This document shows positions 1 through 64,000 of a stretch of 64,000 nt of DNA, in pieces (positions within the stretch are counted from its first letter, which is position 1; each line of letters starts with the position of its first letter). The notes below the pieces were generated by a model. The model made no database searches. It saw nothing but the letters and a program-made list of their open reading frames with translations, and had not been told where the DNA came from. The stretch is from NCBI RefSeq assembly GCF_014860165.1, contig NZ_JACZKG010000049.1:1-64000 (forward strand), given 5' to 3'. Origin of the DNA: Devosia sp. Its GTDB lineage: Bacteria > Pseudomonadota > Alphaproteobacteria > Rhizobiales > Devosiaceae. A program made the translations under genes and the position numbers.

Positions 1-243
1 GTCGCGCCGGTCGCTGCCCCAGTCGTGCCATGAGCGTCGAACCGCTCATTCAATTCGCTGCCGCCGTGGCGATCTCTTCGTTTCGTCGTTGGGGCTTCGC
101 CCCTTCTTCCGTCAAGCACTGGACGCCCTAGGGGCGCGGCCCCGGCGGTATCCCCAGCCTTCCTCCCCTTTGTCGTGCAGGCCGGGTGATCCCCCTCCGC
201 CGGGGCCGGTGCTGGACGGCTTCAACCCCCTCATTGCCGGGAG
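1..243. other. Intergenic, no supported gene
   Basis: This edge of the window holds no open frame that I recognise on either strand. It is very GC-rich with short runs such as GGGGCTTCGCCCC, a style common upstream of antirestriction genes on plasmids and integrative elements. A neighbouring gene could lie just outside the window. Confidence 0.5.
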
Positions 244-278
244 CTAGCCCGGGTTCATGCGAACCCGCAAGCTAGGAG
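244..278 (+). promoter_or_regulatory. Stem-loop overlapping the ardC ribosome binding site
   Basis: A perfect 7-bp stem CGGGTTC-ATGC-GAACCCG (250-267) is extended by an outer pairing of CTAGC (244-248) with GCTAG (271-275). The outer right arm runs into AGGAG (274-278), the Shine-Dalgarno of the gene starting at 285. The fold could limit ribosome access. The pairing is seen in the sequence; regulation is inferred. Confidence 0.45.
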
Positions 279-284
279 ATTGAC

Positions 285-1178
285 GTGAAGAAGGAGCTTT
301 ACCAGGCCGTGACGGATACCATCATCAAGGACCTGGAGTTTGGCATTCGGACGTGGATGCAACCGTGGATCGTCGGTGGGGAAGGCGGCCAGCTCAATCG
401 GCCGCTGCGCGCCAATGGCGAAGCCTATCGTGGGATTAACGTGCTCGTGCTTTGGGGAGCTGCGGCGGAAAACGGTTTCTCGTCGCCAACGTGGATGAGT
501 TTCAAGCAAGCCCAGGACATAGGTGGAAATGTTAGAAAGGGCGAACGGGGAACCTTGGTGGTCTATGCCGGGACCCTGACCCGAACGAAAATGAACGAGC
601 AGACTGGGGAAGAGAGCGAGCGGGGGATTCCGTTCCTCAAGTCCTATTCGGTTTTCAATGCCGACCAGATCGAGGGATTGCCGGCAAAATACATCAAGCC
701 GCCGGTAGCGATGTTGAACCCCGCCCAGCGCATCGAGCAGGTGGACAAGTTTATCGCTGCCGCCGGTGCCGAAGTCAGAAATGACGGGGCAATGGCGTTC
801 TATAGCCCCGAACGTGACCTGGTGCAGATGCCAGCCTTCGACGCGTTCCGTGAGCCTGAAGGATACTATGCCACCCTATTGCACGAGCTGACCCACTGGA
901 CGCGCCACAAGTCGCGGTTGGATCGCAGTTTCGGCCGAGAGCGGTGGGGCGACGAAGGTTACGCCGCCGAGGAACTGGTGGCGGAACTGGGCGCCGCATT
1001 CCTTTGCGCGGATTTGCAGATCGCCCCCACGGTTCGCAAGGACCACGCAGCATATATCGGAAGCTGGTTGAAGGTGTTGAAAGACGATAAGCGAGCGATC
1101 TTCACGGCCGCGTCTTATGCCCAGAAGGCCGCTGACTATTTGCATGGGTTGCAACAGACCAAGGAGGCTACGGCCTAG
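285..1178 (+). CDS. ArdC-like antirestriction / zincin-like protein
   Basis: This 297-residue protein has the layout of ArdC (formerly DUF1738): an N-terminal ssDNA-binding-type domain (about residues 1-130, with the typical YRGINVLVLW and MSFKQAQ segments) and a C-terminal MPTase-PolyVal zincin domain. The metal-site motif HELTH is at residues 200-204, with a downstream glutamate-rich AEELVAELGAAF segment (about 228-239) giving the likely third ligand. ArdC proteins are typical of conjugative plasmids and integrative elements, where they protect incoming DNA from host restriction. The start is GTG, placed by the AGGAG just upstream. No partner gene follows directly. Its presence suggests this edge of the window is mobile DNA. 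Family assignment is confident; activity here is inferred. Confidence 0.85.
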   Translation: MKKELYQAVTDTIIKDLEFGIRTWMQPWIVGGEGGQLNRPLRANGEAYRGINVLVLWGAAAENGFSSPTWMSFKQAQDIGGNVRKGERGTLVVYAGTLTRTKMNEQTGEESERGIPFLKSYSVFNADQIEGLPAKYIKPPVAMLNPAQRIEQVDKFIAAAGAEVRNDGAMAFYSPERDLVQMPAFDAFREPEGYYATLLHELTHWTRHKSRLDRSFGRERWGDEGYAAEELVAELGAAFLCADLQIAPTVRKDHAAYIGSWLKVLKDDKRAIFTAASYAQKAADYLHGLQQTKEATA

Positions 1179-1197
1179 GCGGAGCCCTCCAATGGCC

Positions 1198-1231
1198 ACA
1201 AAAAATGCGGCGCCTGCCAAGGGCAGGCGCC
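1198..1231 (-). terminator. Rho-independent terminator for minus-strand genes
   Basis: A perfect 10-bp stem GGCGCCTGCC/GGCAGGCGCC (1209-1218 and 1222-1231) has a 3-nt loop. Read on the minus strand it is followed by CATTTTTTG, the expected U-run. It therefore ends transcription arriving from the small minus-strand genes at 1432-1930. On the plus strand no T-run follows. Confidence 0.7.
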
Positions 1232-1382
1232 GAAGGCTGGCAGAAGCCAGCGAATGCCAGCCGCTATCCGCTATCCGCTCGCTTTGGCGGCAGCTGCACA
1301 CAGCCTCGCGAAATCGCTCATGCGCCGAGGATCTGCACTTGCCCCGCAGATCAATATAGCTTCGACAGGGCAGAAAGAAACA

Positions 1383-1408
1383 GGCCCTGCAGTTGTCACT
1401 GCAAGGCC
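1383..1408 (-). terminator. Hairpin downstream of the DUF1508 gene
   Basis: The arms GGCC-C-TGCAGT and ACTGCA-A-GGCC pair with one mismatch around a TGTC loop. On the minus strand the stem is followed by CTGTTTCTTTCTG, a T-rich tail. It sits just past the stop of the 1432-1602 gene and may be a first, weaker terminator ahead of the strong one at 1198-1231. Confidence 0.45.
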
Positions 1409-1431
1409 CGTTCACGTTGAGCGTGGGCGCC

Positions 1432-1602
1432 TTAGGTCCGGTCGTAAACCGGCGCGAGTGGAGCTACCCTCTTCGTTGCGTCTACACCCGCCTGTGCGGA
1501 CTGCTTGGACGTGTAGACTTCAGAATGGCAGAGGGTTTCACCGTTGGCAGCCTTAAGACGCCAGAAGTACCCGCCTGCATTGGCGCGGAGGATTTCGAAC
1601 AT
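1432..1602 (-). CDS. DUF1508 (YegP-like) small protein
   Basis: This 56-residue protein begins MFEILRANAGGYFWRLKAA and continues with GETLCHSEVYTSKQSAQAG, the signature of a single DUF1508/YegP repeat (F-E-I, then FWRLKAANGE, then S-E-Y-SK). The family forms a small beta-rich fold and has no firmly known function. I chose the ATG at 1602 rather than an upstream in-frame start because a strong AAGGAGG lies 9 nt before it and the conserved domain begins exactly there. Two hairpins follow the stop. It may be co-transcribed with the 1742-1930 gene upstream. Confidence 0.75.
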   Translation of the reverse strand: MFEILRANAGGYFWRLKAANGETLCHSEVYTSKQSAQAGVDATKRVAPLAPVYDRT

Positions 1603-1741
1603 ATTGTTGGCCCTCCTTGGGCCGAAAGTGAGACCCGTCCGAAGCGCCGGGTCATTGATTTTTAAGGAGGGGCCGGCTAGGGTGATGTTGTTCAAGACAT
1701 GCCTAGCGGGCTTCGGCCCAGGTATTCGGAAATCGGCTGGT

Positions 1742-1930
1742 TTACGAGACCAGTCGGTTTTCCATCCATTTCACCTTCGGGGTCAGATACGGCCCCTTAG
1801 GCGGCAGTTCGTCGGGACTCGCCGGCGGGACTTGCGGAAACCGCGTCCCATCCTTGATTTCAGCGATACGGCCCTGATTGAGACCGAAGAACGCTGCAAT
1901 ATCGTGGTGGCGGTCGCCCCGCTCGATCAT
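1742..1930 (-). CDS. Small HTH-like hypothetical protein
   Basis: This 62-residue frame contains IERGDRHHDIAAFFGLNQGR followed by IAEI, resembling a helix-turn-helix module in short uncharacterised alphaproteobacterial proteins. The open frame continues upstream of the ATG for about 20 codons that also look coding (they include DERDVALIRG) but contain no usable start before a stop, so the true N-terminus is uncertain. The upstream part may belong to a start that has been lost. Function unknown; DNA binding is only suggested. Confidence 0.5.
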   Translation of the reverse strand: MIERGDRHHDIAAFFGLNQGRIAEIKDGTRFPQVPPASPDELPPKGPYLTPKVKWMENRLVS

Positions 1931-2163
1931 GCCCCGAATAAGCGCAACGTCGCGCTCGTCGTGGACGCATTCGCCTGAACTGGCGCTTGGTCATGGCACC
2001 AATGCCATTGGTCGACTACGTTATTGCCCACGAGGCTTGTCACGTTCTTCAGCACAATCATTCACGGCGATTTTGGCGGTCGTTAGAAACGATCATGCCG
2101 GACTACGAGGACCGCCTAAGAAGACTTGATCGAATGGGGCACCAGTACATTTGGTGATTTTGT

Positions 2164-3093
2164 ATGAGCGATATCAAATTATTCCGCACGGAAAGCGCTG
2201 CTGTCACTGAGCTTCGCGGCAGCGCGGTTGCACTAGAAAAGTCGCTACAAACCCTCATTGAACGAAACATGGAAGCGTTCCTGGGCGTGCGGTTTCTCGC
2301 ATCCGAGTTTCCTACGACGAACGGTGGGCGAATGGACTCGCTCGGCATCGACGAAAACGGTTCGCCAGTTATCGTCGAGTACAAGCGGGCGAGCAACGAG
2401 AACGTCATCAACCAAGGCTTGTTCTATCTTGACTGGCTCATGGACCACCGCCGTGATTTCGAATGGCTTGTTCTGGAGCGCTTTGGTGCCGAACAGGCAA
2501 AGGCGGTTGATTGGGGAACCCCTCGGCTGGTCTGCATAGCCGGCGACTTCACCAAGTACGATGCTCATGCGGTCAACCAGATGAATCGGAACATCGCGCT
2601 GGTTCGCTATCGCCGATTTGGCGAAGAACTGTTGCTTTTCGAACTGTTGACATCGGCATCGGAGCGCCCCACTCGCGAAATTCCCGCCAGCACCGACGCT
2701 CTAGGCGAGCCTGCGGCGGCGCGACCACGGTCCCGCCAGAAGACGGTTACGCAATATCTCGCGGACGCGGACCAGGACCTTGTGGACCTCTACGAGGCGA
2801 CGAAGGCGTACCTGTTAGCGCTGGGCGATGATGTCGAGCTGAAGACCCTGGACAACTACGTCGCCTTCCGCCGCCTAAAGAACTTCGCGTGCGTCGAGGT
2901 TAAACCGCAGATCAGGCACCTCAAGGTTTTCCTGAAGGTCGATCCAGACACCATCGAACTTGAGCCCGGTTTCACCCGCGACGTGCGCAACATCGGCCAT
3001 TTCGGCACTGGCGACCTCGAAATCATCATCACTGATGTCGCCAAGCTGGACAAAGCCAAGCCACTGATGGACCGCAGCTATGATGGCGCGTGA
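2164..3093 (+). CDS. DUF5655 protein with PD-(D/E)XK nuclease-like N-terminus
   Basis: This is a 309-residue protein. The N-terminal half has the arrangement GGRMDSLGIDENGSPVIVEY-K, giving D58, E72 and K74, the acidic-(x)n-E-x-K core of PD-(D/E)XK nucleases such as NucS/DUF91 relatives. The C-terminal region (about 205-309) matches DUF5655, with FRRLKNFACVEV, GHFGTGDLEI and a final D-RSYDGA. Such proteins are usually annotated hypothetical and are found beside restriction and mobile genes. Nothing in the sequence shows its substrate. It stands alone, between the ardC-like region and a tRNA remnant. The fold assignment is motif-based; nuclease activity is inferred. Confidence 0.7.
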   Translation: MSDIKLFRTESAAVTELRGSAVALEKSLQTLIERNMEAFLGVRFLASEFPTTNGGRMDSLGIDENGSPVIVEYKRASNENVINQGLFYLDWLMDHRRDFEWLVLERFGAEQAKAVDWGTPRLVCIAGDFTKYDAHAVNQMNRNIALVRYRRFGEELLLFELLTSASERPTREIPASTDALGEPAAARPRSRQKTVTQYLADADQDLVDLYEATKAYLLALGDDVELKTLDNYVAFRRLKNFACVEVKPQIRHLKVFLKVDPDTIELEPGFTRDVRNIGHFGTGDLEIIITDVAKLDKAKPLMDRSYDGA

Positions 3094-3160
3094 AATGCTG
3101 GGGGTCATGTCAATAGCCTGCAGCGCAGTGCACACAACCGACTGGCCGACCGTGGTATCA

Positions 3161-3275
3161 CCGGGCCTTAAACCGGGCCTCTACGAAAGGCGCCAACAGA
3201 TATACAGCTAACCTATTGAAAATACTGGTGGGCTCACCAGGTCTCGAAGCTGGAACCAGACCGATATAAGCGGTT
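3161..3275 (-). pseudogene. Degenerate tRNA(CAU) 3' half plus 3' flank, att-like
   Basis: Positions 3226-3275, read on the minus strand, match the 3' half (anticodon arm to CCA) of the intact tRNA at 53540-53615 with about six changes in 49 bases: the anticodon loop reads CTTATAT instead of CTCATAA, and the T-arm is damaged. The match continues into the tRNA 3' flank (3161-3225 against 53474-53539), starting at CCGGGCC-T/A-TAAACCGGGCC, at lower identity and with a one-base indel. It has no 5' half, so it cannot make a tRNA. Truncation in the anticodon arm is where tyrosine integrases often cross over. Confidence 0.7.
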
Positions 3276-3582
3276 TGGACGGACCTTAGAGGGAAAGATC
3301 GTCCGCGGCGCCGATGCCCCTATTTTTCCGCCGCCTGGCTGTGAATGCGAGACCGGGCGATACGTTCTGCAGGTACAGATCGATTTCCTCGCTAGCCTGG
3401 AGGACTAGTCAAAGGCACTACGTGTTAGTGTTGGCAGCTTTTGAGAACGTGCATATTTGCCGTCAGCGACGCGCCCCATTGCGGTGACTAAGCCGATCCA
3501 CTTGTGGACGTGCATTCAAAACGGCCACGGAAACAGCGACCAAATTGGTATAGCGTGGCCGGACGAAACGGAGGGGCAGAAC

Positions 3583-4284
3583 GTGGGCTTGGTTGACTAT
3601 CTATACTATGATGACAGGCGCCTGGACTCGTACATAGAGCAATTCGCGTCGCCGGTGACGTTTGATAAATTTGCGGAATGGACGGCTAGCCTCAGCCTGG
3701 CAGGTCCCAATGGGGAGGGGAAACAAACCGGCCATGCTAGGCCACTGACCAAGCACGAGAAGGTTGAGGAGGTAACGCAGTTCCTTGTGGACAAGGACTT
3801 AGTGCAGGGTCGGCCATGTGGCAGACAGCGCGAATTAGCGTTTGTGGATGACACGTTCAGTGCACGGCGCTTTTTCATTCCAAAGCATAATATCGCGATC
3901 TGGATGTCTAAGCCCGCGAAGGCGCCGACCGTGTCTCATAATGATTTCCAGGTCACGTATTTCATTGAGGACTACACCCAGCGGGGGAACCACGAAGGTC
4001 CGCCATCCCGGTATTCTGGATATAGCGGTCTATATCTGCTGTCTGAGGAGCTTGAGCGAGGGAACAAGGAACCTCTTCGAGACCTCTGGGATGAACCAGA
4101 AACCGGCAAGCTTGCCTTTATTCGCGATCCGATAGGGTTCTTCACAAAGGTCGGGGCACATGTGGGCCCGACCCAAAACATCAGGACAGTCTACAAATTC
4201 AGGGCTTCATCGACCGATTTGGATCATCCGGATGGCTACGTCTTGTGCGTGATCGGGTATCCACTTTGGATCGAGAGGGCTTAG
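3583..4284 (+). CDS. Uncharacterised protein, first gene of ATPase cluster
   Basis: This 233-residue protein is not assigned to a named family with confidence. It opens MGLVDYLYYDDRRLDSYIEQ; a start of this kind (short hydrophobic strand, D-x-x-R/K-hydrophobic, then an E-Q) recalls DUF6414-like proteins, but I cannot confirm that. No signal peptide, membrane segment or enzyme motif is visible. I chose GTG 3583 because a GGAGGGG lies 6 nt upstream and the recognisable part begins there; the frame is open back to a TTG at 3457. It is followed after 147 bp by a small gene and the zinc-hook ATPase, all on one strand, so a joint role is plausible. Confidence 0.55.
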   Translation: MGLVDYLYYDDRRLDSYIEQFASPVTFDKFAEWTASLSLAGPNGEGKQTGHARPLTKHEKVEEVTQFLVDKDLVQGRPCGRQRELAFVDDTFSARRFFIPKHNIAIWMSKPAKAPTVSHNDFQVTYFIEDYTQRGNHEGPPSRYSGYSGLYLLSEELERGNKEPLRDLWDEPETGKLAFIRDPIGFFTKVGAHVGPTQNIRTVYKFRASSTDLDHPDGYVLCVIGYPLWIERA

Positions 4285-4431
4285 ATTCTCAATCGTGTCA
4301 CGCGGATAATAGAACAAACGACGAGTGACCCGGTAAAGTTAGCCTGCAGGGCACTTTCTCTTGAGAAGGCTACACCGAAATGCACGAGCTTGTGACTTTG
4401 CTACGCGGCCTGAAGGAGGCTTAGGGCGAAC

Positions 4432-4647
4432 ATGAAAAGCGAAAACAGCAGCAACCTCCTTCATCTCGAGGAAGTCCGGAAGGCTGCTAAGGGGCCGCTG
4501 CACCAGAAGCTGGTCGACGCCTTTATCGAGATGGCTAAGGACCCTGAAAAAGGGGCGGTCGATTACGCCACCGGTCTGAGGGCCATCTTGGAGGAAACGC
4601 TGATAAAGGAGGAGATCCCTAGTGCGCTTCCTCGATCTGACAGTTAG
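4432..4647 (+). CDS. Small protein coupled to zinc-hook ATPase
   Basis: This 71-residue, charged, mostly helical protein has no recognised domain. AAGGAGG precedes the ATG by about 15 nt. Its 3' end overlaps the ATPase start by 26 nt in another frame, and the ATPase ribosome site (AAAGGAGGAG) lies inside this gene, so the two are translationally coupled. Small acidic partners upstream of SMC-like ATPases occur in several anti-phage systems, but no match can be claimed here. Function unknown; it is likely a subunit or regulator of the ATPase. Confidence 0.6.
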   Translation: MKSENSSNLLHLEEVRKAAKGPLHQKLVDAFIEMAKDPEKGAVDYATGLRAILEETLIKEEIPSALPRSDS

Positions 4648-7054
4648 GAACTTTCGCGGATTCGGGCCTTCCGCCGAAACCATAAAGTTCGGTGGCGATT
4701 TGATCTTGATGTTCGGCCCAAACGGCTTTGGTAAAACCTCGATTTCAGAAGCCGTCGAGTGGCTGTTTTACGGTGTCACAAAACGTCGCAAACGGGGAGA
4801 GCAATTCAGCCGTCCCGAGTATGCCAATTCGTACGCCAATGTTCATGGACGCACACCGGTCGAAGTCATAGCCACGGTGGAGATCGCAGGTACGCAGCAC
4901 GTGTTGAGCCGCCGCCTTGGTCCGGGGGAGACTTCGGTGACGTCTGTCGATGGCGTCGAGTCTTCCTTCGCCGTGCTGGGTCACAAGCCGATCGAGGCCG
5001 TGTATCCGGTCATAGCGCAGCACGGATTGCAGACCTTCATTCTGTCGAAGCCAAAAGATCGTCGCGATGCGATCTCGGCGGCGCTTGGGCTCGATGAGCT
5101 CACTGCATTCAAGGCGTCGCTCGAAGGGGCCCGGTCATCGTTTCAACGCACGCCACCTGCGAACGTCACCAGTGCAAGGAAGGAACTCTCGGGGCTGGCT
5201 CCGGGCCTGCTCACGGTTCTTGAGGCAAACGATGTTAGCAAAAGGTGGCAAAAACAGCCTGTCGAAGTCGATGCGACCCGCGATCCCGAGCAGTTGCTAG
5301 AGGCGGCAAGGGCGCTTTCTCATAGCACCGCCGAGAGCGTCGAGGATGTTTTGAAGGATCTGCGGACGACGCGAGAGCGCGCGAGCAAAGCACTGTTCGA
5401 TCTCGAAGGGTTCAGCCCGCTGGGCGGAAAGACCGCAAGGCTTGCTATCGCTCGTGCCGTGAGGCTCGAGAAGCTGCTCGACACTCTGTCGAGAGGCGCC
5501 AAAAACTATCTTGAGCAGGTTGCTGCGGGGTACAGCGCGGCGCTGCTGGACTTCTGGATCAAAGGCATTGAGCTAGCTCCGGTCGGCGAGAAATGTCCGA
5601 TGTGCGAATCCCAAACGCTGCGTGCGCATCATAGGGAGGAGTTGGCGGCCAGAATTAAAGCCGGCGCCGACCAGATCCAAACACGCAAAGATTTAGGGAG
5701 CGTCGTTAAGTCGATCGCCGCGCTGGCATCGCAGCTGGAAACGGACCTTAGGGCCCTTGCGATCCCCTCCGATTTCTCCATGGTGGAAGACGAACGCCTT
5801 CGCGAAATTCTCGGCCACGGACATGGTGCGGTTGATGCTTTCTCCGTGGCGCACGCCGACTTTAGGCGCGAACTCGCGGGAGCAATGTCCGCGCTATTGT
5901 CAGTGAAAAAGCATGCATCGGAATTCCTGGAAAAACTCGATGCCGGCGGCAGCTTTTCAGCCGTGCTGTCCGCGCACGAGATTGCCCGGAACACCATCCG
6001 ACCTGCAGCCTCGCGTAGTGGCCGCAGCTCTGGATCATATGGGGCGGCCTTCGACACGCTGGATGCGCTCATCGCTGAGAAGGTATCCAGCGACAAGGAG
6101 GTTGCGAAGATCGATGCGGTCGGCAAGGCGCTTCGCAAATTAGATCAGGTCGATTTGCTAGCGCGTTATGCAACGACGCTCGCTGAATCCCTTGAGCTGA
6201 TAAGGAGCGTTGAGAAGGAGATTCAGGGAAAGCACAACGTGCTGCTCAACACACGAGGTCAGGAGGTGAAGGACTTTTACGATCGGCTGAATGTGGGCGC
6301 CGATGTCGGCTTTTCCGGAATGGAGCCCGGCAATGACAGCATGCAGCTACACGCGACCAGCTTTGGCCGTAAGATGTCGGCAGCAGCGAATTTGTCGGAA
6401 TGCCAGCTCAACTGCCTCGGGCTTGCCACCTACCTGATGAGAGCCTGCAGCCCTGGAACGCCGTTTGGCTTCGTCCTCCTCGATGATCCGGTACAATCCA
6501 TGGATGACGGCCACGCAGAATCCTTTATCGCAGACATTGTTCCGCACCTGCTCGATGATCACGGAAAACAGGTGATCGTTCTCTCCCACACCCAAAAGGT
6601 GATCGAGCGGTTGAGGGATTTGAACCAGCATCGGGCGACCCGCGTCTACCACCTCGACAACTATGAGAAAGACGGCCCAACGCTAACCGAGCAGGTCGGG
6701 CTGCAGATGCTGATCTCAGAGATTAAGGGCGGAATGGTCGGTAACGAGAAAAATCGGGAATACGCGATCGACCGTATCCGTGTGCTCGGCGAGGAGGTAA
6801 TTCGCGCGATCTACCTGAAGCAAATGAGATCGCCGGCGCCAGCGAAATACGACAGGGCTAACCCGAGCGATCTCCTGGACTTGTTTCGAACGATCACCGG
6901 AACGTCGCAACAGGAGTATGTTGGGTTGCGCGACACGATGAGGTTCGCAGACCCGGCACATCATACGCAGGTTGGGTACGCCGTGCCCGTGAAGACGAAC
7001 ATTCAACCGCACCTCGATCGCCTCGGGGGCCTGATAAAGACATACGGCATTTAG
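4622..7054 (+). CDS. SbcC/Rad50-like zinc-hook AAA/ABC ATPase
   Basis: This is an 810-residue SMC-type ATPase. Walker A is GPNGFGKTS (32-40); coiled-coil arms flank a CPMC motif (325-328), the half-site of a Rad50-type zinc hook; the ABC signature LSECQ (591-595), Walker B FVLLDD (617-622), D-loop and H-loop LSHTQ (654-658) follow. About 140 residues after the ATPase end with LRDTMRFADPAHHTQ, a C-terminal domain not found in plain SbcC. RloC anticodon nucleases also carry a zinc hook and extra C-terminal domain, but I do not see their R-E-H set clearly. The start is GTG 4622 with a strong upstream AAAGGAGGAG. There is no SbcD/Mre11 nuclease next door, which argues for a dedicated defence-type ATPase rather than general repair. 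Confidence 0.8.
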   Translation: MRFLDLTVRNFRGFGPSAETIKFGGDLILMFGPNGFGKTSISEAVEWLFYGVTKRRKRGEQFSRPEYANSYANVHGRTPVEVIATVEIAGTQHVLSRRLGPGETSVTSVDGVESSFAVLGHKPIEAVYPVIAQHGLQTFILSKPKDRRDAISAALGLDELTAFKASLEGARSSFQRTPPANVTSARKELSGLAPGLLTVLEANDVSKRWQKQPVEVDATRDPEQLLEAARALSHSTAESVEDVLKDLRTTRERASKALFDLEGFSPLGGKTARLAIARAVRLEKLLDTLSRGAKNYLEQVAAGYSAALLDFWIKGIELAPVGEKCPMCESQTLRAHHREELAARIKAGADQIQTRKDLGSVVKSIAALASQLETDLRALAIPSDFSMVEDERLREILGHGHGAVDAFSVAHADFRRELAGAMSALLSVKKHASEFLEKLDAGGSFSAVLSAHEIARNTIRPAASRSGRSSGSYGAAFDTLDALIAEKVSSDKEVAKIDAVGKALRKLDQVDLLARYATTLAESLELIRSVEKEIQGKHNVLLNTRGQEVKDFYDRLNVGADVGFSGMEPGNDSMQLHATSFGRKMSAAANLSECQLNCLGLATYLMRACSPGTPFGFVLLDDPVQSMDDGHAESFIADIVPHLLDDHGKQVIVLSHTQKVIERLRDLNQHRATRVYHLDNYEKDGPTLTEQVGLQMLISEIKGGMVGNEKNREYAIDRIRVLGEEVIRAIYLKQMRSPAPAKYDRANPSDLLDLFRTITGTSQQEYVGLRDTMRFADPAHHTQVGYAVPVKTNIQPHLDRLGGLIKTYGI

Positions 7055-7382
7055 TTCGTACAAAGCGCCAGCACGATAGGTTCGGTGCAGGTGGAGGCTG
7101 CGCCTCCAGCCCTGGCGGGGAGAGAGAAGTCGTCCCTCCGAGCAGGGCTAGGGAATTGTGATAACGTCCCCGGTCGTGGTTCAGCGGCGAAACGCTGATG
7201 CAGGGTTGCGAGGCGCGGCGAAGGCGCTGTTAGGTTCTGGCACGCGAAGTTGGCGTTACGTCAGGATTACTAATTGGACAAAAGCTCAGCCATGCCTTGG
7301 ATTGGCGAAAAGGGGCTGACGGCAGCTAACGGACTTAACCGCCTAAAAGCGGACGGACCGCTGTCGGCCCCAAACAACGCAA
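7055..7382. other. Intergenic with a hairpin after the ATPase gene
   Basis: There is no supported gene. A hairpin TGGAGGC-TGC-GCCTCCA (7092-7108) lies about 40 nt after the ATPase stop and lacks a T-run, so it is at best a weak terminator. The remainder is GC-rich with no recognised repeat. It separates the defence cluster from the core-like genes that follow. Confidence 0.45.
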
Positions 7383-7940
7383 TCAGGCTGGCATGGAGCT
7401 CAGATGCGATAGCAGCTCGGCCACATTGTGGGCACTATACTTCTTGAGTAGCCGCGCTCGGTAGCTCTCCACCGTGCGCGGCGAGATATCGAGCATGCGG
7501 GCAATCTCCTTGGAAGTCCGCCCCTCGCCCAGATGCATGACGATCTGCCGTTCCCGACCCGAGAGCTTGAGCACGTTCCGTGTCTCCGACAGATCGGCGA
7601 AGCTCCACACTGCGCGCCTGAGCGGATCGTCATCGCGGGTCAGCGAGTGACCGCGCACCCTGCACCAAAACAGAGTGCCGTCCCGGCGCGCCATTATACG
7701 CTCGTCCGAATAGCGGTTGTCGCGCCTGAGCGGTTCCACCCCGACGTCGCGAATTCGCTCGAATTCCTCGCGGGAGGGGTAAAGCATGGCAAAAGACTGT
7801 TCGAGAAGGTCGGCCACCGCATAGCCGAACATCTCCGCAAAGGTTGGATTGCAGCCCTTGATCACGCGGCTTTCCGTCACCACCAGCCCAATCGGCGCAT
7901 GTTCGAAAGCAAGAGCGCTGAAATCGTCCGGCAGGGTCAT
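7383..7940 (-). CDS. PAS-LuxR transcriptional regulator
   Basis: This 185-residue regulator has an N-terminal PAS domain (about 10-120: FEHAPIGLVV, NPTFAEMFGY, RRDGTLFWCRVRG) and a C-terminal LuxR/GerE helix-turn-helix (about 125-180: LSGRERQIVMHLGEGRTSKE then IARMLDISPRTVESYRARLL). It has no receiver domain, so it probably senses a ligand or redox state through the PAS domain. It is divergent from the ABC uptake operon beginning at 8166, across a 225-bp gap, and is the obvious candidate regulator of that operon. The ligand is not evident. Confidence 0.85.
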   Translation of the reverse strand: MTLPDDFSALAFEHAPIGLVVTESRVIKGCNPTFAEMFGYAVADLLEQSFAMLYPSREEFERIRDVGVEPLRRDNRYSDERIMARRDGTLFWCRVRGHSLTRDDDPLRRAVWSFADLSETRNVLKLSGRERQIVMHLGEGRTSKEIARMLDISPRTVESYRARLLKKYSAHNVAELLSHLSSMPA

Positions 7941-8165
7941 ATGGTGTGTTTCTACGGTATTGCCCGGTTGGGCGCGGCACAGGGATAATAGCGGTCAATT
8001 CGCGCTGCGCCAGAGAGATAAGCCCGACAAGGGCATGCGGGGTCGCGATTGATTGGGAGGGGGAGCATGGGCCGTGCAGTGCCCGGCAGGCGCTCCCCGG
8101 ACGTAGAGTTTTCGGCACGGAGCGGCGCGCTTGCGCAGTTCCGGCCGGTCCAGGGAGGACAACAA

Positions 8166-9356
8166 ATGAAGACCTTGCTCGCCGCTTTGGCAGTTTCCAC
8201 CGCCTTTACTGGCGCCGCCGCCGCGCAGGATGCGGCCCGCATCGCGCTGCTGCACGGCCTGTCGGGGTCGCCGCTCGAAGCCTATTCCAAGCAGACCCAT
8301 ACCGGCTTCGAACTGGGCCTCGAATACGCCACGGGCGGCACAATGGAAGTCAAGGGCATCCCGATCGAGCTGATCATCAAGGACACCCAGTTCAAGCCCG
8401 ACATCGCCCGCGCCCTCCTGGCCGAGGCTTATGGTAATGATGACGCGCTGATCGCGGTGGGCGACACATCCTCGGGCGTGGCGCTCTCCATGCTGCCGGT
8501 GGCCGCGGAATATGAACGCATCCTCCTGGTCGAACCGGCCGTGGCCGATGGCCTTACGGGTCCCGATTCCAACCGCTATGTGTTCAAGACCTCGCGCAAT
8601 TCCTCGATGGACATGCAGGCCCAGGCGCTGGCGCTGGCGCCCGACGAGAACCTCTATGTCGCCACCCTGGCGCAGGACTATGCTTTTGGCCGCGATGGCG
8701 TTGCGGCCTTCAAGACTGCGCTCGAGGGCACCGGCGCGCATCTGGTGGCCGAAGAATACGTGCCGCAGCAGACGACCGATTTCACTGCCACGATCGAACG
8801 CTTGTTCAATGCGCTCAAGGACCAGCCGGGCCGCAAGGTCATCATGATCTACGTGGCCGGCATCGACGCCATGACGCCGCTTGCTTCGGCCGATCCGGGG
8901 CGCTTCGAGATCGAGCTTTCCACCGGCGGCAATATCCTGCCCGCGCTCGCCGCCTATAAGCAGGTGCCGGGCATGGAAGGGGCGATCTACTACTACTACG
9001 AAGCGCCGGACAATGAGGTGAATGACTGGCTGGTCGAAGAGCACATGGCGCGCTTCGGCACCCCGCCCGATTTCTTCACCGCTGGCGGCATGGCTTCGGC
9101 CATGGCGGTGGTGAAGGCACTCGAAACCGCGCCCGACTGGGAGACCGAGACGCTGATCCAGACCATGGAAGGCATGAGTTTCGAGACCCCCAAGGGGACC
9201 ATGACCTTCCGACCGGAAGACCATCAGGCGCTCCAGGCCATGTACCACTTCAAGATCCGCGTCGAAGACGGCGTCGACTGGGCCATCCCCGAATTGGTGC
9301 GGGTCATCCAGCCGGACGAGATGGATATCCCGATCGGCCGCAACAACCAGGAATAA
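8166..9356 (+). CDS. HAAT-type ABC transporter substrate-binding protein
   Basis: This 396-residue periplasmic binding protein starts with a signal peptide (MKTLLAALAVSTAFTGAAAA, cleavage after the AAAA-Q region). The mature protein begins ARIALLHGLSGSPLEAYSKQ, typical of type I (LivK/AmiC-like) binding proteins. The ATG at 8166 has GGAGGA 9 nt upstream, and the frame upstream of it does not look coding. It is the first gene of an uptake operon with two ATPases, two permeases and a hydrolase. The substrate cannot be read from the sequence; amino acids, amides or small aromatics are typical of the family. A strong stem-loop follows the stop. Confidence 0.87.
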   Translation: MKTLLAALAVSTAFTGAAAAQDAARIALLHGLSGSPLEAYSKQTHTGFELGLEYATGGTMEVKGIPIELIIKDTQFKPDIARALLAEAYGNDDALIAVGDTSSGVALSMLPVAAEYERILLVEPAVADGLTGPDSNRYVFKTSRNSSMDMQAQALALAPDENLYVATLAQDYAFGRDGVAAFKTALEGTGAHLVAEEYVPQQTTDFTATIERLFNALKDQPGRKVIMIYVAGIDAMTPLASADPGRFEIELSTGGNILPALAAYKQVPGMEGAIYYYYEAPDNEVNDWLVEEHMARFGTPPDFFTAGGMASAMAVVKALETAPDWETETLIQTMEGMSFETPKGTMTFRPEDHQALQAMYHFKIRVEDGVDWAIPELVRVIQPDEMDIPIGRNNQE

Positions 9357-9382
9357 GCCGCGCCTCAAGCGGTCTTGACGGT

Positions 9383-9416
9383 GCGTCCGGCGGGGGTCCT
9401 CCTTCTCGCCGGACGC
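9383..9416 (+). terminator. Stem-loop between binding-protein and ATPase genes
   Basis: A perfect 10-bp stem GCGTCCGGCG/CGCCGGACGC closes a 14-nt loop in the gap after the substrate-binding-protein gene. No T-run follows. In ABC operons such structures usually stabilise the upstream mRNA or partly stop transcription, so that the binding protein is made in excess. Confidence 0.55.
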
Positions 9417-9435
9417 ATCAGACATGCGGGGACAC

Positions 9436-10206
9436 ATGCCCAGTTCGCCATCGATCCGAACCGAGAACCTGTCGATCCACTTCGGCGGCCACGCCGCGGT
9501 CAATAATGTCACCTGCGCCTTTCATCCGGGCGAACTGACGGTGATCGTTGGCCCCAATGGCGCCGGCAAGACCACCTGGTTCAACCTGGTCTCGGGCCAA
9601 TTGCGGCCGAGCGCCGGACGTATTCTCTTGGGCGAGCGGGACATTTCCCGGCTTGCGCCATCGGAGCGGGCCAAGGCCGGTATCGGAAGGGCCTTCCAGC
9701 TCACCAATCTCTTCCCCAAGCTCAGCGTGCTCGAAAATGTTCGATTGGCCGTGCAGTCACGGGCCAGGCAGGGCGGGCGGCTGTTTGCCCGCGCTGCCGC
9801 GCTTACCGGATTGACCGACAAGGCCATGCATTATCTCGCCGAAACCAACTTGACTGGGGCTGCCGCGCTGCTGGCATCGGCGCTGCCGCATGGCGACCAG
9901 CGCAAGCTGGAAGTGGCCATGCTCTTGGCCATGGAGCCGGATATCTTCATGTTCGACGAGCCGACGGCGGGCATGTCGGTGGACGAAGCGCCGATCATTC
10001 TCGACCTCATCGCCCGGATCAAGGCGGACACATCGCGCACCATTCTTCTGGTCGAGCACAAGATGGATGTAGTGCGGGCGCTGGCCGACCGCATCGTGGT
10101 GCTGCACAATGGCGAACTGGTCGCCGATGGCGATCCGGGCGAGGTGATGGCGCTCGATCTGGTGCGCGAAATCTATCTCGGCGTCGGCGCCGAGGAGGTG
10201 GCGTGA
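9436..10206 (+). CDS. LivG-like ABC transporter ATP-binding protein
   Basis: This is an ABC ATPase of the HAAT family, 256 residues from ATG 9436. Walker A is GPNGAGKTTWFN, Walker B is FMFDEPTAGMS, and the switch is LLVEHKMDVV. The signature region reads LPHGDQRKLEVAMLL rather than the canonical LSGGQ; the LPHG/Y-GDQR form is normal in LivG-type subunits. I preferred ATG 9436 to ATG 9424 because GGGGA lies 5 nt before it. The stop overlaps the next gene (ATGA). It supplies ATP hydrolysis for import with the LivF-like partner. Confidence 0.88.
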   Translation: MPSSPSIRTENLSIHFGGHAAVNNVTCAFHPGELTVIVGPNGAGKTTWFNLVSGQLRPSAGRILLGERDISRLAPSERAKAGIGRAFQLTNLFPKLSVLENVRLAVQSRARQGGRLFARAAALTGLTDKAMHYLAETNLTGAAALLASALPHGDQRKLEVAMLLAMEPDIFMFDEPTAGMSVDEAPIILDLIARIKADTSRTILLVEHKMDVVRALADRIVVLHNGELVADGDPGEVMALDLVREIYLGVGAEEVA

Positions 10207-10922
10207 TGGCCCCGGTGCTGCAACTGGACGATGTCCACACCGATATCGCGCAATACCAAATCCTGCATGGCGTCAGCCTGGCCATTCCCCAGGGCGGCGT
10301 GCATGTGATCCTGGGGCGCAATGGGGCGGGCAAAACCACGACGCTGCGTACCATCATGGGATTGTGGAAGGCGCGGAGCGGCAGCGTGCGGTTTCGCGGC
10401 GATGACATTACCCGGCTCTCGACCCCGGACATTGCGCAGCGCGGCATCGCATTCGTGCCCGAGAATATGGGCATTTTCGGTGGGCTGACCGTCGAAGAAA
10501 ACATGCGGCTGGCCACCAAGGACGGCAGCTTTGACACGCAGCGTCTCAATCGCGTGCATGGCATCTTCCCGGCAATGGCGCAGTTCTGGACCAAGCCGGC
10601 CCACGCCCTCTCGGGCGGGCAGAAGCAGATGCTAGCGGTGTCACGTGCCATCATCGAGCGCCGCGATCTCATCCTGGTCGACGAGCCGACCAAGGGCCTG
10701 GCGCCAGCCATCATCCGCAACATGATCACCGCCTTCCGCGAGATCGCCGAGGAAACCACGATCCTGCTCGTTGAGCAGAATTTCTACTTTGCCAAGGCGC
10801 TGGGGCAGAGTGTCGCCGTCATTGATGACGGCCGCATCGTCCACAGCGGTACCATGGCCGAACTCGCATCCGATGCGGGCCTGCAGAGCCGCTTTCTCAG
10901 CCTGTCTCTGGAAGCGCATTGA
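10206..10922 (+). CDS. LivF-like ABC transporter ATP-binding protein
   Basis: This is the second HAAT-type ABC ATPase, 238 residues. It has Walker A GRNGAGKTTTLR, signature LSGGQKQMLAVSRAI, Walker B LILVDEPTKGLAP and H-loop LLVEQN. The short length and the ALSGGQKQML segment fit LivF. The ATG overlaps the stop of the preceding gene (ATGA), giving translational coupling. It pairs with the LivG-like subunit on the cytoplasmic face of the LivH/LivM permeases. Confidence 0.88.
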   Translation: MAPVLQLDDVHTDIAQYQILHGVSLAIPQGGVHVILGRNGAGKTTTLRTIMGLWKARSGSVRFRGDDITRLSTPDIAQRGIAFVPENMGIFGGLTVEENMRLATKDGSFDTQRLNRVHGIFPAMAQFWTKPAHALSGGQKQMLAVSRAIIERRDLILVDEPTKGLAPAIIRNMITAFREIAEETTILLVEQNFYFAKALGQSVAVIDDGRIVHSGTMAELASDAGLQSRFLSLSLEAH

Positions 10923-10926
10923 GGAC

Positions 10927-11949
10927 ATGATGACCGACACCACCGCTTCGTTTCGCACCAGATTGACGACAGGCATCGACCGCTTTGGCGGGGTGCTGCT
11001 ACTGCCCGTGGAGCTCGCCGTGATTGCTCTGCTGCTCATTGGCCAGCCCTCGACCTGGGCGACGCTGACCATAGCGGGCCTTGCCATGGGCATGATGATT
11101 TTCCTGATGGCCTCCGGCCTCTCGCTGATCTTCGGGCTCATGGATGTGCTGAATTTTGGCCATTCCGCCTTCGTCACAGCCGGGGCCTTCATTGGCGCGA
11201 CCGTCCTGGGCTGGCTGGGCTTCTGGGTAACGGGCGGCAATCCGGCGCTCAACCTTGCCGGCCTGCTGCTGGCCATTGCCGCAGCCACCATCTTCGGCGG
11301 CCTTGCCGGCTGGTTCTTCGAACGCGTCGTCATCCGGCCCGTCTATCAGGACCATTTGCGGCAGATCCTGATCACCGTCGGTGCACTGATCGTGGCCGAG
11401 GAACTGGTGCTGCTGATCTGGGGCGGCGCGCCGATACCCGTGCCGCGCCCGGCGGTGCTCACGGGCTCGCTGGTGCTGGGCGGGGTGTCGGTCGAAATCT
11501 ACCGCATCTTTGCCTTTGCGCTGGGGCTGGCCGTCTATGTCGCGCTCTATCTGGTGCTCAACCGCACACGGCTGGGCCTGCTCATCCGCGCCGGGGTGGA
11601 AAACCGCGAAATGGTCGAGGCGCTGGGTTTCCGCATCGACCGGCTGTTCATCCTGGTCTTCATGGCCGGTTCAGCGCTGGCGGCCATGGGCGGGGCCATG
11701 TGGGCGGGCTACCAGGGGCTGATCACCGCAGCGCTGGGGTCGGAAATGATGATCCTTGTCTTCATCGTCGTCATCATCGGGGGGCTGGGCTCGATCCAGG
11801 GATCGCTGCTGGGCGCGATCCTGGTGGGCCTGATGGCCAACTATGTCGCCTTTCTCGTCCCCAAGATGGCGCTGGCCTCCAACATGCTGCTGATGATGGC
11901 GATCCTGCTCTGGCGGCCCTATGGGCTGTTGCCCGCGGTCAAGCGGTGA
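10927..11949 (+). CDS. LivH-like ABC transporter permease
   Basis: This is a 340-residue inner-membrane permease with about eight to nine hydrophobic segments. Family marks include GLSLIFGLMDVLNFGHSAFV, then ENREMVEALGFRIDRLF in the cytoplasmic loop that contacts the ATPases, and VVIIGGLGSIQGSLLGAILV. The start is ATG 10927 (or the adjacent ATG 10930); the open frame reaches further upstream but overlaps the LivF-like gene. It forms the channel with the LivM-like subunit. Confidence 0.88.
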   Translation: MMTDTTASFRTRLTTGIDRFGGVLLLPVELAVIALLLIGQPSTWATLTIAGLAMGMMIFLMASGLSLIFGLMDVLNFGHSAFVTAGAFIGATVLGWLGFWVTGGNPALNLAGLLLAIAAATIFGGLAGWFFERVVIRPVYQDHLRQILITVGALIVAEELVLLIWGGAPIPVPRPAVLTGSLVLGGVSVEIYRIFAFALGLAVYVALYLVLNRTRLGLLIRAGVENREMVEALGFRIDRLFILVFMAGSALAAMGGAMWAGYQGLITAALGSEMMILVFIVVIIGGLGSIQGSLLGAILVGLMANYVAFLVPKMALASNMLLMMAILLWRPYGLLPAVKR

Positions 11950-11962
11950 GGCCGAGGTGAAC

Positions 11963-13081
11963 ATGGCACAGACCACTTCCGCCATCGGCGCTGCCGTCCC
12001 CAACTCAAAGGCGGGTCGCACCTTTGCCGGACGCGTGACCGTCTATGGCTTGGTGGCCCTGATTGGCCTGGCCCTGGCGCTGGCGCCATTCCTGTTCCCC
12101 GATGTGCGCAGCCAGGAGGTTGCGGCCCGCATCTGCGTCTTCATCGTGCTGGTGGCTAGCTATGACCTGCTGATCGGCTATACCGGGATTGTCTCCTTCG
12201 CACACACCATGTTCTTCGGGCTGGGCGCCTATGGTACAGCAATCGCGATCAAGACCATGGGACCGGGCTTCGAAGCGATCCTGCTTGGCGGCGGCATCGG
12301 TATCGTTGCGGCTTTGGTGCTGGCGCTGCTCATCGGCCTCCTCTCCTTGCGGGTGAAGGCGATCTTCTTTGCCATGGTGACGCTCGCTGCCGCTTCGGTG
12401 ATGATGGTGCTGGCCAGTCAGTTGTCCGATTTCACCGGGGGTGAGGACGGCATCACCTATTCGATCCCGAAATTGTTCGCGCCTGCCACCGAACTTCTTG
12501 CGGACGCAGACGGCAAGGCCTTGAGGCTGTTTGGCGTTGCCCTCAATGGGAAGCTGGCGCTCTACTATTTCGTCTTCATCTCCGCCCTCGTGCTGTTCCT
12601 AGGAATGTTGCGCATCGTCGCCTCGCCGCTCGGTTCGGTGCTGCAGGCCATCCGCGAGAACGAGATGCGCGCCGAGGCCATCGGCTATCGGGTAGTAGTC
12701 TATCGCACCGCAATCTTCTGCATCGCCGCCGGCGTCGCCGCCTGCGCCGGCATCCTGCGAGCGGTCTGGCTCAAATATACCGGGCCGGAGGTCGTGCTGT
12801 CCTTCGACATCATGATCGACATCCTGCTCATGGTGGTGATCGGGGGCATGGGCACCATGTGGGGGGCGGTGATCGGCGTCGTACTGATGACGCTGGCCCA
12901 ATATTATCTCAAGGACCTGATGGCCCTCGGCGCCGAAGCGTCGTCGGCCCTCCCCATCGTGCCCGACCTGCTCAATCCCGAGCGCTGGCTGCTCTGGCTG
13001 GGCCTGTGCTTCATTCTCCTGGTCTACTTCTTCCCGGCGGGCATTGCCGGCACGCTCATGGGCAAGGGAGTGCGGAGATGA
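11963..13081 (+). CDS. LivM-like ABC transporter permease
   Basis: This 372-residue permease has a cytoplasmic N-terminus of about 30 residues and then about nine to ten membrane segments. LivM-type marks are SYDLLIGYTGIVSFAHTMFF, LLSLRVKAIFFAMVTLA, the coupling segment IRENEMRAEAIGY and VVIGGMGTMWGAVIGVV. ATG 11963 follows an in-frame GTG at 11957; either could start. Its stop overlaps the hydrolase start (ATGA). It completes a full HAAT importer. Confidence 0.87.
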   Translation: MAQTTSAIGAAVPNSKAGRTFAGRVTVYGLVALIGLALALAPFLFPDVRSQEVAARICVFIVLVASYDLLIGYTGIVSFAHTMFFGLGAYGTAIAIKTMGPGFEAILLGGGIGIVAALVLALLIGLLSLRVKAIFFAMVTLAAASVMMVLASQLSDFTGGEDGITYSIPKLFAPATELLADADGKALRLFGVALNGKLALYYFVFISALVLFLGMLRIVASPLGSVLQAIRENEMRAEAIGYRVVVYRTAIFCIAAGVAACAGILRAVWLKYTGPEVVLSFDIMIDILLMVVIGGMGTMWGAVIGVVLMTLAQYYLKDLMALGAEASSALPIVPDLLNPERWLLWLGLCFILLVYFFPAGIAGTLMGKGVRR

Positions 13082-13917
13082 GCCAGCCGCGCTCCACCTA
13101 TCTCGATGCGGCAGGATTCGAGATGCACGTCACCGAATGGGGCGACAGAGGTAATCCTGCGCTGGTCATGTGGCATGGCCTCGCCCGGACCGGCCGGGAC
13201 TTCGACGAGGCGGCGGCCGCCTTGTCCGACCGCTATTTCATCCTCTGCCCTGATACGCTTGGACGGGGCCTGTCGGCCTGGGCGCCGCGGGGCGCCGCAG
13301 ACTACACTTTTGCCACCTATGGCGACATGGCAACGGCCATGCTGGACCACTATGGCATCGGTCGGTGTGGCTGGATTGGCACCTCGATGGGTGGTCTGCT
13401 CGGCATCACCCTGGCTGCGGGTTCCTTGCGCGACAGCATCAGCCATCTGATCATCAATGATGTGGGGCCTGACATTCCGGCCGACAGCGCCCGCCGCATC
13501 GCCGACTATGTCGGCAGTCCACCCGTCTTCGATACGGTCAGCGAGTATGAGGCCTGGTTGCGCCGCACCTACGCCCCCTTTGGCACCAATTCCGATCGTT
13601 TCTGGCGCCGAATGACCGATACGTCGGTGCGACGCACCGGCTCGGGCAGGCTGACGGTGCATTACGACCCGGCAATCGTCTCGCAGATGGGTGAGAACAA
13701 GGCCGATCTCGACGTCTGGACGGCTTACGATGCGGTCTCGGCAAAAACGCTGCTGATCCGCGGCGAGCATTCCGATGTGCTCCCGCCCACGATTGCCAGC
13801 GCCATGCGCATGCGTGGACCTTGCCCGCCGCTGGTCACCGTGCCCGACTGCGGCCACGCCCCCACCTTGGCCGACGAGTGGCAAATTGGCCTGTTGCGGG
13901 ATTTCCTTGCGGACTAA
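13078..13917 (+). CDS. Alpha/beta hydrolase
   Basis: This is a 279-residue alpha/beta-hydrolase-fold enzyme. The oxyanion segment is MWHGLARTGRDFD, the nucleophile elbow is GTSMGG with serine as nucleophile, the acid probably lies in the LLIRGEHSDVLPP segment, and the catalytic histidine is in PDCGHAPTL near the end. There is no signal peptide. It is translationally coupled to the last permease gene, so it probably cleaves an ester, amide or ring product of the imported compound. The substrate is unknown; a hydrolase as last gene of a HAAT operon suggests the transporter serves a specific catabolic route. Confidence 0.82.
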   Translation: MSQPRSTYLDAAGFEMHVTEWGDRGNPALVMWHGLARTGRDFDEAAAALSDRYFILCPDTLGRGLSAWAPRGAADYTFATYGDMATAMLDHYGIGRCGWIGTSMGGLLGITLAAGSLRDSISHLIINDVGPDIPADSARRIADYVGSPPVFDTVSEYEAWLRRTYAPFGTNSDRFWRRMTDTSVRRTGSGRLTVHYDPAIVSQMGENKADLDVWTAYDAVSAKTLLIRGEHSDVLPPTIASAMRMRGPCPPLVTVPDCGHAPTLADEWQIGLLRDFLAD

Positions 13918-14018
13918 CGCGCCGCCGAGTGCCCAATGGCGCCCGACCGCGCCGCAGACGCCTGTCCTGAACGTCTGCTTCTCGCGTCGCGGACGCCAGA
14001 AGCCGTCAGTCCCCTTGC

Positions 14019-14105
14019 GGCCCCGGCTCTGCCGTTGGGCGGGAGCTAAAGAACGGCAGGTTTTGGGCTGCGGCCCGAGTAGCTGGAACGGCGACAAAGG
14101 GGTCG
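14019..14105. repeat. Dispersed repeat, left-type element, copy 1
   Basis: About 88 bp, 94% identical to 39627-39714 and in the same orientation (five differences including one indel). The core reads CGTTGGGCGGGAGCTAAA then AACGGCAGGTTTTGGG and GGCCCGAGTAG. It is immediately followed by a right-type element here, whereas at 39.6 kb a recombinase gene lies between the two types. Confidence 0.75.
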
Positions 14106-14124
14106 GAACCCGCCGGACGGGAAC

Positions 14125-14185
14125 GCGCCCCATTCCGGTCGTTCGAGCGCTTTGGCGATATCCCAAAAGCAGCCGGCCCGCCCGG
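14125..14185. repeat. Dispersed repeat, right-type element, copy 1
   Basis: This element starts GCGCCCCATTCCGGTCGTTC and ends in the CCCAAAAGCAGCCGGC region. It shares its start and its spaced TTCCC-AAAGC end with elements near 25443, 30010, 40453 and 44823. Confidence 0.55.
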
Positions 14186-14406
14186 GCCACCGCAATGTCC
14201 TCGTGGCGTGGATTGCGGGCGGTCCGATCACATTGCATAAACCGAGGCTCGGCTCGGTTACAGCCCTAAACGCGTGTCGCGCTGATGTCCATTTGTCTCG
14301 TCGAAATGGTGGACCTAAGCCCCTTCCGACGATGGAAAGCACGACCTGGATTACCGTTGCGGGAGCGACGGTAGCAATTCTCGGCTCTTCATGGGCATCA
14401 AAAACA

Positions 14407-14925
14407 CTATGAATTGACCTGCTCGATCAGCGCAAGCAGACCCATGAGTATCTCCCTCGGTGAGGGCGGGCACCCCGGAATGTGGAGGTCGACGGGGACG
14501 ACGCTGTGTGCTCCGTCAAGCACAGCATAGCTGCCAGCAAAGCAACCGCCGTCCCGGGCGCAGTCGCCAATAGCGACGACCCATTTGGGGTTGGGCATCG
14601 CCTCGTAAGTCCGCCGTAGGGCTTCGCGCATGTTTTTGGTGACCGGACCCGTGACCGTCAGCACGTCGGCATGGCGCGGAGAGGCAACAAAGCGGACACC
14701 GAAGCGCTCGATATCGTAAAAGACGTTGTTGAGGGCATTAAGCTCAAGTTCGCAGCCGTTGCACGATCCGGCATCGACTGTCCTTATCGACAGGCTCCGT
14801 CCGAGCCGCTGGCGGGCGGCACGGTCGATTGCCGCCGCCAGCTCGGCGATTGCCCAATCCTCGGGCATCGGCGGCCGCTCGGTAAGAGGGGCTTGCAGTA
14901 TGCCGTCCAGAAGCAGTCTGCGCAT
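14407..14925 (-). CDS. Hyf/NuoB-like small subunit of Ehr-type complex
   Basis: This is a 172-residue iron-sulfur subunit of the NuoB/HyfI/HycG family. The cysteines for the [4Fe-4S] cluster next to the large subunit are present: CNGCE (C55, C58), GDCARDGGC (C122, C128) and PGCPPSP (C152). It starts at ATG 14925 (GTG 14928 is adjacent) 9 nt after the stop of the large-subunit gene and is the last gene of the six-gene operon. It would pass electrons between the large subunit and a partner; no ferredoxin-like HyfA/HyfH subunit is encoded in this cluster. Confidence 0.85.
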   Translation of the reverse strand: MRRLLLDGILQAPLTERPPMPEDWAIAELAAAIDRAARQRLGRSLSIRTVDAGSCNGCELELNALNNVFYDIERFGVRFVASPRHADVLTVTGPVTKNMREALRRTYEAMPNPKWVVAIGDCARDGGCFAGSYAVLDGAHSVVPVDLHIPGCPPSPREILMGLLALIEQVNS

Positions 14926-14934
14926 CACGTTACT

Positions 14935-16449
14935 CTAGAGGTCGTGCCCGGAATACGAGCAATTGAACGATTTATTGCAAAGCGGAAAATCGGCGACGAT
15001 GTTGTTTTCGATCGCTGCCTCCAGTAGCGGCCACTGGAACCAGCTGGGGTCTCGCAGGTGGCAGCGTTCCACCTTCCCGTCGCCGCCGAGCCGCAGCCAG
15101 ACGAGGATATCGCCGCGAAAACCTTCCACCAGGGCTGCACCTTCGCAAGGCTCGGTCCTGTCGGCAAAGCTGCCGACCAGCGCGCCCCCCGGCAGCGCCG
15201 AGAGCATCTGCTTGACCAGCGAGAGGCTCTGCTCGACTTCCCGTATGCGAATCCAGACTCTAGCGTCCACGTCGCCTTCGCTCAGCACCGGCACTTCGAA
15301 AGCGAGCTGGTCGTAGGGCGCATAGGGTTGCGTACGCCGCGTGTCAAAGCTCCGCCCCGATGCCCGGCCGATGTAGCCGCCGGCGCCGTACTGCGTTGCC
15401 AAAGCAGGCTTCAGCACCCCGGTCGAAACCGTCCGATCCTGCAAGGACGCGGTATTGTCGTAGGTTTCGACTAGCCGAGGCAACTGTTCGCCGATGCTGG
15501 CGATGAGCGCCGTGATTGCCTCCACCCCGTCGGGGCCGGGGTCAATGGAAACACCCCCCGGGACGATGCAGTCTCGCATCAGGCGATGACCGAAGGCAGT
15601 AACAGCTGCGCGCAAGACCCTTTCGCGCAAGGCACCAAAGTGCGCATGCAGGAGGGGGAAAGCGGCATCATTGCAGATGGCGCCGATATCACCGAGATGG
15701 TTGGCTAGGCGCTCCAGCTCCGCCATGAGCGCCCGCAGCCAGATCGCCCGGGCCGGAATCTCGAGTTGCAGCGCCGACTCCGCGGCCATGGCGAACGCCC
15801 ATCCGTAAGCAACCGTACTGTCTCCGGAGACGCGGCCGGCCAGCTTTGCGGCCCCTGCCAGGTCGGCGCCGGCCATCAGGGACTCGATGCCTTTGTGAGC
15901 GTAGCCCAGCCGCTCCTCGAGCCGCACCACCGCTTCGCCGTTCGCGGTGAATCGGAAGTGACCGGGCTCGATAATGCCGGCATGCACCGGGCCCACGGCG
16001 ATCTGATGCAGGCCCCCGCCCTCGACCGGCAGGAACGTGTAGAGCTCGGAATCTCGCCTTGCAGTCCGGGGGGGATTGAGGGGAAAGCTCTCGGGCCAGC
16101 ATCCATGATCGAGCCAGGGGCGCTGGTCCGGAAGCCCGACGGGCACCAGGCCGAAAAGGTCCAGTATTGCCCTCTCAAGCCGAATGGCGGGAGGATGTGC
16201 CTGGCCGACCGATGGGTAGACGCCGTCCGGACATGGCAGGCTGAGGATGGCGACGGTGTTGGTCGCTGCCTCGATCACGGCCATGTGCACGCACTCGGTT
16301 TCGCCCCAAAGGCCGAGCAGGGTCATTTTCACGCTTACCAGCCCAGCGATGGCACGCTGCCACGTGGACGACTGGACAGTGCATCGCGGCCAGGGAGCGT
16401 GATATGGGACCAACATCCCCTCAGCGACGAGATCGGCCAAGCCTGACAT
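14935..16449 (-). CDS. HyfG-like large subunit lacking NiFe ligands
   Basis: This 504-residue subunit fuses a short NuoC-like N-terminus (about 1-135) to a NuoD/hydrogenase-large-subunit domain. Family landmarks are present: VGPVHAGIIEPGHFRFTA, RLGYAHKGIE, DYVPGG-like IVPGGVSIDPG. The place where NiFe hydrogenases have RxCGxC reads GRVSGDS (about 205-211), with no cysteines. The C-terminal motif reads DFPLCNKSFNCSYSGHDL, giving C491 and C497 rather than the DPCxxCxxH pattern. The NiFe centre therefore cannot form in the usual way. ATG 16449 was chosen because it follows a GGAG and begins the conserved region; the frame is open far upstream, over hyfF. This points to an Ehr complex, not a true hydrogenase. 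Confidence 0.82.
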   Translation of the reverse strand: MSGLADLVAEGMLVPYHAPWPRCTVQSSTWQRAIAGLVSVKMTLLGLWGETECVHMAVIEAATNTVAILSLPCPDGVYPSVGQAHPPAIRLERAILDLFGLVPVGLPDQRPWLDHGCWPESFPLNPPRTARRDSELYTFLPVEGGGLHQIAVGPVHAGIIEPGHFRFTANGEAVVRLEERLGYAHKGIESLMAGADLAGAAKLAGRVSGDSTVAYGWAFAMAAESALQLEIPARAIWLRALMAELERLANHLGDIGAICNDAAFPLLHAHFGALRERVLRAAVTAFGHRLMRDCIVPGGVSIDPGPDGVEAITALIASIGEQLPRLVETYDNTASLQDRTVSTGVLKPALATQYGAGGYIGRASGRSFDTRRTQPYAPYDQLAFEVPVLSEGDVDARVWIRIREVEQSLSLVKQMLSALPGGALVGSFADRTEPCEGAALVEGFRGDILVWLRLGGDGKVERCHLRDPSWFQWPLLEAAIENNIVADFPLCNKSFNCSYSGHDL

Positions 16450-16466
16450 TTGGGCTCCTCCTGCGT

Positions 16467-17918
16467 TCAACCGAGAAGAATTGCGATGTGCTGAAACCAC
16501 GATACCAGCGGTGGCGGCAGGTAGACCCCCGCCGTCAACACCAGGGCGAGATGGATGAACATTGGGGCATAGGATGCCTTGACGGGCGCAAGGCTTCCCA
16601 TCGGCTCGCCAAACGCCACTTCTGTGAGACGGAGCAGCAGCGCCCCGAACGCAACAAGCAGTCCAAAGGCCAGAGGAACCGCGAGTAGTGGCTGCAGGGC
16701 GAACGTCGAGGACACCACCAGGAACTCGCTCATGAAGATGCCGAACGGCGGCACGCCGATGATGGCTGCCACACCAACGACCAACCCCCAGCCCAGACCG
16801 GGATGAGTAACGGTGAGGCCGCGGATCTCGGCGAGTTTCTGCGTGCCCTTGACCTGAGAAATGTGCCCGACCGCGAAAAATATCGCCGACTTGGTAAGGC
16901 TGTGCATGACCATGTGCAACAGGCCCGCGAAGTTGGCGAGTGGGCCGCCAAGGCCGAAGGCAAAGACGATGATACCCATATGCTCGATAGACGAATAGGC
17001 AAACAGGCGTTTGATGTCGCGACGACCATACAGCATGAAGGCCGCGAAGATCAGCGACACCAGGCCCATGGTCATCATCAGCGGGCCAGGCGCAATCGCC
17101 CCCGGATTGGCGGCGAGCAGTATCTTGAAGCGTAGCACCGCATAGAGGGCAACGTTTAGAAGCAGCCCGGAGAGTACCGCCGAGATCGGCGTCGGACCTT
17201 CTGCGTGGGCATCGGGTAGCCAGGCGTGCAGGGGTGCGAGGCCCACCTTGGTGCCATAGCCGAGTAGCAGGAACACAAACGCGACATTGAGCAGCGCCGG
17301 GTCGAAGTCCGGAGCGTGTTCGACAAGGATCGTCCACACCATGGCGTCCTGACCTTCCCCGATCAGTGGCTGCGCCACCATGTAGACGAGGATGGTGCCA
17401 AACAGCGCGAACGCGATGCCGACGCTGCCGAGGATGAAGTATTTCCACGCCGCCTCAAGCGCTTCGCTGGTGCGATAGATGCCGACCATCAGCACGGTGG
17501 TCAGCGTGGCCAGCTCAACAGCCACCCACATCAGGCCGACATTGTTGGAGACGAAGGCCAGGTTCATGCCGAACATCATCACCTGATACATCGCGTGATA
17601 GAACCTGATGTTGGCGCTGTTGAGCCGCCCGGTCTCCAATTCGTGCGCGATGTAGCTGGCGCTGAATACGCTGGTGGTGAACCCCACGAAGGTATTGAGG
17701 ACGATGAAGGCGATGTTCAGATCGTCGATGAAGAAATACGTTCCCGGATCCGGCCGACTGGTGACGAACAGCGACAACGCGGCCAACAGGGTCAGGAGAC
17801 CGGCAGCCACATTGAGCCGCGCGGTCAGTCAGTAATTGGGTAGCAGCGCCATCAGCGCCGCTGCGCCCAGCGGAACAAGCAGCACCGCCATCACCGGGTC
17901 GAACGCGAGCGGGCTCAC
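16467..17918 (-). pseudogene. hyfF-like antiporter subunit interrupted by in-frame TGA
   Basis: This encodes a proton-pumping antiporter-like subunit (NuoN/L, HyfF type) with about 13 membrane segments; VGLAPLHAWLPDAHAEGPTP and LFAYSSIEHMGIIVFAFGLG are diagnostic. The natural start is GTG 17918, overlapping the hyfE stop (GTGA). Translation would give MSPLAFDPVMAVLLVPLGAA and so on to LLPNY, then TGA at 17831-17829 (codon 30), then LTARLNVAAGLLTLLAALSL in the same frame. Relatives usually have an arginine at that place, so CGA to TGA is the simplest change. A GTG at 17810 could allow reinitiation, losing the first membrane helix. It may be inactive, partly active, or a sequencing error. Confidence 0.8.
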
Positions 17919-18577
17919 CGGCGGTCACCCTGGAACTCGTCGAGCGCCTCGACATCGACGGTGTCGAACCGTTCGCGAATTCGGAACAGAAAGATGCCGA
18001 TGACAATGAAGGCGACAAGGATCGAAAAGGTGACGCTGATCTCGACCACCAGCGGCATTCCCTTGGCCCCTGTCGCCGCCAGCACGAGCCCGTTCTCCAG
18101 CGACATGAAGCCGACCACCTGGCTGACGGCGTTCCGCCGGGTGACCATCATCAGCAGGCCGAGGAGCAGCACCGACAACGCGAAGGCAAGATCCTCGCGC
18201 GCCAGCGGATCAATTTCAGAGGTAACCTGCAGCATCACCGCCATCGACAGCGCAACGAGCCCAATGCCGGCGAGCATGGTGAGACCGACCCCGACCGCGG
18301 TCTCGATCTCGCGATGGATGCCGAGCTGCCGGATAATCCGATGCAGTGCTACCGGAATAATGATCGCCTTGAAGACCAGCGCGATTGCGGCAGTGACATA
18401 GAGGTGGGGCGCATCCTGCACATAGGCCTGCCAGGCGACTGAAAGCGTCAGGATCAGCGCGTGCAAGGCGAAAGTGTTGAGCAGCGCATAGAGCCGATCC
18501 TGATAGAGCATCATGATGCTCACCAGCACCAAGCCGCCGGCAAGAAGGTGAGCAATGTCGAAAACGAAACCGTTCAT
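17915..18577 (-). CDS. HyfE-like membrane subunit
   Basis: This is a 220-residue membrane protein of the HyfE type (NuoK/MrpC-related N-terminal part), with six or seven hydrophobic segments and the conserved GFMSLENGLVLAATGAKGMP segment carrying the in-membrane glutamate. The cytoplasmic tail ends RIRERFDTVDVEALDEFQGD. Start and stop overlap the neighbouring genes by 1-4 bases. It is a structural and proton-path subunit of the complex. Confidence 0.85.
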   Translation of the reverse strand: MNGFVFDIAHLLAGGLVLVSIMMLYQDRLYALLNTFALHALILTLSVAWQAYVQDAPHLYVTAAIALVFKAIIIPVALHRIIRQLGIHREIETAVGVGLTMLAGIGLVALSMAVMLQVTSEIDPLAREDLAFALSVLLLGLLMMVTRRNAVSQVVGFMSLENGLVLAATGAKGMPLVVEISVTFSILVAFIVIGIFLFRIRERFDTVDVEALDEFQGDRR

Positions 18578-19527
18578 CAGAGGCTCCGCGAGACGAATAG
18601 CAGTAGCGTACCCAGCAAGCCCAGCATCAGGGCCGCGCCCAGGAATGCCGGAACCCGGAAGACGCGCATCTTGGCGGTTGCCGTTTCGAACACGGCCAGC
18701 AGCGCGCCACCAACGAGGAGCTTGGCAAGATAGGCCGTGAAACCCAGGATGTGAGCAAGGGCGCCTGATCCAGGTTGCGCCAGCCCCCAGGGCACGAAGA
18801 CGCAGGCAATCAGGGAAACATACAGCAGGAGCTTGAGCGCCGCGGCAAACTCGATCATGGCGAGGTGGCGGCCGGAATATTCAAGCACCATGGCCTCATG
18901 CACCATGGTGAGTTCGAGATGGGTCGCCGGATTGTCGATAGGGACGCGGGCATTTTCCGCGATCGCGACCATGATCAGCGCCACCAGAGCCATGCCGAGC
19001 GAAACGCGCAAACCCACATCGGGCGAAGCCATCACCGTGGCTACTGTGGAAAGCTGGGTCGACCCGGCAATCAGCGCCAGCGAGAACACGATGAGCAGCA
19101 TGGCCGGCTCGGCAAGAGAAGCGATCATCGCCTCGCGGCTGGCGCCGATGCCGCCGAAGCTGGTGCCCGCATCCATGCCCGCGAGCGAAAGGAAGAAGCG
19201 GGCACTGCCGACCAATGCGGTGATGGCAATGAGGTCGGCGCTCCAGGTGAAATAGAGGCCGGTGGCAAATGTCGGAACCAGGGCGGCAGCGACCCAGGTC
19301 GCCGCGAAGATCAAATAGGGTGCGGCCCGGAACAGCCATGAGGCGTTCTCAGCCAGCACGACCTCCTTCCGCAGCAACCGGACGAGGTCGCGATAGGGCT
19401 GCAGAACGGACGCGCCTTGGCGCCGCTGCAGGCGAGCCTTGAGCTTGCGGACCAGGCCGGTGAGCAGTGGCGCGAGCAGCAGCACCGCCGCCATCTGCAG
19501 GCCCTGAACAAGGATGTCGAGGATCAT
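18577..19527 (-). CDS. HyfC-like (NuoH-type) membrane subunit
   Basis: This is a 316-residue membrane subunit that links the membrane arm to the iron-sulfur arm, homologous to NuoH/HycD/HyfC. Marks include VRKLKARLQRRQGASVLQPY at the N-terminus and the loop AENARVPIDNPATHLELTMV, followed by HEAMVLEYSGRHLAMIE. ATG 19527 overlaps the hyfB stop (ATGA); the open frame continues upstream over hyfB but does not look like this protein. Confidence 0.87.
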   Translation of the reverse strand: MILDILVQGLQMAAVLLLAPLLTGLVRKLKARLQRRQGASVLQPYRDLVRLLRKEVVLAENASWLFRAAPYLIFAATWVAAALVPTFATGLYFTWSADLIAITALVGSARFFLSLAGMDAGTSFGGIGASREAMIASLAEPAMLLIVFSLALIAGSTQLSTVATVMASPDVGLRVSLGMALVALIMVAIAENARVPIDNPATHLELTMVHEAMVLEYSGRHLAMIEFAAALKLLLYVSLIACVFVPWGLAQPGSGALAHILGFTAYLAKLLVGGALLAVFETATAKMRVFRVPAFLGAALMLGLLGTLLLFVSRSL

Positions 19528-21542
19528 GCCCACAGTGCCAGCACGAGCAGGAGGGTGACGAGGGCGGCGAAGACGATGCTGAGATAGCGCCTTATGGTCA
19601 AAAATTGCAGTCCGTTGAGCCGCTTGGCCACGAAGCGCACGCCGCGAACGATGGGGGCATAGATGCTGTCCCACACGATGTCTCGCATCGTCACCGTCAG
19701 CCGCGCCGCTCGCATGTCGCCAGGCGCAGGCATGTCGATCTCTTCGTGCGCCCGGAACGCAAGCTGGCCAAAGACCCGGCGAATTGGCTGCGCAAAGCTG
19801 TCGCCGGAATACTGCATGTCGGCGCTGAGCGACGGGAGGCCACACCCCCAGGCCGGACCGCGTCGCACTGCGCGCGAGGCGAAGCTGTGTATGAAGAACA
19901 CGGCCAGCCACGCGGACAGGGCGACAAAGGCGAAAATCAGAAGTCCATTGTAGGAACTGCGGCTCTCAGCGATAGGCACCAGCGATAGCCAGGCAATCTC
20001 CGCCTGCCTCGGCAAGCCACTGCCAACCAGAGAATTTGCCACTGGGGACAGCGCATCGACCACCAATCCCGGAAACATGCCGGCCAGCAGGCACAGGCTG
20101 GCCAGGATCGACATGGCGGCGAGCGAAAAGTGATCGACCTCACGGGCTTCGATCGCCGCAGCGCTGCGCGGACGCCCGAGGAACACCGTCCCATACACCT
20201 TGATGAAGCAGGCGGCGGCAAGGGCCGCGGCGAGCGCCAGCATGCCACCGACCGCAGGCACCATCAGCTTCAGGCCGAATTGCGGCAGGTCCGGGCTCTG
20301 GAGGATCGCCTGGAACACCAACCATTCCGAAGCAAAGCCGTTGAGCGGCGGCAGTGCCGAGATGGCGAAGCATCCGACCAGGAAGACGACGCTGGTGACC
20401 GGCATCCGATGAATGAGTCCACCAAGCCTTTCCATGTCTCGCTCGCCCGTAGCAGTCAGCACCGCGCCCGCGCCGAAGAACAGGAGACTCTTGAAGAAGG
20501 CGTGATTGAGCACATGGAACAGCGCCGCAGTCAGCGCCAGCGCCGCCGCCAGCCTCATGCCGTTCGCCTCGAAGGCTAGCGCAAGTCCAAGGCTGACGAA
20601 GATGACGCCGATGTTCTCGATCGTCGAATAGGCGAGGAGACGCTTTATGTCTCTCTCCATTAGCGCCGAGAGTATGCCAAAGACCGCGGTCGCGCCGCCG
20701 ATGAACATCACGATGATGCTGGACCACCAATTCGGTTCGCCGACGAGATCGAAGATCACCCGGATGAAGCCATAGACCGCCACCTTGGTCATCACGCCGC
20801 TCATCAGCGCGGAGACATGGCTGGGAGCCGCCGGATGGGCCAGCGGCAGCCAGACATGAAGTGGCACCAGGCCAGCTTTCGATCCTGCCCCAAGCAGCAT
20901 GAGGCCCAGCACCAGCGCAACGACGAGCGATTTGTGTTCGACCGCCCTGATCATCTCGAACGCATAGCCGCCATCGGGTCCAGCGAGCAGGCCAAAGGCA
21001 AGCAGCAGCGCCAGCGTGCCGAAGCTTGCCATCACGAGGTAGATATAGCCGGCCCTGGCATTCCCTGGTTCGCGGTGGTGAGCCATGACCAGCGCCCAGG
21101 AACTCAGCGACATGAATTCCCAGGCAAACAAAAAGGCAAAGGCGTCGTCGGCGAGCACCACAAGGTTCATGCCGGCGAGGAAGGCGGGAAAGAATGGCAG
21201 CACGCGCCCCGGTGTCGTTTCGTGCGTCCCGTAGCCGAGACCGAAAAGGCTGGCCACGCCCCCGCCGAGGTTGACCACGACAAGGAAGAATGCCGACAGC
21301 ATATCGAGGCGGAAGTTGGCGCCGATCCAGGGCAGTCCGAGAGGCAACGTCAGGGTCGAGTTGTCATGAAGTGCATCCAGAAGTTGTGTCAGGGCGGCAA
21401 CGAGCGCAACTGCGGAAATAGCCGCGGTCACGCCGTAGATCACCTGGGTTGCCCTACCGGACCGGCCGAGTCCGATCGCCAATATTGCCGTCGCGAGCAA
21501 GACGGCAATGCACCCGAGCAACAGCCCGATTGAGCCCGTCAC
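19524..21542 (-). CDS. HyfB-like antiporter subunit
   Basis: This is a 672-residue, first-in-operon membrane subunit of the NuoL/MrpA/HyfB family with about 14-16 hydrophobic segments. Diagnostic stretches are AGSKAGLVPLHVWLPLAHPA and LLAYSTIENIGVIFVSLGLA, and lysine/glutamate residues of the proton path lie in these. The start is GTG 21542. The C-terminus has a long hydrophilic part (about 560-640) before a last helix, as in HyfB. It heads a tightly overlapping operon B-C-E-F-G-I that lacks HyfA, HyfD, HyfH, HyfJ and maturation genes. Confidence 0.86.
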   Translation of the reverse strand: MTGSIGLLLGCIAVLLATAILAIGLGRSGRATQVIYGVTAAISAVALVAALTQLLDALHDNSTLTLPLGLPWIGANFRLDMLSAFFLVVVNLGGGVASLFGLGYGTHETTPGRVLPFFPAFLAGMNLVVLADDAFAFLFAWEFMSLSSWALVMAHHREPGNARAGYIYLVMASFGTLALLLAFGLLAGPDGGYAFEMIRAVEHKSLVVALVLGLMLLGAGSKAGLVPLHVWLPLAHPAAPSHVSALMSGVMTKVAVYGFIRVIFDLVGEPNWWSSIIVMFIGGATAVFGILSALMERDIKRLLAYSTIENIGVIFVSLGLALAFEANGMRLAAALALTAALFHVLNHAFFKSLLFFGAGAVLTATGERDMERLGGLIHRMPVTSVVFLVGCFAISALPPLNGFASEWLVFQAILQSPDLPQFGLKLMVPAVGGMLALAAALAAACFIKVYGTVFLGRPRSAAAIEAREVDHFSLAAMSILASLCLLAGMFPGLVVDALSPVANSLVGSGLPRQAEIAWLSLVPIAESRSSYNGLLIFAFVALSAWLAVFFIHSFASRAVRRGPAWGCGLPSLSADMQYSGDSFAQPIRRVFGQLAFRAHEEIDMPAPGDMRAARLTVTMRDIVWDSIYAPIVRGVRFVAKRLNGLQFLTIRRYLSIVFAALVTLLLVLALWA

Positions 21543-21835
21543 GACCGGCTCCCTGCAACACCGAGGCGCAGTTCACCACGCCCGCGAGCTAAGCTGGCAC
21601 GCACCTGCAGGCAGCTTTGTAGGGTGATGGGGGCGCCAGGCACTGTCAACTTCGATGCCGCCGGGTTTGAGGTCCGCGATCAACTTCATGAGGGCGTGGA
21701 CATCGCCGCGGGTCATGACCTCGCGACATGTATTTGAATGCACCATACCCAATATATGATGTCACAGACATATGAATTAGCGCAGCTTAGAATGACCGCC
21801 CGCTGTTAGGCAAGCTCGCCGGCAAGAAGCGGGCT
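21543..21835. other. Intergenic upstream of hyf operon, candidate operator
   Basis: This is the leader of the hyf-like operon and the 3' end of the DUF1275 gene region. An imperfect inverted repeat, ATATGATGTC-ACA-GACATAT, lies at 21754-21773 in an AT-rich stretch and may be an operator or promoter. A 47-codon minus-strand frame (21574-21716, starting MTRGDVHALMKLIADLKPGG) has a coding-like look but no recognised relatives, so it is not called as a gene. Confidence 0.4.
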
Positions 21836-22543
21836 TCAGGCCTTTCGCCCCCGCGCCCCCGCCGCCCCGCCGACAATGCGTGGTGACGTCAAGATAAAGA
21901 GCACCGCCGCAAGCGGGATTGAGAAGATATAGCCAAGGTGGCCGAACCCAAGGGCACCGACAACGCCGCCCGCAAAAAACATGCCGACGATCCGGAGCAG
22001 GATCGACAGCTTTTTCAGGTCAGCCTTGACCCTCGGGGCATCTGGTTGTTCCTTGCTGCGATGCCAATAGGCATACTTCCCCAGCTCAATGCCGATGTCC
22101 GTCACCATGCCGGTGAGATGGGTCGTTCGGATCCGGGAGCCAGAGATTTTGGTGATGGTCGCATTCTGAAGCCCCATGATGAAACAGAGCAATGGTGCCG
22201 CCAGCGCCATGAACCCTGGGGCCTCTCGACTGGCTGTGCCCAGGACGCCGAAGGCCAGCAGAAGCAGCGCTTCAAGAGCGATCGGATAGGCGTATTGTTT
22301 GGTCCGGTCGTTACGACGGCCCCAGTTGATCAACACCGCCGAACAGGCAGCACCCGCGACAAAGGCTATCATGGCCACAACGCCGACGCCGACAGCACCG
22401 AATACCCCCAGCGCAAGATTGTCGGCGATCGCGGACACGATTCCCGTCATATGAGAGGTGTATTGGCCGATAGCCAGAAAGCCACCTGCATTGGTCGCAC
22501 CAGCGATGAATGCCAGAACGATCCCCAATAGCACGTCGGTCAC
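21836..22543 (-). CDS. DUF1275 (YoaK-like) membrane protein
   Basis: This is a 235-residue inner-membrane protein with about six hydrophobic segments. AGATNAGGFLAIGQYTSHMT and the later CFIMGLQNATITKISGSRIR, THLTGMVTD segments are the hallmark of DUF1275/YoaK. The family has no settled function; transport or stress roles have been proposed. It is transcribed away from the XRE gene and is not clearly part of an operon. Confidence 0.85.
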   Translation of the reverse strand: MTDVLLGIVLAFIAGATNAGGFLAIGQYTSHMTGIVSAIADNLALGVFGAVGVGVVAMIAFVAGAACSAVLINWGRRNDRTKQYAYPIALEALLLLAFGVLGTASREAPGFMALAAPLLCFIMGLQNATITKISGSRIRTTHLTGMVTDIGIELGKYAYWHRSKEQPDAPRVKADLKKLSILLRIVGMFFAGGVVGALGFGHLGYIFSIPLAAVLFILTSPRIVGGAAGARGRKA

Positions 22544-22641
22544 CCCCGATCGACGGTGAGCAACAGTGGTGCGCAGGAATTGCGCTCGACTTCGGCGGCG
22601 AGGGGAGGGTTCTATGGCGCTTCCGATCCGGTTCGTCAGGT

Positions 22642-22914
22642 CTAGTGTGATCTCCCGGACGGCGTACCGGCCTGCCGAAGACGAACGCCGCGCCCCCCGG
22701 TCTCGCTGCGCGCGTATTCGCTGATCAACTCGATACCGTCGCGAGCCAGGGCATCGACCACCTTGGTCAGCGTGTCGATGTTGCCGCGCACATTGCCGTC
22801 ACTGGCCTCCATGCGCTGAATGGTCGGCACGGAAACACCTGAAATCTGCGCCAGTGTTTTTTGGTCGATGCCCAATAGCGCCCGCGCGGCTCTCAGCTGT
22901 GCAGCCGTGATCAT
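22642..22914 (-). CDS. XRE-family HTH regulator, copy 1
   Basis: This is a 90-residue Cro/CI-type helix-turn-helix protein: ITAAQLRAARALLGIDQKTL, then AQISGVSVPTIQRMEAS and a VRGNIDTLTKVVDALARDGI segment. A near-copy lies at 23343-23696 with the same domain and related upstream DNA, so one arose from the other by local duplication. Its promoter region holds an inverted repeat (22939-22962) over a likely -10 (GATTATACC on the minus strand), suggesting self-repression. Confidence 0.8.
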   Translation of the reverse strand: MITAAQLRAARALLGIDQKTLAQISGVSVPTIQRMEASDGNVRGNIDTLTKVVDALARDGIELISEYARSETGGRGVRLRQAGTPSGRSH

Positions 22915-22938
22915 TCAATTCCCCTCGCGCCATCCACT

Positions 22939-22962
22939 TGTGGATATGGTATAATCTCCACA
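22939..22962 (-). promoter_or_regulatory. Inverted repeat over XRE promoter
   Basis: TGTGGA and TCCACA are separated by 12 bases that contain a likely -10 element for the minus-strand XRE gene (TATACC). The position suggests an operator for self-repression. The inverted repeat is seen; binding is inferred. Confidence 0.45.
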
Positions 22963-22972
22963 AAATGACGTT

Positions 22973-22995
22973 TCAAGCTTCATTATTGAGTGATT
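22973..22995. repeat. Duplicated upstream element of XRE copy 1
   Basis: This element has the form TCAAGC-T-TC-A-TTATTGAG-T-GATT. It matches 23752-23774 at 20 of 23 positions, and both lie about 57 bases upstream of an XRE start. It is either a shared binding site or a remnant of the duplication. Confidence 0.6.
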
Positions 22996-23032
22996 AGCAA
23001 TATCGTGCCCGACGTGACGACGCTCGTGTGGT

Positions 23033-23275
23033 ATGGGAGACAGCACATGGTATCAGGGACCATCAGGCGAGCCCTCGGGGGTCTACTCTCACATGAGACC
23101 GGCAGTGCGTGAAGTTTGGGAGGTGGTAAAGACAGGCGTCATTCTGGCGGTCCTGATCCTGTCTGTTTGGCTGGTCCTGATTGCGACGATGGGTGTCAAC
23201 GTTTACTCGATCATCCTCGCCGTCACGTCTGCGGCCCTGATCCGGCATGCTGTGGGAAGGGGCAATGGGAGGTGA
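23033..23275 (+). CDS. Small hypothetical membrane protein
   Basis: This frame has 80 codons (60 if started at ATG 23093). Residues about 33-75 form two hydrophobic segments, VILAVLILSVWLVLIATMG and VYSIILAVTSAALIRHAVG, so it is probably an inner-membrane protein with two helices. The first 20 residues are not membrane-like and the start is uncertain; neither start has a good ribosome site. It lies between the two XRE genes. No family recognised. Confidence 0.4.
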   Translation: MGDSTWYQGPSGEPSGVYSHMRPAVREVWEVVKTGVILAVLILSVWLVLIATMGVNVYSIILAVTSAALIRHAVGRGNGR

Positions 23276-23342
23276 GTGGCAAGAATCCCGTGGAGTCTGT
23301 CAATCGGCTCGACCTCGTTTGGCGTGGTCCCCGGCGTCGACC

Positions 23343-23696
23343 TCACATCATGAACATCCTGGACCCACATTTGTCGCCGAATTCGCACGGGGGGTTTCCC
23401 AAGCGTTGCAAGCGGGTGTGATCAGCCAGAGCGCCTTGCCTGGGTGCCAGCGAGTGCAAACCGCACGCCGCGTCCACCGCCGTCGCCGCGCATATATCTC
23501 CAATCAGTTCAATGCCAGCATGATTGAGCGCGTCTACCACTTTGCTCAGCGTGTCGATGATGCCGCGGACGTTGCCGCCGCTCGCCTCCATGCGCCGGAT
23601 TGTCGGCAGAGACACACCGGCAAGGCGGACCAGTGTCTTCTGGTCGATGACCCAAAGCGCGTCGCCAGCACGCAGCTGTATGGCGGTGATCATCAT
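23343..23696 (-). CDS. XRE-family HTH regulator, copy 2 (diverged)
   Basis: This is a 117-residue paralogue of the 22642-22914 protein: MITAIQLRAGDALWVIDQKT, then LAGVSLPTIRRMEASGGNVR. The first helix is altered (GDALWVIDQ against RALLGIDQ) and the C-terminus is about 30 residues longer, running into DNA with no similarity to copy 1. ATG 23696 (or 23693) begins the shared region. It may still bind DNA, but the changes suggest relaxed constraint. Confidence 0.6.
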   Translation of the reverse strand: MMITAIQLRAGDALWVIDQKTLVRLAGVSLPTIRRMEASGGNVRGIIDTLSKVVDALNHAGIELIGDICAATAVDAACGLHSLAPRQGALADHTRLQRLGNPPCEFGDKCGSRMFMM

Positions 23697-23751
23697 ATTC
23701 CCCTTGCACAAACCCCCAGGTCCAATGGTACAAGCAAGCGAAGTTGATGTC

Positions 23752-23774
23752 TCAAGCATCGTTATTGAGCGATT
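23752..23774. repeat. Duplicated upstream element of XRE copy 2
   Basis: This is the second copy of the 23-bp element TCAAGC-A-TC-G-TTATTGAG-C-GATT, about 57 bases upstream of the XRE copy 2 start, matching the element at 22973-22995. Confidence 0.6.
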
Positions 23775-23794
23775 GGAGCTAAGTCGGAGGCCCT

Positions 23795-24052
23795 ATGTCT
23801 ACTGCACGCATCGCATCAAGCGCCCGCATTGTGTTTAATGACGGCCAAACCACCGTGTCCTGCACGGTGCACCAATTAACCGAAAGCGGCGCAACTCTTC
23901 AGGTTCATTCTGTTTTCGGCATTCCCAGCGCGTTCCGACTGGCGCTGAGTGAAACCACGCAACACCCCTGCTGGGTGGTCCGGAAGGGCGCCAAGGAGCT
24001 GAAGGTCGCCTTTACTGATTGGCAGCCCGCCGCCGAGGCCCTGGGAGCGTGA
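23795..24052 (+). CDS. PilZ-like domain protein
   Basis: This 85-residue single-domain protein has a PilZ-like pattern: RIVFNDGQTTVSCTVHQLTE followed by SGATLQV and LKVAFTDW. The canonical RxxxR at the start is weak (RIASSAR), so c-di-GMP binding is uncertain. Its stop overlaps the next gene (GTGA), so it is coupled to a receiver-domain protein. Confidence 0.6.
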   Translation: MSTARIASSARIVFNDGQTTVSCTVHQLTESGATLQVHSVFGIPSAFRLALSETTQHPCWVVRKGAKELKVAFTDWQPAAEALGA

Positions 24053-24453
24053 AGCGTGCACATGCGGCACACACCTTGGGACCGGCTTTGACCTCGACTA
24101 TTCTGATCCTGCAGAATGAACGCCTGTATGCCGACTATGTGGAGCAGATGTTTGTCGAGCTTGGCTTCACGGTCGGAGGTGCATTCTGCACCGCAGGCGA
24201 TGCGAAGCGTTGGCTGGTGGATCATGAACCAGATGTCGCTGTTATCGACGCCGAAGTGCAGGACGGTGACTGCATAGAACTGGCGCGACGTTTGAAGGCC
24301 AGAGGTGTGCCTTTCGTGGTCTACTCCACGGTCACGCCCATTGGCAAATCGGCCCACCCGCTACTTTCTACGGGTACGTTCCTGAAGAAGCCTGCCAACC
24401 GGGCCGCCTTGTTAGCCTCGGTAACGGGCGTCCTGGATGGGTCTCAAGCTTGA
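24049..24453 (+). CDS. Single-domain response-regulator-like protein
   Basis: This is a 134-residue CheY-like receiver. After a 20-residue lead it reads STILILQNERLYADYVEQMF, with the likely phospho-acceptor aspartate in VAVIDAEV, a conserved DGDCIELARRLKARG helix and the lysine in FLKKPANR. The acidic pair that normally sits after strand 1 is replaced by Q-N-E, so phosphorylation may be weak or absent. The GTG start overlaps the PilZ gene stop. There is no output domain. Confidence 0.65.
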   Translation: MKRAHAAHTLGPALTSTILILQNERLYADYVEQMFVELGFTVGGAFCTAGDAKRWLVDHEPDVAVIDAEVQDGDCIELARRLKARGVPFVVYSTVTPIGKSAHPLLSTGTFLKKPANRAALLASVTGVLDGSQA

Positions 24454-24579
24454 AGGCAGTTTCCGAGGGCTCTATTCAAATCTCGACCCGAAGCGCGCGG
24501 GGGACGGTCCACTCCGCGCTAGTATTGACGCATTTCGAAGATCGCAAATCTCACTAGGCGGCAGTAGCGGCATGGAATA

Positions 24580-25316
24580 ATGATCCTGTTGGAACGTATT
24601 CGAAGTGGCGCTGGGGATATCCAGATACTGGAAACCAAGCTCCATCGCTCACTGGTTTACAAGCAAGGCGGCTGTTGCCAAAGCGAAGCCGACGCCGATG
24701 GTATTAGCCTCTGCTCCTACATCCACGGGATATTTGGTCTACTGGCTCAATCGACTCCGAGCAGCGTTCTGATGATTGGCTGCGGCGGGGGGAGTCTGGC
24801 GACGATGCTCGCCACCAAGGGTGTCCAAGTCACAATCGTCGACGTCAACCCGCACGCCTTCGACATCGCGCGGCGCTATTTCAACCTGCCGAACGACGTG
24901 CGATGTCAATTGGCAGATGGCAGGGATTCCTGCGCGACAACCCCGACCGCTATGACGCCATTGTGATGGACGCCTATGTTGGTGCGTTCGTGCCCCAGCA
25001 CCTGCGGTCGATGAGCTTCTTCCGGCTGGCGCAAACCCGACTTGAGGATGGTGGATGCCTGATCGCCAATGTGTTCACAGAGCATGATTTCGACGCGGCG
25101 CCGGATGTCGCCGCGACGGCGATGGGCGAAGTGTGGGATGACGTCCGTGTCCTCGATATTAGAGGGATGCAACACCGCAATGCCTTGGTCATGGCAGGCG
25201 ATGTCGCCTATTTGCAGGAGCCGGAACTGCTCATGCGGCCCTTGGCCGGGATCTCGGAAATACTGCACGACATTCACCGTTGGCGGTTCCGCAAGTGGCG
25301 CCTGCGGGTGTCGTGA
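24580..25316 (+). pseudogene. Spermidine-synthase-like methyltransferase fold, frameshifted
   Basis: This reads as one gene broken by a one-base deletion. The first frame gives the SAM/aminopropyltransferase glycine loop (VLMIGCGGGSLATMLA, then VTIVDVNPHAFDIARRYF) and ends LADGRD. The sequence then continues in the +1 frame as FLRDNPDRYDAIVMDAYVGA and FVPQHLRSMSFFRLAQ. Restoring one T in GATTCC near 24927 joins them. The total length of about 245 codons fits spermidine-synthase-like proteins. It is not functional as read unless frameshifting or a sequencing error is involved. Confidence 0.75.
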
Positions 25317-25634
25317 GTGCAGCAGTTTGGTCCACTCTACGTTTGCTAGGAAACCAGGTGTCCGGTCCAGGAAGCTCACCCTTCGTCAAAGGCATGCCAG
25401 AGCTGCCGGTCTGCAACGCCCCCTACCCTGCCCGGCAGCTACGCGCCCCATTCCAGCCGTTGAACCACGTTCGGCGAGTTCCCAAAAGCGGATGGGCCGC
25501 TCGATCGCCAGTGAGGTCTGCAACGGGGTGGATTGCGGACTGTCGGCTCCTGGATGTGGAATTGGGTAAGCCGTCCTTTTCCCTAGCCTCACAATCGCGA
25601 TACGGTGACCATGTCTGGGTTGAGGGAGGAACAG
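25317..25634. other. Intergenic with right-type repeat element
   Basis: There is no gene. The region contains CCCCTACCCTGCCC followed by a right-type repeat at 25443-25500 and then the leader of the GFA gene. Confidence 0.5.
25443..25500. repeat. Dispersed repeat, right-type element, copy 2
   Basis: Starts GCGCCCCATTCCAGCCGTTG and continues to TTCCCAAAAGC, like the elements near 14125, 30010, 40453 and 44823. Confidence 0.55.
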
Positions 25635-26051
25635 ATGCGCGTCAACGGATCGTGTCACTGTGGGGCAATAACCTTTGATGCGGATATTGATCCGGAAAAG
25701 GTTCGCATATGCCACTGCACTGATTGCCAGCAACTATCGGGCACTGCCTTCCGTGTCATGGTTCCGTGCTCGGAGAGTGACTTTCATCTGAGAACAGGCG
25801 AGCCCAAGATTTACGTGAAGACGGCCGAGAGTGGTAGGCGCCGCCAGCAGGCGTTCTGCGGGAACTGTGGCTCGCCTATCTACGCAACATCGGACGAGCC
25901 GAAAGGCGCAAGAAGCCTCGGGCTTCGGATTGGCGTTCTGGCGCAAAGACGTGAGCTTATGCCAAGACGACAATTCTGGTTTCGGTCAGTTCTTCCATGG
26001 CTACCGCCACTCCCTGGCATTGCCGAAGACGGGACTTCCTATAAGCAGTAG
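25635..26051 (+). CDS. GFA-family (CENP-V/GFA domain) protein
   Basis: This 138-residue protein has the zinc-binding cysteine pattern of glutathione-dependent formaldehyde-activating-enzyme-like proteins: GSCHCGAITFDADID, CHCTDCQQLSGTAF and AFCGNCGSPIYAT. Most members are of unknown activity, and a link to formaldehyde or glutathione is not shown here. ATG 25635 has GAGGA 5-9 nt upstream and starts the conserved region. It is a single gene. Confidence 0.85.
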   Translation: MRVNGSCHCGAITFDADIDPEKVRICHCTDCQQLSGTAFRVMVPCSESDFHLRTGEPKIYVKTAESGRRRQQAFCGNCGSPIYATSDEPKGARSLGLRIGVLAQRRELMPRRQFWFRSVLPWLPPLPGIAEDGTSYKQ

Positions 26052-26196
26052 CGCAGACTCGACCGTTCTGGGGTGGGTAGCTGACTGGCTGCTTTTGAGG
26101 CCACAAGGCTCAGTAGCTGACGTTCATGCCTTGGGGAGATAGGTTTTCCGTATGTCAGCATGATAGCATCAAGAACATCTTGGATCGGTGGCTGGA

Positions 26197-26616
26197 ATGC
26201 GAGTGACGTTGTCTTCTCTGTTCTTGATTTTGCCCCTCGGTGGATGCGCACAAATTCCCGAACATCCTGCTAGCGTGTATTTTGATCGCCTCATTCAGGC
26301 GATATCGGCGGATGACTACGCGCCACATGACCTCCTCGAACCCAGGTCTCCAGCCGACGAGCAAGATATAGTCACCGAGCTTGTTGCAGACGGCTTTGAA
26401 CCCCAGCGGAACGGTGGATCGGCAAACCAGCTCGGTTACATCGAGTGCGAGGATCTTTCATACGTCAAGGTCGGAGTGAGTGATCAGCAGTTCTCATACC
26501 ACCTGAGGCTATCCTGGGGGGGCCTTCTTTCGGAGGCCTTCTACATAGACATTTATCGAGACATCGATTGCAAACTGCTCTCCATCTCGGGCGCAAGGTT
26601 CAGACAAGCTATGTAG
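26197..26616 (+). CDS. Predicted lipoprotein
   Basis: This is a 139-residue protein with a lipoprotein signal: MRVTLSSLFLILPLGGCAQI, where the lipobox LGGC places the lipidated cysteine at about residue 17. The rest is soluble and acidic (YFDRLIQAISADDYAP, GYIECEDLSYVKVGV) with no recognised family. It probably sits on the inner or outer membrane facing the periplasm. Function unknown. Confidence 0.6.
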   Translation: MRVTLSSLFLILPLGGCAQIPEHPASVYFDRLIQAISADDYAPHDLLEPRSPADEQDIVTELVADGFEPQRNGGSANQLGYIECEDLSYVKVGVSDQQFSYHLRLSWGGLLSEAFYIDIYRDIDCKLLSISGARFRQAM

Positions 26617-26805
26617 CCTGTCACGGCTGAACCGCACGTCAGGCTCGAATGACCCTTTGGGGGTGGCTTGCAGACAAGCAGCTTTTGGCGATCTAGCCGG
26701 AGAGAGCCGACATCGGAACCCAGAACATGATCGCGGACCCACCGGCAAATGCCTGCGGGCATTGATGGATGCATTAGGTGCTCAATTGCTTGCCGCGGAT
26801 CGAGT

Positions 26806-27717
26806 TCAGGCCCAGCGGCCCGGGAGTTTGGACCTGAGGCGCGAAACCGCGAAATCGAGGAAGCTGCGCATCTTGAGCGGCATCCGGCCGTGGCTGGCGT
26901 GGACCAAGTTGATCGGCAGCGGCTCCGGCTCATACTCCTCGAGTATCGTCCGGAGGTCACCTCGGACAATCGCCGCATCTGCCTGATAGTGAAGAACCCT
27001 CGTCGCGCCGATACCGGCTATGGCGGCATCGACCGCGGCCTCCGCCGTCGTAACCGACAGACGCACATTGACCGGCACGTCGCTGACGCCCTTCAATCGT
27101 GGCGCCGAGAACCGCCAGTCAGATGCCGGCGTGAGGAGATCGAAGCTCACGCAGGGCAGGCTCGAGAGGTCTTGAGGAGACGTCGGGGTGCCATGCCCGG
27201 CGAGCAGCGCAGGGCTGGCGCAGATTACGGTGCGCATGGTGCCAATCCGCGTCGCAACCATCGAACTGTCGGGAAGGGGCCCGATCCGCACCGCCATGTC
27301 GACGTGATCATCGACCAAGTGCACGTTGCGGTCGGTCAGCACCAGCTGGATGTTGATCTCGGGAAAAGTCGCGAGAAACTCGGTTACGACGGGCAGGACG
27401 TGCAACCGACCGAACAAGATCGGCGCGGTCAACACGAGTTCGCCCCTAGGCATTATGAATTCGCCAGCCGCAATGCGCTCGGCATCGTCGACCTGCTCGA
27501 GGATTCGTCGAGCGGCATCGACATAGGCGAGGCCCGAGTTGGTCAGGCTTAGTTTGCGTGTCGTGCGGACCAGGAGACGCGTGCCCAGGACGGCCTCAAG
27601 TTCGGAGATCTTGCGACTGAGCGTCGGTAGTGGCACGCCGAGTTTGCGACCAGCGGCGGACATGCTTCCGCTCTCGACCGTGAGCACCAGCATGGACATT
27701 GCTTCAAGTCGATCCAT
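26806..27717 (-). CDS. LysR-family transcriptional regulator
   Basis: This is a 303-residue LysR regulator. The N-terminal winged HTH is MDRLEAMSMLVLTVESGSMS, then AAGRKLGVPLPTLSRKISEL; the effector domain (about 90-300) contains ELVLTAPILFGRLHVLPVVT. ATG 27717 begins the HTH; the frame is open upstream into the divergent gene. It faces the AhpD-like gene at 27914 across a 196-bp gap with an inverted repeat, so it probably controls the three-gene plus-strand cluster 27914-29616. Confidence 0.87.
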   Translation of the reverse strand: MDRLEAMSMLVLTVESGSMSAAGRKLGVPLPTLSRKISELEAVLGTRLLVRTTRKLSLTNSGLAYVDAARRILEQVDDAERIAAGEFIMPRGELVLTAPILFGRLHVLPVVTEFLATFPEINIQLVLTDRNVHLVDDHVDMAVRIGPLPDSSMVATRIGTMRTVICASPALLAGHGTPTSPQDLSSLPCVSFDLLTPASDWRFSAPRLKGVSDVPVNVRLSVTTAEAAVDAAIAGIGATRVLHYQADAAIVRGDLRTILEEYEPEPLPINLVHASHGRMPLKMRSFLDFAVSRLRSKLPGRWA

Positions 27718-27800
27718 CGAACTTTCCGTTCTCAGCGTGTTTGGCGATATCTCGCGAGCATCGGCCGGACGATATCGGCACGTTCCATACCTAAGGACTA

Positions 27801-27815
27801 TTCCATAAATTGGAA
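27801..27815. promoter_or_regulatory. Inverted repeat, likely LysR operator
   Basis: TTCCA-TAAAT-TGGAA is a perfect 5-5-5 palindrome (T-N11-A type) in the gap between the LysR gene and the gene cluster it faces. It is about 84 nt upstream of the LysR start and 99 nt upstream of the divergent ATG. LysR binding is inferred from type and position. Confidence 0.5.
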
Positions 27816-27913
27816 GGGTGTTTCTCGAAATGGGCCAATTATGCACTTTGGCGAAGAGGCCCATCTTCCCGTCACCGAGCTGCTCCCGGTTCGGACCGAC
27901 AGGAAAAAGTGTT

Positions 27914-28459
27914 ATGACCCGCATCACCATCCCGACCCGTGACGAAGCTCCCGAGGCGTCCAAGCCGCTGCTTGACGCAGTCCATGCCAAGCTCGGCGTC
28001 GTTCCCAACCTCTTCCGCCTGATCGCCAAGAGCCCTGCTGCTCTCACCGGATATCTCGGCTTCAATGGCGCTCTGACCAAAGCACTCGACGTCAAGACCC
28101 GCGAGCGGATCGCGATCGCGGTCGCCCAGGTCAACGGCTGCGACTACTGCCTCTCGGCGCACACCTATCTCGGCCTTAACCTCGCAAAGATCAGCCCGGA
28201 AGAGGTCGCGCTCAACCGCATGGGACGTTCGTCCGATCCACGCGCCGACGCCGCAGTGGCCTTCGCAGCCAAGATGGCGCGGGAGCGCGGCCACGTCACC
28301 GACGCTGACATCTCCGCTGTACGCGGGGCCGGTTACACGGATGCGCAGATCGTCGAGATCGTCGCGCTCGTCGCCGACAATGTGTTCACGAACTTTCTGA
28401 ACGAGGTAGCTGCAACGGAAATCGACTTTCCCATAGTGCGCAGCGCCGAAGCAGCTTGA
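27914..28459 (+). CDS. AhpD-like / carboxymuconolactone decarboxylase family protein
   Basis: This is a 181-residue helical protein of the AhpD/CMD peroxidase-related type. The redox motif NGCDYCLSAHTYLG carries C76, C79 and H83, the CxxC-xxx-H of alkylhydroperoxidase D-like proteins. ATG 27914 starts the conserved part. It lies downstream of the LysR divergent promoter, and the two genes after it are a PNPOx-like protein and a DUF1348 protein, a set often seen in oxidative or electrophile stress clusters. Peroxidase activity is inferred. Confidence 0.85.
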   Translation: MTRITIPTRDEAPEASKPLLDAVHAKLGVVPNLFRLIAKSPAALTGYLGFNGALTKALDVKTRERIAIAVAQVNGCDYCLSAHTYLGLNLAKISPEEVALNRMGRSSDPRADAAVAFAAKMARERGHVTDADISAVRGAGYTDAQIVEIVALVADNVFTNFLNEVAATEIDFPIVRSAEAA

Positions 28460-28467
28460 CGCCCGGC

Positions 28468-28493
28468 GGGCCGGAGTTCCGCCGCTCCGGCCC
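28468..28493 (+). terminator. Stem-loop after the AhpD-like gene
   Basis: GGGCCGGAG and CTCCGGCCC pair perfectly (9 bp, 8-nt loop) in the 57-bp gap before the next gene. The tail GTCCTCGC is not U-rich, so this is probably an mRNA-stabilising or attenuating structure rather than a full terminator. Confidence 0.5.
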
Positions 28494-28516
28494 GTCCTCG
28501 CAGCGACGGAGCGACC

Positions 28517-29143
28517 ATGGCCTACGGTTTTCTCGACATCGCGGTCACCCCCAGCGTCAAGGCAGCGCAGGCGTCTATGAACAGCGACAGGATCTGGACC
28601 GACTTCAAGGGCCGCCGCGAGTTTGACCGGTTCACGGAGAACGAGGCCGCCTTCATTGCCGCGCGCGACAGCTTCTACATGGCCAGCGTCTCCGAGACGG
28701 GTTGGCCATATGTCCAGCATCGCGGCGGTCCCGCCGGATTCCTCAAGGTGATTGACGCGAAGACGCTGGCCTTCGCCGACTACCGTGGCAACCGCCAATA
28801 TATCAGCTTGGGGAATCTCTCCACGGATGACCGGGTGGCGTTGATCCTGATGGACTATGCCGGTCGCCAGCGGCTGAAGATCTATGCCCGGCTAGACGTC
28901 GTCGCGCTCGACGCCGACCAAGCGCTCGCGGCGCAAGTGACGATCCCTGGATACAAGGCGGCACAGGAACGCATTCTCAAGCTCCGCCTCGAGGCGTTCG
29001 ACTGGAACTGTCCCCAGCATATCACCCCGCGCTTTACCGAAGCCGAGATCGCGGTGGCCGTGAACTCGCTCAGCGAACGGGTCGCGGCGCTCCAAGCCGC
29101 AAACGATACTCTGCGGGCGCAGCTCGCTCAACGAGGAGACTGA
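28517..29143 (+). CDS. Pyridoxamine-phosphate-oxidase-like flavoprotein
   Basis: This is a 208-residue PNPOx-fold protein. The central part [20 protein letters not shown] and [16 protein letters not shown] are typical of the PNPOx-like FMN-binding family with a C-terminal coiled extension ([20 protein letters not shown]). Such proteins usually bind FMN or F420 and reduce unknown substrates. It is the second gene of the LysR-linked cluster. Substrate unknown. Confidence 0.82.
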
Positions 29144-29145
29144 CG

Positions 29146-29616
29146 ATGGAAGCCGAACGCCCGCCACTGCCGCCGTTCACTATGGAGAGTGCGACGGAGA
29201 AGGTCCGCCTCGCCGAGGATGGCTGGAACAGCAGAGACCCCGCGCGGGTCTCGTTGGCCTACACGCCTGACAGCCAGTGGCGTAACCGGGCCGACTTCCT
29301 CCAGGGAAGGGACGCGATCGTTGCGTTCCTCACGCGCAAGTGGGAACGCGAGCACGAATACCGTCTGATCAAGGAACTGTGGGGCTTCCGGGAGAACCGC
29401 ATGGCAGTCCGCTTCGCCTATGAATGGCACGACGGTTCAGGAGACTGGTTCCGCTCGTACGGCAACGAGCTCTGGGAATTCGACGGACGCGGCCTGATGC
29501 GACGTCGGATCGCCAGCATCAACGATGCGCCGATCACCGATGCCGAGCGGAAGTATCGCTGGCCGCAAGGGCGGCGGCCGGACGATCACCCCGGGCTGAG
29601 CGACCTTGGGTTCTAG
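29146..29616 (+). CDS. DUF1348 (NTF2-like) protein
   Basis: This is a 156-residue SnoaL/NTF2-like protein of the DUF1348 type: [40 protein letters not shown] and a final [19 protein letters not shown]. The fold is a cone-shaped alpha+beta barrel; the function of this branch is not known. It begins 2 bases after the PNPOx gene stop, so the two are co-transcribed. Confidence 0.84.
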
Positions 29617-30089
29617 GCGGCTCGCGCGGTCGCGGTTCACCGGGCAGCTAACAGATCAGATCGCCAAGACCCGCCAAATGATGAAGCGCCGGCCGTTTGA
29701 GCAATCGATGTACGATGCGTTGTCGGCTGCCTTGCAGCCAAGTGGCCGGCGGAAGCCCGATCTAACGTGACGCCGTCGTGCCGTGGCTATTATGATAGGG
29801 ATGCAAACGGATAGTGCAATGGCAGCTTTGGGGAGATTCCTGGCTGGTCCGAAACGGCTGAAAAGGGGTCGCCAGCGGTCCGGCGGCTTTGACGGCACGA
29901 TGATTGCCAGTGCCCGTGGCTCGGAGGGGGTGGATACCTGCCCGACCGCTTCTGGACGGCGGAGTTGGGAAAGCGGACGTCCAGGTGGCCGCCGCACTTC
30001 GACCGCTGCGCGCCCCATTTTGGTCATTCAGAACGAGTTTGTGCTTTCCCGAAAGCTGCCGCCGCTCATCCTCTGGTTGAGGTCAATCG
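29617..30089. other. Intergenic with right-type repeat element
   Basis: No gene supported. Several open frames occur on both strands but lack family marks or ribosome sites. A right-type dispersed repeat occupies about 30010-30065. Confidence 0.5.
30010..30065. repeat. Dispersed repeat, right-type element, copy 3
   Basis: Starts GCGCCCCATTTTGGTCATTC and continues to TTTCCCGAAAGCTGCCGCC, matching the pattern of the other right-type elements. Confidence 0.5.
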
Positions 30090-30284
30090 CTAAGCAGCAT
30101 GTTGCCAGGCTTCCTGCAACTTGCTCCGCACAAACTCATCCACATCCTTCTCCGACCAGAGCTCGATATGGTGGGTGAAGCGGCCCTTGGAGGGCCCAAC
30201 CGCCTCGGCCACCGCCGACACGGTCACGGAATAGGCGTCGAGCAGGGAAGCGTCTTGGACAGCGGGGGCAAGGGCATCAAGCAT
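30090..30284 (-). CDS. Small hypothetical ORF, DUF5655-like tail
   Basis: This 64-codon frame ends RFTHHIELWSEKDVDEFVRS and KLQEAWQHAA, which resembles the C-terminal end of some DUF5655-type proteins (T-H, then D-V-D, then LxEAY/W). There is no ribosome site before ATG 30284, so it may be a small gene or the remains of a larger one. It is divergent from the 30422 gene. Confidence 0.35.
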   Translation of the reverse strand: MLDALAPAVQDASLLDAYSVTVSAVAEAVGPSKGRFTHHIELWSEKDVDEFVRSKLQEAWQHAA

Positions 30285-30421
30285 GGCGGAGGTCCACAGG
30301 ATTTGATGCTGGTGATGTGGGAGGCCCCAGCCGCCGCCACAACCTGCCCATTTGGGCGGCTTTCGAATGGGCGGTGGGCGGCGCACCTTCACATCAAGTG
30401 CTTCAACCCGCGGTGTCCTCC

Positions 30422-31279
30422 ATGTCCGATCTGCTCAATCTCTCCAACGCACTCTCCGCTCTCGCCGCCAGTGTCGCGCCCCGTATCATCGCAGTGGAAG
30501 GCGGCGATGGCCACCAGGTCAGCGGCTTCATCTGGCGCAGCGGCCTTGCCGTCACGGCGCATGAAGTGCTCGAGGGTGAGGACGAGGCCGAGGTCCTGCT
30601 GGCCGATGGTCGCGTGCTCAAGGCAGCCATTGCCGGTCGCGATCCTTCGACCGATGTCGCCCTGCTCAAATTTGAAACCGGCGAATTCGCCGACTGGCCC
30701 ACCGCCGATGTGGTCCTGCCTGGCTCGCTCGCCTTGGTCGCCGGCCGCAGCGAAGCATCGCTGATCGCCAGTCTTGCCTCGATCACCGAGGTCGGGCCGG
30801 CCTGGCGCAGCATGCGCGGGGGCGACATCGCCGCGCGCATCACACTGGGTCTGCGCCTCAGTGGTCACACCGAGGGCGGCGCCGTCGTTGCGCCGGACGG
30901 CTCGCTTGCGGGCATGGCAGTCACCGGCGCCGGCCGTCGGGCCATCGCCATTCCGGCCACGACGATCGCCCGCTCCGTCGCTACGCTCGCCGACAAGGGC
31001 TATGTGCCGCGCGGTTGGCTCGGCGTAATGCTGCATCCGCTCGGCAAGGGTGGCGGCGCCATCATCGTCGGGCTGGAATCCGATAGCCCGGCCGAACACG
31101 CGGGATTGCTGGTCGGCGACATCATCACCACATGGAATGGCGAGGCGATCAATTCGGTCGGCGCGATTTCCGATCGCCTTGGCACGGGCGCCGTTGGCGC
31201 CAAGGTCAACCTGGGAGTGCAGCGAGGCGGTAATGCCGAGCAATACGATATCGCGATCGGCGAGCGCCCGCGCCGCTGA
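30422..31279 (+). CDS. HtrA-like protease fold lacking catalytic serine, with PDZ
   Basis: This 285-residue protein has a trypsin-like domain (about 15-185) and a C-terminal PDZ domain (about 195-280: PRGWLGVMLHPL, GLESDSPAEHAGLLVGDIIT). H47 (VTAHEVL) and D78 (PSTDVALL) sit where the catalytic histidine and aspartate of HtrA belong, but the GNSGGxL nucleophile motif reads HTEGGAV, with E151 in place of serine. It is therefore probably a non-proteolytic sensor or binding protein. No signal peptide is visible, so it would act in the cytoplasm. It overlaps a LuxR gene by 47 bases and is coupled to it. Confidence 0.78.
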   Translation: MSDLLNLSNALSALAASVAPRIIAVEGGDGHQVSGFIWRSGLAVTAHEVLEGEDEAEVLLADGRVLKAAIAGRDPSTDVALLKFETGEFADWPTADVVLPGSLALVAGRSEASLIASLASITEVGPAWRSMRGGDIAARITLGLRLSGHTEGGAVVAPDGSLAGMAVTGAGRRAIAIPATTIARSVATLADKGYVPRGWLGVMLHPLGKGGGAIIVGLESDSPAEHAGLLVGDIITTWNGEAINSVGAISDRLGTGAVGAKVNLGVQRGGNAEQYDIAIGERPRR

Positions 31280-31802
31280 GCGCGTCTGGCAGGGCGCCAA
31301 GGGCATTCATCTCGTTCTCGACGATGATGCCCTCGGTGCGGCCTTGCGCCTAGCCCTGTCCGATCGAGCCGATCTCGTGGAGACGGGTCCCGACGATGCC
31401 TCGGTGGTGATCACCGATCGCGATCTGCCCGACTTTTCCGGCGCCGCCCGCGACCGCGTACTCCGCGTCGGCCCGGGCAGTGAAGGGCGCAACGGTATAG
31501 ACGCCATCGAACCGTCGCTGATCCTGTCGGCCGGGGCGGTGATCGCCGCCGGCTATGCCATCGAGCCGGTGGCCACCGAAGCCAGCAATCCCGATCGCGC
31601 CCCGATCCACCTCAGCCATCGCGAGCATCAGGTCGCGGCGCTACTGGTTGATGGTGCCTCCAACAAGCTGATCGTCCGCCAGCTCGACATATCGGTCCAC
31701 ACCGCCAAATTCCACGTCACCGCCGTGCTCGACAAGCTCGGCGCCCGCAACCGCGCCGATGCCGTGGCGCTCATCCTGCGCGAAGGTCTCGTCGCGCTGT
31801 AA
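31233..31802 (+). CDS. LuxR-family regulator with degenerate receiver
   Basis: This is a 189-residue regulator. The C-terminal LuxR helix-turn-helix is clear (about 120-180: LSHREHQVAALLVDGASNKL, then IVRQLDISVHTAKFHVTAVL). The N-terminal part looks like a shortened receiver (HLVLDDDALGAALRLALSDR, VVITDRDLPD) without the usual lysine region. The start ATG 31233 lies inside the pseudo-HtrA gene, so the pair is translationally coupled and probably forms a sensor and output unit. Targets unknown. Confidence 0.78.
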   Translation: MPSNTISRSASARAAERVWQGAKGIHLVLDDDALGAALRLALSDRADLVETGPDDASVVITDRDLPDFSGAARDRVLRVGPGSEGRNGIDAIEPSLILSAGAVIAAGYAIEPVATEASNPDRAPIHLSHREHQVAALLVDGASNKLIVRQLDISVHTAKFHVTAVLDKLGARNRADAVALILREGLVAL

Positions 31803-31844
31803 CCATGCCCCCTGCGGCGACAACTGAGCTGCTGCCGGTTCGGT

Positions 31845-31970
31845 GGACACGAAGTTAGGCTAGCTTAGCTTGCTCTTCGCATTCCACGGGGCTCAGATAA
31901 CCCAGTGTCGAGTGTTAGCACCTCGGGTTGTAGAAGCGCTCGATATAGTCGAACACGTCGGCCATGCACA
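31845..31970 (-). mobile_element. IS3-family transposase C-terminal remnant
   Basis: Minus-strand translation gives ADVFDYIERFYNPRC, a stop, then HSTLGYLSPVECEEQAKLA and a stop. DxFDYIExFYNPxRRHSTLGYLSPxEFE is the end of IS3-family (OrfB, DDE) transposases. An internal stop replaces the usual RR, and the rest of the element is missing. Decayed and not mobile. Confidence 0.75.
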
Positions 31971-32077
31971 TGCTTCATCACGTCTTACTCGGTGAAGCTA
32001 ACATCGCAGGGGCAGCAAAAGTCTACGATGCGATGCTTGCGCCGCTCTGCTATGTCCGCGTCTGAGCTGCCCGCCGA

Positions 32078-32671
32078 TCACCACGCCGCCATGGCGTTCC
32101 GTACCTTTGTGATGAAGCCACCCAGTTGGTCCGGCGTACAGTTGTTCATGTCGTAGAGCGCCAGGTATTGCGGCGGCGTCTTGGTGCGAAAGGTAGCCCA
32201 GCCCCAGCGCAGGGCGAGGCGGCGTGGTGGATCGCCCATGACGAAGCTGCGCCAGCGGTCACCGCCATACGTCGTCACGAAGGCGGCCTTCTTGATGTTG
32301 GAAAGGCCGGGGACGAGTTTGCCGCGATCGCCGTCCTTCATGGTGAAGGACACGCCGGGCAGGAAGATACGGTCGAAATAGCCCTTGAGAATAGCCGGAT
32401 AGCCATAGTTCCAAACCGGATGGACGATCACCAGCCCCTCGGCCGCCTTAAGGCGCTCGACATAGGGCCGCGTCAGGTCCGTCAGGTTCCCCGGCACGTC
32501 ATGATAACCCAGCCTTTCCTCGCGGCTGAGAACGGCAGGGAAGTCCTCCTCGTAGAGGTTGAGCGCATCGACGCTGTGGCCGGCGGCGCTCAGTCCTTCG
32601 ACGGCCGCGTGGAACAGGGCACGGTTGAAACTGGTCTCGACCGGATGGGCATGGATGACGTGGACACGCAT
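32078..32671 (-). CDS. NAD(P)H quinone reductase (flavodoxin fold)
   Basis: This is a 197-residue flavodoxin-fold oxidoreductase of the MdaB/NQO type: MRVHVIHAHPVETSFNRALF at the N-terminus, VIVHPVWNYGYPAILKGYFD in the FMN loop and FVTTYGGDRWRSF. It probably binds FMN or FAD and reduces quinones with NAD(P)H. It is the last gene of the minus-strand catabolic operon (transporter, deaminase, FAD oxidase, this) and its start overlaps the previous gene's end by one base. Its role there may be electron removal or detoxification of a quinoid product. Confidence 0.85.
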   Translation of the reverse strand: MRVHVIHAHPVETSFNRALFHAAVEGLSAAGHSVDALNLYEEDFPAVLSREERLGYHDVPGNLTDLTRPYVERLKAAEGLVIVHPVWNYGYPAILKGYFDRIFLPGVSFTMKDGDRGKLVPGLSNIKKAAFVTTYGGDRWRSFVMGDPPRRLALRWGWATFRTKTPPQYLALYDMNNCTPDQLGGFITKVRNAMAAW

Positions 32672-34074
32672 CAGGCACTCTGCCGAACCGTGTTGAGACC
32701 ATCGAATAGCCAGGCCTTGCCGGCGTTGAAGTCGAAATCAGGGTTCTCCCAGGCCACCATCTTGCCGGGATTGAGAATGCCCTTGGGATCGGCCTCGCGC
32801 TTGAAGGCGAGCTGTTTCTGGTCCGTCCGCTTCATCCCACCTTCCTCGAGCGTATAGCGGTGCGGATTGAAGACATTGCAGTCATTGTCTTCGTGGATGC
32901 GGATGATTTCCTCGAGCCGCTCCTCGGTCGTGTAGCGCACCAGCGGCAGGCCGGCGAAAGTCACCTCGCCATCCTGCCGTGTCATTTCGATATGCATGGG
33001 CAACTCGTCGCCCAGAATCTCGACGATCCTTTGCACATGATTGATCGTCGGATACCGCGTCTGCAGATAAGTGATGCTCGGATCGACCTTGAGCGCCCGC
33101 AACGTCGTGTGGTTCCAGGCCAGTTCATAGACCGGCGGCAGCCGCTTGCGCTCGTCCTCGCTGGCGAGGTCCGATCGATAGCGGATGTCGCCCCCTTGGT
33201 GGCTCACGAACAGGACCAACGCCTCCACCGCGACTGGCGCCACCATGATCAGCACCACCGATTGCCCCTCCTTGAGATAGGGTTTGTGACGGTTGAAATA
33301 GGCCTCCGGAATGGGGGCGGCGCAGGGCGAGACCTCCTTGACCAGGAGCCCATCCTGCAGCGCCACCGCCTCGGCAAAGCGCGCCGCATCCATGAACTGG
33401 TCAAAGCCGACGATGACATCCACCCAGTCATGTGCCGGCGCCAGCGGCATTTCAGCTTCGACGATGATGCCATTGGTGCCATAGGCATGCGCAACCTTGA
33501 GAATATCCTCGCCCTTGAGATCCAGCTCGCGCGGCTCGGCCTCGCAGGTGACGATCTTGAGCCCAAGAATGCTTCCGAGATTGCGCAGGCCACCCCAGCG
33601 GACCGATCCGACGCCACCTGAACCGCCAGCGATGAAACCGCCCAGCGAGGCCATGCGATAGGTCGATGGGTGGAAGCGCAGTTCACCACCCACGGCCGCC
33701 TTGGTTTCGTGGTCCATGGCCTCCAGCACTGCGCCGGCCTGCGCCCGCACCCGGTCGGGCTTGATCTCGAGCACCTTGTCCATGTTCATCAGATTGAGCA
33801 TGGCACCGCCCGAAAGCGGCATGGCCTGGCCGTAGTTGCCGGTCCCGGCGCCGCGCGGCGTGATGGCCACGCCATGCTTGTAGGCGGCGCGCAGCACGGT
33901 TTTCACCTCTTCGGTCGAGCGCGGCGACACCACGACCTCCGCTGTCACGTGATCGAGCTTTTGCTTGAGCACCGGGGAATACCAGTAATGGTCGCGGCTG
34001 CGCTGCTGCACGATGCGCGGATTGTCTTCCTGCGGAATGTCACCCAGTTCGGGGCGAAAGTCGGAAATGCTCAT
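32671..34074 (-). CDS. FAD-binding oxidoreductase (GlcD/VAO-like)
   Basis: This 467-residue flavoenzyme has a PCMH-type FAD-binding domain (about 40-230: VVSPRSTEEVKTVLRAAYKH, TPRGAGTGNYGQAMPLSGGA, the LGGFIAGGSGGVGSVRWGGL loop) and a substrate domain. The final LNPGKMV segment is typical of the lactate/glycolate-oxidase-like group. No iron-sulfur domain is attached. It overlaps the deaminase gene by 4 bases, so the products probably act in sequence. The substrate is unknown; a 2-hydroxy acid or heterocycle intermediate is plausible. Confidence 0.85.
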   Translation of the reverse strand: MSISDFRPELGDIPQEDNPRIVQQRSRDHYWYSPVLKQKLDHVTAEVVVSPRSTEEVKTVLRAAYKHGVAITPRGAGTGNYGQAMPLSGGAMLNLMNMDKVLEIKPDRVRAQAGAVLEAMDHETKAAVGGELRFHPSTYRMASLGGFIAGGSGGVGSVRWGGLRNLGSILGLKIVTCEAEPRELDLKGEDILKVAHAYGTNGIIVEAEMPLAPAHDWVDVIVGFDQFMDAARFAEAVALQDGLLVKEVSPCAAPIPEAYFNRHKPYLKEGQSVVLIMVAPVAVEALVLFVSHQGGDIRYRSDLASEDERKRLPPVYELAWNHTTLRALKVDPSITYLQTRYPTINHVQRIVEILGDELPMHIEMTRQDGEVTFAGLPLVRYTTEERLEEIIRIHEDNDCNVFNPHRYTLEEGGMKRTDQKQLAFKREADPKGILNPGKMVAWENPDFDFNAGKAWLFDGLNTVRQSA

Positions 34075-35384
34075 TTGGGTCCCATAAGGTCGTCGAGTTC
34101 TCGATAGTCGGGCAGGGTCGTGTCCACGGCCTTGCCGGCGCGGATCACGGTGCGGTCTGCTTGCGGCCGGCTCATCAATTCGGTCCAGTTGCGGCCCTTC
34201 ATCACCACCAGGTCGGCGACTTCGCCGGGGCTGATTTCGGCGCCATAGGCAAATCCGGCAACGGCGGCGGGGTCGGACGACACTACCCGCACCCAGGCAA
34301 AGGCGTCACTCTGCGGATGATCGAAGTGGAGAATACGGGCGCCCTCGCGCAACACCTCGAACCCGTCGAGATCGCCATAGGCATAGAAGGGGTCGCGGGT
34401 ATTGTCCGAGGCTATGGCGACGCGAACGCCGGCGGCCTTCAATTCATTGACCAGCGTCACGCCGCGCCAGCGCGGCGTCCTGACGCCATCGGCATTGTCA
34501 CGGTCCTGCAGATACATGTTGCACATGGGAAGCGACACCACGGCAATGCCGGCCCGCGCCACCTTGTCGATCACCCGCTTGGTGGTCTCCGTGTCCTGCA
34601 CCGCCAGCGAGCAGCAATGCCCAGCGACGACCGATCCGGTAAAGCCACTCTCGATCACCGCGTCAGCCAGGCATTCGAGCGCATTGGCCTTGGGGTCCGG
34701 GCTTTCGTCGGTATGAAGATCGATATCGAGGCCCAGCTCGCCCGCCATTGCCACGAGCTTGCGCATGATAGTGGGGTTTTCCAGATGCACGGCGGTCGAG
34801 CCGCCCAGAATCCCGCCCGCCGCCTTGGCGGTCGTTGCAATGGCCCTCAAGGCCGCATCATCAAGGATGGTGTCCGGCCCCATCAGGCCCGCAGCCTGCA
34901 GCTCGATCCGCCCGGCCCAGCGCTCGCGCATGGCCGCGAACACGTCCCAGGTGATTTCATGCTGCGGCGGGGCCATGTCGAGATGGGTGCGGATGGCCGC
35001 CGTGCCATGGGCGTAGGCGCAGCGCAGCGAAAAATCCATGCGCCGCTCGACATCCGTGGCCGCCCAATTGGCCTCGCGGTCTTCCAGCACCGCCATCAGC
35101 GCGCCGATCCAGGTCCCATCCGGATTCTGTTTACGCGGCCAGATATGGCCCTTGTCGAGATGCGTGTGCAGGTCCGCGAAGGCCGGCATCACGATGTCGC
35201 CGCGCAGGTCGAGGCGCTGCGGCAGGCTTGCCGATCCGGCCGGGCCGATAGCGGCAATCTTCGCATCGGCAATGGTGATGTCTACCAGGTCCAGCGCCCC
35301 GGAGGCCGCATCGCCCATCACCGAGATGGGCACGGCGACATTGGCCAACACATAGTGTCCATCGGCGGGAATAGAGAGGGTCAC
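34071..35384 (-). CDS. Cytosine-deaminase-like metal-dependent amidohydrolase
   Basis: This is a 437-residue CodA-type amidohydrolase. The metal ligands are visible: H73 and H75 (ADLHTHLDKGH), a later HTDES, HCCSL, and the aspartate of SDNTRDPFYAYGD. That last motif with D-N-x-x-D-P-F-Y-x-Y-G is typical of cytosine deaminase and creatinine-deaminase-like enzymes. It hydrolytically removes ammonia from a ring amidine. The operon context (NMT1-type importer, FAD oxidase, creatininase and RidA next door) fits breakdown of a pyrimidine-, creatinine- or hydantoin-like compound. The start is GTG 35384. The exact substrate is not settled. Confidence 0.85.
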   Translation of the reverse strand: MTLSIPADGHYVLANVAVPISVMGDAASGALDLVDITIADAKIAAIGPAGSASLPQRLDLRGDIVMPAFADLHTHLDKGHIWPRKQNPDGTWIGALMAVLEDREANWAATDVERRMDFSLRCAYAHGTAAIRTHLDMAPPQHEITWDVFAAMRERWAGRIELQAAGLMGPDTILDDAALRAIATTAKAAGGILGGSTAVHLENPTIMRKLVAMAGELGLDIDLHTDESPDPKANALECLADAVIESGFTGSVVAGHCCSLAVQDTETTKRVIDKVARAGIAVVSLPMCNMYLQDRDNADGVRTPRWRGVTLVNELKAAGVRVAIASDNTRDPFYAYGDLDGFEVLREGARILHFDHPQSDAFAWVRVVSSDPAAVAGFAYGAEISPGEVADLVVMKGRNWTELMSRPQADRTVIRAGKAVDTTLPDYRELDDLMGPK

Positions 35385-35385
35385 G

Positions 35386-36252
35386 TCAATTCTCCCGCTT
35401 CATGGCGCTCTCGTGCCAGCGATGCAGCAGCAGCCAGGCGATGAAGGATGTGGCCGCAAAGATGGCGACGCCAGTGATCATCAGCAGGATCAGTGCCGCG
35501 TAAAGGCGCGGATAATTGAGCCGGTAACCCGATTCCAGGAGCCGGAAAGCGAGCCCTGAACCCTTGCCCGCCGACCCGGCCGCGAACTCGGCCACGACGG
35601 CGGCGATCAGCGAGAGACCGCCGCCGATCCTGAGGCCCGCCGCGAAATAGGGAAGGGAAGCGGGCAGCTTGAGATAGAGCAAGGTCTGCCAGCGATTGGC
35701 GCCATAGAGCTCGAACAGGTTCAGCAGGTTATGGTCGACGCTTTTGAGACCCGCCACCATGTTGGACAGGATCGGGAAGAAGGCGACCACGAAGGCGCAG
35801 GTCAGCAGCGCCGACTGGGTATCGGGCATGTAGATGATCAGCAGCGGCGCGATGGCAATCATCGGCGTCACCTGCAGGATGACGGCAAAGGGGAAGATGG
35901 CCAGCTCGATCCATTTGCTTTGCACCAGGATGATGGCGAGACCCACGCCCCCGATCAGCGCGATGGCCAGCGCCAGGAAGGTGATGCGCAGCGTCACCAG
36001 CAGCGACGGCGAAAGCGTGCCCCAATCAGTGTAAAGGGCCATGATGACATCGCCCGGCGCCGGCATGATGTAGCGCGGTACCTGATTGACTGTGATGTGC
36101 ATTTGCCAGAGGCCGATGGCGAGCAGCACCATGGTCACCGGAATGACCACGCGCAGCACCCGTTCGACCAGGCTGGTGCGCTGGACCGCGATGGCCACGG
36201 CGCTGTCGGTTCCGGCTTCGGCAATGTTGGCAGTCTGGATGGCGTCGGTCAT
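35386..36252 (-). CDS. ABC transporter permease, NitT/TauT type
   Basis: This is a 288-residue permease of the SsuC/TauC/ThiX kind with about six membrane helices after a cytoplasmic start. The coupling segment ELYGANRWQTLLYLKLPASL (the EAA loop) and GLRIGGGLSLIAAVVAEFAA are diagnostic. It overlaps the ATPase gene by 4 bases (ATGA). It works with the ATPase at 36249 and the binding protein at 37146. Confidence 0.86.
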   Translation of the reverse strand: MTDAIQTANIAEAGTDSAVAIAVQRTSLVERVLRVVIPVTMVLLAIGLWQMHITVNQVPRYIMPAPGDVIMALYTDWGTLSPSLLVTLRITFLALAIALIGGVGLAIILVQSKWIELAIFPFAVILQVTPMIAIAPLLIIYMPDTQSALLTCAFVVAFFPILSNMVAGLKSVDHNLLNLFELYGANRWQTLLYLKLPASLPYFAAGLRIGGGLSLIAAVVAEFAAGSAGKGSGLAFRLLESGYRLNYPRLYAALILLMITGVAIFAATSFIAWLLLHRWHESAMKREN

Positions 36253-37079
36253 TTGCCCTGCGCTCCCAGCATAATGGCTTCCTGCAAGGCGCGGGAAACC
36301 CGGTCCGTGGTGGCGCGATACTCTTCCGACGTCCGGTAATGAGCGTCGCGGACGGCGGAAGTTTCGATGGCAAGATCGGCGCAGACCTGGCCCGGCCGGG
36401 CGCGCATCACCACGATGCGGTTGGAGAGGAAGGCGCTTTCGAACACCGAATGGGTCACGAAGATCACGGTAATGCCGGTCTCGCGCCAGAGGCGCAGCAC
36501 GTCGTCATTGAGTTTCTGGCGGGTGATTTCGTCGAGCGCCGCAAAGGGTTCGTCCATCAACAGCAGGCGAGGCTTGGTGACGAGGGCACGGGCGATGGAG
36601 ACGCGCATCTTCATGCCGCCCGAGAGTTCGCGCGGATAGGATTTTTCGAAGTCGCCCAGGCCCACCGAGGCCAGTGCCTCCACAATGCGGGGGCGGGCGG
36701 CGCTTTTGCTGACGCCATTGAGCCGCAGCGGCAGATAGACGTTGTCCAGCACCGTGGCCCAGGGCAGCAGCGTCGGCTCCTGGAACACGAAGCCGACATC
36801 GCCCTCGGGCAGGCCGCGCGCATTGATGCGCGAACTGGGCCAGTCGATGCTGCCCGAGGAGGCGGCCCCCAGACCGGCAATGATGCGCAGGGCGGTGGAT
36901 TTGCCGCAGCCCGAGGGGCCTAGAAGGCTGAGGAATTCGCCACGCCGGACGTCGAGCGTCATGTCCTTGAGGGCCAGCGTGCCATTGGAGAATAGCTTGC
37001 TCACATGGCGCATCGAGACAACGGTGCGCTCCGGAGCGGTTTCGGCCCGAACGGCGGCCGGTTCGATAACGTCAGTCAA
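36249..37079 (-). CDS. ABC transporter ATP-binding protein, SsuB/TauB type
   Basis: This is a 276-residue ATPase: Walker A GPSGCGKST, Q-loop FVFQEPTLLPWATVLDN, signature ELSGGMKMRVSIARALV, Walker B LLLMDEPFAALD and switch FVTHSVFESAFLSNRIVVM. The start is TTG 37079 (ATG codons inside the conserved region are too late). A stem-loop separates it from the binding-protein gene. It belongs to the nitrate/sulfonate/hydroxypyrimidine importer group. Confidence 0.86.
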   Translation of the reverse strand: MTDVIEPAAVRAETAPERTVVSMRHVSKLFSNGTLALKDMTLDVRRGEFLSLLGPSGCGKSTALRIIAGLGAASSGSIDWPSSRINARGLPEGDVGFVFQEPTLLPWATVLDNVYLPLRLNGVSKSAARPRIVEALASVGLGDFEKSYPRELSGGMKMRVSIARALVTKPRLLLMDEPFAALDEITRQKLNDDVLRLWRETGITVIFVTHSVFESAFLSNRIVVMRARPGQVCADLAIETSAVRDAHYRTSEEYRATTDRVSRALQEAIMLGAQGK

Positions 37080-37107
37080 AATACCAAACCCGGTCTAGGG
37101 TCAAAGC

Positions 37108-37131
37108 GGCGCGGGCAGGATTGCCCGCGCC
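37108..37131 (-). terminator. Stem-loop between binding-protein and ATPase genes
   Basis: GGCGCGGGCA and TGCCCGCGCC form a perfect 10-bp stem with a 4-nt loop in the gap between the substrate-binding-protein gene and the ATPase gene. There is no U-run. It is the same placement as stem-loops in three other transport operons of this window. Confidence 0.55.
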
Positions 37132-37145
37132 GGCAGGGGAAATGG

Positions 37146-38144
37146 TTACATCAGGTCCATACCCAGGCCCTGACAGACATATTCAGTCGTATAGGCTTGG
37201 GAGATGTCGAGCCCGGCCTCGTACACGCCGACTTCGACCATCTTGTCGTAGAATTCCTGCCAGTGGGCGTCGGTCATGCAGCCAATGCCCAGGGTCTCGG
37301 CGTCGCCGGAAACCACGATGCCATATTCCTTCATCTTGGCGATGCCATAGGCGATCTGGTCGTCGGTCATTTCCGGATTGTCGGCCTTGATCAGCTCATT
37401 GGCCGCGGCATTGTCGCCGTAGAGGTAGTTGTACCAGCCGATGATCGTGGCTTCGACGAAGCGCTTGGCGATGTCGGGGTTCTCGTCGACCCAGGGCTTC
37501 ATGGCTTCGATCGTGGTCGAGTAGGGGGTGTAGCCCTGGTCGGCCAGCAGCCAGACATCGGGGGCAAAGCCCGCCTCGCGCTCGATGGCGAGCGGTTCCG
37601 AGGTCAGGTACCCCTGCTGGATTGCCATGTCGTCGGCCAGGAAGGAGGCCGGGTTGAACTGGTAGGGCTCGTATTTCTCATCCACGAAATCGGGCCATTC
37701 CGTCTTCATCCAGGTGAAATAGGAGGTGAAGCCGTCCGCGCCCAGGATGTATTTCGACGCGCCGGCCAGCTCCGGGAAGCTCGCAAACTTGCCCGGATGC
37801 GACATCAGGATTTGCGGGTCCTTCTGGAAGATCGCAGCCAGGGTGATGGTCGGGATCTGTTCCTTGACGGCGTTGATAGCGCCCGAGGCGCCGCCCATGT
37901 AGAACTGCACCTGGCCCGAGACCAGCATCGGCCGGCCCGGCGATTGCGGCCCGCCCTGCATGATGGTCACGTCGAGCCCGTATTCCGCATAGGTGCCGTC
38001 GGCGACGGCCTGATAGTAGCCGCCATGTTCGGCCTGGGCCAGCCAGTTGGTGGCAAAAGTCACCGCGTCGAGATCCTGCGCCATGGCCGGTGAAGCGGTC
38101 AAGGCCAGCGCGGCGACGAGTATGGATTTGGTTGAAATGTGCAT
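37146..38144 (-). CDS. NMT1/THI5-like ABC substrate-binding protein
   Basis: This is a 332-residue periplasmic protein with a signal peptide (MHISTKSILVAALALTASPA-MA-Q). The mature start LDAVTFATNWLAQAEHGGYY and the VDVTIMQGGPQSPGRPMLVS segment are typical of the NMT1/THI5 (hydroxypyrimidine-type) binding proteins. ATG 38144 begins the signal peptide; the open frame runs further upstream without coding character. It is the first gene of the minus-strand catabolic operon and divergent from RidA/creatininase. It is likely to bind a pyrimidine- or hydantoin-like nitrogen ring. Confidence 0.86.
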   Translation of the reverse strand: MHISTKSILVAALALTASPAMAQDLDAVTFATNWLAQAEHGGYYQAVADGTYAEYGLDVTIMQGGPQSPGRPMLVSGQVQFYMGGASGAINAVKEQIPTITLAAIFQKDPQILMSHPGKFASFPELAGASKYILGADGFTSYFTWMKTEWPDFVDEKYEPYQFNPASFLADDMAIQQGYLTSEPLAIEREAGFAPDVWLLADQGYTPYSTTIEAMKPWVDENPDIAKRFVEATIIGWYNYLYGDNAAANELIKADNPEMTDDQIAYGIAKMKEYGIVVSGDAETLGIGCMTDAHWQEFYDKMVEVGVYEAGLDISQAYTTEYVCQGLGMDLM

Positions 38145-38355
38145 TGATGCGCTCCCTGCGCCGCGCCTCTGGCGTCGCGGCATTGTGTCGGACGGCTGGG
38201 GCCGCCAAGGAGCTACCTTTCGACAAGCAGCATCGCATGTGAAGCTAAAATTTAGGCAGAAGTTAGGAATGCCTGCCATGCGTGCAAATTATGGATTGTA
38301 GGCTGGCCAAGCTGACGAGAGCGACCTAGCATGCGCACCAACGATCAAGGCCTCC

Positions 38356-38745
38356 ATGTTCACTCCCCTCAGTCCATCCAGCATCCACCCGCCCTTCGCG
38401 CCCTATAGCCACGGCGTGGTCGTTCCAGCGGGCCAGAAGCTGGTTTTCTGCTCTGGGCAGTTGGGCATTGATGCAGCAGGCACGGTCCCACCCGATTGCG
38501 CGGGCCAGGCAAAACTCTGCTTCGACAATATCGCTGCCATCCTGGCCGAGGCGGGCCTTGGTCTTTCCGACATTATTCGCATCAATGCCTATGTGACCGG
38601 GCGCGAGCACCTCGCCGCCTACATGGGCGTGCGCAATGCGCTCTTCGGTGAGCCGTTTCCGACCTCGACCTTGATGATCGTATCTGGCTTCGCCCGTCCC
38701 GAATTCGTGGTCGAGATCGAAGCCATCGCCGCCGGCCCCGCCTGA
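38356..38745 (+). CDS. RidA/YjgF-family protein
   Basis: This is a 129-residue RidA-like enamine/imine deaminase: HPPFAPYSHGVVVPAGQKLV, FCSGQLGIDAAG and the C-terminal PEFVVEIEAIA. The usual active-site arginine region (R in VxxAR-type RVEIEA) is represented by ARPEFVVEIEAIA. RidA proteins clear reactive enamines made by dehydratases or deaminases. It is co-transcribed with the creatininase and divergent from the importer operon, which fits clean-up of a nitrogen-ring breakdown intermediate. Confidence 0.85.
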   Translation: MFTPLSPSSIHPPFAPYSHGVVVPAGQKLVFCSGQLGIDAAGTVPPDCAGQAKLCFDNIAAILAEAGLGLSDIIRINAYVTGREHLAAYMGVRNALFGEPFPTSTLMIVSGFARPEFVVEIEAIAAGPA

Positions 38746-38755
38746 GGACAATGTC

Positions 38756-39547
38756 ATGAGAAAAATCTGGTGGACTGACTTCGCCGCCCGCGAATTTGAC
38801 GGCATCGATCCCAACAAGACCATCGCCATCCTGCCCATCGCAGCTGTGGAACAGCACGGACCGCACCTGCCGGTGGGCACCGACACCATCATTAACCAGT
38901 CGATGATGGAACTGCTGGTCGAGCGTGCTCCACCCGACATGGACATCCGCATCCTGCCGGTTCAGGCCATTGGCAAGTCCAACGAGCACATCTGGGCCAA
39001 GGGGACGATCACCCACAAAGCGACCAATCTCATTGCCGCATGGACCCAGATCGGCCTCGAAGTGGCTCGCGCCGGCGTCAAGAAAATCGTCTTCGTTAAT
39101 TCCCATGGCGGCAACGAGGAAATCATGGGCATCGTCGCCCGCGAGTTGCGCGTCGAGGCCGGCATGTTGGCGGTCAAGAGCGGCTGGCGCTTCGGCGCGC
39201 CCGAGGGCGTGCTGAGCGATCTAGAACGCCGCCACGGCATTCACGGCGGTGATGCTGAAACCTCGCTGATCCTGCATTTCCGCCCTGATCTGGTGGACAT
39301 GTCGCGGGCCGGGAACTTTCCCTCGATTGCGGCGCGCGACGAGCAGGAATTCAAGTATCTGCGACCTACCGGAGCCTTCGGCCACGTCTATGCCTGGATC
39401 GCCTCGGACATCAATCCGTCCGGCGCAGTCGGCGAGGCAGCCCTGGCCACAGCCGAAAAAGGGCGGCTCATTGCCGAGCGCAATGTTGCAGGCATGCTGG
39501 AGGTGCTTGCAGAGGTGGAAGGCGCGCTGCTACCGGAGCACCACTAG
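38756..39547 (+). CDS. Creatininase-family amidohydrolase
   Basis: This is a 263-residue member of the creatininase family: LPIAAVEQHGPHLPVGTDT (metal ligands E32, H34 and D43), VNSHGGNEEIM (the second histidine) and HGGDAETS. Family members include creatinine amidohydrolase, FAPy deformylase and the MftE protein. Its place beside a cytosine-deaminase-like enzyme and RidA suggests it hydrolyses a cyclic or formyl-amide intermediate in the same pathway. ATG 38756 has GAGGA upstream. The precise substrate is uncertain. Confidence 0.86.
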   Translation: MRKIWWTDFAAREFDGIDPNKTIAILPIAAVEQHGPHLPVGTDTIINQSMMELLVERAPPDMDIRILPVQAIGKSNEHIWAKGTITHKATNLIAAWTQIGLEVARAGVKKIVFVNSHGGNEEIMGIVARELRVEAGMLAVKSGWRFGAPEGVLSDLERRHGIHGGDAETSLILHFRPDLVDMSRAGNFPSIAARDEQEFKYLRPTGAFGHVYAWIASDINPSGAVGEAALATAEKGRLIAERNVAGMLEVLAEVEGALLPEHH

Positions 39548-39626
39548 CGGACCCGGCAACTTCCGCTAATTCCCGACTATCGTCAGCTATTCGTTGTCAG
39601 CGCTCCAAACCTGCCCGTCGCCAAAC

Positions 39627-39714
39627 GGCCCCGGCTCAGCCGTTGGGCGGGAGCTAAAAGAACGGCAGGTTTTGGGCCGCGGCCCGAGTAGCCGGAACGG
39701 CGACATAGGGGTCG
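39627..39714. repeat. Dispersed repeat, left-type element, copy 2
   Basis: 94% identical to 14019-14105, in the same orientation. Here it lies 66 bases upstream of the tyrosine recombinase, with a right-type element downstream of that gene at 40453-40510. Confidence 0.75.
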
Positions 39715-39779
39715 ATAGCAGCCCCGTTGAACAGCCACTTCGTTTCTCCTTCGGCCATTTCGGCCAGAGGAGAACAATC

Positions 39780-40412
39780 ATGGGTATTTCTGAGTATGAC
39801 CCCGCTGCAGCACTAAGGTCGGCATGGAATGCGGGCAAACAGGTCGGCGCCAAGCGTGCGCTGAAAGTTCGGCAGATTTGGTCGATCCGATTCTTCCTCG
39901 ATCGCGAGGGACGAATGAGAGATCGAGCGCTGTTCGACTTGGCGATCGACAGCAAGCTGCGCGGCTGTGATCTGGTGAAGATCAAGATCGGTACCCTGGT
40001 CTCCGGTCCAACCATTCGTGCCAGGTCAATGGTGATCCAGCAGAAAACCGGTCGCCCGGTTCAGTTCGAGATCACCTCTGATGCTCGGACCAGTCTGCTG
40101 GCTTGGCTTGAGCGCCGAGGCGGCACGATCGAAGACTTTGCCTTTCCAAGCCGGGCCAATCCGGCGGGGCATTTGAGCACGCGCCAATACGCGAGGCTGG
40201 TCGACGAGTGGGTAGTAGCCATTGGTCTGCGGCCAGAAGAGTACGGCACCCACTCGCTTCGGCGGACTAAAGCATCCCTCATCTACAAAGCGACGGGGAA
40301 CTTGCGGGCGGTCCAGCTGCTGCTTGGACACAGTAAGATCGAGAACACCGTTCGGTATCTCGGGGTTTACGTCGATGACGCATTGTCCTTAGCGGAAGCA
40401 ACTGAGATCTGA
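39780..40412 (+). CDS. Short tyrosine recombinase / integrase
   Basis: This 210-residue protein carries the tyrosine-recombinase catalytic set: R61 (DSKLRGCDL), K89 (QQKTGRPV), H158 and R161 (GTHSLRR), H184 (LLGHSKIENT) and Y193 (VRYLGVYV). The N-terminal core-binding arm is very short, as in a widespread multi-copy Rhizobiales integrase group. ATG 39780 follows AGGAGA at 6 nt. It lies between a left-type and a right-type repeat and may move or maintain them. It is not next to the tRNA, so it is not clearly the integrase of a tRNA island. Confidence 0.85.
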   Translation: MGISEYDPAAALRSAWNAGKQVGAKRALKVRQIWSIRFFLDREGRMRDRALFDLAIDSKLRGCDLVKIKIGTLVSGPTIRARSMVIQQKTGRPVQFEITSDARTSLLAWLERRGGTIEDFAFPSRANPAGHLSTRQYARLVDEWVVAIGLRPEEYGTHSLRRTKASLIYKATGNLRAVQLLLGHSKIENTVRYLGVYVDDALSLAEATEI

Positions 40413-40452
40413 CACGAGCCTTTGCCGACGATCAAAACGCCACGTCGGCGAA

Positions 40453-40510
40453 GCGCCCCATTTCAGTCACTCAGGCCGCCGTTTCGATTTCCTGAAACCT
40501 GCCGGTCAGA
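40453..40510. repeat. Dispersed repeat, right-type element, copy 4
   Basis: Starts GCGCCCCATTTCAGTCACTC and ends near TTTCCTGAAACCTGCCGG-type sequence, about 40 bases after the recombinase stop. It pairs with the left element at 39627-39714 around the recombinase. Confidence 0.55.
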
Positions 40511-40656
40511 CAAGGGGGATAGAGTGAGAACGACAGGCCTGGATGGAATAGCGACAATTTTCATGGCTTTTGAAACGGCATGGTGATTCCGACCCGCTAT
40601 GCGTTGGTTATCGACGAAATTGTGTTCGGCGATACCGGTCCATTCGTGAGGGATCC

Positions 40657-41727
40657 TTGGCTAAGCCGCTGCAATCGAGTGCCGCCGCACCAACCGCCGC
40701 AGAATACCCCGACAACGAGGGCATAGAGCGGCGCCGACACCCGCGCTATCGCATGGACGCCCCCGAGGAAGAACCCGTGCAGGTCAGCCCGCAGGTCGAT
40801 CGGCGCCAGCGCGAGCGGCGCACCATCGACGAGATGCGTGCCGAGTTGCAGCGCGTCTATGTCGCTCCGGTCAATCCCGGCACTCGCGGTAGCTGGTTCG
40901 GCCGGTTCAACGTCAAACCCACACGCATCTTGCTTCTGCTCGTGGCCCTCATGGCCGGCGGCATGGCCGCCTATCTTGCCACCGCAGGATCACGATCTGC
41001 CGTTGCCGAGGCGTCCGCTGAGGCTGTGCCGGAGGTCGTCAAGGAGCCGCGCATCCGTGTGCTGGTGGCCAAGACCGCGATCGGCATCGGCCAGCAATTG
41101 CTTCCCGCTTCCATCGGTTGGGAAGAATGGCCTGAGGGCTCGATCCTTGCTGACTACATCACCGCAGAGGCCACGCCCGAAGCGGCGGAAAACCTGTCGG
41201 ACGCCGTGGCCCGCTTTGCATTCTTCCCCGGCGACCCGATCCGCGACCAGAAGCTGGTGCGCGACGCACAGGGTTATCTCTCCGCCGTGCTCGAACCCGG
41301 CATGCGGGGTGTTTCTGTCTCGGTTTCGGCGCTAACCGGGTCTGGCGGGTTCATCAGCCCCAATGACCATGTCGATGTGCTGCTGACCCGCAACCTTCCT
41401 GGAGCCGAAGCGTCAGAAACCGTGCTGCGCAACGTTCGCGTCCTGGCCATCAATGCCAGGCTGGGCGAGACCGGATCGACCGGTGCCTCCGAAGAGCAGG
41501 AGAGCGGGCGAGCCCCGATATTCAGTGAGGCCATCGCCACGCTTGAACTCGACGAGACCGGCGCGCAGGTGATCATCGGCGCCTCTGCCCTGGGCCGCCT
41601 GACTCTCGTTCTGCGCGCCATGAGCGACTTCGGCGAGGCGGAAAACACCGGGGACCTGCGGGCCAACCAGGCGATCCGGCTGACCAGCCCGTTCTGGACA
41701 TCGATGGGCACCGCGCTGGTGCGGTGA
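40657..41727 (+). CDS. CpaB/RcpC-like Flp pilus assembly protein
   Basis: This is a CpaB-type protein of about 356 residues. It has a cytoplasmic arginine-rich lead (ERRRHPRYRMDA, QVDRRQRERR), one membrane segment (ILLLLVALMAGGMAAYLATA) and a periplasmic SAF-type part with RIRVLVAKTAIGIGQQLLPA, then FFPGDPIRDQKLVRDAQGYL and the GMRGVSVSVSALTGSGGFIS segment. TTG 40657 has GAGGGA 4-5 nt upstream and is my preferred start; an open frame goes back to TTG 40570. It helps build the tad pilus with the CpaC secretin next door. Confidence 0.82.
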   Translation: MAKPLQSSAAAPTAAEYPDNEGIERRRHPRYRMDAPEEEPVQVSPQVDRRQRERRTIDEMRAELQRVYVAPVNPGTRGSWFGRFNVKPTRILLLLVALMAGGMAAYLATAGSRSAVAEASAEAVPEVVKEPRIRVLVAKTAIGIGQQLLPASIGWEEWPEGSILADYITAEATPEAAENLSDAVARFAFFPGDPIRDQKLVRDAQGYLSAVLEPGMRGVSVSVSALTGSGGFISPNDHVDVLLTRNLPGAEASETVLRNVRVLAINARLGETGSTGASEEQESGRAPIFSEAIATLELDETGAQVIIGASALGRLTLVLRAMSDFGEAENTGDLRANQAIRLTSPFWTSMGTALVR

Positions 41728-41852
41728 GGCCGCCGGAAAGCGGTGTTAAGTGGGCATTGACGGCACCCTGATAGCTTTGAATGAACATCACGATGGCGGA
41801 GTTGGGTACGGTGACACAGTTGGTCCTGGGGAAGAGAGGTGGCACTCCGTTG

Positions 41853-43247
41853 ATGCGCACCTGCGGTCGCCTCGGTCGTACCGCCTGCGTTGCTTTGGCA
41901 TTGGCGCTGACCACACTGGCCCCCGCCGTCCCTGCCCTCGCGCAGACGGTCAATTACGATATCGCCAGCACCTCGGTCATGAGGATCAACCTACCTGTCT
42001 CGCAGGCGGTGACAGTGACGGTCTCGGGCGCGGTCGGCAAGGTGGTGTCGGCCGATGCCGCCATTGCCGACGCCCAGATGATCACCAACAAGTCCCTCTA
42101 CCTCATCGGCAAGTCCTTCGGCACCACGACCGTGAACCTGTTTTCCGATGTGGGTGAACCGATCGGCCTGCTGGCGGTCGAAGTGGGCGCCGATACGGCC
42201 GACATGACCAGCGCCATCCGATCGGCGGTGCCGAATTCGGATGTTCGCGTCAGCACGGTGAACGGACGCGTACGCCTCTCGGGCTCGGTGAGCGATGAAG
42301 GCTCCATGCAGAAAGTACTGCAGATCGTCGACCAGTATGGCAGCCCTAGCGTGATCAACACCATCACCCTGGCCGGCGGCCAACAGGTCAATCTCGAGGT
42401 TCGGATACTCGAAGCGCAACGTGACGCCGGGCGGCAGCTTGGTATCCAGTGGGGCGGCACGGTCGGTGGAGTTTCGGCCAATATCAGCGGCGGCCCCAAC
42501 AATCCCGCTGGCAGCGCCGCTTCGTTCTCGTCCTTCGCCACCAGCGTGCTGGCTGGCCTCACGGGCGTGAGCCTGACCGCGACCATCAATGCCCTCGAGG
42601 CCAAGAGCCTCGTTCGCACCCTGGCCGAACCGAACCTGACCACGCTGTCAGGCGTCAAGGCAAGCTTCTTGGCCGGTGGCCAGGTCCCCATCCGGGTCTC
42701 GGATGGCGACGGCGGCGCGACCATCGAATATCGCGACTTCGGCGTGCGCCTGGTGTTCACGCCCATCGTGCTCGATGGCGACCGCATCCAGATCCAGTTG
42801 ACGCCCGAAGTAAGCAGCATCGGCGCGATGACCGCCGCCGGCGATCCTGTTTTCAGCACCCGCACGCTCGATGCGACGGTGGAACTGCGCGATGGGCAGA
42901 GCTTTTCCGTGGCCGGCCTGCTGCAGGCAAGCTCCAACACCAGTCAGAACCAATTGCCCTGGATTGGTGATGTTCCCATCCTCGGGGCGCTGTTCAGGTC
43001 GTCGAGCTACCAGAAGAATGACACCGAGCTGGTGGTCATTGTCACGCCGCGCCTGGTCCAGCCGGCAACGCCCGGACAACTGCTGGCCACACCGCTGGAC
43101 GGAACCGCCCCCGCCACTGATGCCGAGTTCTTCCTGCTTGGCCAGATGGAGGTCACGCCCAAGTTGATCCAGAACCTTGAAGCCAGGGCCAGCGTCAACG
43201 GCGCCTTCGGCTACATGATCGACCTCGGCCTGGGTGAGACCAATTGA
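41853..43247 (+). CDS. CpaC/RcpA-like secretin of Flp pilus
   Basis: This is a 464-residue outer-membrane secretin. A signal peptide (MRTCGRLGRTACVALALALT, then TLAPAVPALAQ) precedes a pilus-type N-domain, a BON-like segment (RVSTVNGRVRLSGSVSDEGS) and the secretin domain (about 230-420: VNLEVRILEAQRDAGRQLGI, LAEPNLTTLSGVKASFLAGG, VPILGALFRSSSYQKNDTEL, VIVTPRLVQP). ATG 41853 fits the signal peptide better than ATG 41781. It forms the pilus exit channel. Confidence 0.84.
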   Translation: MRTCGRLGRTACVALALALTTLAPAVPALAQTVNYDIASTSVMRINLPVSQAVTVTVSGAVGKVVSADAAIADAQMITNKSLYLIGKSFGTTTVNLFSDVGEPIGLLAVEVGADTADMTSAIRSAVPNSDVRVSTVNGRVRLSGSVSDEGSMQKVLQIVDQYGSPSVINTITLAGGQQVNLEVRILEAQRDAGRQLGIQWGGTVGGVSANISGGPNNPAGSAASFSSFATSVLAGLTGVSLTATINALEAKSLVRTLAEPNLTTLSGVKASFLAGGQVPIRVSDGDGGATIEYRDFGVRLVFTPIVLDGDRIQIQLTPEVSSIGAMTAAGDPVFSTRTLDATVELRDGQSFSVAGLLQASSNTSQNQLPWIGDVPILGALFRSSSYQKNDTELVVIVTPRLVQPATPGQLLATPLDGTAPATDAEFFLLGQMEVTPKLIQNLEARASVNGAFGYMIDLGLGETN

Positions 43248-43477
43248 TGGCGCGGCTTGTCCTGAAAGGCGGAGCGGCGCTGGCCATTGCCCTGCTCGCC
43301 ACCGGCTGCACCTATGACCACCTGCAGCGCACCGACCGAGTCGCGTTTCGAGCCGGCAATGCGGTGCGGGCCAACATGGCCATCCAGACGGTCAACCCGT
43401 CCAAGGGCTCGCAATATGTCACGACCGGCCTTGGCGCCAACGGTAACGTGATGCCAGTCGCTCCGGCCCAGCCCTGA
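43247..43477 (+). CDS. Small pilus-associated lipoprotein (CpaD-like)
   Basis: This is a 76-residue lipoprotein: MARLVLKGGAALAIALLATG followed by CTYDHLQRTDRVAFRAGNAV. The cysteine at about residue 21 follows a lipobox-like ATGC. It overlaps the secretin stop (TGATG) and is coupled to it. In tad loci a short lipoprotein of this type stands in the CpaD position; this one is only a third of the usual CpaD length. It probably assists secretin placement in the outer membrane. Confidence 0.65.
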   Translation: MARLVLKGGAALAIALLATGCTYDHLQRTDRVAFRAGNAVRANMAIQTVNPSKGSQYVTTGLGANGNVMPVAPAQP

Positions 43478-43503
43478 TCGCCGGACCGCGGTGGCAGCCC
43501 GGG

Positions 43504-44022
43504 TCAGGCCCGGGTCGCAGCGCTGGTCAACATCTGGATGTTGTTGGCGATCAGCACGTTGTCGGGATCAAGGCTGAGCGCACGACGGAAATTGGTCAGC
43601 GCCGCCGTCAGGTTGCCGCGCAGCATGTAGGAATAGCCCACATTGTTGTAGTATTGCGCGGTGTCGCCCGAGAGCTGGTGGAGGCTGGCATAAACCCGGT
43701 CCGAGAGGTCGAACCGGCCCAGCCGGTCGTAGGAGGCACCGAGCCCGACATAGCCTTCAGTGTTCTTGGGCGAGAGTTCGACAACACGCTGGTAGAACGC
43801 GGCCGAATAGCCAAAGTCATTGTTGCGGAAGTGGGTCCTGGCCTCGGCCAGCGCCGCTTCGGGCGTCGTCGGCTGGCGACCGGACAGATCGGCGACCTGT
43901 TGCTTGGAATTGCCAAACGCACTCGCGCCAAGGCCGCCTGTGGCGCAGCCGGACAGCGGCACCACCGCCATCAGCGCGACCAGGATTCCCGAGCGCAAAA
44001 CACTACTGCAGCAGCGATACAT
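43504..44022 (-). CDS. TadD-like TPR lipoprotein
   Basis: This is a 172-residue protein with a lipoprotein signal (LMAVVPLSGCATGG, lipobox LSGC) and about three tetratricopeptide repeats (ALAEARTHFRNNDFGYSAAF, GYVGLGASYDRLGRFDLSDR, NNVGYSYMLRGNLTAALTNF, RRALSLDP). It matches TadD, a pilotin-like tad pilus factor. It converges with the cpaB-cpaC genes. The rest of a tad locus (cpaA, E, F, tadB, C, flp pilin) is not in this window. Confidence 0.8.
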   Translation of the reverse strand: MYRCCSSVLRSGILVALMAVVPLSGCATGGLGASAFGNSKQQVADLSGRQPTTPEAALAEARTHFRNNDFGYSAAFYQRVVELSPKNTEGYVGLGASYDRLGRFDLSDRVYASLHQLSGDTAQYYNNVGYSYMLRGNLTAALTNFRRALSLDPDNVLIANNIQMLTSAATRA

Positions 44023-44329
44023 GCCGATGCCCCTCTAACCCCGCCGCGACCAAAGAAGGGTCGTAGCTCCGCGATCCGAACTTAGTCGATCCCAGCGTTA
44101 ATCATCGTAAATGCGGCGGGGAACTCTGGAATCAGGCTTACCGGACCGTAAAAACCCGGAACTCATGTATTGAGGGTCACCCGGCGGATAGGCTTCCATA
44201 GGTTGCCGCCGCAAAGAGATGTGTGAATGTCCGTTATTCGGTCCGGATCGTGCCCTTTTGCGTAGTGTAACTGAGGCTTGGCCTCCACGCATTTCCGGAT
44301 TGGTCGGACTGGTTAGCGTGCGGGCACTG

Positions 44330-44620
44330 CCGGCAAGCTGACGAGGGATCATCGCTCAATGGGGCGACGGATTCCAGTGTCATATATATCTGGCGCGCTG
44401 GACGGCCCATTCATCGTTCTGTTCGAGCAGGATGGCGCCCACGAGGCGGACGATGGCGTCCTCGTTGGGAAATTGCCTGCGCCCTCGGTCCGACGCTTCA
44501 CCTCGCCATTGGCGCGCTCGATTGGGTTGTTGCTGTGCAGCTGGTCCGGTGCGCTCCTTGGGGAAGCTCATAGGGTTGTCCCCACCGGGGATGGGCCTCC
44601 ATTTTCGGCAGCGCTCGCAT
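44330..44620 (-). mobile_element. IS256-family transposase remnant
   Basis: Minus-strand reading gives SNNPIERANGEVKRRTEGAG, then after a one-base loss FPNEDAIVRLVGAILLEQND and EWAVQRARY, then after an extra AT dinucleotide MTLESVAPLSDDP. This is the C-terminal end of an IS256/Mutator-type transposase (HSxNPIERxNxEVKRRTxVVGIFPNE). It has at least two frameshifts and no 5' half. Decayed and inactive. Confidence 0.75.
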
Positions 44621-44644
44621 CCACGACACCGTCAAGATCGAAGA

Positions 44645-45011
44645 ACGAGTCGTGGCGGCCCAACAGCATCATCGACGGTGACTGATGGGTCCAAGCGTCC
44701 GGGCAATTGCATTAGTGGAAGTCACCTGCGGCGGTTAGCACTAATTGAAGGGGCGGCTGACTGCCGAATTCGTCCCAGAACCGGACGAGCCGCTCCCGGC
44801 CCCTACCCTGCCCTTCCGCTTGGCGCCCCAAACCGGTCATCCGACCCGCCTTGGGCGCTTCCTGGAAGCTGTCATCAAGGTTTAGGTCGTTTCAACGTCG
44901 AGTATGCGGAGGGGACGGTTGCTTGTTGAGGAAATCGAGAACAGGCCGCTTCCATAAAGTTTGCGTCCGATCGCCGCCTCACATACCTTTGAAAGCGAAT
45001 GCGAGCCTATC
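44645..45011. other. Intergenic between IS remnant and sensor kinase
   Basis: No gene. It contains a right-type repeat element at about 44823-44878, preceded by CCCCTACCCTGCCC as at 25.4 kb. The rest shows nothing recognisable. Confidence 0.45.
44823..44878. repeat. Dispersed repeat, right-type element, copy 5
   Basis: Starts GCGCCCCAAACCGGTCATCC and runs to GGGCGCTTCCTGGAAGCTG. It is the most diverged of the five right-type elements. Confidence 0.45.
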
Positions 45012-46838
45012 CTATGGCACACTTTCCAAAGCAGGAAGACTGCAGGGGAGACTGACCGTGAGGCGCATGCCGCCTGACAACGGGTCGAGCGTCACCCCTC
45101 CGCCAAGCGAAGCAGCGCGCTGGCGCATATTGCCCAGTCCATTGCCACTGGTGGTCGGCAGGTCACTGCGTCCGTCATTCTCGACGGTGATACGAGCGGA
45201 GCCGTCCTCTGCTCGTTCACCCGTGACGGTAATGCGCTGCGCCGGACCGTGCTTGATGGCGTTCGTTACAGCCTCCTGAAGAATGCGCAGAAGCGCGAGC
45301 GCGTGGCCCGGGGTGACGCCGGCGATGGCGGGGAGGCGGTCCATCGACCATTCCATCGCGATATTGAGGCGGCGCAACTGCAACGAGACGCGCTCGCGGA
45401 AATAGGCGAGCGCTACGGGAATGTCCTCGTCTCCAATATCGAGCGACTGGATCACGAGGCGCAGATCGTCTAGGGCTTCGCGCGCCGTCTTTTCGATATC
45501 CGGATTCTCCGCGTTTTCGGCCTGGGCGATGATCGAGACGATATGGCCGGACAAGCCGTCATGCAGGTCTCGCGTCAGGCGCTGGCGCTCCTGCTCGCGG
45601 GCAATGTCGGCGGAAAGTTGAGTTTCATGTGCATGGGCTCTGGCAAGCTCCTCCTGCTGTTCATTGAGCCCGATGCGCATGGTTTCATTGGCAGCATCGA
45701 GCGTGTCGAGGGACTGCGTCAACCGTCGGAACAAGATGACCGCCAGCCCTGTGATCAGAAATATCTGCGGATAGAGAAGCAGGATGGCGCCGCGATCATA
45801 GACCCCGGCGATGCTGGCAGCATCGACAAACACATAGAAGATGATGGCCTCGATCCCCATCATGACCAGGGCGAATTCCTTATTGCGGGTCGCGCGGAAC
45901 GCCCGCCTGAGTGCGAGGGCAGTCGCCACCAGCCAGCCTATCGAGACGAAGACGAACGCAACGCCCAGCGGCCGGAAATAAGGATAGACCATCAGGGCAA
46001 CGAGGATGACCGCCGACCAGGAAAACGCGACGGGGATCAGCCAGCGCGGCCGCTGCCGACCGACCATGGCGCAGGCCAGGCCGAAAAGAATCATGCTGGA
46101 GAAGCTACCAACGCTGGTCACCACTATGGACGAGATGCCTGCGCGCAGCACATCGAACGGATTCATGCTTGCCAGATTGGTCAGCGTGAGGCTCACGCCC
46201 ATCAGGCAGAACCAGCCGTAGACGGCATCGCGCCGGGCCAGCCAGAGACCGGCGACGCCGATAGTGAGCAGGATGTACAGGGCTAGAACGCCGATTCGCT
46301 GCAGGTCCACCAGGAAGGCGAGAAGCCGGTAGTTGGGCAGGATCTGTTCGCTGGTTCCAAGATAGGCAGCTGCCAGATAACCGATCCTGAACCCCCCTTC
46401 GCGCGTCATGTGCACGCTAAGTACGTTCGTTCCGAGTTCGAGGGCGTTTTCAGGCAGGCGTGCAAGATGGGGCATCTCGTAAAGCGGGGCGGCCCAGGGT
46501 TGCGCGTGCACCACGAAGAGGTCCTGCCCGTTGAGCTGGACATGCGGGGTGAGGCGCGTCAGGGGGATCAGCAGATATTGCGCCCGTTCTCGCTCCTCTT
46601 CGTCGCGGAGCGTGAAGGTCAACCTGTATTCTACCTCATGCAAGCCCGCCGAAATGTCACGCGGCCAGGAATGGGGCAGGCTCACCGACTGGGGTGCCGC
46701 GCCATCGAGGGCAAAACTGGCTTGGTCGATGGTCAAAGCATCCGGCGTCGGCAACTGCACCAGGAGTGGAAGCATGGCCAGTATGACGAGGCCGACAAGG
46801 CCCGCAGCTCGGCCGATGATGTGTGCCCGACCCGTCAT
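45012..46838 (-). CDS. Sensor histidine kinase, NarL-system type
   Basis: This is a 608-residue kinase. A signal-anchor (about 10-30) is followed by a periplasmic region (about 30-175) resembling 7TMR-DISM extracellular domains, then about seven membrane helices (180-370), a coiled coil and the HisKA_3 dimerisation/phospho-acceptor segment LTRDLHDGLSGHIVSIIAQA (H426), and an HATPase_c domain (ILQEAVTNAIKHGPA, GNGLGNMRQRAASLGG). It ends 2 bases from the response-regulator gene transcribed ahead of it, forming a two-component pair. The stimulus is not evident. Confidence 0.86.
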   Translation of the reverse strand: MTGRAHIIGRAAGLVGLVILAMLPLLVQLPTPDALTIDQASFALDGAAPQSVSLPHSWPRDISAGLHEVEYRLTFTLRDEEERERAQYLLIPLTRLTPHVQLNGQDLFVVHAQPWAAPLYEMPHLARLPENALELGTNVLSVHMTREGGFRIGYLAAAYLGTSEQILPNYRLLAFLVDLQRIGVLALYILLTIGVAGLWLARRDAVYGWFCLMGVSLTLTNLASMNPFDVLRAGISSIVVTSVGSFSSMILFGLACAMVGRQRPRWLIPVAFSWSAVILVALMVYPYFRPLGVAFVFVSIGWLVATALALRRAFRATRNKEFALVMMGIEAIIFYVFVDAASIAGVYDRGAILLLYPQIFLITGLAVILFRRLTQSLDTLDAANETMRIGLNEQQEELARAHAHETQLSADIAREQERQRLTRDLHDGLSGHIVSIIAQAENAENPDIEKTAREALDDLRLVIQSLDIGDEDIPVALAYFRERVSLQLRRLNIAMEWSMDRLPAIAGVTPGHALALLRILQEAVTNAIKHGPAQRITVTGERAEDGSARITVENDGRSDLPTTSGNGLGNMRQRAASLGGGVTLDPLSGGMRLTVSLPCSLPALESVP

Positions 46839-46840
46839 GT

Positions 46841-47527
46841 CTATCGCGGCAGGATGCCGCGTTCGCGCGCCTCGAACACGGCCTGCGAGCGGTTGTTCAC
46901 GCTAAGCTTGCGGTAGATGTTGCGGATGTGGACGGGAACGGTGTTGCGGGAGATTTCGAGACGCGCGGCGATCTCCTCATAGGTCAGGCCCCGGGCGATG
47001 TGGTTGAGTATCTCCATTTCGCGCACCGTGAGATCTGACGGCGCGTCGGGCGTCCCGTCATGGGTCTCATGGCCAGCAAGGCGGCGCACCAAGAGGCGTG
47101 CAATGCTCGATGAAATCGGGGAGCGGCCCGCCAGGAGATCTTTGACCGCCTCGAGCAGATCGATAGCGTAGGCATCCTTGTGCAGATAGCCGGCGGCGCC
47201 GGCCTCGATGGCGTCGAGTACGGTGCGTTGGTCGGCAAGCACCGAGATGACCATGGCCTCCGCATCGGGCGAGATGTCCTTCAAGCGGCGGATTGCTTCT
47301 ATGCCGGTGCCGTCGGGCAAGCGCAGATCGGTAATCAGCAGGTCGACAGTTTCCCGCTCGATCACCTGTTTTGCATCGAAAAGCGTTCCACAGGCCGCAA
47401 TGAGGCTTCCTTGGTCCCAGCCTTCGAGGATTCGGGCAAGCCGGTTGCGCACCGGCACATCATCCTCGACAAGAAGGACGCGCCAGTTGGTCTTATTCTC
47501 GGTCCTCTCCGACGCCTCCCGGGCCAT
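46841..47527 (-). CDS. LuxR-family response regulator
   Basis: This is a 228-residue NarL-type response regulator. The receiver has E21-D22-D23, phospho-acceptor D67 (LLITDLRLPDG) and K117 (GYLHKDAY); the LuxR HTH is at about 165-220 (LTVREMEILNHIARGLTYEE, then IAARLEISRNTVPVHIRNIY). It is the first gene of an operon with the sensor kinase. It is divergent from the giant autotransporter across a 340-bp gap with inverted repeats, so the autotransporter is a candidate target. Confidence 0.88.
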   Translation of the reverse strand: MAREASERTENKTNWRVLLVEDDVPVRNRLARILEGWDQGSLIAACGTLFDAKQVIERETVDLLITDLRLPDGTGIEAIRRLKDISPDAEAMVISVLADQRTVLDAIEAGAAGYLHKDAYAIDLLEAVKDLLAGRSPISSSIARLLVRRLAGHETHDGTPDAPSDLTVREMEILNHIARGLTYEEIAARLEISRNTVPVHIRNIYRKLSVNNRSQAVFEARERGILPR

Positions 47528-47866
47528 ATTTGCCGCTCATATTCCTAGACGAAGGCCGCTGCCAGTCGATACCCCGATATACTGGCCGGGAGGACCGAAG
47601 ACGGCAAGTCTGCGACTGTAAGATCACTCCAATATCAAGCACATACTATGTTCATGGTATTTTCCCCTCTATCGCGCACAACTATTGGTTCCCGGTGACG
47701 TTTGACCGGGATTCGAACGGCGCGCGATCTCGATGGCGGCATCTTCATTTGCCGTGAAATTCATCCCTGATCGCCACTCCCAAGGATTCCGTACAGGCGC
47801 AAACCTTCCGACCGTTCGCTGAATTTGCGCGCACGGTCATCAGTGCAGGGCCGAGGGGGCGCAGTG
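47528..47866. promoter_or_regulatory. Divergent control region with two inverted repeats
   Basis: The gap between the response-regulator gene and the autotransporter holds an 8-bp near-palindrome ATACTATG-TT-CATGGTAT (47643-47660, one mismatch) and a 6-bp perfect inverted repeat CCCGGT-GACGTTTG-ACCGGG (47691-47710). Either could bind the response regulator; neither is proven. Confidence 0.5.
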
Positions 47867-50800
47867 ATGGGATCAGAGCCAACTGGAGCGGCGCGCCTTT
47901 CGGGCCTTGCGCATTCACAGCTCCTCGCAAACCTACTGTCTACCAGCGCGCTGTGCACGGCGGCGCTGCTTGCCTTCGGCGCACCTGCGGCATGGGCCGC
48001 AGATGTAGTCATCGACAACAGAACGGAAACCGTCGTCGGTACAGGCGGCGGCACGCAGGCCAGCCCGTGGACGATTAGCGGTGATCTTTTTCTGGGTGAT
48101 TGGGGGACCGGCAGGCTCGATATTTCCGCTGGCGGCGTGGTCAGCAATGAAGATAGCACTCTAGGCAGATTTTTGGGTTCAGGCACCGTAACGGTGGACG
48201 GCACCGGCTCCAAATGGACCAATTCGGCAATTCTCAATGTCGGTTCGAATGGCACGGGAACCGTGAGCATCACCAATGGCGGGGCGGTCAGCAATACATT
48301 TGGCACCATCGCCGGTGAGACCGGCTCAGAAGGCGCGGTGACGGTGGATGGCGCTGGCTCCACTTGGACGAATTCCGGCAGTCTTAAGATCGGCGATTTA
48401 GGCGCCGGCACTCTGACCATCGCCAATGACGGCAAGGTTACTGTGACCGGGCCATGGAAGACCGTGGATATTGCTTACGGTTCAGGCTCCACCGGCACGC
48501 TCAATATTGGCGCGGCGGCGGGCGAAGCGGCCGTTGGTGCGGGGACGCTCAGTGCGACGGAACTCATCTTTGGAGAGGGTGATGGCACGCTGGTCTTCAA
48601 TCACACCGAAGACTCTTATGGGTTCGCGGCGGATATTTCCGGCGTGGGCACGATCAACATTCTTTCGGGCCTGACCAATCTCACCGGCGATTCCTCCGGC
48701 TTCACCGGCACGACGAATGCGGACGGGGGCACACTGGTCATTACCGGCTGGCTCGGCGGGTTTACTGGCTATGTCGGCAGCAGCGTCGGATCGACGGGGA
48801 CTGTGTCAGTCCTGGGCGCGGGGGCAAGCTGGACGGCAAACAACTTGTACGTCGGCTACAATGGCACCGGCTCATTGACCATCGCGGGTGGCGCCACGGT
48901 GAGCAGCTTCGATGCAACGATCGGTTATGCCTCCGGCGCGCTCGGCACGGTGAGCGTGATCGGCGACGGCTCAAGCTGGGCAATCGCGAGCGGCCTCGAG
49001 ATTGGCCGCAGGGGCACGGGAACGCTCAATATTCTGGACGGGGCGATGGTCGCTGCCGGCGATGACACGAATATTGGCGACCGAGCGGGCAGTGACGGCA
49101 CGATGACTGTGTCGGGCACCGGCTCAAGCTTTGAAGCAGCAAGTTACACGATCTATGTCGGCAACGAGGGCACTGGCGAGCTGAATATCGAAGACGGCGG
49201 TGCGGTCAGCAATACTTATGGCTTTGTCGGTGACGACGCCGGCTCTGTCGGTACCGCGAACGTGGACGGCATGGGGTCCACATGGATCAATTCGCAGAGC
49301 CTTGTTGTCGGCAATTCAGGCTCGGGCACATTGAACATTACGGATGGCGGCGCGGTCAGTAGCAATGCGGGCTATGTCGGTAACAGCTCCAGTGCGGACG
49401 GCACGGTCACCGTGGACGGGACAGGTTCGAGCTGGACAAATGCGTCGTTCCTGACCATCAGCGAAGTCGGCGCGGGCACGCTGAACATCACCAATGGCGG
49501 GGCGGTCAGCAATACCTTTGGCTCCATCGGCAGCAGCACGGGGTCGAATGGCGCGGCGACGGTCGCGGGCGCGGGTTCCACATGGACCAATTCGGTGAGC
49601 CTCGTTGTCGGCAGTATCGGCACCGGTGAACTGACCATCGCCAATGGCGGGGCGGTCAGCGCCGGGGGCGGTAGTGGAAATGTCGTCATCGCCAATGACG
49701 TTGACGCCACCGGCACACTGAATATCGGCGCAGCGGCGGGCGATGCGGCGGCGGGCGCGGGCATTCTCGATGCGGGGAACATCATCTTCGGCGATGGTGA
49801 TGGCACGCTGGTGTTCAACCACACGGACGGCGATTACGAATTCGCGGCAGCAATTTCCGGCAATGCGGGCACCAGCAGCACCGCCGGCACTGGTAAGATC
49901 AACCACATTGCAGGCACCACCACCCTCACGGGCGATAGCTCCGGATTTTCAGGCACCACGACGATCACCGGCGGGTTCCTGAAGCTGGAAGGAACGCTTG
50001 GCGGCGTCTTGCGGGTGAATAATGGCGCGCTCAGCATCGAAAATGGCGGCGTCGCAAACTCGACGCTCGACAGCACCATAGGCGACGACACCAACGACGT
50101 CGGCTTCGCGACGGTGACAGGGCCCGGCTCCACCTGGACGAATGCGAACGATCTCTTTGTGGGCGACTTCGGCACGGGCGTTCTGACGATACTTGACGGC
50201 GCTTCGGTCAGCGACGACGCGGCCTATGTCGGCAACAATGCCGACGGAACCGGCACAGTCACCGTGAACGGTACGGGTTCGAGCTGGAACCATAACAACG
50301 AGTTTTCCATCGGCTATATGGGCGAGGGGATACTGAAGATCGAAAATGGCGGCTCTGTCGGTGCCGAAGACGGCTATATCGCCTATCAGGCGGGGTCTGA
50401 AGGCACGGTTACGGTCACCGGAGCCGGTTCGGTCTGGGACACGGATGCGACCATTGTAGGCGATCATGGCACCGGCAGGATCACCATTGCCGACGGTGGT
50501 GCGCTCGTGACCACGAACGGCTATCTCGGGGCGGAAACCGGCACAGGGATAGCAACGGTAACGGGCAGTGGCTCGACATGGACCAGCGCGCAGCGTCTTG
50601 TTATAGGCGATTCCGCGACGGGCACGATGACGATTGCCGATGGCGGCGTGGCCCGCTCAGACGCCGGGATTGTCGATCTCGGCAAGGAACTGGGTGCCAA
50701 TGGCACGCTCAATATCGGCGCGGCGGCGGGCGAGACGGCGGTGGGTGCTGGCACGCTTCAGGCCGAGATGGTTCAATTCGGTCAAGGTGCCGGCACAATC

Positions 50801-52480
50801 AACTTCAACCATACAGACACCGACTATGAATTCGCCGTGGATCTTTCAAGGCCACTCGGCTCCGGCACAATCAACCACCTCGCTGGGGTCACCAGGCTGA
50901 CCGGCGACGCCAGCGCCTTCGATGGCTCGACCAACGTCACCGGCGGTGCGCTCTATGTGAACAACGCGCTTGGTGGCCTGATCAATGTCACAGGAGGCAC
51001 GCTCGGCGGTTCGGGTGCGCTGGGCACCGTCGCAATTGCGTCCGGCGGCACCATCGCGCCGGGCAACTCCATCGGTACGCTCAACGTTGGCAATATTACA
51101 ATCGCGGCGGGCACGACCTATGCCGTTGAGGTGAACAGCGCGGGCCAGAGCGACCTGATCAACGCGACCGGAACGGCCACGATCAATGGCGGCACGGTCA
51201 CTGTCATCCCGTTCCCGGACTACGCGATCGGCAAAGCCTACACCATTGTTACGGCTGCGGGCGGTGTGACCGGTACCTTCGACGCGTCGCGCTTTGCGGC
51301 CAGTTCGCTCTTCGTTACTCCGACGCTCACCTACGACGCCAACAACGCCTTTGTGACGCTGGCCCAGACCGCGACCTTTGCTTCGGTAGCTGAGACGCCA
51401 AACCAAATCGCCGCGGCTGGTGGCGCCAATAGCCTTGGCTCGGGCAATGCGATCTTCGATGCGATCGGTGTGCTTGGCACCAGTGCCCAAGCCCGAACCG
51501 CCTTCGACGCCATCTCCGGAGAAGTCCACGCCTCGGCCAAGACGGCACTACTGGAAGACAGCCGTTTCCCGCGCGAGGCGGCAATGGACCGACTGCGCGT
51601 GGCGCTTGGCGGTGTTGCGGCCGACAACAGCGCGCAGATGGGGGATCGGATTTCCGATAGCTTCGGCCCGTGGGCTCACGGCTTTGGCTCCTGGAGCGAA
51701 TGGGGCAGCGACGGAAATGCCGCCGCAATGGACCGCGCCATAGGCGGGTTTGTGACGGGTGGAGATGCTCTGGTCTGGGACAATGTGCGCTTCGGCACAA
51801 TGGGCGGCTATTCCCACTCCAATTTCAGAGTCAATGCTCGCGCGTCCTCCGGCACGGTGGACACCTACACCCTGGGGGCCTATGGCGGCGGGGCATGGGA
51901 TGCCTTCACTCTCACCGGCGGACTGGCCCATAGCTGGCACAGCCTGGGCACCTCCCGTTCGGCAACCTTTGCCGGTTTCGCGGATAGTCTTTCAGCGACC
52001 TACAGCGCTCGGACCCTGCAAGCCTGGGGGGAAGCGGCCTATAGCTTCGAGGCAGGCGCGGCCCGGTTCGAGCCCTTCGCCAACCTCGCCCATGTCAGCC
52101 TGTCGACCGACGGCCTCACAGAAAGCGGCGGTGCGGCGGCATTGAGCGGCGCTACCGATGTAGTCAATGCGACCTTCGCAACGCTGGGTCTGCGGGCCGA
52201 GACCGATGTCACGCTCGATGAGCTGGAAGCCAAGCTGAGCGGCATGGTGGGTTGGCGGCATGCCTTCGGTGGCGCGCCAAATGCGCGGATGGCCTTTGCT
52301 TCGGGCGGCAGTGCCTTCACTGTTGCGGGTGTGCCGCTGGCGCAGGACAGTCTGGTCTTCGATGCCGGGTTCAATGTGAGCCTGACCGACAGCGCAACCC
52401 TGGGCGTTGCCTATAGCGGCCAAATGGGCTCGGGCCTTCAGAACCAGAGCGCTAGCATCAGTCTGAAAGGGAAGTTCTGA
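47867..52480 (+). CDS. Giant repeat autotransporter (type Va)
   Basis: This is a 1537-residue autotransporter. A signal region of about 45 residues (ending FGAPAAWA-A) precedes a passenger of about 1200 residues built from about 12 units of roughly 50 residues, each with a VDGTGSxWTNSxxL core and VGxxGxGxLxIxNGGAVS link, then a serine-free linker and a C-terminal beta-barrel (about 1260-1537) ending in phenylalanine (SLKGKF). Three larger super-repeats contain GTLNIGAAAGE and LVFNHT segments. The passenger should fold as a beta-helix adhesin. ATG 47867 follows GAGGG; the frame is open 14 codons further upstream. There is no protease or cleavage motif. Confidence 0.86.
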   Translation: MGSEPTGAARLSGLAHSQLLANLLSTSALCTAALLAFGAPAAWAADVVIDNRTETVVGTGGGTQASPWTISGDLFLGDWGTGRLDISAGGVVSNEDSTLGRFLGSGTVTVDGTGSKWTNSAILNVGSNGTGTVSITNGGAVSNTFGTIAGETGSEGAVTVDGAGSTWTNSGSLKIGDLGAGTLTIANDGKVTVTGPWKTVDIAYGSGSTGTLNIGAAAGEAAVGAGTLSATELIFGEGDGTLVFNHTEDSYGFAADISGVGTINILSGLTNLTGDSSGFTGTTNADGGTLVITGWLGGFTGYVGSSVGSTGTVSVLGAGASWTANNLYVGYNGTGSLTIAGGATVSSFDATIGYASGALGTVSVIGDGSSWAIASGLEIGRRGTGTLNILDGAMVAAGDDTNIGDRAGSDGTMTVSGTGSSFEAASYTIYVGNEGTGELNIEDGGAVSNTYGFVGDDAGSVGTANVDGMGSTWINSQSLVVGNSGSGTLNITDGGAVSSNAGYVGNSSSADGTVTVDGTGSSWTNASFLTISEVGAGTLNITNGGAVSNTFGSIGSSTGSNGAATVAGAGSTWTNSVSLVVGSIGTGELTIANGGAVSAGGGSGNVVIANDVDATGTLNIGAAAGDAAAGAGILDAGNIIFGDGDGTLVFNHTDGDYEFAAAISGNAGTSSTAGTGKINHIAGTTTLTGDSSGFSGTTTITGGFLKLEGTLGGVLRVNNGALSIENGGVANSTLDSTIGDDTNDVGFATVTGPGSTWTNANDLFVGDFGTGVLTILDGASVSDDAAYVGNNADGTGTVTVNGTGSSWNHNNEFSIGYMGEGILKIENGGSVGAEDGYIAYQAGSEGTVTVTGAGSVWDTDATIVGDHGTGRITIADGGALVTTNGYLGAETGTGIATVTGSGSTWTSAQRLVIGDSATGTMTIADGGVARSDAGIVDLGKELGANGTLNIGAAAGETAVGAGTLQAEMVQFGQGAGTINFNHTDTDYEFAVDLSRPLGSGTINHLAGVTRLTGDASAFDGSTNVTGGALYVNNALGGLINVTGGTLGGSGALGTVAIASGGTIAPGNSIGTLNVGNITIAAGTTYAVEVNSAGQSDLINATGTATINGGTVTVIPFPDYAIGKAYTIVTAAGGVTGTFDASRFAASSLFVTPTLTYDANNAFVTLAQTATFASVAETPNQIAAAGGANSLGSGNAIFDAIGVLGTSAQARTAFDAISGEVHASAKTALLEDSRFPREAAMDRLRVALGGVAADNSAQMGDRISDSFGPWAHGFGSWSEWGSDGNAAAMDRAIGGFVTGGDALVWDNVRFGTMGGYSHSNFRVNARASSGTVDTYTLGAYGGGAWDAFTLTGGLAHSWHSLGTSRSATFAGFADSLSATYSARTLQAWGEAAYSFEAGAARFEPFANLAHVSLSTDGLTESGGAAALSGATDVVNATFATLGLRAETDVTLDELEAKLSGMVGWRHAFGGAPNARMAFASGGSAFTVAGVPLAQDSLVFDAGFNVSLTDSATLGVAYSGQMGSGLQNQSASISLKGKF

Positions 52481-52568
52481 TCGCGAGCGCCGTGTCGGCG
52501 TCCTCCCCTGACCGCGCCAGCCGTCAGGACCTCAGGTGGGCAAGGCCAATCCATAGAGATACAGAGAC

Positions 52569-53111
52569 ATGAAGACCCTCACGATGCCCTTCACAAAATC
52601 CGTCCTTGCCATCACCGTTGCCCTGGCGCTTTCCACCACAACATCCGTTGGCCAGGAAGCGGGACTGCCAGGCAATGCCTCGAGCCTGCTTGAGAGCCAT
52701 GGCAACTGGCAGCTTGTCTGCACGGCTCCCGAAGGCACCGTCAGATGCGTGATGTCGCAAACACAGTTGGCCGAAAATCGTCAGCAGGTTTTGAGCATCG
52801 AGCTGTCCCGCGGAGACGACCGCAATACCGCCGGCGGCGTACTGGTCCTTCCCTTCGGCCTAGACCTTGCGAGGGGGATCACTTACCAGCTCGACGGAGG
52901 CCAGGGCAGCGCCGTCCAACCTTTCCGAACCTGCTTGCCGGTCGGTTGCTTGGTCGACATCGCCCTCGACTCCGACACGGTCGCATCGCTGGGGGCCGGT
53001 GACCAGCTCGATGTCATTGCCACCGCTGATGGTGGCCAAGAGATCGCTTTCTCGATCTCGCTCGCCGGGTTTTCGAATGCACACGACCGCATGATTGCCC
53101 TTCTGCGATAG
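52569..53111 (+). CDS. IalB-family periplasmic protein
   Basis: This is a 180-residue protein with a signal peptide (about 28 residues, ending TTTSVG-Q) and an invasion-associated locus B domain: HGNWQLVCTAPEGTVRCVMS, QVLSIELSRGDDRNTAGGVL, LPFGLDLARGITYQLDGGQG, CLPVGCLVDIALDSD and AFSISLAGFSNAHDR. Two cysteine pairs (WQLVC-RC and TC-GC) probably form disulfides. IalB was named for cell entry in Bartonella, but homologues are common in free-living alphaproteobacteria, so an invasive role is not implied. It follows the autotransporter by 88 bp. Confidence 0.85.
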   Translation: MKTLTMPFTKSVLAITVALALSTTTSVGQEAGLPGNASSLLESHGNWQLVCTAPEGTVRCVMSQTQLAENRQQVLSIELSRGDDRNTAGGVLVLPFGLDLARGITYQLDGGQGSAVQPFRTCLPVGCLVDIALDSDTVASLGAGDQLDVIATADGGQEIAFSISLAGFSNAHDRMIALLR

Positions 53112-53473
53112 TAAGATCAGCGCAGCGTGCGGGGCGCGGATAGCATCGTCCAGCGGAGCTATCCGCTCCCGTCAGTCCAGCGGCCCTGGCCAACGGCAGC
53201 CCTGTTAAGCTGCCATTGACCGACCGCTATCCGACCTTCGATTCTCAAAGGAGACTGACAGATTACGGCCCCCTTGCGGCCATTCATGATTGTCCGGTAC
53301 TTCGGCAGGTTAGGGGCCGCCCGCGGGCTGGCTTTCTGCCGTTGCATCCAACGGACGATCATCGGCGTGCGGTGTCGGGCCCTCAAGCTTTGAATTCGAC
53401 CAGCTCAATCCGGATCTCGTCTCGTGTGGATCGAGGATGCGGCTACTATTTCTCTCCGAATACAAGCTTATCG
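53112..53473. other. Intergenic, no supported gene
   Basis: Between the IalB gene and the tRNA flank there is no recognised gene, terminator or left/right-type repeat. Some open frames exist on the plus strand but have neither a ribosome site nor family marks. Confidence 0.5.
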
Positions 53474-53539
53474 CCGGGCCATAAACCGGGCCCTGACGAA
53501 AAGCGGTCAGTGGAAATACCGATAACCCCTTGAATTCAT
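53474..53539 (-). repeat. 3' flank of tRNA, matched at 3161-3225
   Basis: This stretch, just past the tRNA 3' end, is colinear with 3161-3225 next to the degenerate tRNA copy (about two-thirds identical, one-base indel, near-exact over CCGGGCC-A/T-TAAACCGGGCC). It extends the duplication beyond the tRNA itself. Confidence 0.65.
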
Positions 53540-53615
53540 TGGTGGGCCCACCAGGACTCGAACCTGGAACCAGACCGTTATGAGCGGTCGGCTCTAACCA
53601 TTGAGCTATAGGCCC
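53540..53615 (-). tRNA. tRNA with CAU anticodon, probably tRNA-Ile2
   Basis: All stems pair: acceptor GGGCCTA/TGGGCCC (one G-U), D-arm GCTC/GAGC, anticodon stem GACCG/CGGTC with loop CTCATAA, T-arm CCAGG/CCTGG with TTCGAGT loop, discriminator A and encoded CCA; 76 nt. The anticodon is CAU. The 8-base D-loop (AATGGTTA) resembles bacterial tRNA-Ile2, whose C34 is changed to lysidine, more than elongator tRNA-Met, but the sequence cannot decide with certainty. It is the partner of the degenerate copy at 3161-3275. Confidence 0.92.
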
Positions 53616-53763
53616 CCGCTCCGCGTCTTACCAGGGTCTCGCCCGGTGACAAGAGGGAAGTCGCGGCGACGCGGCCCAGCAGCGCTCAAGAGTTCGCAAT
53701 TGCCGCGCGCTTTTGTGCATTTCCATCCGCCTGCTATATGTCGCGCTGTCCTTGGAGTCCTCA

Positions 53764-54519
53764 ATGCGCGAAGGCGACATCATCAACGGCCTGGTCAAGG
53801 GCCTGGCGGTCATCGAGTGCTTTGACGAGGAGCATGCCAGCCAGTCGATCACCGACGTGGCCAACCGCACCGGCCTCGAACGGGCGACCGCCCGACGCTG
53901 CCTGTTGACCCTGGTCCATCTTGGCTATGCCAGTTATGATGGCAAGTTCTTCCGCCTCACGCCGCGCGTACTCAACCTGGGCCATTCCTACCTGGCCGCG
54001 ACGCCCCTGCCCCGGCTGATTCTGCCCTTTCTCGAAGAGCTTTCCGACCAGATCAACGAAAGCTCGTCCGCGGCGGTGCTCGACAGTACCGAGATTCTCT
54101 ACATCGCCCGTGCCTCCTATCGCCGTGTGATGTCGATCAATCTGGGCGCCGGAGCGCGCCTGCCCGCCTATTGCACCTCGATGGGGCGTATCCTGCTGGC
54201 CGCGCTGCCGCCCGCCGCGGCGCGCGAAGTGCTCAACCGCTCCGAACTCATAGCCTATACCGCCAAGACCAAGGCCGACCTGCCCTCGATCACCACCGAA
54301 CTGGCGGTCGTCGCGGCGCAGGGCTTTGCCGTCATCGATGAAGAGCTCGAACTGGGCCTCTGCTCCATCGCCGTGCCGCTATTCAATGCGCAAGGCCACA
54401 CCGTCGCCGCGCTCAATATCGGCGCCCAGTCCGCCCGCGCTTCCACCTCGCACATGATCGCCAATTTCCTGCCTCTGATGCGCAAGGTGCAGGCCGAAGT
54501 ACGCCCCTTGCTGCGCTGA
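53764..54519 (+). CDS. IclR-family transcriptional regulator
   Basis: This is a 251-residue IclR regulator: N-terminal HTH (GLAVIECFDEEHASQSITDV, ANRTGLERATARRCLLTLVH) and a C-terminal effector domain (LPFLEELSDQINESSSAAVL, LGAGARLPAYCTSMGRILLA, ELELGLCSIAVPLFNAQGHT). It is close to the PcaR/PobR group that responds to aromatic acids. ATG 53764 has GGAG 8 nt upstream. It is followed after 60 bp by an aldo/keto reductase on the same strand; the regulated pathway is not evident. Confidence 0.87.
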   Translation: MREGDIINGLVKGLAVIECFDEEHASQSITDVANRTGLERATARRCLLTLVHLGYASYDGKFFRLTPRVLNLGHSYLAATPLPRLILPFLEELSDQINESSSAAVLDSTEILYIARASYRRVMSINLGAGARLPAYCTSMGRILLAALPPAAAREVLNRSELIAYTAKTKADLPSITTELAVVAAQGFAVIDEELELGLCSIAVPLFNAQGHTVAALNIGAQSARASTSHMIANFLPLMRKVQAEVRPLLR

Positions 54520-54579
54520 GCTTGCCTTCTGTATTAGCGCTAATCTAGGTTGGGCCAGCCGATTCCGAAGGAGCCCCAC

Positions 54580-55395
54580 ATGCAGCGCAATCAATATGGC
54601 ATGCCCCTGATGGGCCTGGGCACCTATGGCCGCCGCGGCACCCAGGGCATTGACGCCATCCTGGCGGCCTTGGAGATCGGCTACCGCCATCTCGACACTG
54701 CCCAGAGCTACGACACCGAGCGCGAATGCGGGGAGGCCCTGCGGCAGTCGGGCCTGCCGCGTGACGAAGTCTTCGTCACCACCAAGATCGACATGCCCAA
54801 TTTCGGCGCCGGAAAGCTGGTTCCCTCGCTGCGCCGCAGCCTCGACGCCCTGACCATGGACTATGTCGACCTGACCCTGATCCACTGGCCGTCGCCCCAT
54901 GAACAGGTGCCGCTGGCCACATATCTCGAACAGCTCGCCGAGGCCCAGGCGCTTGGCCTGACACGCACTATCGGCGTTTCCAACTTCACCATCGACCTGC
55001 TGCAGCGCTCCCGCACCATTCTGGGCGACCTACCCATCGCCAACAACCAGGTCGAGTGCCACCCTTACCTGCAGAACCGGAAGCTCGTGGACTTCTGCGA
55101 TGGCGCGGGCATTCCGGTGACCGCCTACCAGCCCATTGCCCATGGCGCGCTCAAGGGTGACCCGGTGCTCGAACCCCTCGCCGCGACGAAGGGCTGCACC
55201 GTCGAACAGCTTGCCATCGCCTTTGCGCTGGCCCGCGGCCTCGCCGCCATTCCGGCCTCGAGCAACCGCGAGCGCCTCGCCACCAACTTCGCCGCCGAGC
55301 AGGTCGTGCTGACGCCTGATGACACGGCGATCATCGCTTCCGTGGATCGCGGCGCCCGTCGCATCGATCCGGCCAGCGCTCCCGCCTGGGACTGA
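54580..55395 (+). CDS. Aldo/keto reductase
   Basis: This is a 271-residue AKR of the 2,5-diketogluconate-reductase type. The catalytic tetrad is visible: D and Y in HLDTAQSYDTE, K in VTTKI, H in LIHWP. Later GVSNFTIDLL, NNQVECHPYLQNRKLVDFCD and IPASSNRERL complete the (beta/alpha)8 barrel and NADP(H) site. It probably reduces aldehydes or ketones with NADPH. ATG 54580 follows GGAG. Confidence 0.88.
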   Translation: MQRNQYGMPLMGLGTYGRRGTQGIDAILAALEIGYRHLDTAQSYDTERECGEALRQSGLPRDEVFVTTKIDMPNFGAGKLVPSLRRSLDALTMDYVDLTLIHWPSPHEQVPLATYLEQLAEAQALGLTRTIGVSNFTIDLLQRSRTILGDLPIANNQVECHPYLQNRKLVDFCDGAGIPVTAYQPIAHGALKGDPVLEPLAATKGCTVEQLAIAFALARGLAAIPASSNRERLATNFAAEQVVLTPDDTAIIASVDRGARRIDPASAPAWD

Positions 55396-55476
55396 TCGCA
55401 CCCGATACTCGACTTCCAGCCCAGTCTCAATCAGGCGGAAACGCCCCGCTGAGCGGGACTTTCGCTATCCCGTGGA

Positions 55477-55494
55477 CGGTCACGGAACCGTCAC
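55477..55494 (+). promoter_or_regulatory. Pho box upstream of phn operon
   Basis: CGGTCAC-GGAA-CCGTCAC is a 7-4-7 direct repeat with 11-bp period, the PhoB-box layout (CTGTCAT-N4-CTGTCAT). It lies 66-83 nt upstream of phnC, and further GTCAT half-sites follow at 55504 and 55512. This predicts induction of phnCDEE by phosphate starvation through PhoB. Confidence 0.75.
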
Positions 55495-55559
55495 GGCGCC
55501 GTTGTCATAGCGTCATCCGCCAGCCTTACCCATGCCACCACTTTAGATAGGGGGTGGCG

Positions 55560-56366
55560 ATGCTCAAGATAGCCAGTGTCTCGCGGCGGTTCGGCACCAA
55601 ACTTGCCGTCAGCGATGTGACCATCGAAATCCCCCAGGGACAGATGGTCGGCATCATCGGTCGCTCCGGCGCCGGCAAGTCGACGCTGCTGCGCATGATC
55701 AACCGCCTCGCCGACGTATCGTCCGGCTATATCGAATACAAGGGCGTCAAGGTCTCCGCCTTGCGCGGCGGCGAGCTGCGCGCCTGGCAGCGCGACTGCG
55801 CCATGATCTTCCAGCAGTTCAACCTGGTGCCTCGCCTCGACGTCATCACCAACGTGATGCTCGGCCGGCTCAACGGGCGCAATCCTGTGCTCAACCTGCT
55901 GCAGATATTCACTACCGACGAGCAGATGCTGGCGTTGAAGGCCCTGGAGCGCCTGGACATCGCTCCGACCGCCATGCAGTGGGCTCAAACCCTCTCCGGC
56001 GGTCAACAACAGCGCGTCGCCATTGCGCGTGCCTTGATGCAAAACCCCAAGGTGATCCTCGCCGACGAGCCGATCGCCAGCCTGGATCCGCGCAATGCGC
56101 AGATCGTCATGGACAGCCTGCGCGACATCAACGCCGACGGCATCACCGTCATCACCAATCTGCACACGCTCGATACCGCGCGCGCCTATTGCGAGCGCAT
56201 CATCGGCATGTCGATGGGCAAGGTGGTGTTCGATGGCACCCCCGATGAGCTGACCGGCGAAGTGGCGCGCACCATCTACGGCGCAGACGGGCTCAAGGAG
56301 GCTTTGACCTCCACGGCTATCGAACCGATCTCGCCGCGCATCCCGGCTGCAGCACCCACAGCCTGA
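55560..56366 (+). CDS. Phosphonate ABC transporter ATPase PhnC
   Basis: This is a 268-residue PhnC-type ATPase: Walker [11 protein letters not shown]-loop [20 protein letters not shown], signature [19 protein letters not shown], Walker [13 protein letters not shown] and switch [11 protein letters not shown]. The long [18 protein letters not shown] and [18 protein letters not shown] blocks are PhnC signatures. ATG 55560 was preferred over GTG 55554 because GGGGG lies just upstream. It is the first gene of phnCDEE behind a Pho box. Confidence 0.9.
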
Positions 56367-56438
56367 CCCCTTCCCCGGCGGCCCAGCGCTCCGCGCCGGT
56401 CCGGCCGAGAAAACCTCGCGTCACCAAAGGAGATTTCC

Positions 56439-57350
56439 ATGACTGCGATCCGTACCATCCTGCTGGCCGGCATTGCCCTTGCCGGCGTTACCGCACCCAC
56501 CTTCGCCCAGGAAATCGATGTTATCCGCATCGGCCTGCTCGGCGGCGAGAACGAAGCAGACCGGCTGGCCGACAACCAGTGCCTGATAGACAAGCTGCCG
56601 GCCGCCCTTGGCGTCAAGGAAGTCCAGCTGTTCCCAGCTGCTGACTACGACGGCGTGATCCAGGGCCTGCTGGGCGGCACGCTGGACGTGGCCGGCCTTG
56701 GTGCCTCAGGCTTCGCCGCCGTGTATCTGCAGGATCCGGAGGCCGTTGAGCCCTTCCTGACCAACGTGCAGACCGACGGCTCGACCGGTTACTATTCGGT
56801 CGCCCTCGCCATGGCGGATTCGGGCATCACCTCGATCGAGCAGGCCAAGGGCAAGAAACTCGGCTGGGCCGATCCGGACTCCACCTCCGGCTACCTGGTT
56901 CCCAAGGTGACCCTGCCCGAAGCCATCGGCGGCGCCGATCCCGAAGAATTCTTCGAGACCTCGTTCAACGGCGGTCACGAAAACAACGTGCTGGCCCTGC
57001 TGGACGGCAAGATCGACGTAGCCGTGACCTGGGCTTCGGGCGTGGGTGAATTCTCCGAGGGCTATACCTCGGGCAACGTCCGCTCGATGGTCGACAAGGG
57101 CATGCTCGACATGGAAGACGTCACCCAGGTCTGGCAGTCCCCGCTGATCCCGAACGGTCCGCTGGTGATGCGCAAGGACCTGCCGCAGGAGATGAAGGAC
57201 AAGATCATCGCCTTCTACACCGCGCTGCCCACTGAAGACTACGAGTGCTTCCGCGCGGTCGAAAACGGCGATTTCACCGGCTACACCCCGGTGACCGTCG
57301 ATTTCTACCAGCCCATCATCGACGCCCGCAAGTCGACCATCGGCGGCTGA
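56439..57350 (+). CDS. Phosphonate-binding protein PhnD
   Basis: This is a 303-residue periplasmic protein with a signal peptide (MTAIRTILLAGIALAGVTAP, then TFAQ). The mature part begins IDVIRIGLLGGENEADRLAD and contains GASGFAAVY and GWADPDSTSGYLVPK, the binding-site stretches of PhnD. It delivers phosphonates or phosphite-like anions to PhnE. A stem-loop follows the stop. Confidence 0.88.
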   Translation: MTAIRTILLAGIALAGVTAPTFAQEIDVIRIGLLGGENEADRLADNQCLIDKLPAALGVKEVQLFPAADYDGVIQGLLGGTLDVAGLGASGFAAVYLQDPEAVEPFLTNVQTDGSTGYYSVALAMADSGITSIEQAKGKKLGWADPDSTSGYLVPKVTLPEAIGGADPEEFFETSFNGGHENNVLALLDGKIDVAVTWASGVGEFSEGYTSGNVRSMVDKGMLDMEDVTQVWQSPLIPNGPLVMRKDLPQEMKDKIIAFYTALPTEDYECFRAVENGDFTGYTPVTVDFYQPIIDARKSTIGG

Positions 57351-57364
57351 TAGCCATCCATGCG

Positions 57365-57389
57365 GGCCGGCGGCGTCACGTCGCCGGCC
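57365..57389 (+). terminator. Stem-loop between phnD and phnE
   Basis: GGCCGGCG and CGCCGGCC form a perfect 8-bp stem around a 9-nt loop in the gap after the binding-protein gene. There is no U-run. It is the same placement as in the other three transport operons of the window. Confidence 0.55.
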
Positions 57390-57411
57390 ATGCCGTTTGC
57401 GGAGCACTGCA

Positions 57412-58383
57412 ATGACCACATTCGACGTCGGTCCTGGCCGCGGAGAGCTGTCCGAAGCGGGCCGCGCCATCCACCGCCACTATCAGCAACTGATCCGCAC
57501 CAGGCGGATCTACACGGCCCTGGGCCTGGGTGGCGTGGCCGTCCTGCTGTTCTTTGCCTTGTGGTTCGCCAATGACAACAATGCCGGCAAGTTCTTCGAC
57601 CGGCTGCCCTATTTCTTCGACTTCTTCATTCACTTCCAGCCCGACGATCCGTTCGAGATTGTCCGCGCGCTGTTCGACCTGCCCTCGCCTTACGCCGACG
57701 GGTCGCTGAAATACGACTATGAAGAAGGCCGGATCTATCTGTTCGGCGATTTCTACCTGCCCGAATACTTCTACCAGATGCTGGTGACCATCAACATCGC
57801 GGTCTGCGCCACCATGGCCGGCGCCGCCATTGCCTTTGCCCTGTGCTTTTTCGCCGCCACCAACCTGGTCGGCGCCGGGCCGGTGCGCTTCCTGGTGCGG
57901 CGCATCTTCGAGCTGCTGCGCGCCTTTCCGGAAATCGTCATTGCCGGCCTGCTGGTGGCCATCCTGTCCATCGGCCCGCTCGCCGCCGTCGTTGCCATTC
58001 TGGTCCACACCATCGGCGCATTGGGCAAGCTGTTCTTCGAGGTGGTCGAGAATGCCGATATGAAGCCCGATGAGGGTCTGCGCTCGGTCGGTGCCACCTG
58101 GCTGGAGCGCGTGCGCTACGCCATGGTGCCGCAGGTGCTGCCCAATTTCGTGTCCTATGCGCTGTTGCGCACCGAGATCAACGTGCGCGCCTCCACCATT
58201 ATCGGTGCGGTGGGCGGCGGCGGCATCGGCGAGGTGTTCCGCCTGTCGCTGAGCCGCGACCATGCCGCCAAGACCTATGCGATCATCATCCTGCTGTTTG
58301 CCACCATCCTGCTGATCGACTGGCTCTCGGGCTGGCTGCGGCAGAAGCTGGTCGGCAATGCGGCCTTCCAGTTCGGAGCCTGA
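57412..58383 (+). CDS. Phosphonate ABC permease PhnE, first copy
   Basis: This is a 323-residue permease with a first helix (YTALGLGGVAVLLFFALWFA), a periplasmic insert of about 70 residues (FFIHFQPDDPFEIVRALFDL) and a later permease core with about five helices. The EAA-type coupling loop is GLRSVGATWLERVRYAMVPQ. The ATG is 62 bp after the phnD stop. It forms a heterodimer with the next gene product. Confidence 0.88.
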   Translation: MTTFDVGPGRGELSEAGRAIHRHYQQLIRTRRIYTALGLGGVAVLLFFALWFANDNNAGKFFDRLPYFFDFFIHFQPDDPFEIVRALFDLPSPYADGSLKYDYEEGRIYLFGDFYLPEYFYQMLVTINIAVCATMAGAAIAFALCFFAATNLVGAGPVRFLVRRIFELLRAFPEIVIAGLLVAILSIGPLAAVVAILVHTIGALGKLFFEVVENADMKPDEGLRSVGATWLERVRYAMVPQVLPNFVSYALLRTEINVRASTIIGAVGGGGIGEVFRLSLSRDHAAKTYAIIILLFATILLIDWLSGWLRQKLVGNAAFQFGA

Positions 58384-58386
58384 GCG

Positions 58387-59727
58387 ATGACCCAAGCTAC
58401 TCTGAGGCCGGCCGAACGCATGGCGCTGTTGGCGCGCCATCCCGACGTGTTCCATAGGAGCCTGGCGAGCCGCCTGGCGGCTCCCCTGGCCGTCGCGGCG
58501 ACCGCAGCCTACTTTGTATTCTGCTTCTTCTTTTTCGGGGTGCCACAGGTTCTCGGTGACGCCCAGTGGGAACGCGCCGGCACCTACATGGCCGACTGGG
58601 TCTCGTGGGAAGCGACCCCGCGCTTCCGCTTCAAGGACGACGGCATCGAACTGGAATGGACGCGCTCACTGCTCGGGGACAACCCCGATCCAGACTGGAT
58701 CGTCCGGACTGGGGAGAACGCTTACGCCATCACCTTTGGCGACGCAGCCAACCGCATCGAGGTTGCCCCAGACCAGGTAATCGCGGTGGTGGACGGCGTT
58801 GAGCATGTCGTGACCTTCGCTGACGGCGATGCGGTGATGCCGACGACGGCCACCAGCGACTTTGCGCTCAAGAATGGCCGCGTCACCGTCTATTATGGCT
58901 TTGCCGGCCTGGCCGAAATCCGCGCCACCCAGGTCTATGTCCGCCGCCGTTTCCTGGGCTGGCCGAACTTCTTCTTCGATACCAAGTCCCCCTTCTTCGG
59001 CATGTCGGCTGGCGAAGTCTGGACCAGCGTTACCAGCGGTCCGCAGATCGCCGAGGGCAAATCCAACCTGCATCTGGCCTTCGACGAATTCCTGACCAAC
59101 ACCGAATGGCAGCACCTGGACGTCTACAACAAGCTGCTGCAAACTATCGTCATGGCCTTCGTCGGAACGCTGTTTGCCGCCATTGTCTCATTCCCGCTGT
59201 CGTTCCTGGCCGCCCGCAACGTCACGCGCAACCGTCTCACCAATTGGGTGACCAAGCGTGGCTTCGATCTGCTGCGATCGGTGGACATGCTGATCTGGGC
59301 GCTGTTCTTCGTGCGCGGCTTCGGCCCCGGCCCGATCCCCGGCATTGCGGCGATCTTCTTCACCGATACCGGAACGCTGGGCAAGACCAGCACCGAGGCC
59401 ATCGAGAACATCGACGACAAGCAGCGCGAGGGCGTGCGGTCCGTTGGGGCGTCGCCCATCGCCGTCCAGCGCTATGGGGTAGTCCCCCAGGTGGCGCCCG
59501 TATTCCTCAGCCAGGTACTGTACTTCTGGGAATCCAACACGCGCTCGGCAACCGTGATTGGTGCCGTCGGCGCCGGTGGCATCGGGCTAAAGCTCATTGA
59601 AGCCATGCGGACCAATCAGGATTGGGAGAATGTCGCCTATATGGTGTTGCTCATCCTGATCGTGGTCTTCGTGTTCGACAACTTGTCAAACGCCCTGCGG
59701 TCGCGGCTGATCGGCAGGTCTCACTAA
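58387..59727 (+). CDS. Phosphonate ABC permease PhnE, second copy
   Basis: This is a 446-residue PhnE-like permease. The first helix (about 35-58) is followed by a periplasmic domain of about 180 residues, then a permease core of about five helices with the coupling loop GVRSVGASPIAVQRYGVVPQ and ESNTRSATVIGAVGAGGIGL. The extended periplasmic domain is usual for the second PhnE of alphaproteobacterial phn operons. It starts 4 bases after the first phnE. Confidence 0.87.
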   Translation: MTQATLRPAERMALLARHPDVFHRSLASRLAAPLAVAATAAYFVFCFFFFGVPQVLGDAQWERAGTYMADWVSWEATPRFRFKDDGIELEWTRSLLGDNPDPDWIVRTGENAYAITFGDAANRIEVAPDQVIAVVDGVEHVVTFADGDAVMPTTATSDFALKNGRVTVYYGFAGLAEIRATQVYVRRRFLGWPNFFFDTKSPFFGMSAGEVWTSVTSGPQIAEGKSNLHLAFDEFLTNTEWQHLDVYNKLLQTIVMAFVGTLFAAIVSFPLSFLAARNVTRNRLTNWVTKRGFDLLRSVDMLIWALFFVRGFGPGPIPGIAAIFFTDTGTLGKTSTEAIENIDDKQREGVRSVGASPIAVQRYGVVPQVAPVFLSQVLYFWESNTRSATVIGAVGAGGIGLKLIEAMRTNQDWENVAYMVLLILIVVFVFDNLSNALRSRLIGRSH

Positions 59728-60040
59728 TACTTCCGCCACCATCAATGGTGCGAGCATAAACCGTCACATTCGCGGCCTGGAATGCCGGCTTCGTTCCGCT
59801 TGCGGCACTCCTCTGGGTGTTACCGCGTCACACCCGGACATCCGGGAGTCGGGTCTCGCTCGCAATGCCGTCGGTATATTCAAGCAATTTCAAAGCACTA
59901 GCCTGTCATAAACGCGTCACGCAATCGCAATAAAACTGTCGCGTGGCCCCCATATGGTCCCCCTCGTCAAGGGCGGCACCGGGAATGAACTGCCGGAACG
60001 GCCAGCCAGGTTTGAACTGAATTCCGAAAGGGAAATCCCC
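59728..60040. other. Intergenic pst leader
   Basis: This is the leader of the pst operon. Apart from the Pho box at 59903-59920, GTCAC half-sites occur near 59763 and 59825. There is no gene. Confidence 0.6.
59903..59920 (+). promoter_or_regulatory. Pho box upstream of pst operon
   Basis: CTGTCAT-AAAC-GCGTCAC is close to the consensus PhoB box (CTGTCAT-N4-CTGTCAT), with an 11-bp period, 120 nt upstream of pstS. It predicts PhoB control of the pst operon. Confidence 0.8.
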
Positions 60041-61060
60041 ATGAAGACCGCACTCTACGCCAGTGCTGCCGTGATCGCGCTCGCCGCCTTCGGCACGCCT
60101 GCTGCTTTCGCCCAGTCGCGCGACACCATCCAGGTGGCCGGCTCGTCCACCGTGCTGCCCTTCGCCTCGATCGTGGCTGAAGAATTTGGCGCGGTCTTCC
60201 CTGAATTCAAGACTCCGGTCGTCGGCTCCGGCGGCACCGGCGGCGGCCTCAAGCAGTTCTGCGAAGGCGTCGGCGAAAACACCATCGACATCGCCAATGC
60301 CTCGCGCCAGATCAAGGACAGCGAGCTTGAAGCCTGCACCGCTGCCGGCGTGACCGACGTCCGCGAAATCCAGTTCGGCTATGACGGCATCGTGTTTGCC
60401 TCGGCTGCATCAGGCCCGGACTTCGCCCTGACCCCCGTTCAGGTGTTCAAGGCCATTGCCGCCAAGGTGCCGGTTGACGGTGCCATGGTCGACAACCCCT
60501 ACACCAAGTGGTCGGAAATCGACGCTTCGCTGCCCGATCAGGCGATCGCCCTGGCCATCCCGGGTTCCAACCACGGCACCCGTGAAGTGTTCGAGGAAAA
60601 GGTCACCAATGCCGGCTGCGAAGAAGCTGGGCTGCCCGAGATGACCGAAGAAGAACTCGAAGCCGCCTGCACCACCTTCCGTCAGGACGTCGTCGTCGAG
60701 ATCGCTGGCGACTACACCGAGACCCTGGCCCGCCTGACCTCGAACACCGACACCGTCGGCGTGTTCGGTCTGTCCTTCTACGAACAGAATACCGACACCC
60801 TCAAGGTTGCGACCGTCAACGGCGTCGTGCCGTCGGCCGAAGCCGTCGCTGCCGGCGAATACCCGGTTTCCCGCCCGCTGTTCTTCTACGTGAAGGGTCA
60901 GCATATCGGCGTGATCCCCGGCATCGAGGAATATGTTCAGTTCTTCCTCTCCGAGCAGATGTCGGGCGCCGGTGGTACCCTTGAGGCCGCAGGCCTGATC
61001 CCGCAGCCGGCCGAAAAGACCGCTGAAGTTCTCGCCGCTTTCTCTGCCGGCGCGATGTAA
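60041..61060 (+). CDS. Phosphate-binding protein PstS
   Basis: This is a 339-residue periplasmic phosphate-binding protein with a signal peptide (MKTALYASAAVIALAAFGTP, then AAFAQ). Phosphate-site stretches are present: VAGSSTVLPFA, VVGSGGTGGGLKQF and IANASRQIKDSE. ATG 60041 begins the signal peptide; the upstream open frame is not coding-like. It is first in pstSCAB and is followed by a stem-loop. Confidence 0.9.
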   Translation: MKTALYASAAVIALAAFGTPAAFAQSRDTIQVAGSSTVLPFASIVAEEFGAVFPEFKTPVVGSGGTGGGLKQFCEGVGENTIDIANASRQIKDSELEACTAAGVTDVREIQFGYDGIVFASAASGPDFALTPVQVFKAIAAKVPVDGAMVDNPYTKWSEIDASLPDQAIALAIPGSNHGTREVFEEKVTNAGCEEAGLPEMTEEELEAACTTFRQDVVVEIAGDYTETLARLTSNTDTVGVFGLSFYEQNTDTLKVATVNGVVPSAEAVAAGEYPVSRPLFFYVKGQHIGVIPGIEEYVQFFLSEQMSGAGGTLEAAGLIPQPAEKTAEVLAAFSAGAM

Positions 61061-61069
61061 CGAACCCAA

Positions 61070-61093
61070 GGGCCGCGCCATCATGCGCGGCCC
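61070..61093 (+). terminator. Stem-loop with short U-tract between pstS and pstC
   Basis: GGGCCGCGC and GCGCGGCCC form a perfect 9-bp stem with a 6-nt loop, followed by ACTCTTTCT, a partial U-tract. It probably reduces transcription into pstC so that PstS is made in excess. Confidence 0.6.
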
Positions 61094-61119
61094 ACTCTTT
61101 CTAGCGGGGGCGCAGAACG

Positions 61120-62499
61120 ATGAATTCCCTTGTCATTGCCGGTCTGCTGCTGGTGCTGCTCGGCCTGGCCTACCAGTCGGGCTGGTCCCGTAGCCGCGGT
61201 CTCTCCACCGCGAACGGCGTCAAGGTCCACTCCCGCCCCCAGTATCACGGCTCCTACGTCGCCATATGGACGCTGGTTCCGGCGCTGATCATCATTGCCC
61301 TCTGGGCCTGGCTCGGCGACGGCATCACCCACAATTTCATCGTCAGCCAGATACCGGTTGAGACCGTTCAGTCCCTCGATCAGGTCGGCCTCAACGCCAC
61401 CATCGCCCGCATCAGGTCCCTGGCGACAGGCTACGGGGTCGCCGGCGAAATCCTGCCCTATGAGCAGACCGCTGGCGATGCGCTGCGCTCGTTCCAGTTC
61501 ATCACCTTTCTGATTGTCGTCGTCGCGGCAGCCGTGGCTGGTATCGTGGCGCTGCTCTACGCGCGCGGCCGCATCACCGCCCGCCTCCGCGCCCGCAATG
61601 CGGTAGAGCGCGTCATCAATATCGCCCTGCTCGCCTGTTCGGCAGTGGCCATCCTCACCACGGTGGGCATCGTCGCCTCGCTGGTCAGCGAAGCCTACAA
61701 GTTCTTCACCTTTATCCACCCGCTCGATTTCTTCTTCGGCACGGTCTGGAACCCCAGCTTCTCGTCCACTGGCGGCGCGGCGCATGGCCAGTATGGGCTG
61801 CTGCCCCTGCTCGTCGGCACGCTGATGATCACGCTCATCGCCATGCTTGTGGCTGTGCCCGTGGGTCTGATGGCGGCAATCTATCTCAGCCAGTATGCCC
61901 ATCACAGCTTTCGCGCCGTGGCCAAGCCGATCATCGAGATCCTGGCGGGCATTCCGACCATCGTCTTCGGCTTCTTTGCACTGGTGACGGTGGGACCATT
62001 CCTGCGTGATTTCGGAAGTCTCGTCGGCCTCGACATCAAGGCAACGAGCGCGCTCACCGCGGGCATCGTCATGGGCATCATGATCATTCCCTTCGTGTCG
62101 TCCCTCTCCGACGACATTCTCAACCAGGTCCCACGCACCCTGCGCGACGGCGCCTATGGCCTGGGCGCCACCAAATCCGAGACCATACGCAATGTGCTGC
62201 TGCCCGCGGCCCTGCCCGGTATTGTCGGCGCCTTCCTGCTCGCAGTCAGCCGTGCCGTTGGCGAAACCATGATCGTGGTGCTGGCCGCCGGCAATAGTCC
62301 GGTGCTGCGCGGCAACCCATTTGAACCCGTGGCGACCATCACGGTATCCATCGTCAACCAGCTGACGGGCGACTCCGATTTTGCCGGTCCCCAGTCGCTG
62401 GTTGCCTTCGCACTGGGTCTGACGCTCTTCGTCATCACCCTCTGCCTCAACGTATTCGCCCTCTACATCGTCCGTCGCTTCCGGGAGCAGTACGAATAA
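61120..62499 (+). CDS. Phosphate ABC permease PstC
   Basis: This is a 459-residue permease. It has a long N-terminal part with two extra helices (about 1-15 and 45-70), a third region at about 125-150, and a permease core (about 215-450) with PVGLMAAIYLSQYAHHSFRA, LAGIPTIVFGFFALVTVGPF and the coupling loop GAYGLGATKSETIRNVLLPA. The length is normal for alphaproteobacterial PstC. It works with PstA and PstB. Confidence 0.9.
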   Translation: MNSLVIAGLLLVLLGLAYQSGWSRSRGLSTANGVKVHSRPQYHGSYVAIWTLVPALIIIALWAWLGDGITHNFIVSQIPVETVQSLDQVGLNATIARIRSLATGYGVAGEILPYEQTAGDALRSFQFITFLIVVVAAAVAGIVALLYARGRITARLRARNAVERVINIALLACSAVAILTTVGIVASLVSEAYKFFTFIHPLDFFFGTVWNPSFSSTGGAAHGQYGLLPLLVGTLMITLIAMLVAVPVGLMAAIYLSQYAHHSFRAVAKPIIEILAGIPTIVFGFFALVTVGPFLRDFGSLVGLDIKATSALTAGIVMGIMIIPFVSSLSDDILNQVPRTLRDGAYGLGATKSETIRNVLLPAALPGIVGAFLLAVSRAVGETMIVVLAAGNSPVLRGNPFEPVATITVSIVNQLTGDSDFAGPQSLVAFALGLTLFVITLCLNVFALYIVRRFREQYE

Positions 62500-62501
62500 T
62501 C

Positions 62502-63866
62502 ATGACCGATATGCTCTCCACGGGCCAGCAGGCCTCCATCGACCGCACCAGGCTGATCCGCGCCGGTCTGCGGAAGCGGCATCTGAGCGAGAATATCTTC
62601 AAGGGTCTTGGCCTGGCCGCGATCATCCTGGCCCTGGGCTTCGTCGCCCTGCTGTTTGTCGATATCGTCCGCAAGGGCGTGCCGGCCTTTACCCAGTCCA
62701 ACCTGCACCTGGCGATCACCTACGATCCGGCCATCCTCAAGATCGATCCGCCACCGGTACGCGCCGCCGGCCAGTCCGACGCCGATTTCCAGGCCGCCAA
62801 CCTCAAGTGGCAGCGCGATCTGGCGATGCTCAACTGGAACAAGGTGATCGAGGCGAGCCTCCGCGCCGCGGCGCCCGCCGGCCTTGAGATCGACGCCAAG
62901 GCACTGCTGTCGATCGCCGAGACCGACGCCCGCCATGTCGTGCGCGAAATGTTCGTCGCCAACCCGTCCCTGCTCGGCCAGACCGTCGAGGTCGAGCTCT
63001 TGGCTTCAGCCAATGCCGTCAACTGGATCCGCGGCAATATCGATCGCTCGCTGGGCGATGCCCAGCAGCAGCTATCGGCTTCTGCCCGTACACTCATCGA
63101 CGAATTCGTCGCCAACGGCACGATCACCAACGGCTTCGCCTGGTCCATCTTCACCAATGTCGACAGCCGCTCCGCACCCGCTTCGGCCGGCCTGCTCGGC
63201 GCCTTTGTGGGCACGCTGTGGATGATGCTGATCGTCATCGTCCTGGCCGTGCCGATCGGGGTGGCCTCGGCCATCTACCTTGAGGAATTCGCGCCCAAGT
63301 CGCGCATCACCGATTTCATCGAAGTCAACATCAACAACCTGGCAGCCGTCCCCTCCATCGTCTTCGGCCTGCTCGGTGCCGCCGCCTTCATCAACTACAT
63401 GCACCTGCCCATCTCGGCCCCGATCGTCGGCGGTCTGGTGCTGACGCTGATGACGCTGCCCACCATCATCATCGCCACCCGCGGCGCCCTGCTCGGCGTC
63501 TCCCCCGCTTTGCGCCAGGCTGCGCTCGGCATGGGTGCATCCAAGACGCAGATGGTGTTTCACCACGTGCTGCCGGTCACCTTCCCCTCGATCCTGACCG
63601 CCACCATCCTGGGCGTCGCCCATGCGCTGGGCGAAACCGCACCCCTGCTGCTCATCGGCATGAAGGCCTTCGTGGCCGCCGTGCCGGCCACGCCCCTGGA
63701 CCAGGCCACCGCCCTGCCCGTCCAGATCTACCTCTGGCAGGGCAACGAGAACCGCAACTTCTTCGAACCCCGCACCGCTGCGGCGATCATGGTGCTCCTG
63801 CTCGTCATGATCTGCCTCAACGGCGTCGCCATCTACCTGCGTTCGCGCCTCGAAAAGCGCGCCTGA
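62502..63866 (+). CDS. Phosphate ABC permease PstA
   Basis: This is a 454-residue permease with a DUF3333-type N-terminal extension: a first helix (GLAAIILALGFVALLFVDIV) and a large periplasmic domain of about 160 residues, then the permease core with PIGVASAIYLEEFAPKSRIT, LAAVPSIVFGLLGAAAFINY and the coupling loop QAALGMGASKTQMVFHHVLP. It starts 2 bases after pstC. Confidence 0.9.
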   Translation: MTDMLSTGQQASIDRTRLIRAGLRKRHLSENIFKGLGLAAIILALGFVALLFVDIVRKGVPAFTQSNLHLAITYDPAILKIDPPPVRAAGQSDADFQAANLKWQRDLAMLNWNKVIEASLRAAAPAGLEIDAKALLSIAETDARHVVREMFVANPSLLGQTVEVELLASANAVNWIRGNIDRSLGDAQQQLSASARTLIDEFVANGTITNGFAWSIFTNVDSRSAPASAGLLGAFVGTLWMMLIVIVLAVPIGVASAIYLEEFAPKSRITDFIEVNINNLAAVPSIVFGLLGAAAFINYMHLPISAPIVGGLVLTLMTLPTIIIATRGALLGVSPALRQAALGMGASKTQMVFHHVLPVTFPSILTATILGVAHALGETAPLLLIGMKAFVAAVPATPLDQATALPVQIYLWQGNENRNFFEPRTAAAIMVLLLVMICLNGVAIYLRSRLEKRA

Positions 63867-63896
63867 ACGCGACAACCAGATACAAGGATGTCTCAA

Positions 63897-64000
63897 ATGG
63901 ATATGCTGGCCGGCAAGGTTAAGATGACCCAACAATCAGTGAACACCGCCATGAACCCCGCCGACGCCCTTGAGCGCCCCATCCGCCTGACAGCGCGCGA
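63897..64000 (+). CDS. PstB N-terminus (phosphate ABC ATPase), partial
   Basis: This is an open frame running off the window: MDMLAGKVKMTQQSVNTAMN, PADALERPIRLTAR. PstB proteins begin with a short tail before the first beta strand, and the position straight after pstA makes this pstB. Walker A lies outside the window. Confidence 0.8.
   Translation, partial: MDMLAGKVKMTQQSVNTAMNPADALERPIRLTAR

Follow-up and report, generated by a model that had tools for sequence, protein, structure and literature searches.

Organization of the locus

The window, a 64,000-nucleotide stretch of Devosia sp. DNA (contig NZ_JACZKG010000049.1), contains the following features:

3226 to 3274, minus strand: tRNA-Met 3'-half remnant (90% over 49 nt, E 1.9e-12)
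3583 to 4284, plus strand: P0001, a 233-aa orphan ORF adjoining the pair, GTG start
4432 to 4647, plus strand: P0002, a small protein of 71 aa that opens the conserved pair
4622 to 7054, plus strand: P0003, an 810-aa Rad50-like ABC ATPase with a zinc hook and a C-terminal domain, GTG start
4715 to 4741, plus strand: Walker A GPNGFGKTS of P0003 (residues 32–40; 7 of 9 residues invariant in eight sequences)
5594 to 5605, plus strand: zinc hook CPMC (residues 325–328; C325, P326 and C328 invariant in 8 of 8)
6395 to 6589, plus strand: ABC signature LSECQ, Walker B LLDDP, D-loop and switch LSH (residues 592–656)
6671 to 7051, plus strand: predicted HEPN-like domain (residues 684–810; candidate triad R720, E724, H781)
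7383: boundary between strain-specific DNA (left) and DNA common to some genus members (right), from the genus comparison

The initial annotation described an operon-like cluster of three genes. All three ORFs are present with the lengths given there (233, 71 and 810 aa), and the coupling of the 71-aa protein to the ATPase is borne out by a 26-nt overlap of the P0002 and P0003 reading frames. P0001, whose frame is nested in a larger ORF opening at 3457, stops 147 nt short of P0002; thus the run of three genes is only loosely operon-like. A sigma-70 scan of positions 3100–7400 revealed no promoter.

The cluster was also said to lie next to an ArdC gene and a tRNA remnant, and both turned out to be real. 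The ArdC gene occupies positions 285–1178 (Pfam ArdcN, 1.1e-39). The remnant, read from 3274 to 3226 on the minus strand, matches nucleotides 28–76 of the genome's own tRNA-Met; 30 tRNA loci out of 44 matches were used in this comparison, and neither ARAGORN nor Rfam lists a tRNA at the site. A search of 12 other genus members gave matches to the DNA right of the boundary in five of them, starting at 7382–7390. Copies of P0003 are plasmid-borne in Bradyrhizobium and Nitrosospira, and the copies L033 and L037 are found on contigs 2.2 and 4.8 Mb long. Integrases adjoin L033, L035 and L037, ArdC adjoins L033, conjugation genes adjoin L040, HamC2 adjoins L037 and a BsuBI/PstI endonuclease adjoins L005; the neighbour tested at L032 is a histidinol dehydrogenase and is not defence-like. 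The tRNA-Met remnant, ArdC, integrases and plasmids place P0003 in mobile DNA, in line with the initial annotation.

P0003 is a Rad50-like ATPase with a zinc hook

P0003 matches Pfam AAA_23 (7.1e-13), and the identity range reported for its full-length relatives is 41–49%. We aligned eight ATPases, without L001 (split), L005 (short C-terminus), L036, L038, L039 and L040. The invariant columns within residues 592–656 are S592, Q595, L620, D621, D622, P623, D628 and L654; two of the five residues of LSECQ, four of the five of LLDDP and one of the three of LSH do not vary. The CPMC zinc hook noticed earlier was confirmed, and a full-length AF2 model of low confidence has helices to either side of it. 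The pTM of this model was 0.38, and it was kept out of the fold searches.

We rejected the possibility that P0003 is a housekeeping SbcC/Rad50 repair protein. Its scores are far below the cut-offs, with 22.1 bits against 478.5 for the SbcC model and 11–20 bits against 454–1087 for the Rad50 models. P0003 has a single match in its own genome and the family is rare, in agreement with the earlier view of P0003 as something other than a repair protein.

P0002, but not P0001, is conserved with the ATPase

P0002 and P0003 recur jointly in Alphaproteobacteria, Betaproteobacteria and Bacteroidota, and in relatives a homologous ORF overlaps the ATPase start. A leave-one-out HMM test covered the window (first 12,000 bases only), the Bradyrhizobium and Nitrosospira plasmids, Dyadobacter, Hyphomicrobiales, two Acetobacteraceae, Phenylobacterium and Sphingomonas, without L036, L038 (a near-copy of L037), L039 and the distant L004 and L005. 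The overlapping small ORF was the top match in nine of nine loci, with an E-value of 5e-10 for P0002 itself, and the association of P0002 with P0003 is thus beyond chance. An overlapping ORF of 65–66 aa was also found in two homologues at 27–29% identity. For the small ORF of the L037/L040 pair, pS was 0.66 versus a pN of 0.13. The comparison shows that the small ORF is under purifying selection in one informative pair, a second pair being near saturation. P0002 had no match in Pfam, NCBIfam, PADLOC or PHROGs, and two of its relatives matched no PADLOC model.

P0001 likewise had no profile match in these four collections. No relative of it was found in 13 ATPase-bearing loci (L036 and L039 having little or no upstream DNA), in overlapping sets of 296 and 298 other genomes, or in plasmids, phages and viral contigs. 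P0001 is probably not part of the conserved pair. The three-gene cluster was rejected, since P0001 was found nowhere else in these sets, and the conserved unit consists of P0002 and P0003. The initial annotation had named lack of conservation of the first two genes with the ATPase as a point against the cluster; this applies to P0001 and does not apply to P0002.

The C-terminal domain is predicted to be HEPN-like

The extra C-terminal domain claimed for P0003 exists: about 150 residues extend beyond the ATPase core and look effector-like. In the AF2 model of residues 664–810, pLDDT was 64 for model residues 21–30, and later ten-residue blocks reached 84–93, except 70 and 69 for model residues 111–130; these lowest of the late blocks contain H780/H781. 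The best VIA-align match was 2hsb (HEPN; Z 12.6, rmsd 3.0, 117 aligned), a score that falls below the Z of up to 13 attainable by helical bundles from their arrangement alone. Among the 30 VIA-align rows with Z of 8 or more, 11 are titled HEPN or HpeT and four more are Csm6. Vinculin and catenin rows reach Z 7.9, and no row in the list is titled PrrC or RloC, which is uninformative either way. Foldseek E-values were all above 0.1, and the viral fold library gave no useful match (best E 0.45). The initial annotation had proposed to check this region for nuclease folds, and from the model a HEPN-like fold is predicted.

Only nine positions of the domain are invariant in the eight aligned sequences, and R720, E724 and H781 are the only charged ones among them (identical in 8 of 8). 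In RloC/PrrC, the anticodon-nuclease triad follows the same order as R720-x3-E724...H781. All eight sequences carry E724-x3-[RK]728, in agreement with the Ex3[KR] motif given for HEPN domains (part of PMC3710099). The classical Rx4-6H motif was not found: [RK]770, which is K in 3 of 8 sequences, sits 9–10 residues ahead of H780/H781. HEPN domains without catalysis have also been proposed (part of PMC3710099).

Possible function of the pair

On balance, we favour, at slightly better than even chances, the view that P0002 and P0003 form a mobile two-gene RloC-like module of defence type, in which a sensor ATPase fires a fused RNase and P0002 regulates it. Two Rad50-like heads of P0003, joined by coiled coils and the zinc hook, would sense an abnormal DNA state caused by a phage, a plasmid or DNA damage. 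The change upon sensing would release the C-terminal HEPN ribonuclease (R720, E724, H781), and the freed enzyme would cut tRNA or other RNA, so that growth stops. P0002 would bind P0003 and either restrain the RNase or couple sensing to it. We infer the RNase activity, its target and trigger, the role of P0002 and the defence role of the pair. The most likely use of such a pair is as an anti-phage or anti-plasmid device, related but not identical to the known ones.

It is quite unlikely that the pair is instead a DNA-maintenance or repair factor benefiting plasmids and integrative elements, with a HEPN-like domain that only binds. The plasmid copies, the adjoining integrases and conjugation genes and the Rad50/SMC-type head would suit such a factor, and RNase function is only predicted; however, copies also occur on the megabase contigs of L033 and L037, and the three sole invariant charged residues of the domain argue against a pure binding role, which needs no such residues. 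A three-gene system, in which P0001 would be an effector, antitoxin or sensor that evolves fast, seems very improbable to us. P0001 is on the same strand just upstream and its open frame spans 279 codons, which in our judgement is unlikely to be chance, but no relative of it appeared in any of the loci and sequence sets named above.

A relative of Lamassu (ABC-3C), with P0003 as LmuB-type sensor, P0002 as an LmuC-like middle component and the effector either encoded elsewhere or formed by the fused C-terminal domain, is unlikely as well. LmuB is the top PADLOC match for P0003 (4e-26, no cut-off given; best stretch residues 132–665) and for all six relatives tested, the next match being mad3 or another LmuB, and LmuB is often hook-bearing and accompanied by a small middle component (part of PMC10586767). 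However, the best LmuB model (611 positions) ends at residue 665 and leaves the C-terminal domain uncovered, neither P0002 nor its two relatives match a PADLOC model, and the PADLOC scan, which covered five window genes left of 7383, detected no LmuA effector. Moreover, LmuB is described as generally having glutamine in place of the Walker B glutamate (part of PMC10586767), whereas Walker B of P0003 is LLDDP, with D621/D622 invariant in 8 of 8.

Comparison with known systems

Lamassu/DdmABC/ABC-3C resembles the pair in that an SMC-like ATPase with a hook is accompanied by a small partner (part of PMC10586767), and differs in that its effector LmuA is a separate gene whereas P0003 has a fused domain. 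Since LmuA was not found among the five genes scanned and Walker B differs, the pair is not Lamassu as defined. The CxC ABC ATPase systems PbeABCD (part of PMC10853773) differ too: the scan of five window genes gave no match to an HKD nuclease-helicase or a DndE-like protein.

RloC is similar to P0003 in its length, in the Rad50-like ABC ATPase split by a coiled coil with a CxxC hook (part of PMC2610378), and in the C-terminal HEPN-type domain with R-x3-E...H (parts of PMC2610378 and PMC3710099). ArdC linkage has been described for two rloC genes (part of PMC2610378). A global alignment including Walker B places R-x3-E of P0003 over R-x3-E/D of RloC, with low confidence there. However, E724 and H781 are 56 residues apart, versus 36–52 in RloC (part of PMC2610378), and the C-terminal profiles compared with 13 AAA_13 (RloC-type) proteins gave no significant similarity (hhalign probability 0.7%; L068 was left out and L058 and L063 are absent from the profile, so that 13 of 15 were used). 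Because of this wider spacing and the non-significant C-terminal similarity, P0003 is not proven from its sequence to be RloC. With 25.9 bits, P0003 also stays below the Pfam AAA_13 (PF13166) cut-off of 36; its relative L002 scores 42.2, and L004 and L005 score 20.2. At E 0.001, no sequence relative of the RloC-type protein L055 was found in the PDB. The P0003 family has a conserved overlapping small partner, whereas none resembling it was seen by eye in 15 AAA_13-type loci, and no dedicated partner protein is named for RloC in part of PMC2610378.

We found no description of the P0002-P0003 pair in the parts of the literature searched, a scope that excludes PMC7544218 (ABC ATPase classification) and PMC3458546 (RloC regulation). 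Four more distant hook-bearing ATPases of the same order (L100, L103–L105) have a 64–91-aa ORF at their start, and by eye their tails follow R-x3-E...H. Homology between their small ORFs and the relatives of P0002 was not significant. Another subfamily (L099, L101, L102 and L106) has about 70 additional N-terminal residues, attached by a Pro/Ala-rich linker, where the small protein would be; the similarity of the small proteins to this stretch was not significant either (the observed score was equalled or exceeded in 16 of 100 column shuffles). Little is understood of how zinc-hook ATPases convert DNA signals into RNA cleavage. The compact conserved pair gives a direct handle on the role of a small protein in the presumed RNase control. 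Tentatively, Rad50-like ABC-HEPN genes whose start is overlapped by the gene of a small partner could represent a general, undescribed design. If so, two-component sensor-RNases would form a class of their own, distinct from both RloC and Lamassu.

The small protein and the ATPase form a conserved pair

The initial annotation proposed a three-gene candidate defence cluster made up of P0001, P0002 and P0003. All three open reading frames (ORFs) are present, and the left end of the window reads as follows:

285–1178, ArdC gene, neighbour of the cluster
2164–3093 (+), DUF5655 gene adjoining ArdC, match to PADLOC candidate PDC-S18 at 7e-146
3226–3274 (−), 3' half of a tRNA-Met gene, a remnant, 90% to the intact gene at 53540–53615
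3583–4284 (+), P0001, 233 residues
4432–4647 (+), P0002, small protein of 71 residues
4622–7054 (+), P0003, Rad50-like ATPase of 810 residues

The reading frames of P0002 and P0003 share 26 nt, and P0001 ends 147 nt before the start of P0002. The tRNA remnant divides this end into an ArdC/PDC-S18 part and a P0001–P0003 part. In P0003, the Walker A, signature, Walker B and switch motifs and the CPMC hook were all found, followed by about 150 residues. The DUF5655 protein, whose PDC-S18 match is a PADLOC phage-defence candidate, also has a weak NucS-like stretch.

The conserved unit is the pair P0002 and P0003. In ten relative loci that contain the ATPase gene start, a small ORF overlaps this start in nine, by 29 nt in seven, 26 nt in L035 and 14 nt in L033; the tenth locus, L039, has an interrupted small frame. 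These ORFs are 61–112 residues long as mechanical ORFs and about 61–66 residues when counted from the start aligning with the relatives of P0002. Using profiles built without the member under test, we found that the overlapping ORF was the best match in 9/9 loci (E 5e-10 to 3e-29), so P0002 does stay together with the ATPase. Outside the overlap, pS and pN were 0.66 and 0.13 for L037 against L040, and 0.75 and 0.19, near saturation, for L001 against L032; L037 and L038 are identical there. An overlapping ORF of 65–66 residues likewise accompanies the ATPase in the distant homologues L004 and L005.

P0001 does not seem to belong to this unit. It had no match in 13 loci holding the ATPase (with no upstream DNA in L036 and about 1 kb in L039), in 296 and 298 other genomes (two overlapping samples), or in plasmids, phages and viral contigs. 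Thus, the three-gene system was not supported.

Small ORFs were also sought beside other ATPases. Among 15 AAA_13 (RloC-type) control loci, four (L058, L061, L064 and L065) have an ORF of 45–150 residues ending at most 60 nt from the gene start. Only the 56-residue ORF of L058 overlaps it, that of L061 is helix-turn-helix antitoxin-like by eye, and none of the 15 loci has a P0002-like ORF by eye. Longer sequences were also examined for eight hook-bearing ATPases that are more distantly related and come from the same order. ORFs of 64–91 residues lie at or over the ATPase start in L100 (1108–1383), L103 (1391–1585), L104 (1778–1999) and L105 (reverse strand); 4/8 gives no frequency, because these four were picked for a small ORF already seen. 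Their ATPases have R-x3-E...H tails by eye, and their small ORFs have no significant homology to P0002. The related ATPases of L099, L101, L102 and L106 carry about 70 extra N-terminal residues on a Pro/Ala-rich linker, with no significant homology to the small proteins.

Distribution and mobile setting

The P0003-type ATPase is rare: with at most two candidates scored per genome, any match at E 0.001 was found in 26/397 genomes of the order sample, its own included; three non-window matches (L004, L005 and L006) span most of P0003 at 23–29% identity, and the rest are partial. In the class sample, a two-sequence profile at 1e-20 matched 1/385 genomes, its own. A genome contig scan gave nine relatives (best-segment identity 42–67%) from Hyphomicrobiales, Acetobacteraceae, Phenylobacterium, Sphingomonas, Dyadobacter (Bacteroidota) and Bryobacterales. 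Five plasmid records match, two of them (Bradyrhizobium and Nitrosospira) over 85–100% of the protein. On the Bradyrhizobium plasmid (L001, 6001–8432), the ATPase is broken into two frames beside an intact small gene. Two partial matches were found in phages (25%) and one match in viral contigs (26%).

P0002–P0003 is a mobile two-gene module with a conserved small partner. DNA right of position 7383 is matched in five of 12 other genus members searched, whose regions align with the window only from 7382–7390 onward; to the left, four of the five have other sequence in common. Third-position GC is 0.62–0.72 in the five genes, against 0.79–0.83 in three transporter genes to the right. Among hand-chosen neighbour genes of the relatives, we found integrases near the pair (L033, L035, L037), ArdC and IS110 (L033), TraG and a T2SSE ATPase (L040) and HamC2 (L037). 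Restriction endonucleases lie near the homologues in L004 and L005, the latter a BsuBI/PstI gene (2994–4097, −) upstream of the pair. Against this stand the neighbour scanned in L032, a histidinol dehydrogenase, and that in L039, which had no match. L037 and L038, both Phenylobacterium, share a 94% identical stretch (about 794–9373) containing the integrase, the pair and the HamC2 gene.

The C-terminal domain and comparison with known systems

The model of P0003 residues 664–810, predicted from six sequences, has a mean pLDDT of 78.6: below 50 in the first 21 residues, 84–93 per ten-residue block over most of 31–147, and 69–70 in blocks 111–130, which contain H780 and H781. Foldseek ranked a HEPN protein first (E 0.14, probability 0.99). 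VIA-align, where helical bundles may score up to 13 through arrangement alone, gave 2hsb (Z 12.6, rmsd 3.0, 117 aligned), sacsin HEPN (Z 11.2, 3.4, 121) and MntA-HpeT (Z 10.4, 3.4, 118). Of the 30 entries listed with Z of at least 8, 11 carry HEPN or HpeT in their titles and a further four are Csm6; the remainder comprises nucleotidyltransferases, HepS, AbiA and proteins that are uncharacterised or of the toxin-antitoxin type. Eight sequences share nine invariant positions, of which only R720, E724 and H781 are charged. The domain contains the HEPN motif Ex3[KR] and lacks the classical Rx4-6H. A role of the module in defence and an RNase action are inferred.

The design of the module is RloC-like and its ATPase profile Lamassu-like. 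The triad R-x3-E-x36-52-H is described as required for the anticodon nuclease of RloC (PMC2610378); there, 36–52 residues separate E and H, whereas 56 separate E724 and H781 in P0003. Sequence profiles do not connect the C-terminal domain to RloC, and therefore the likeness is one of architecture, predicted fold and motif order, without proven homology. By PADLOC, the ATPase head is closest to LmuB of Lamassu in 7/7 family proteins tested.
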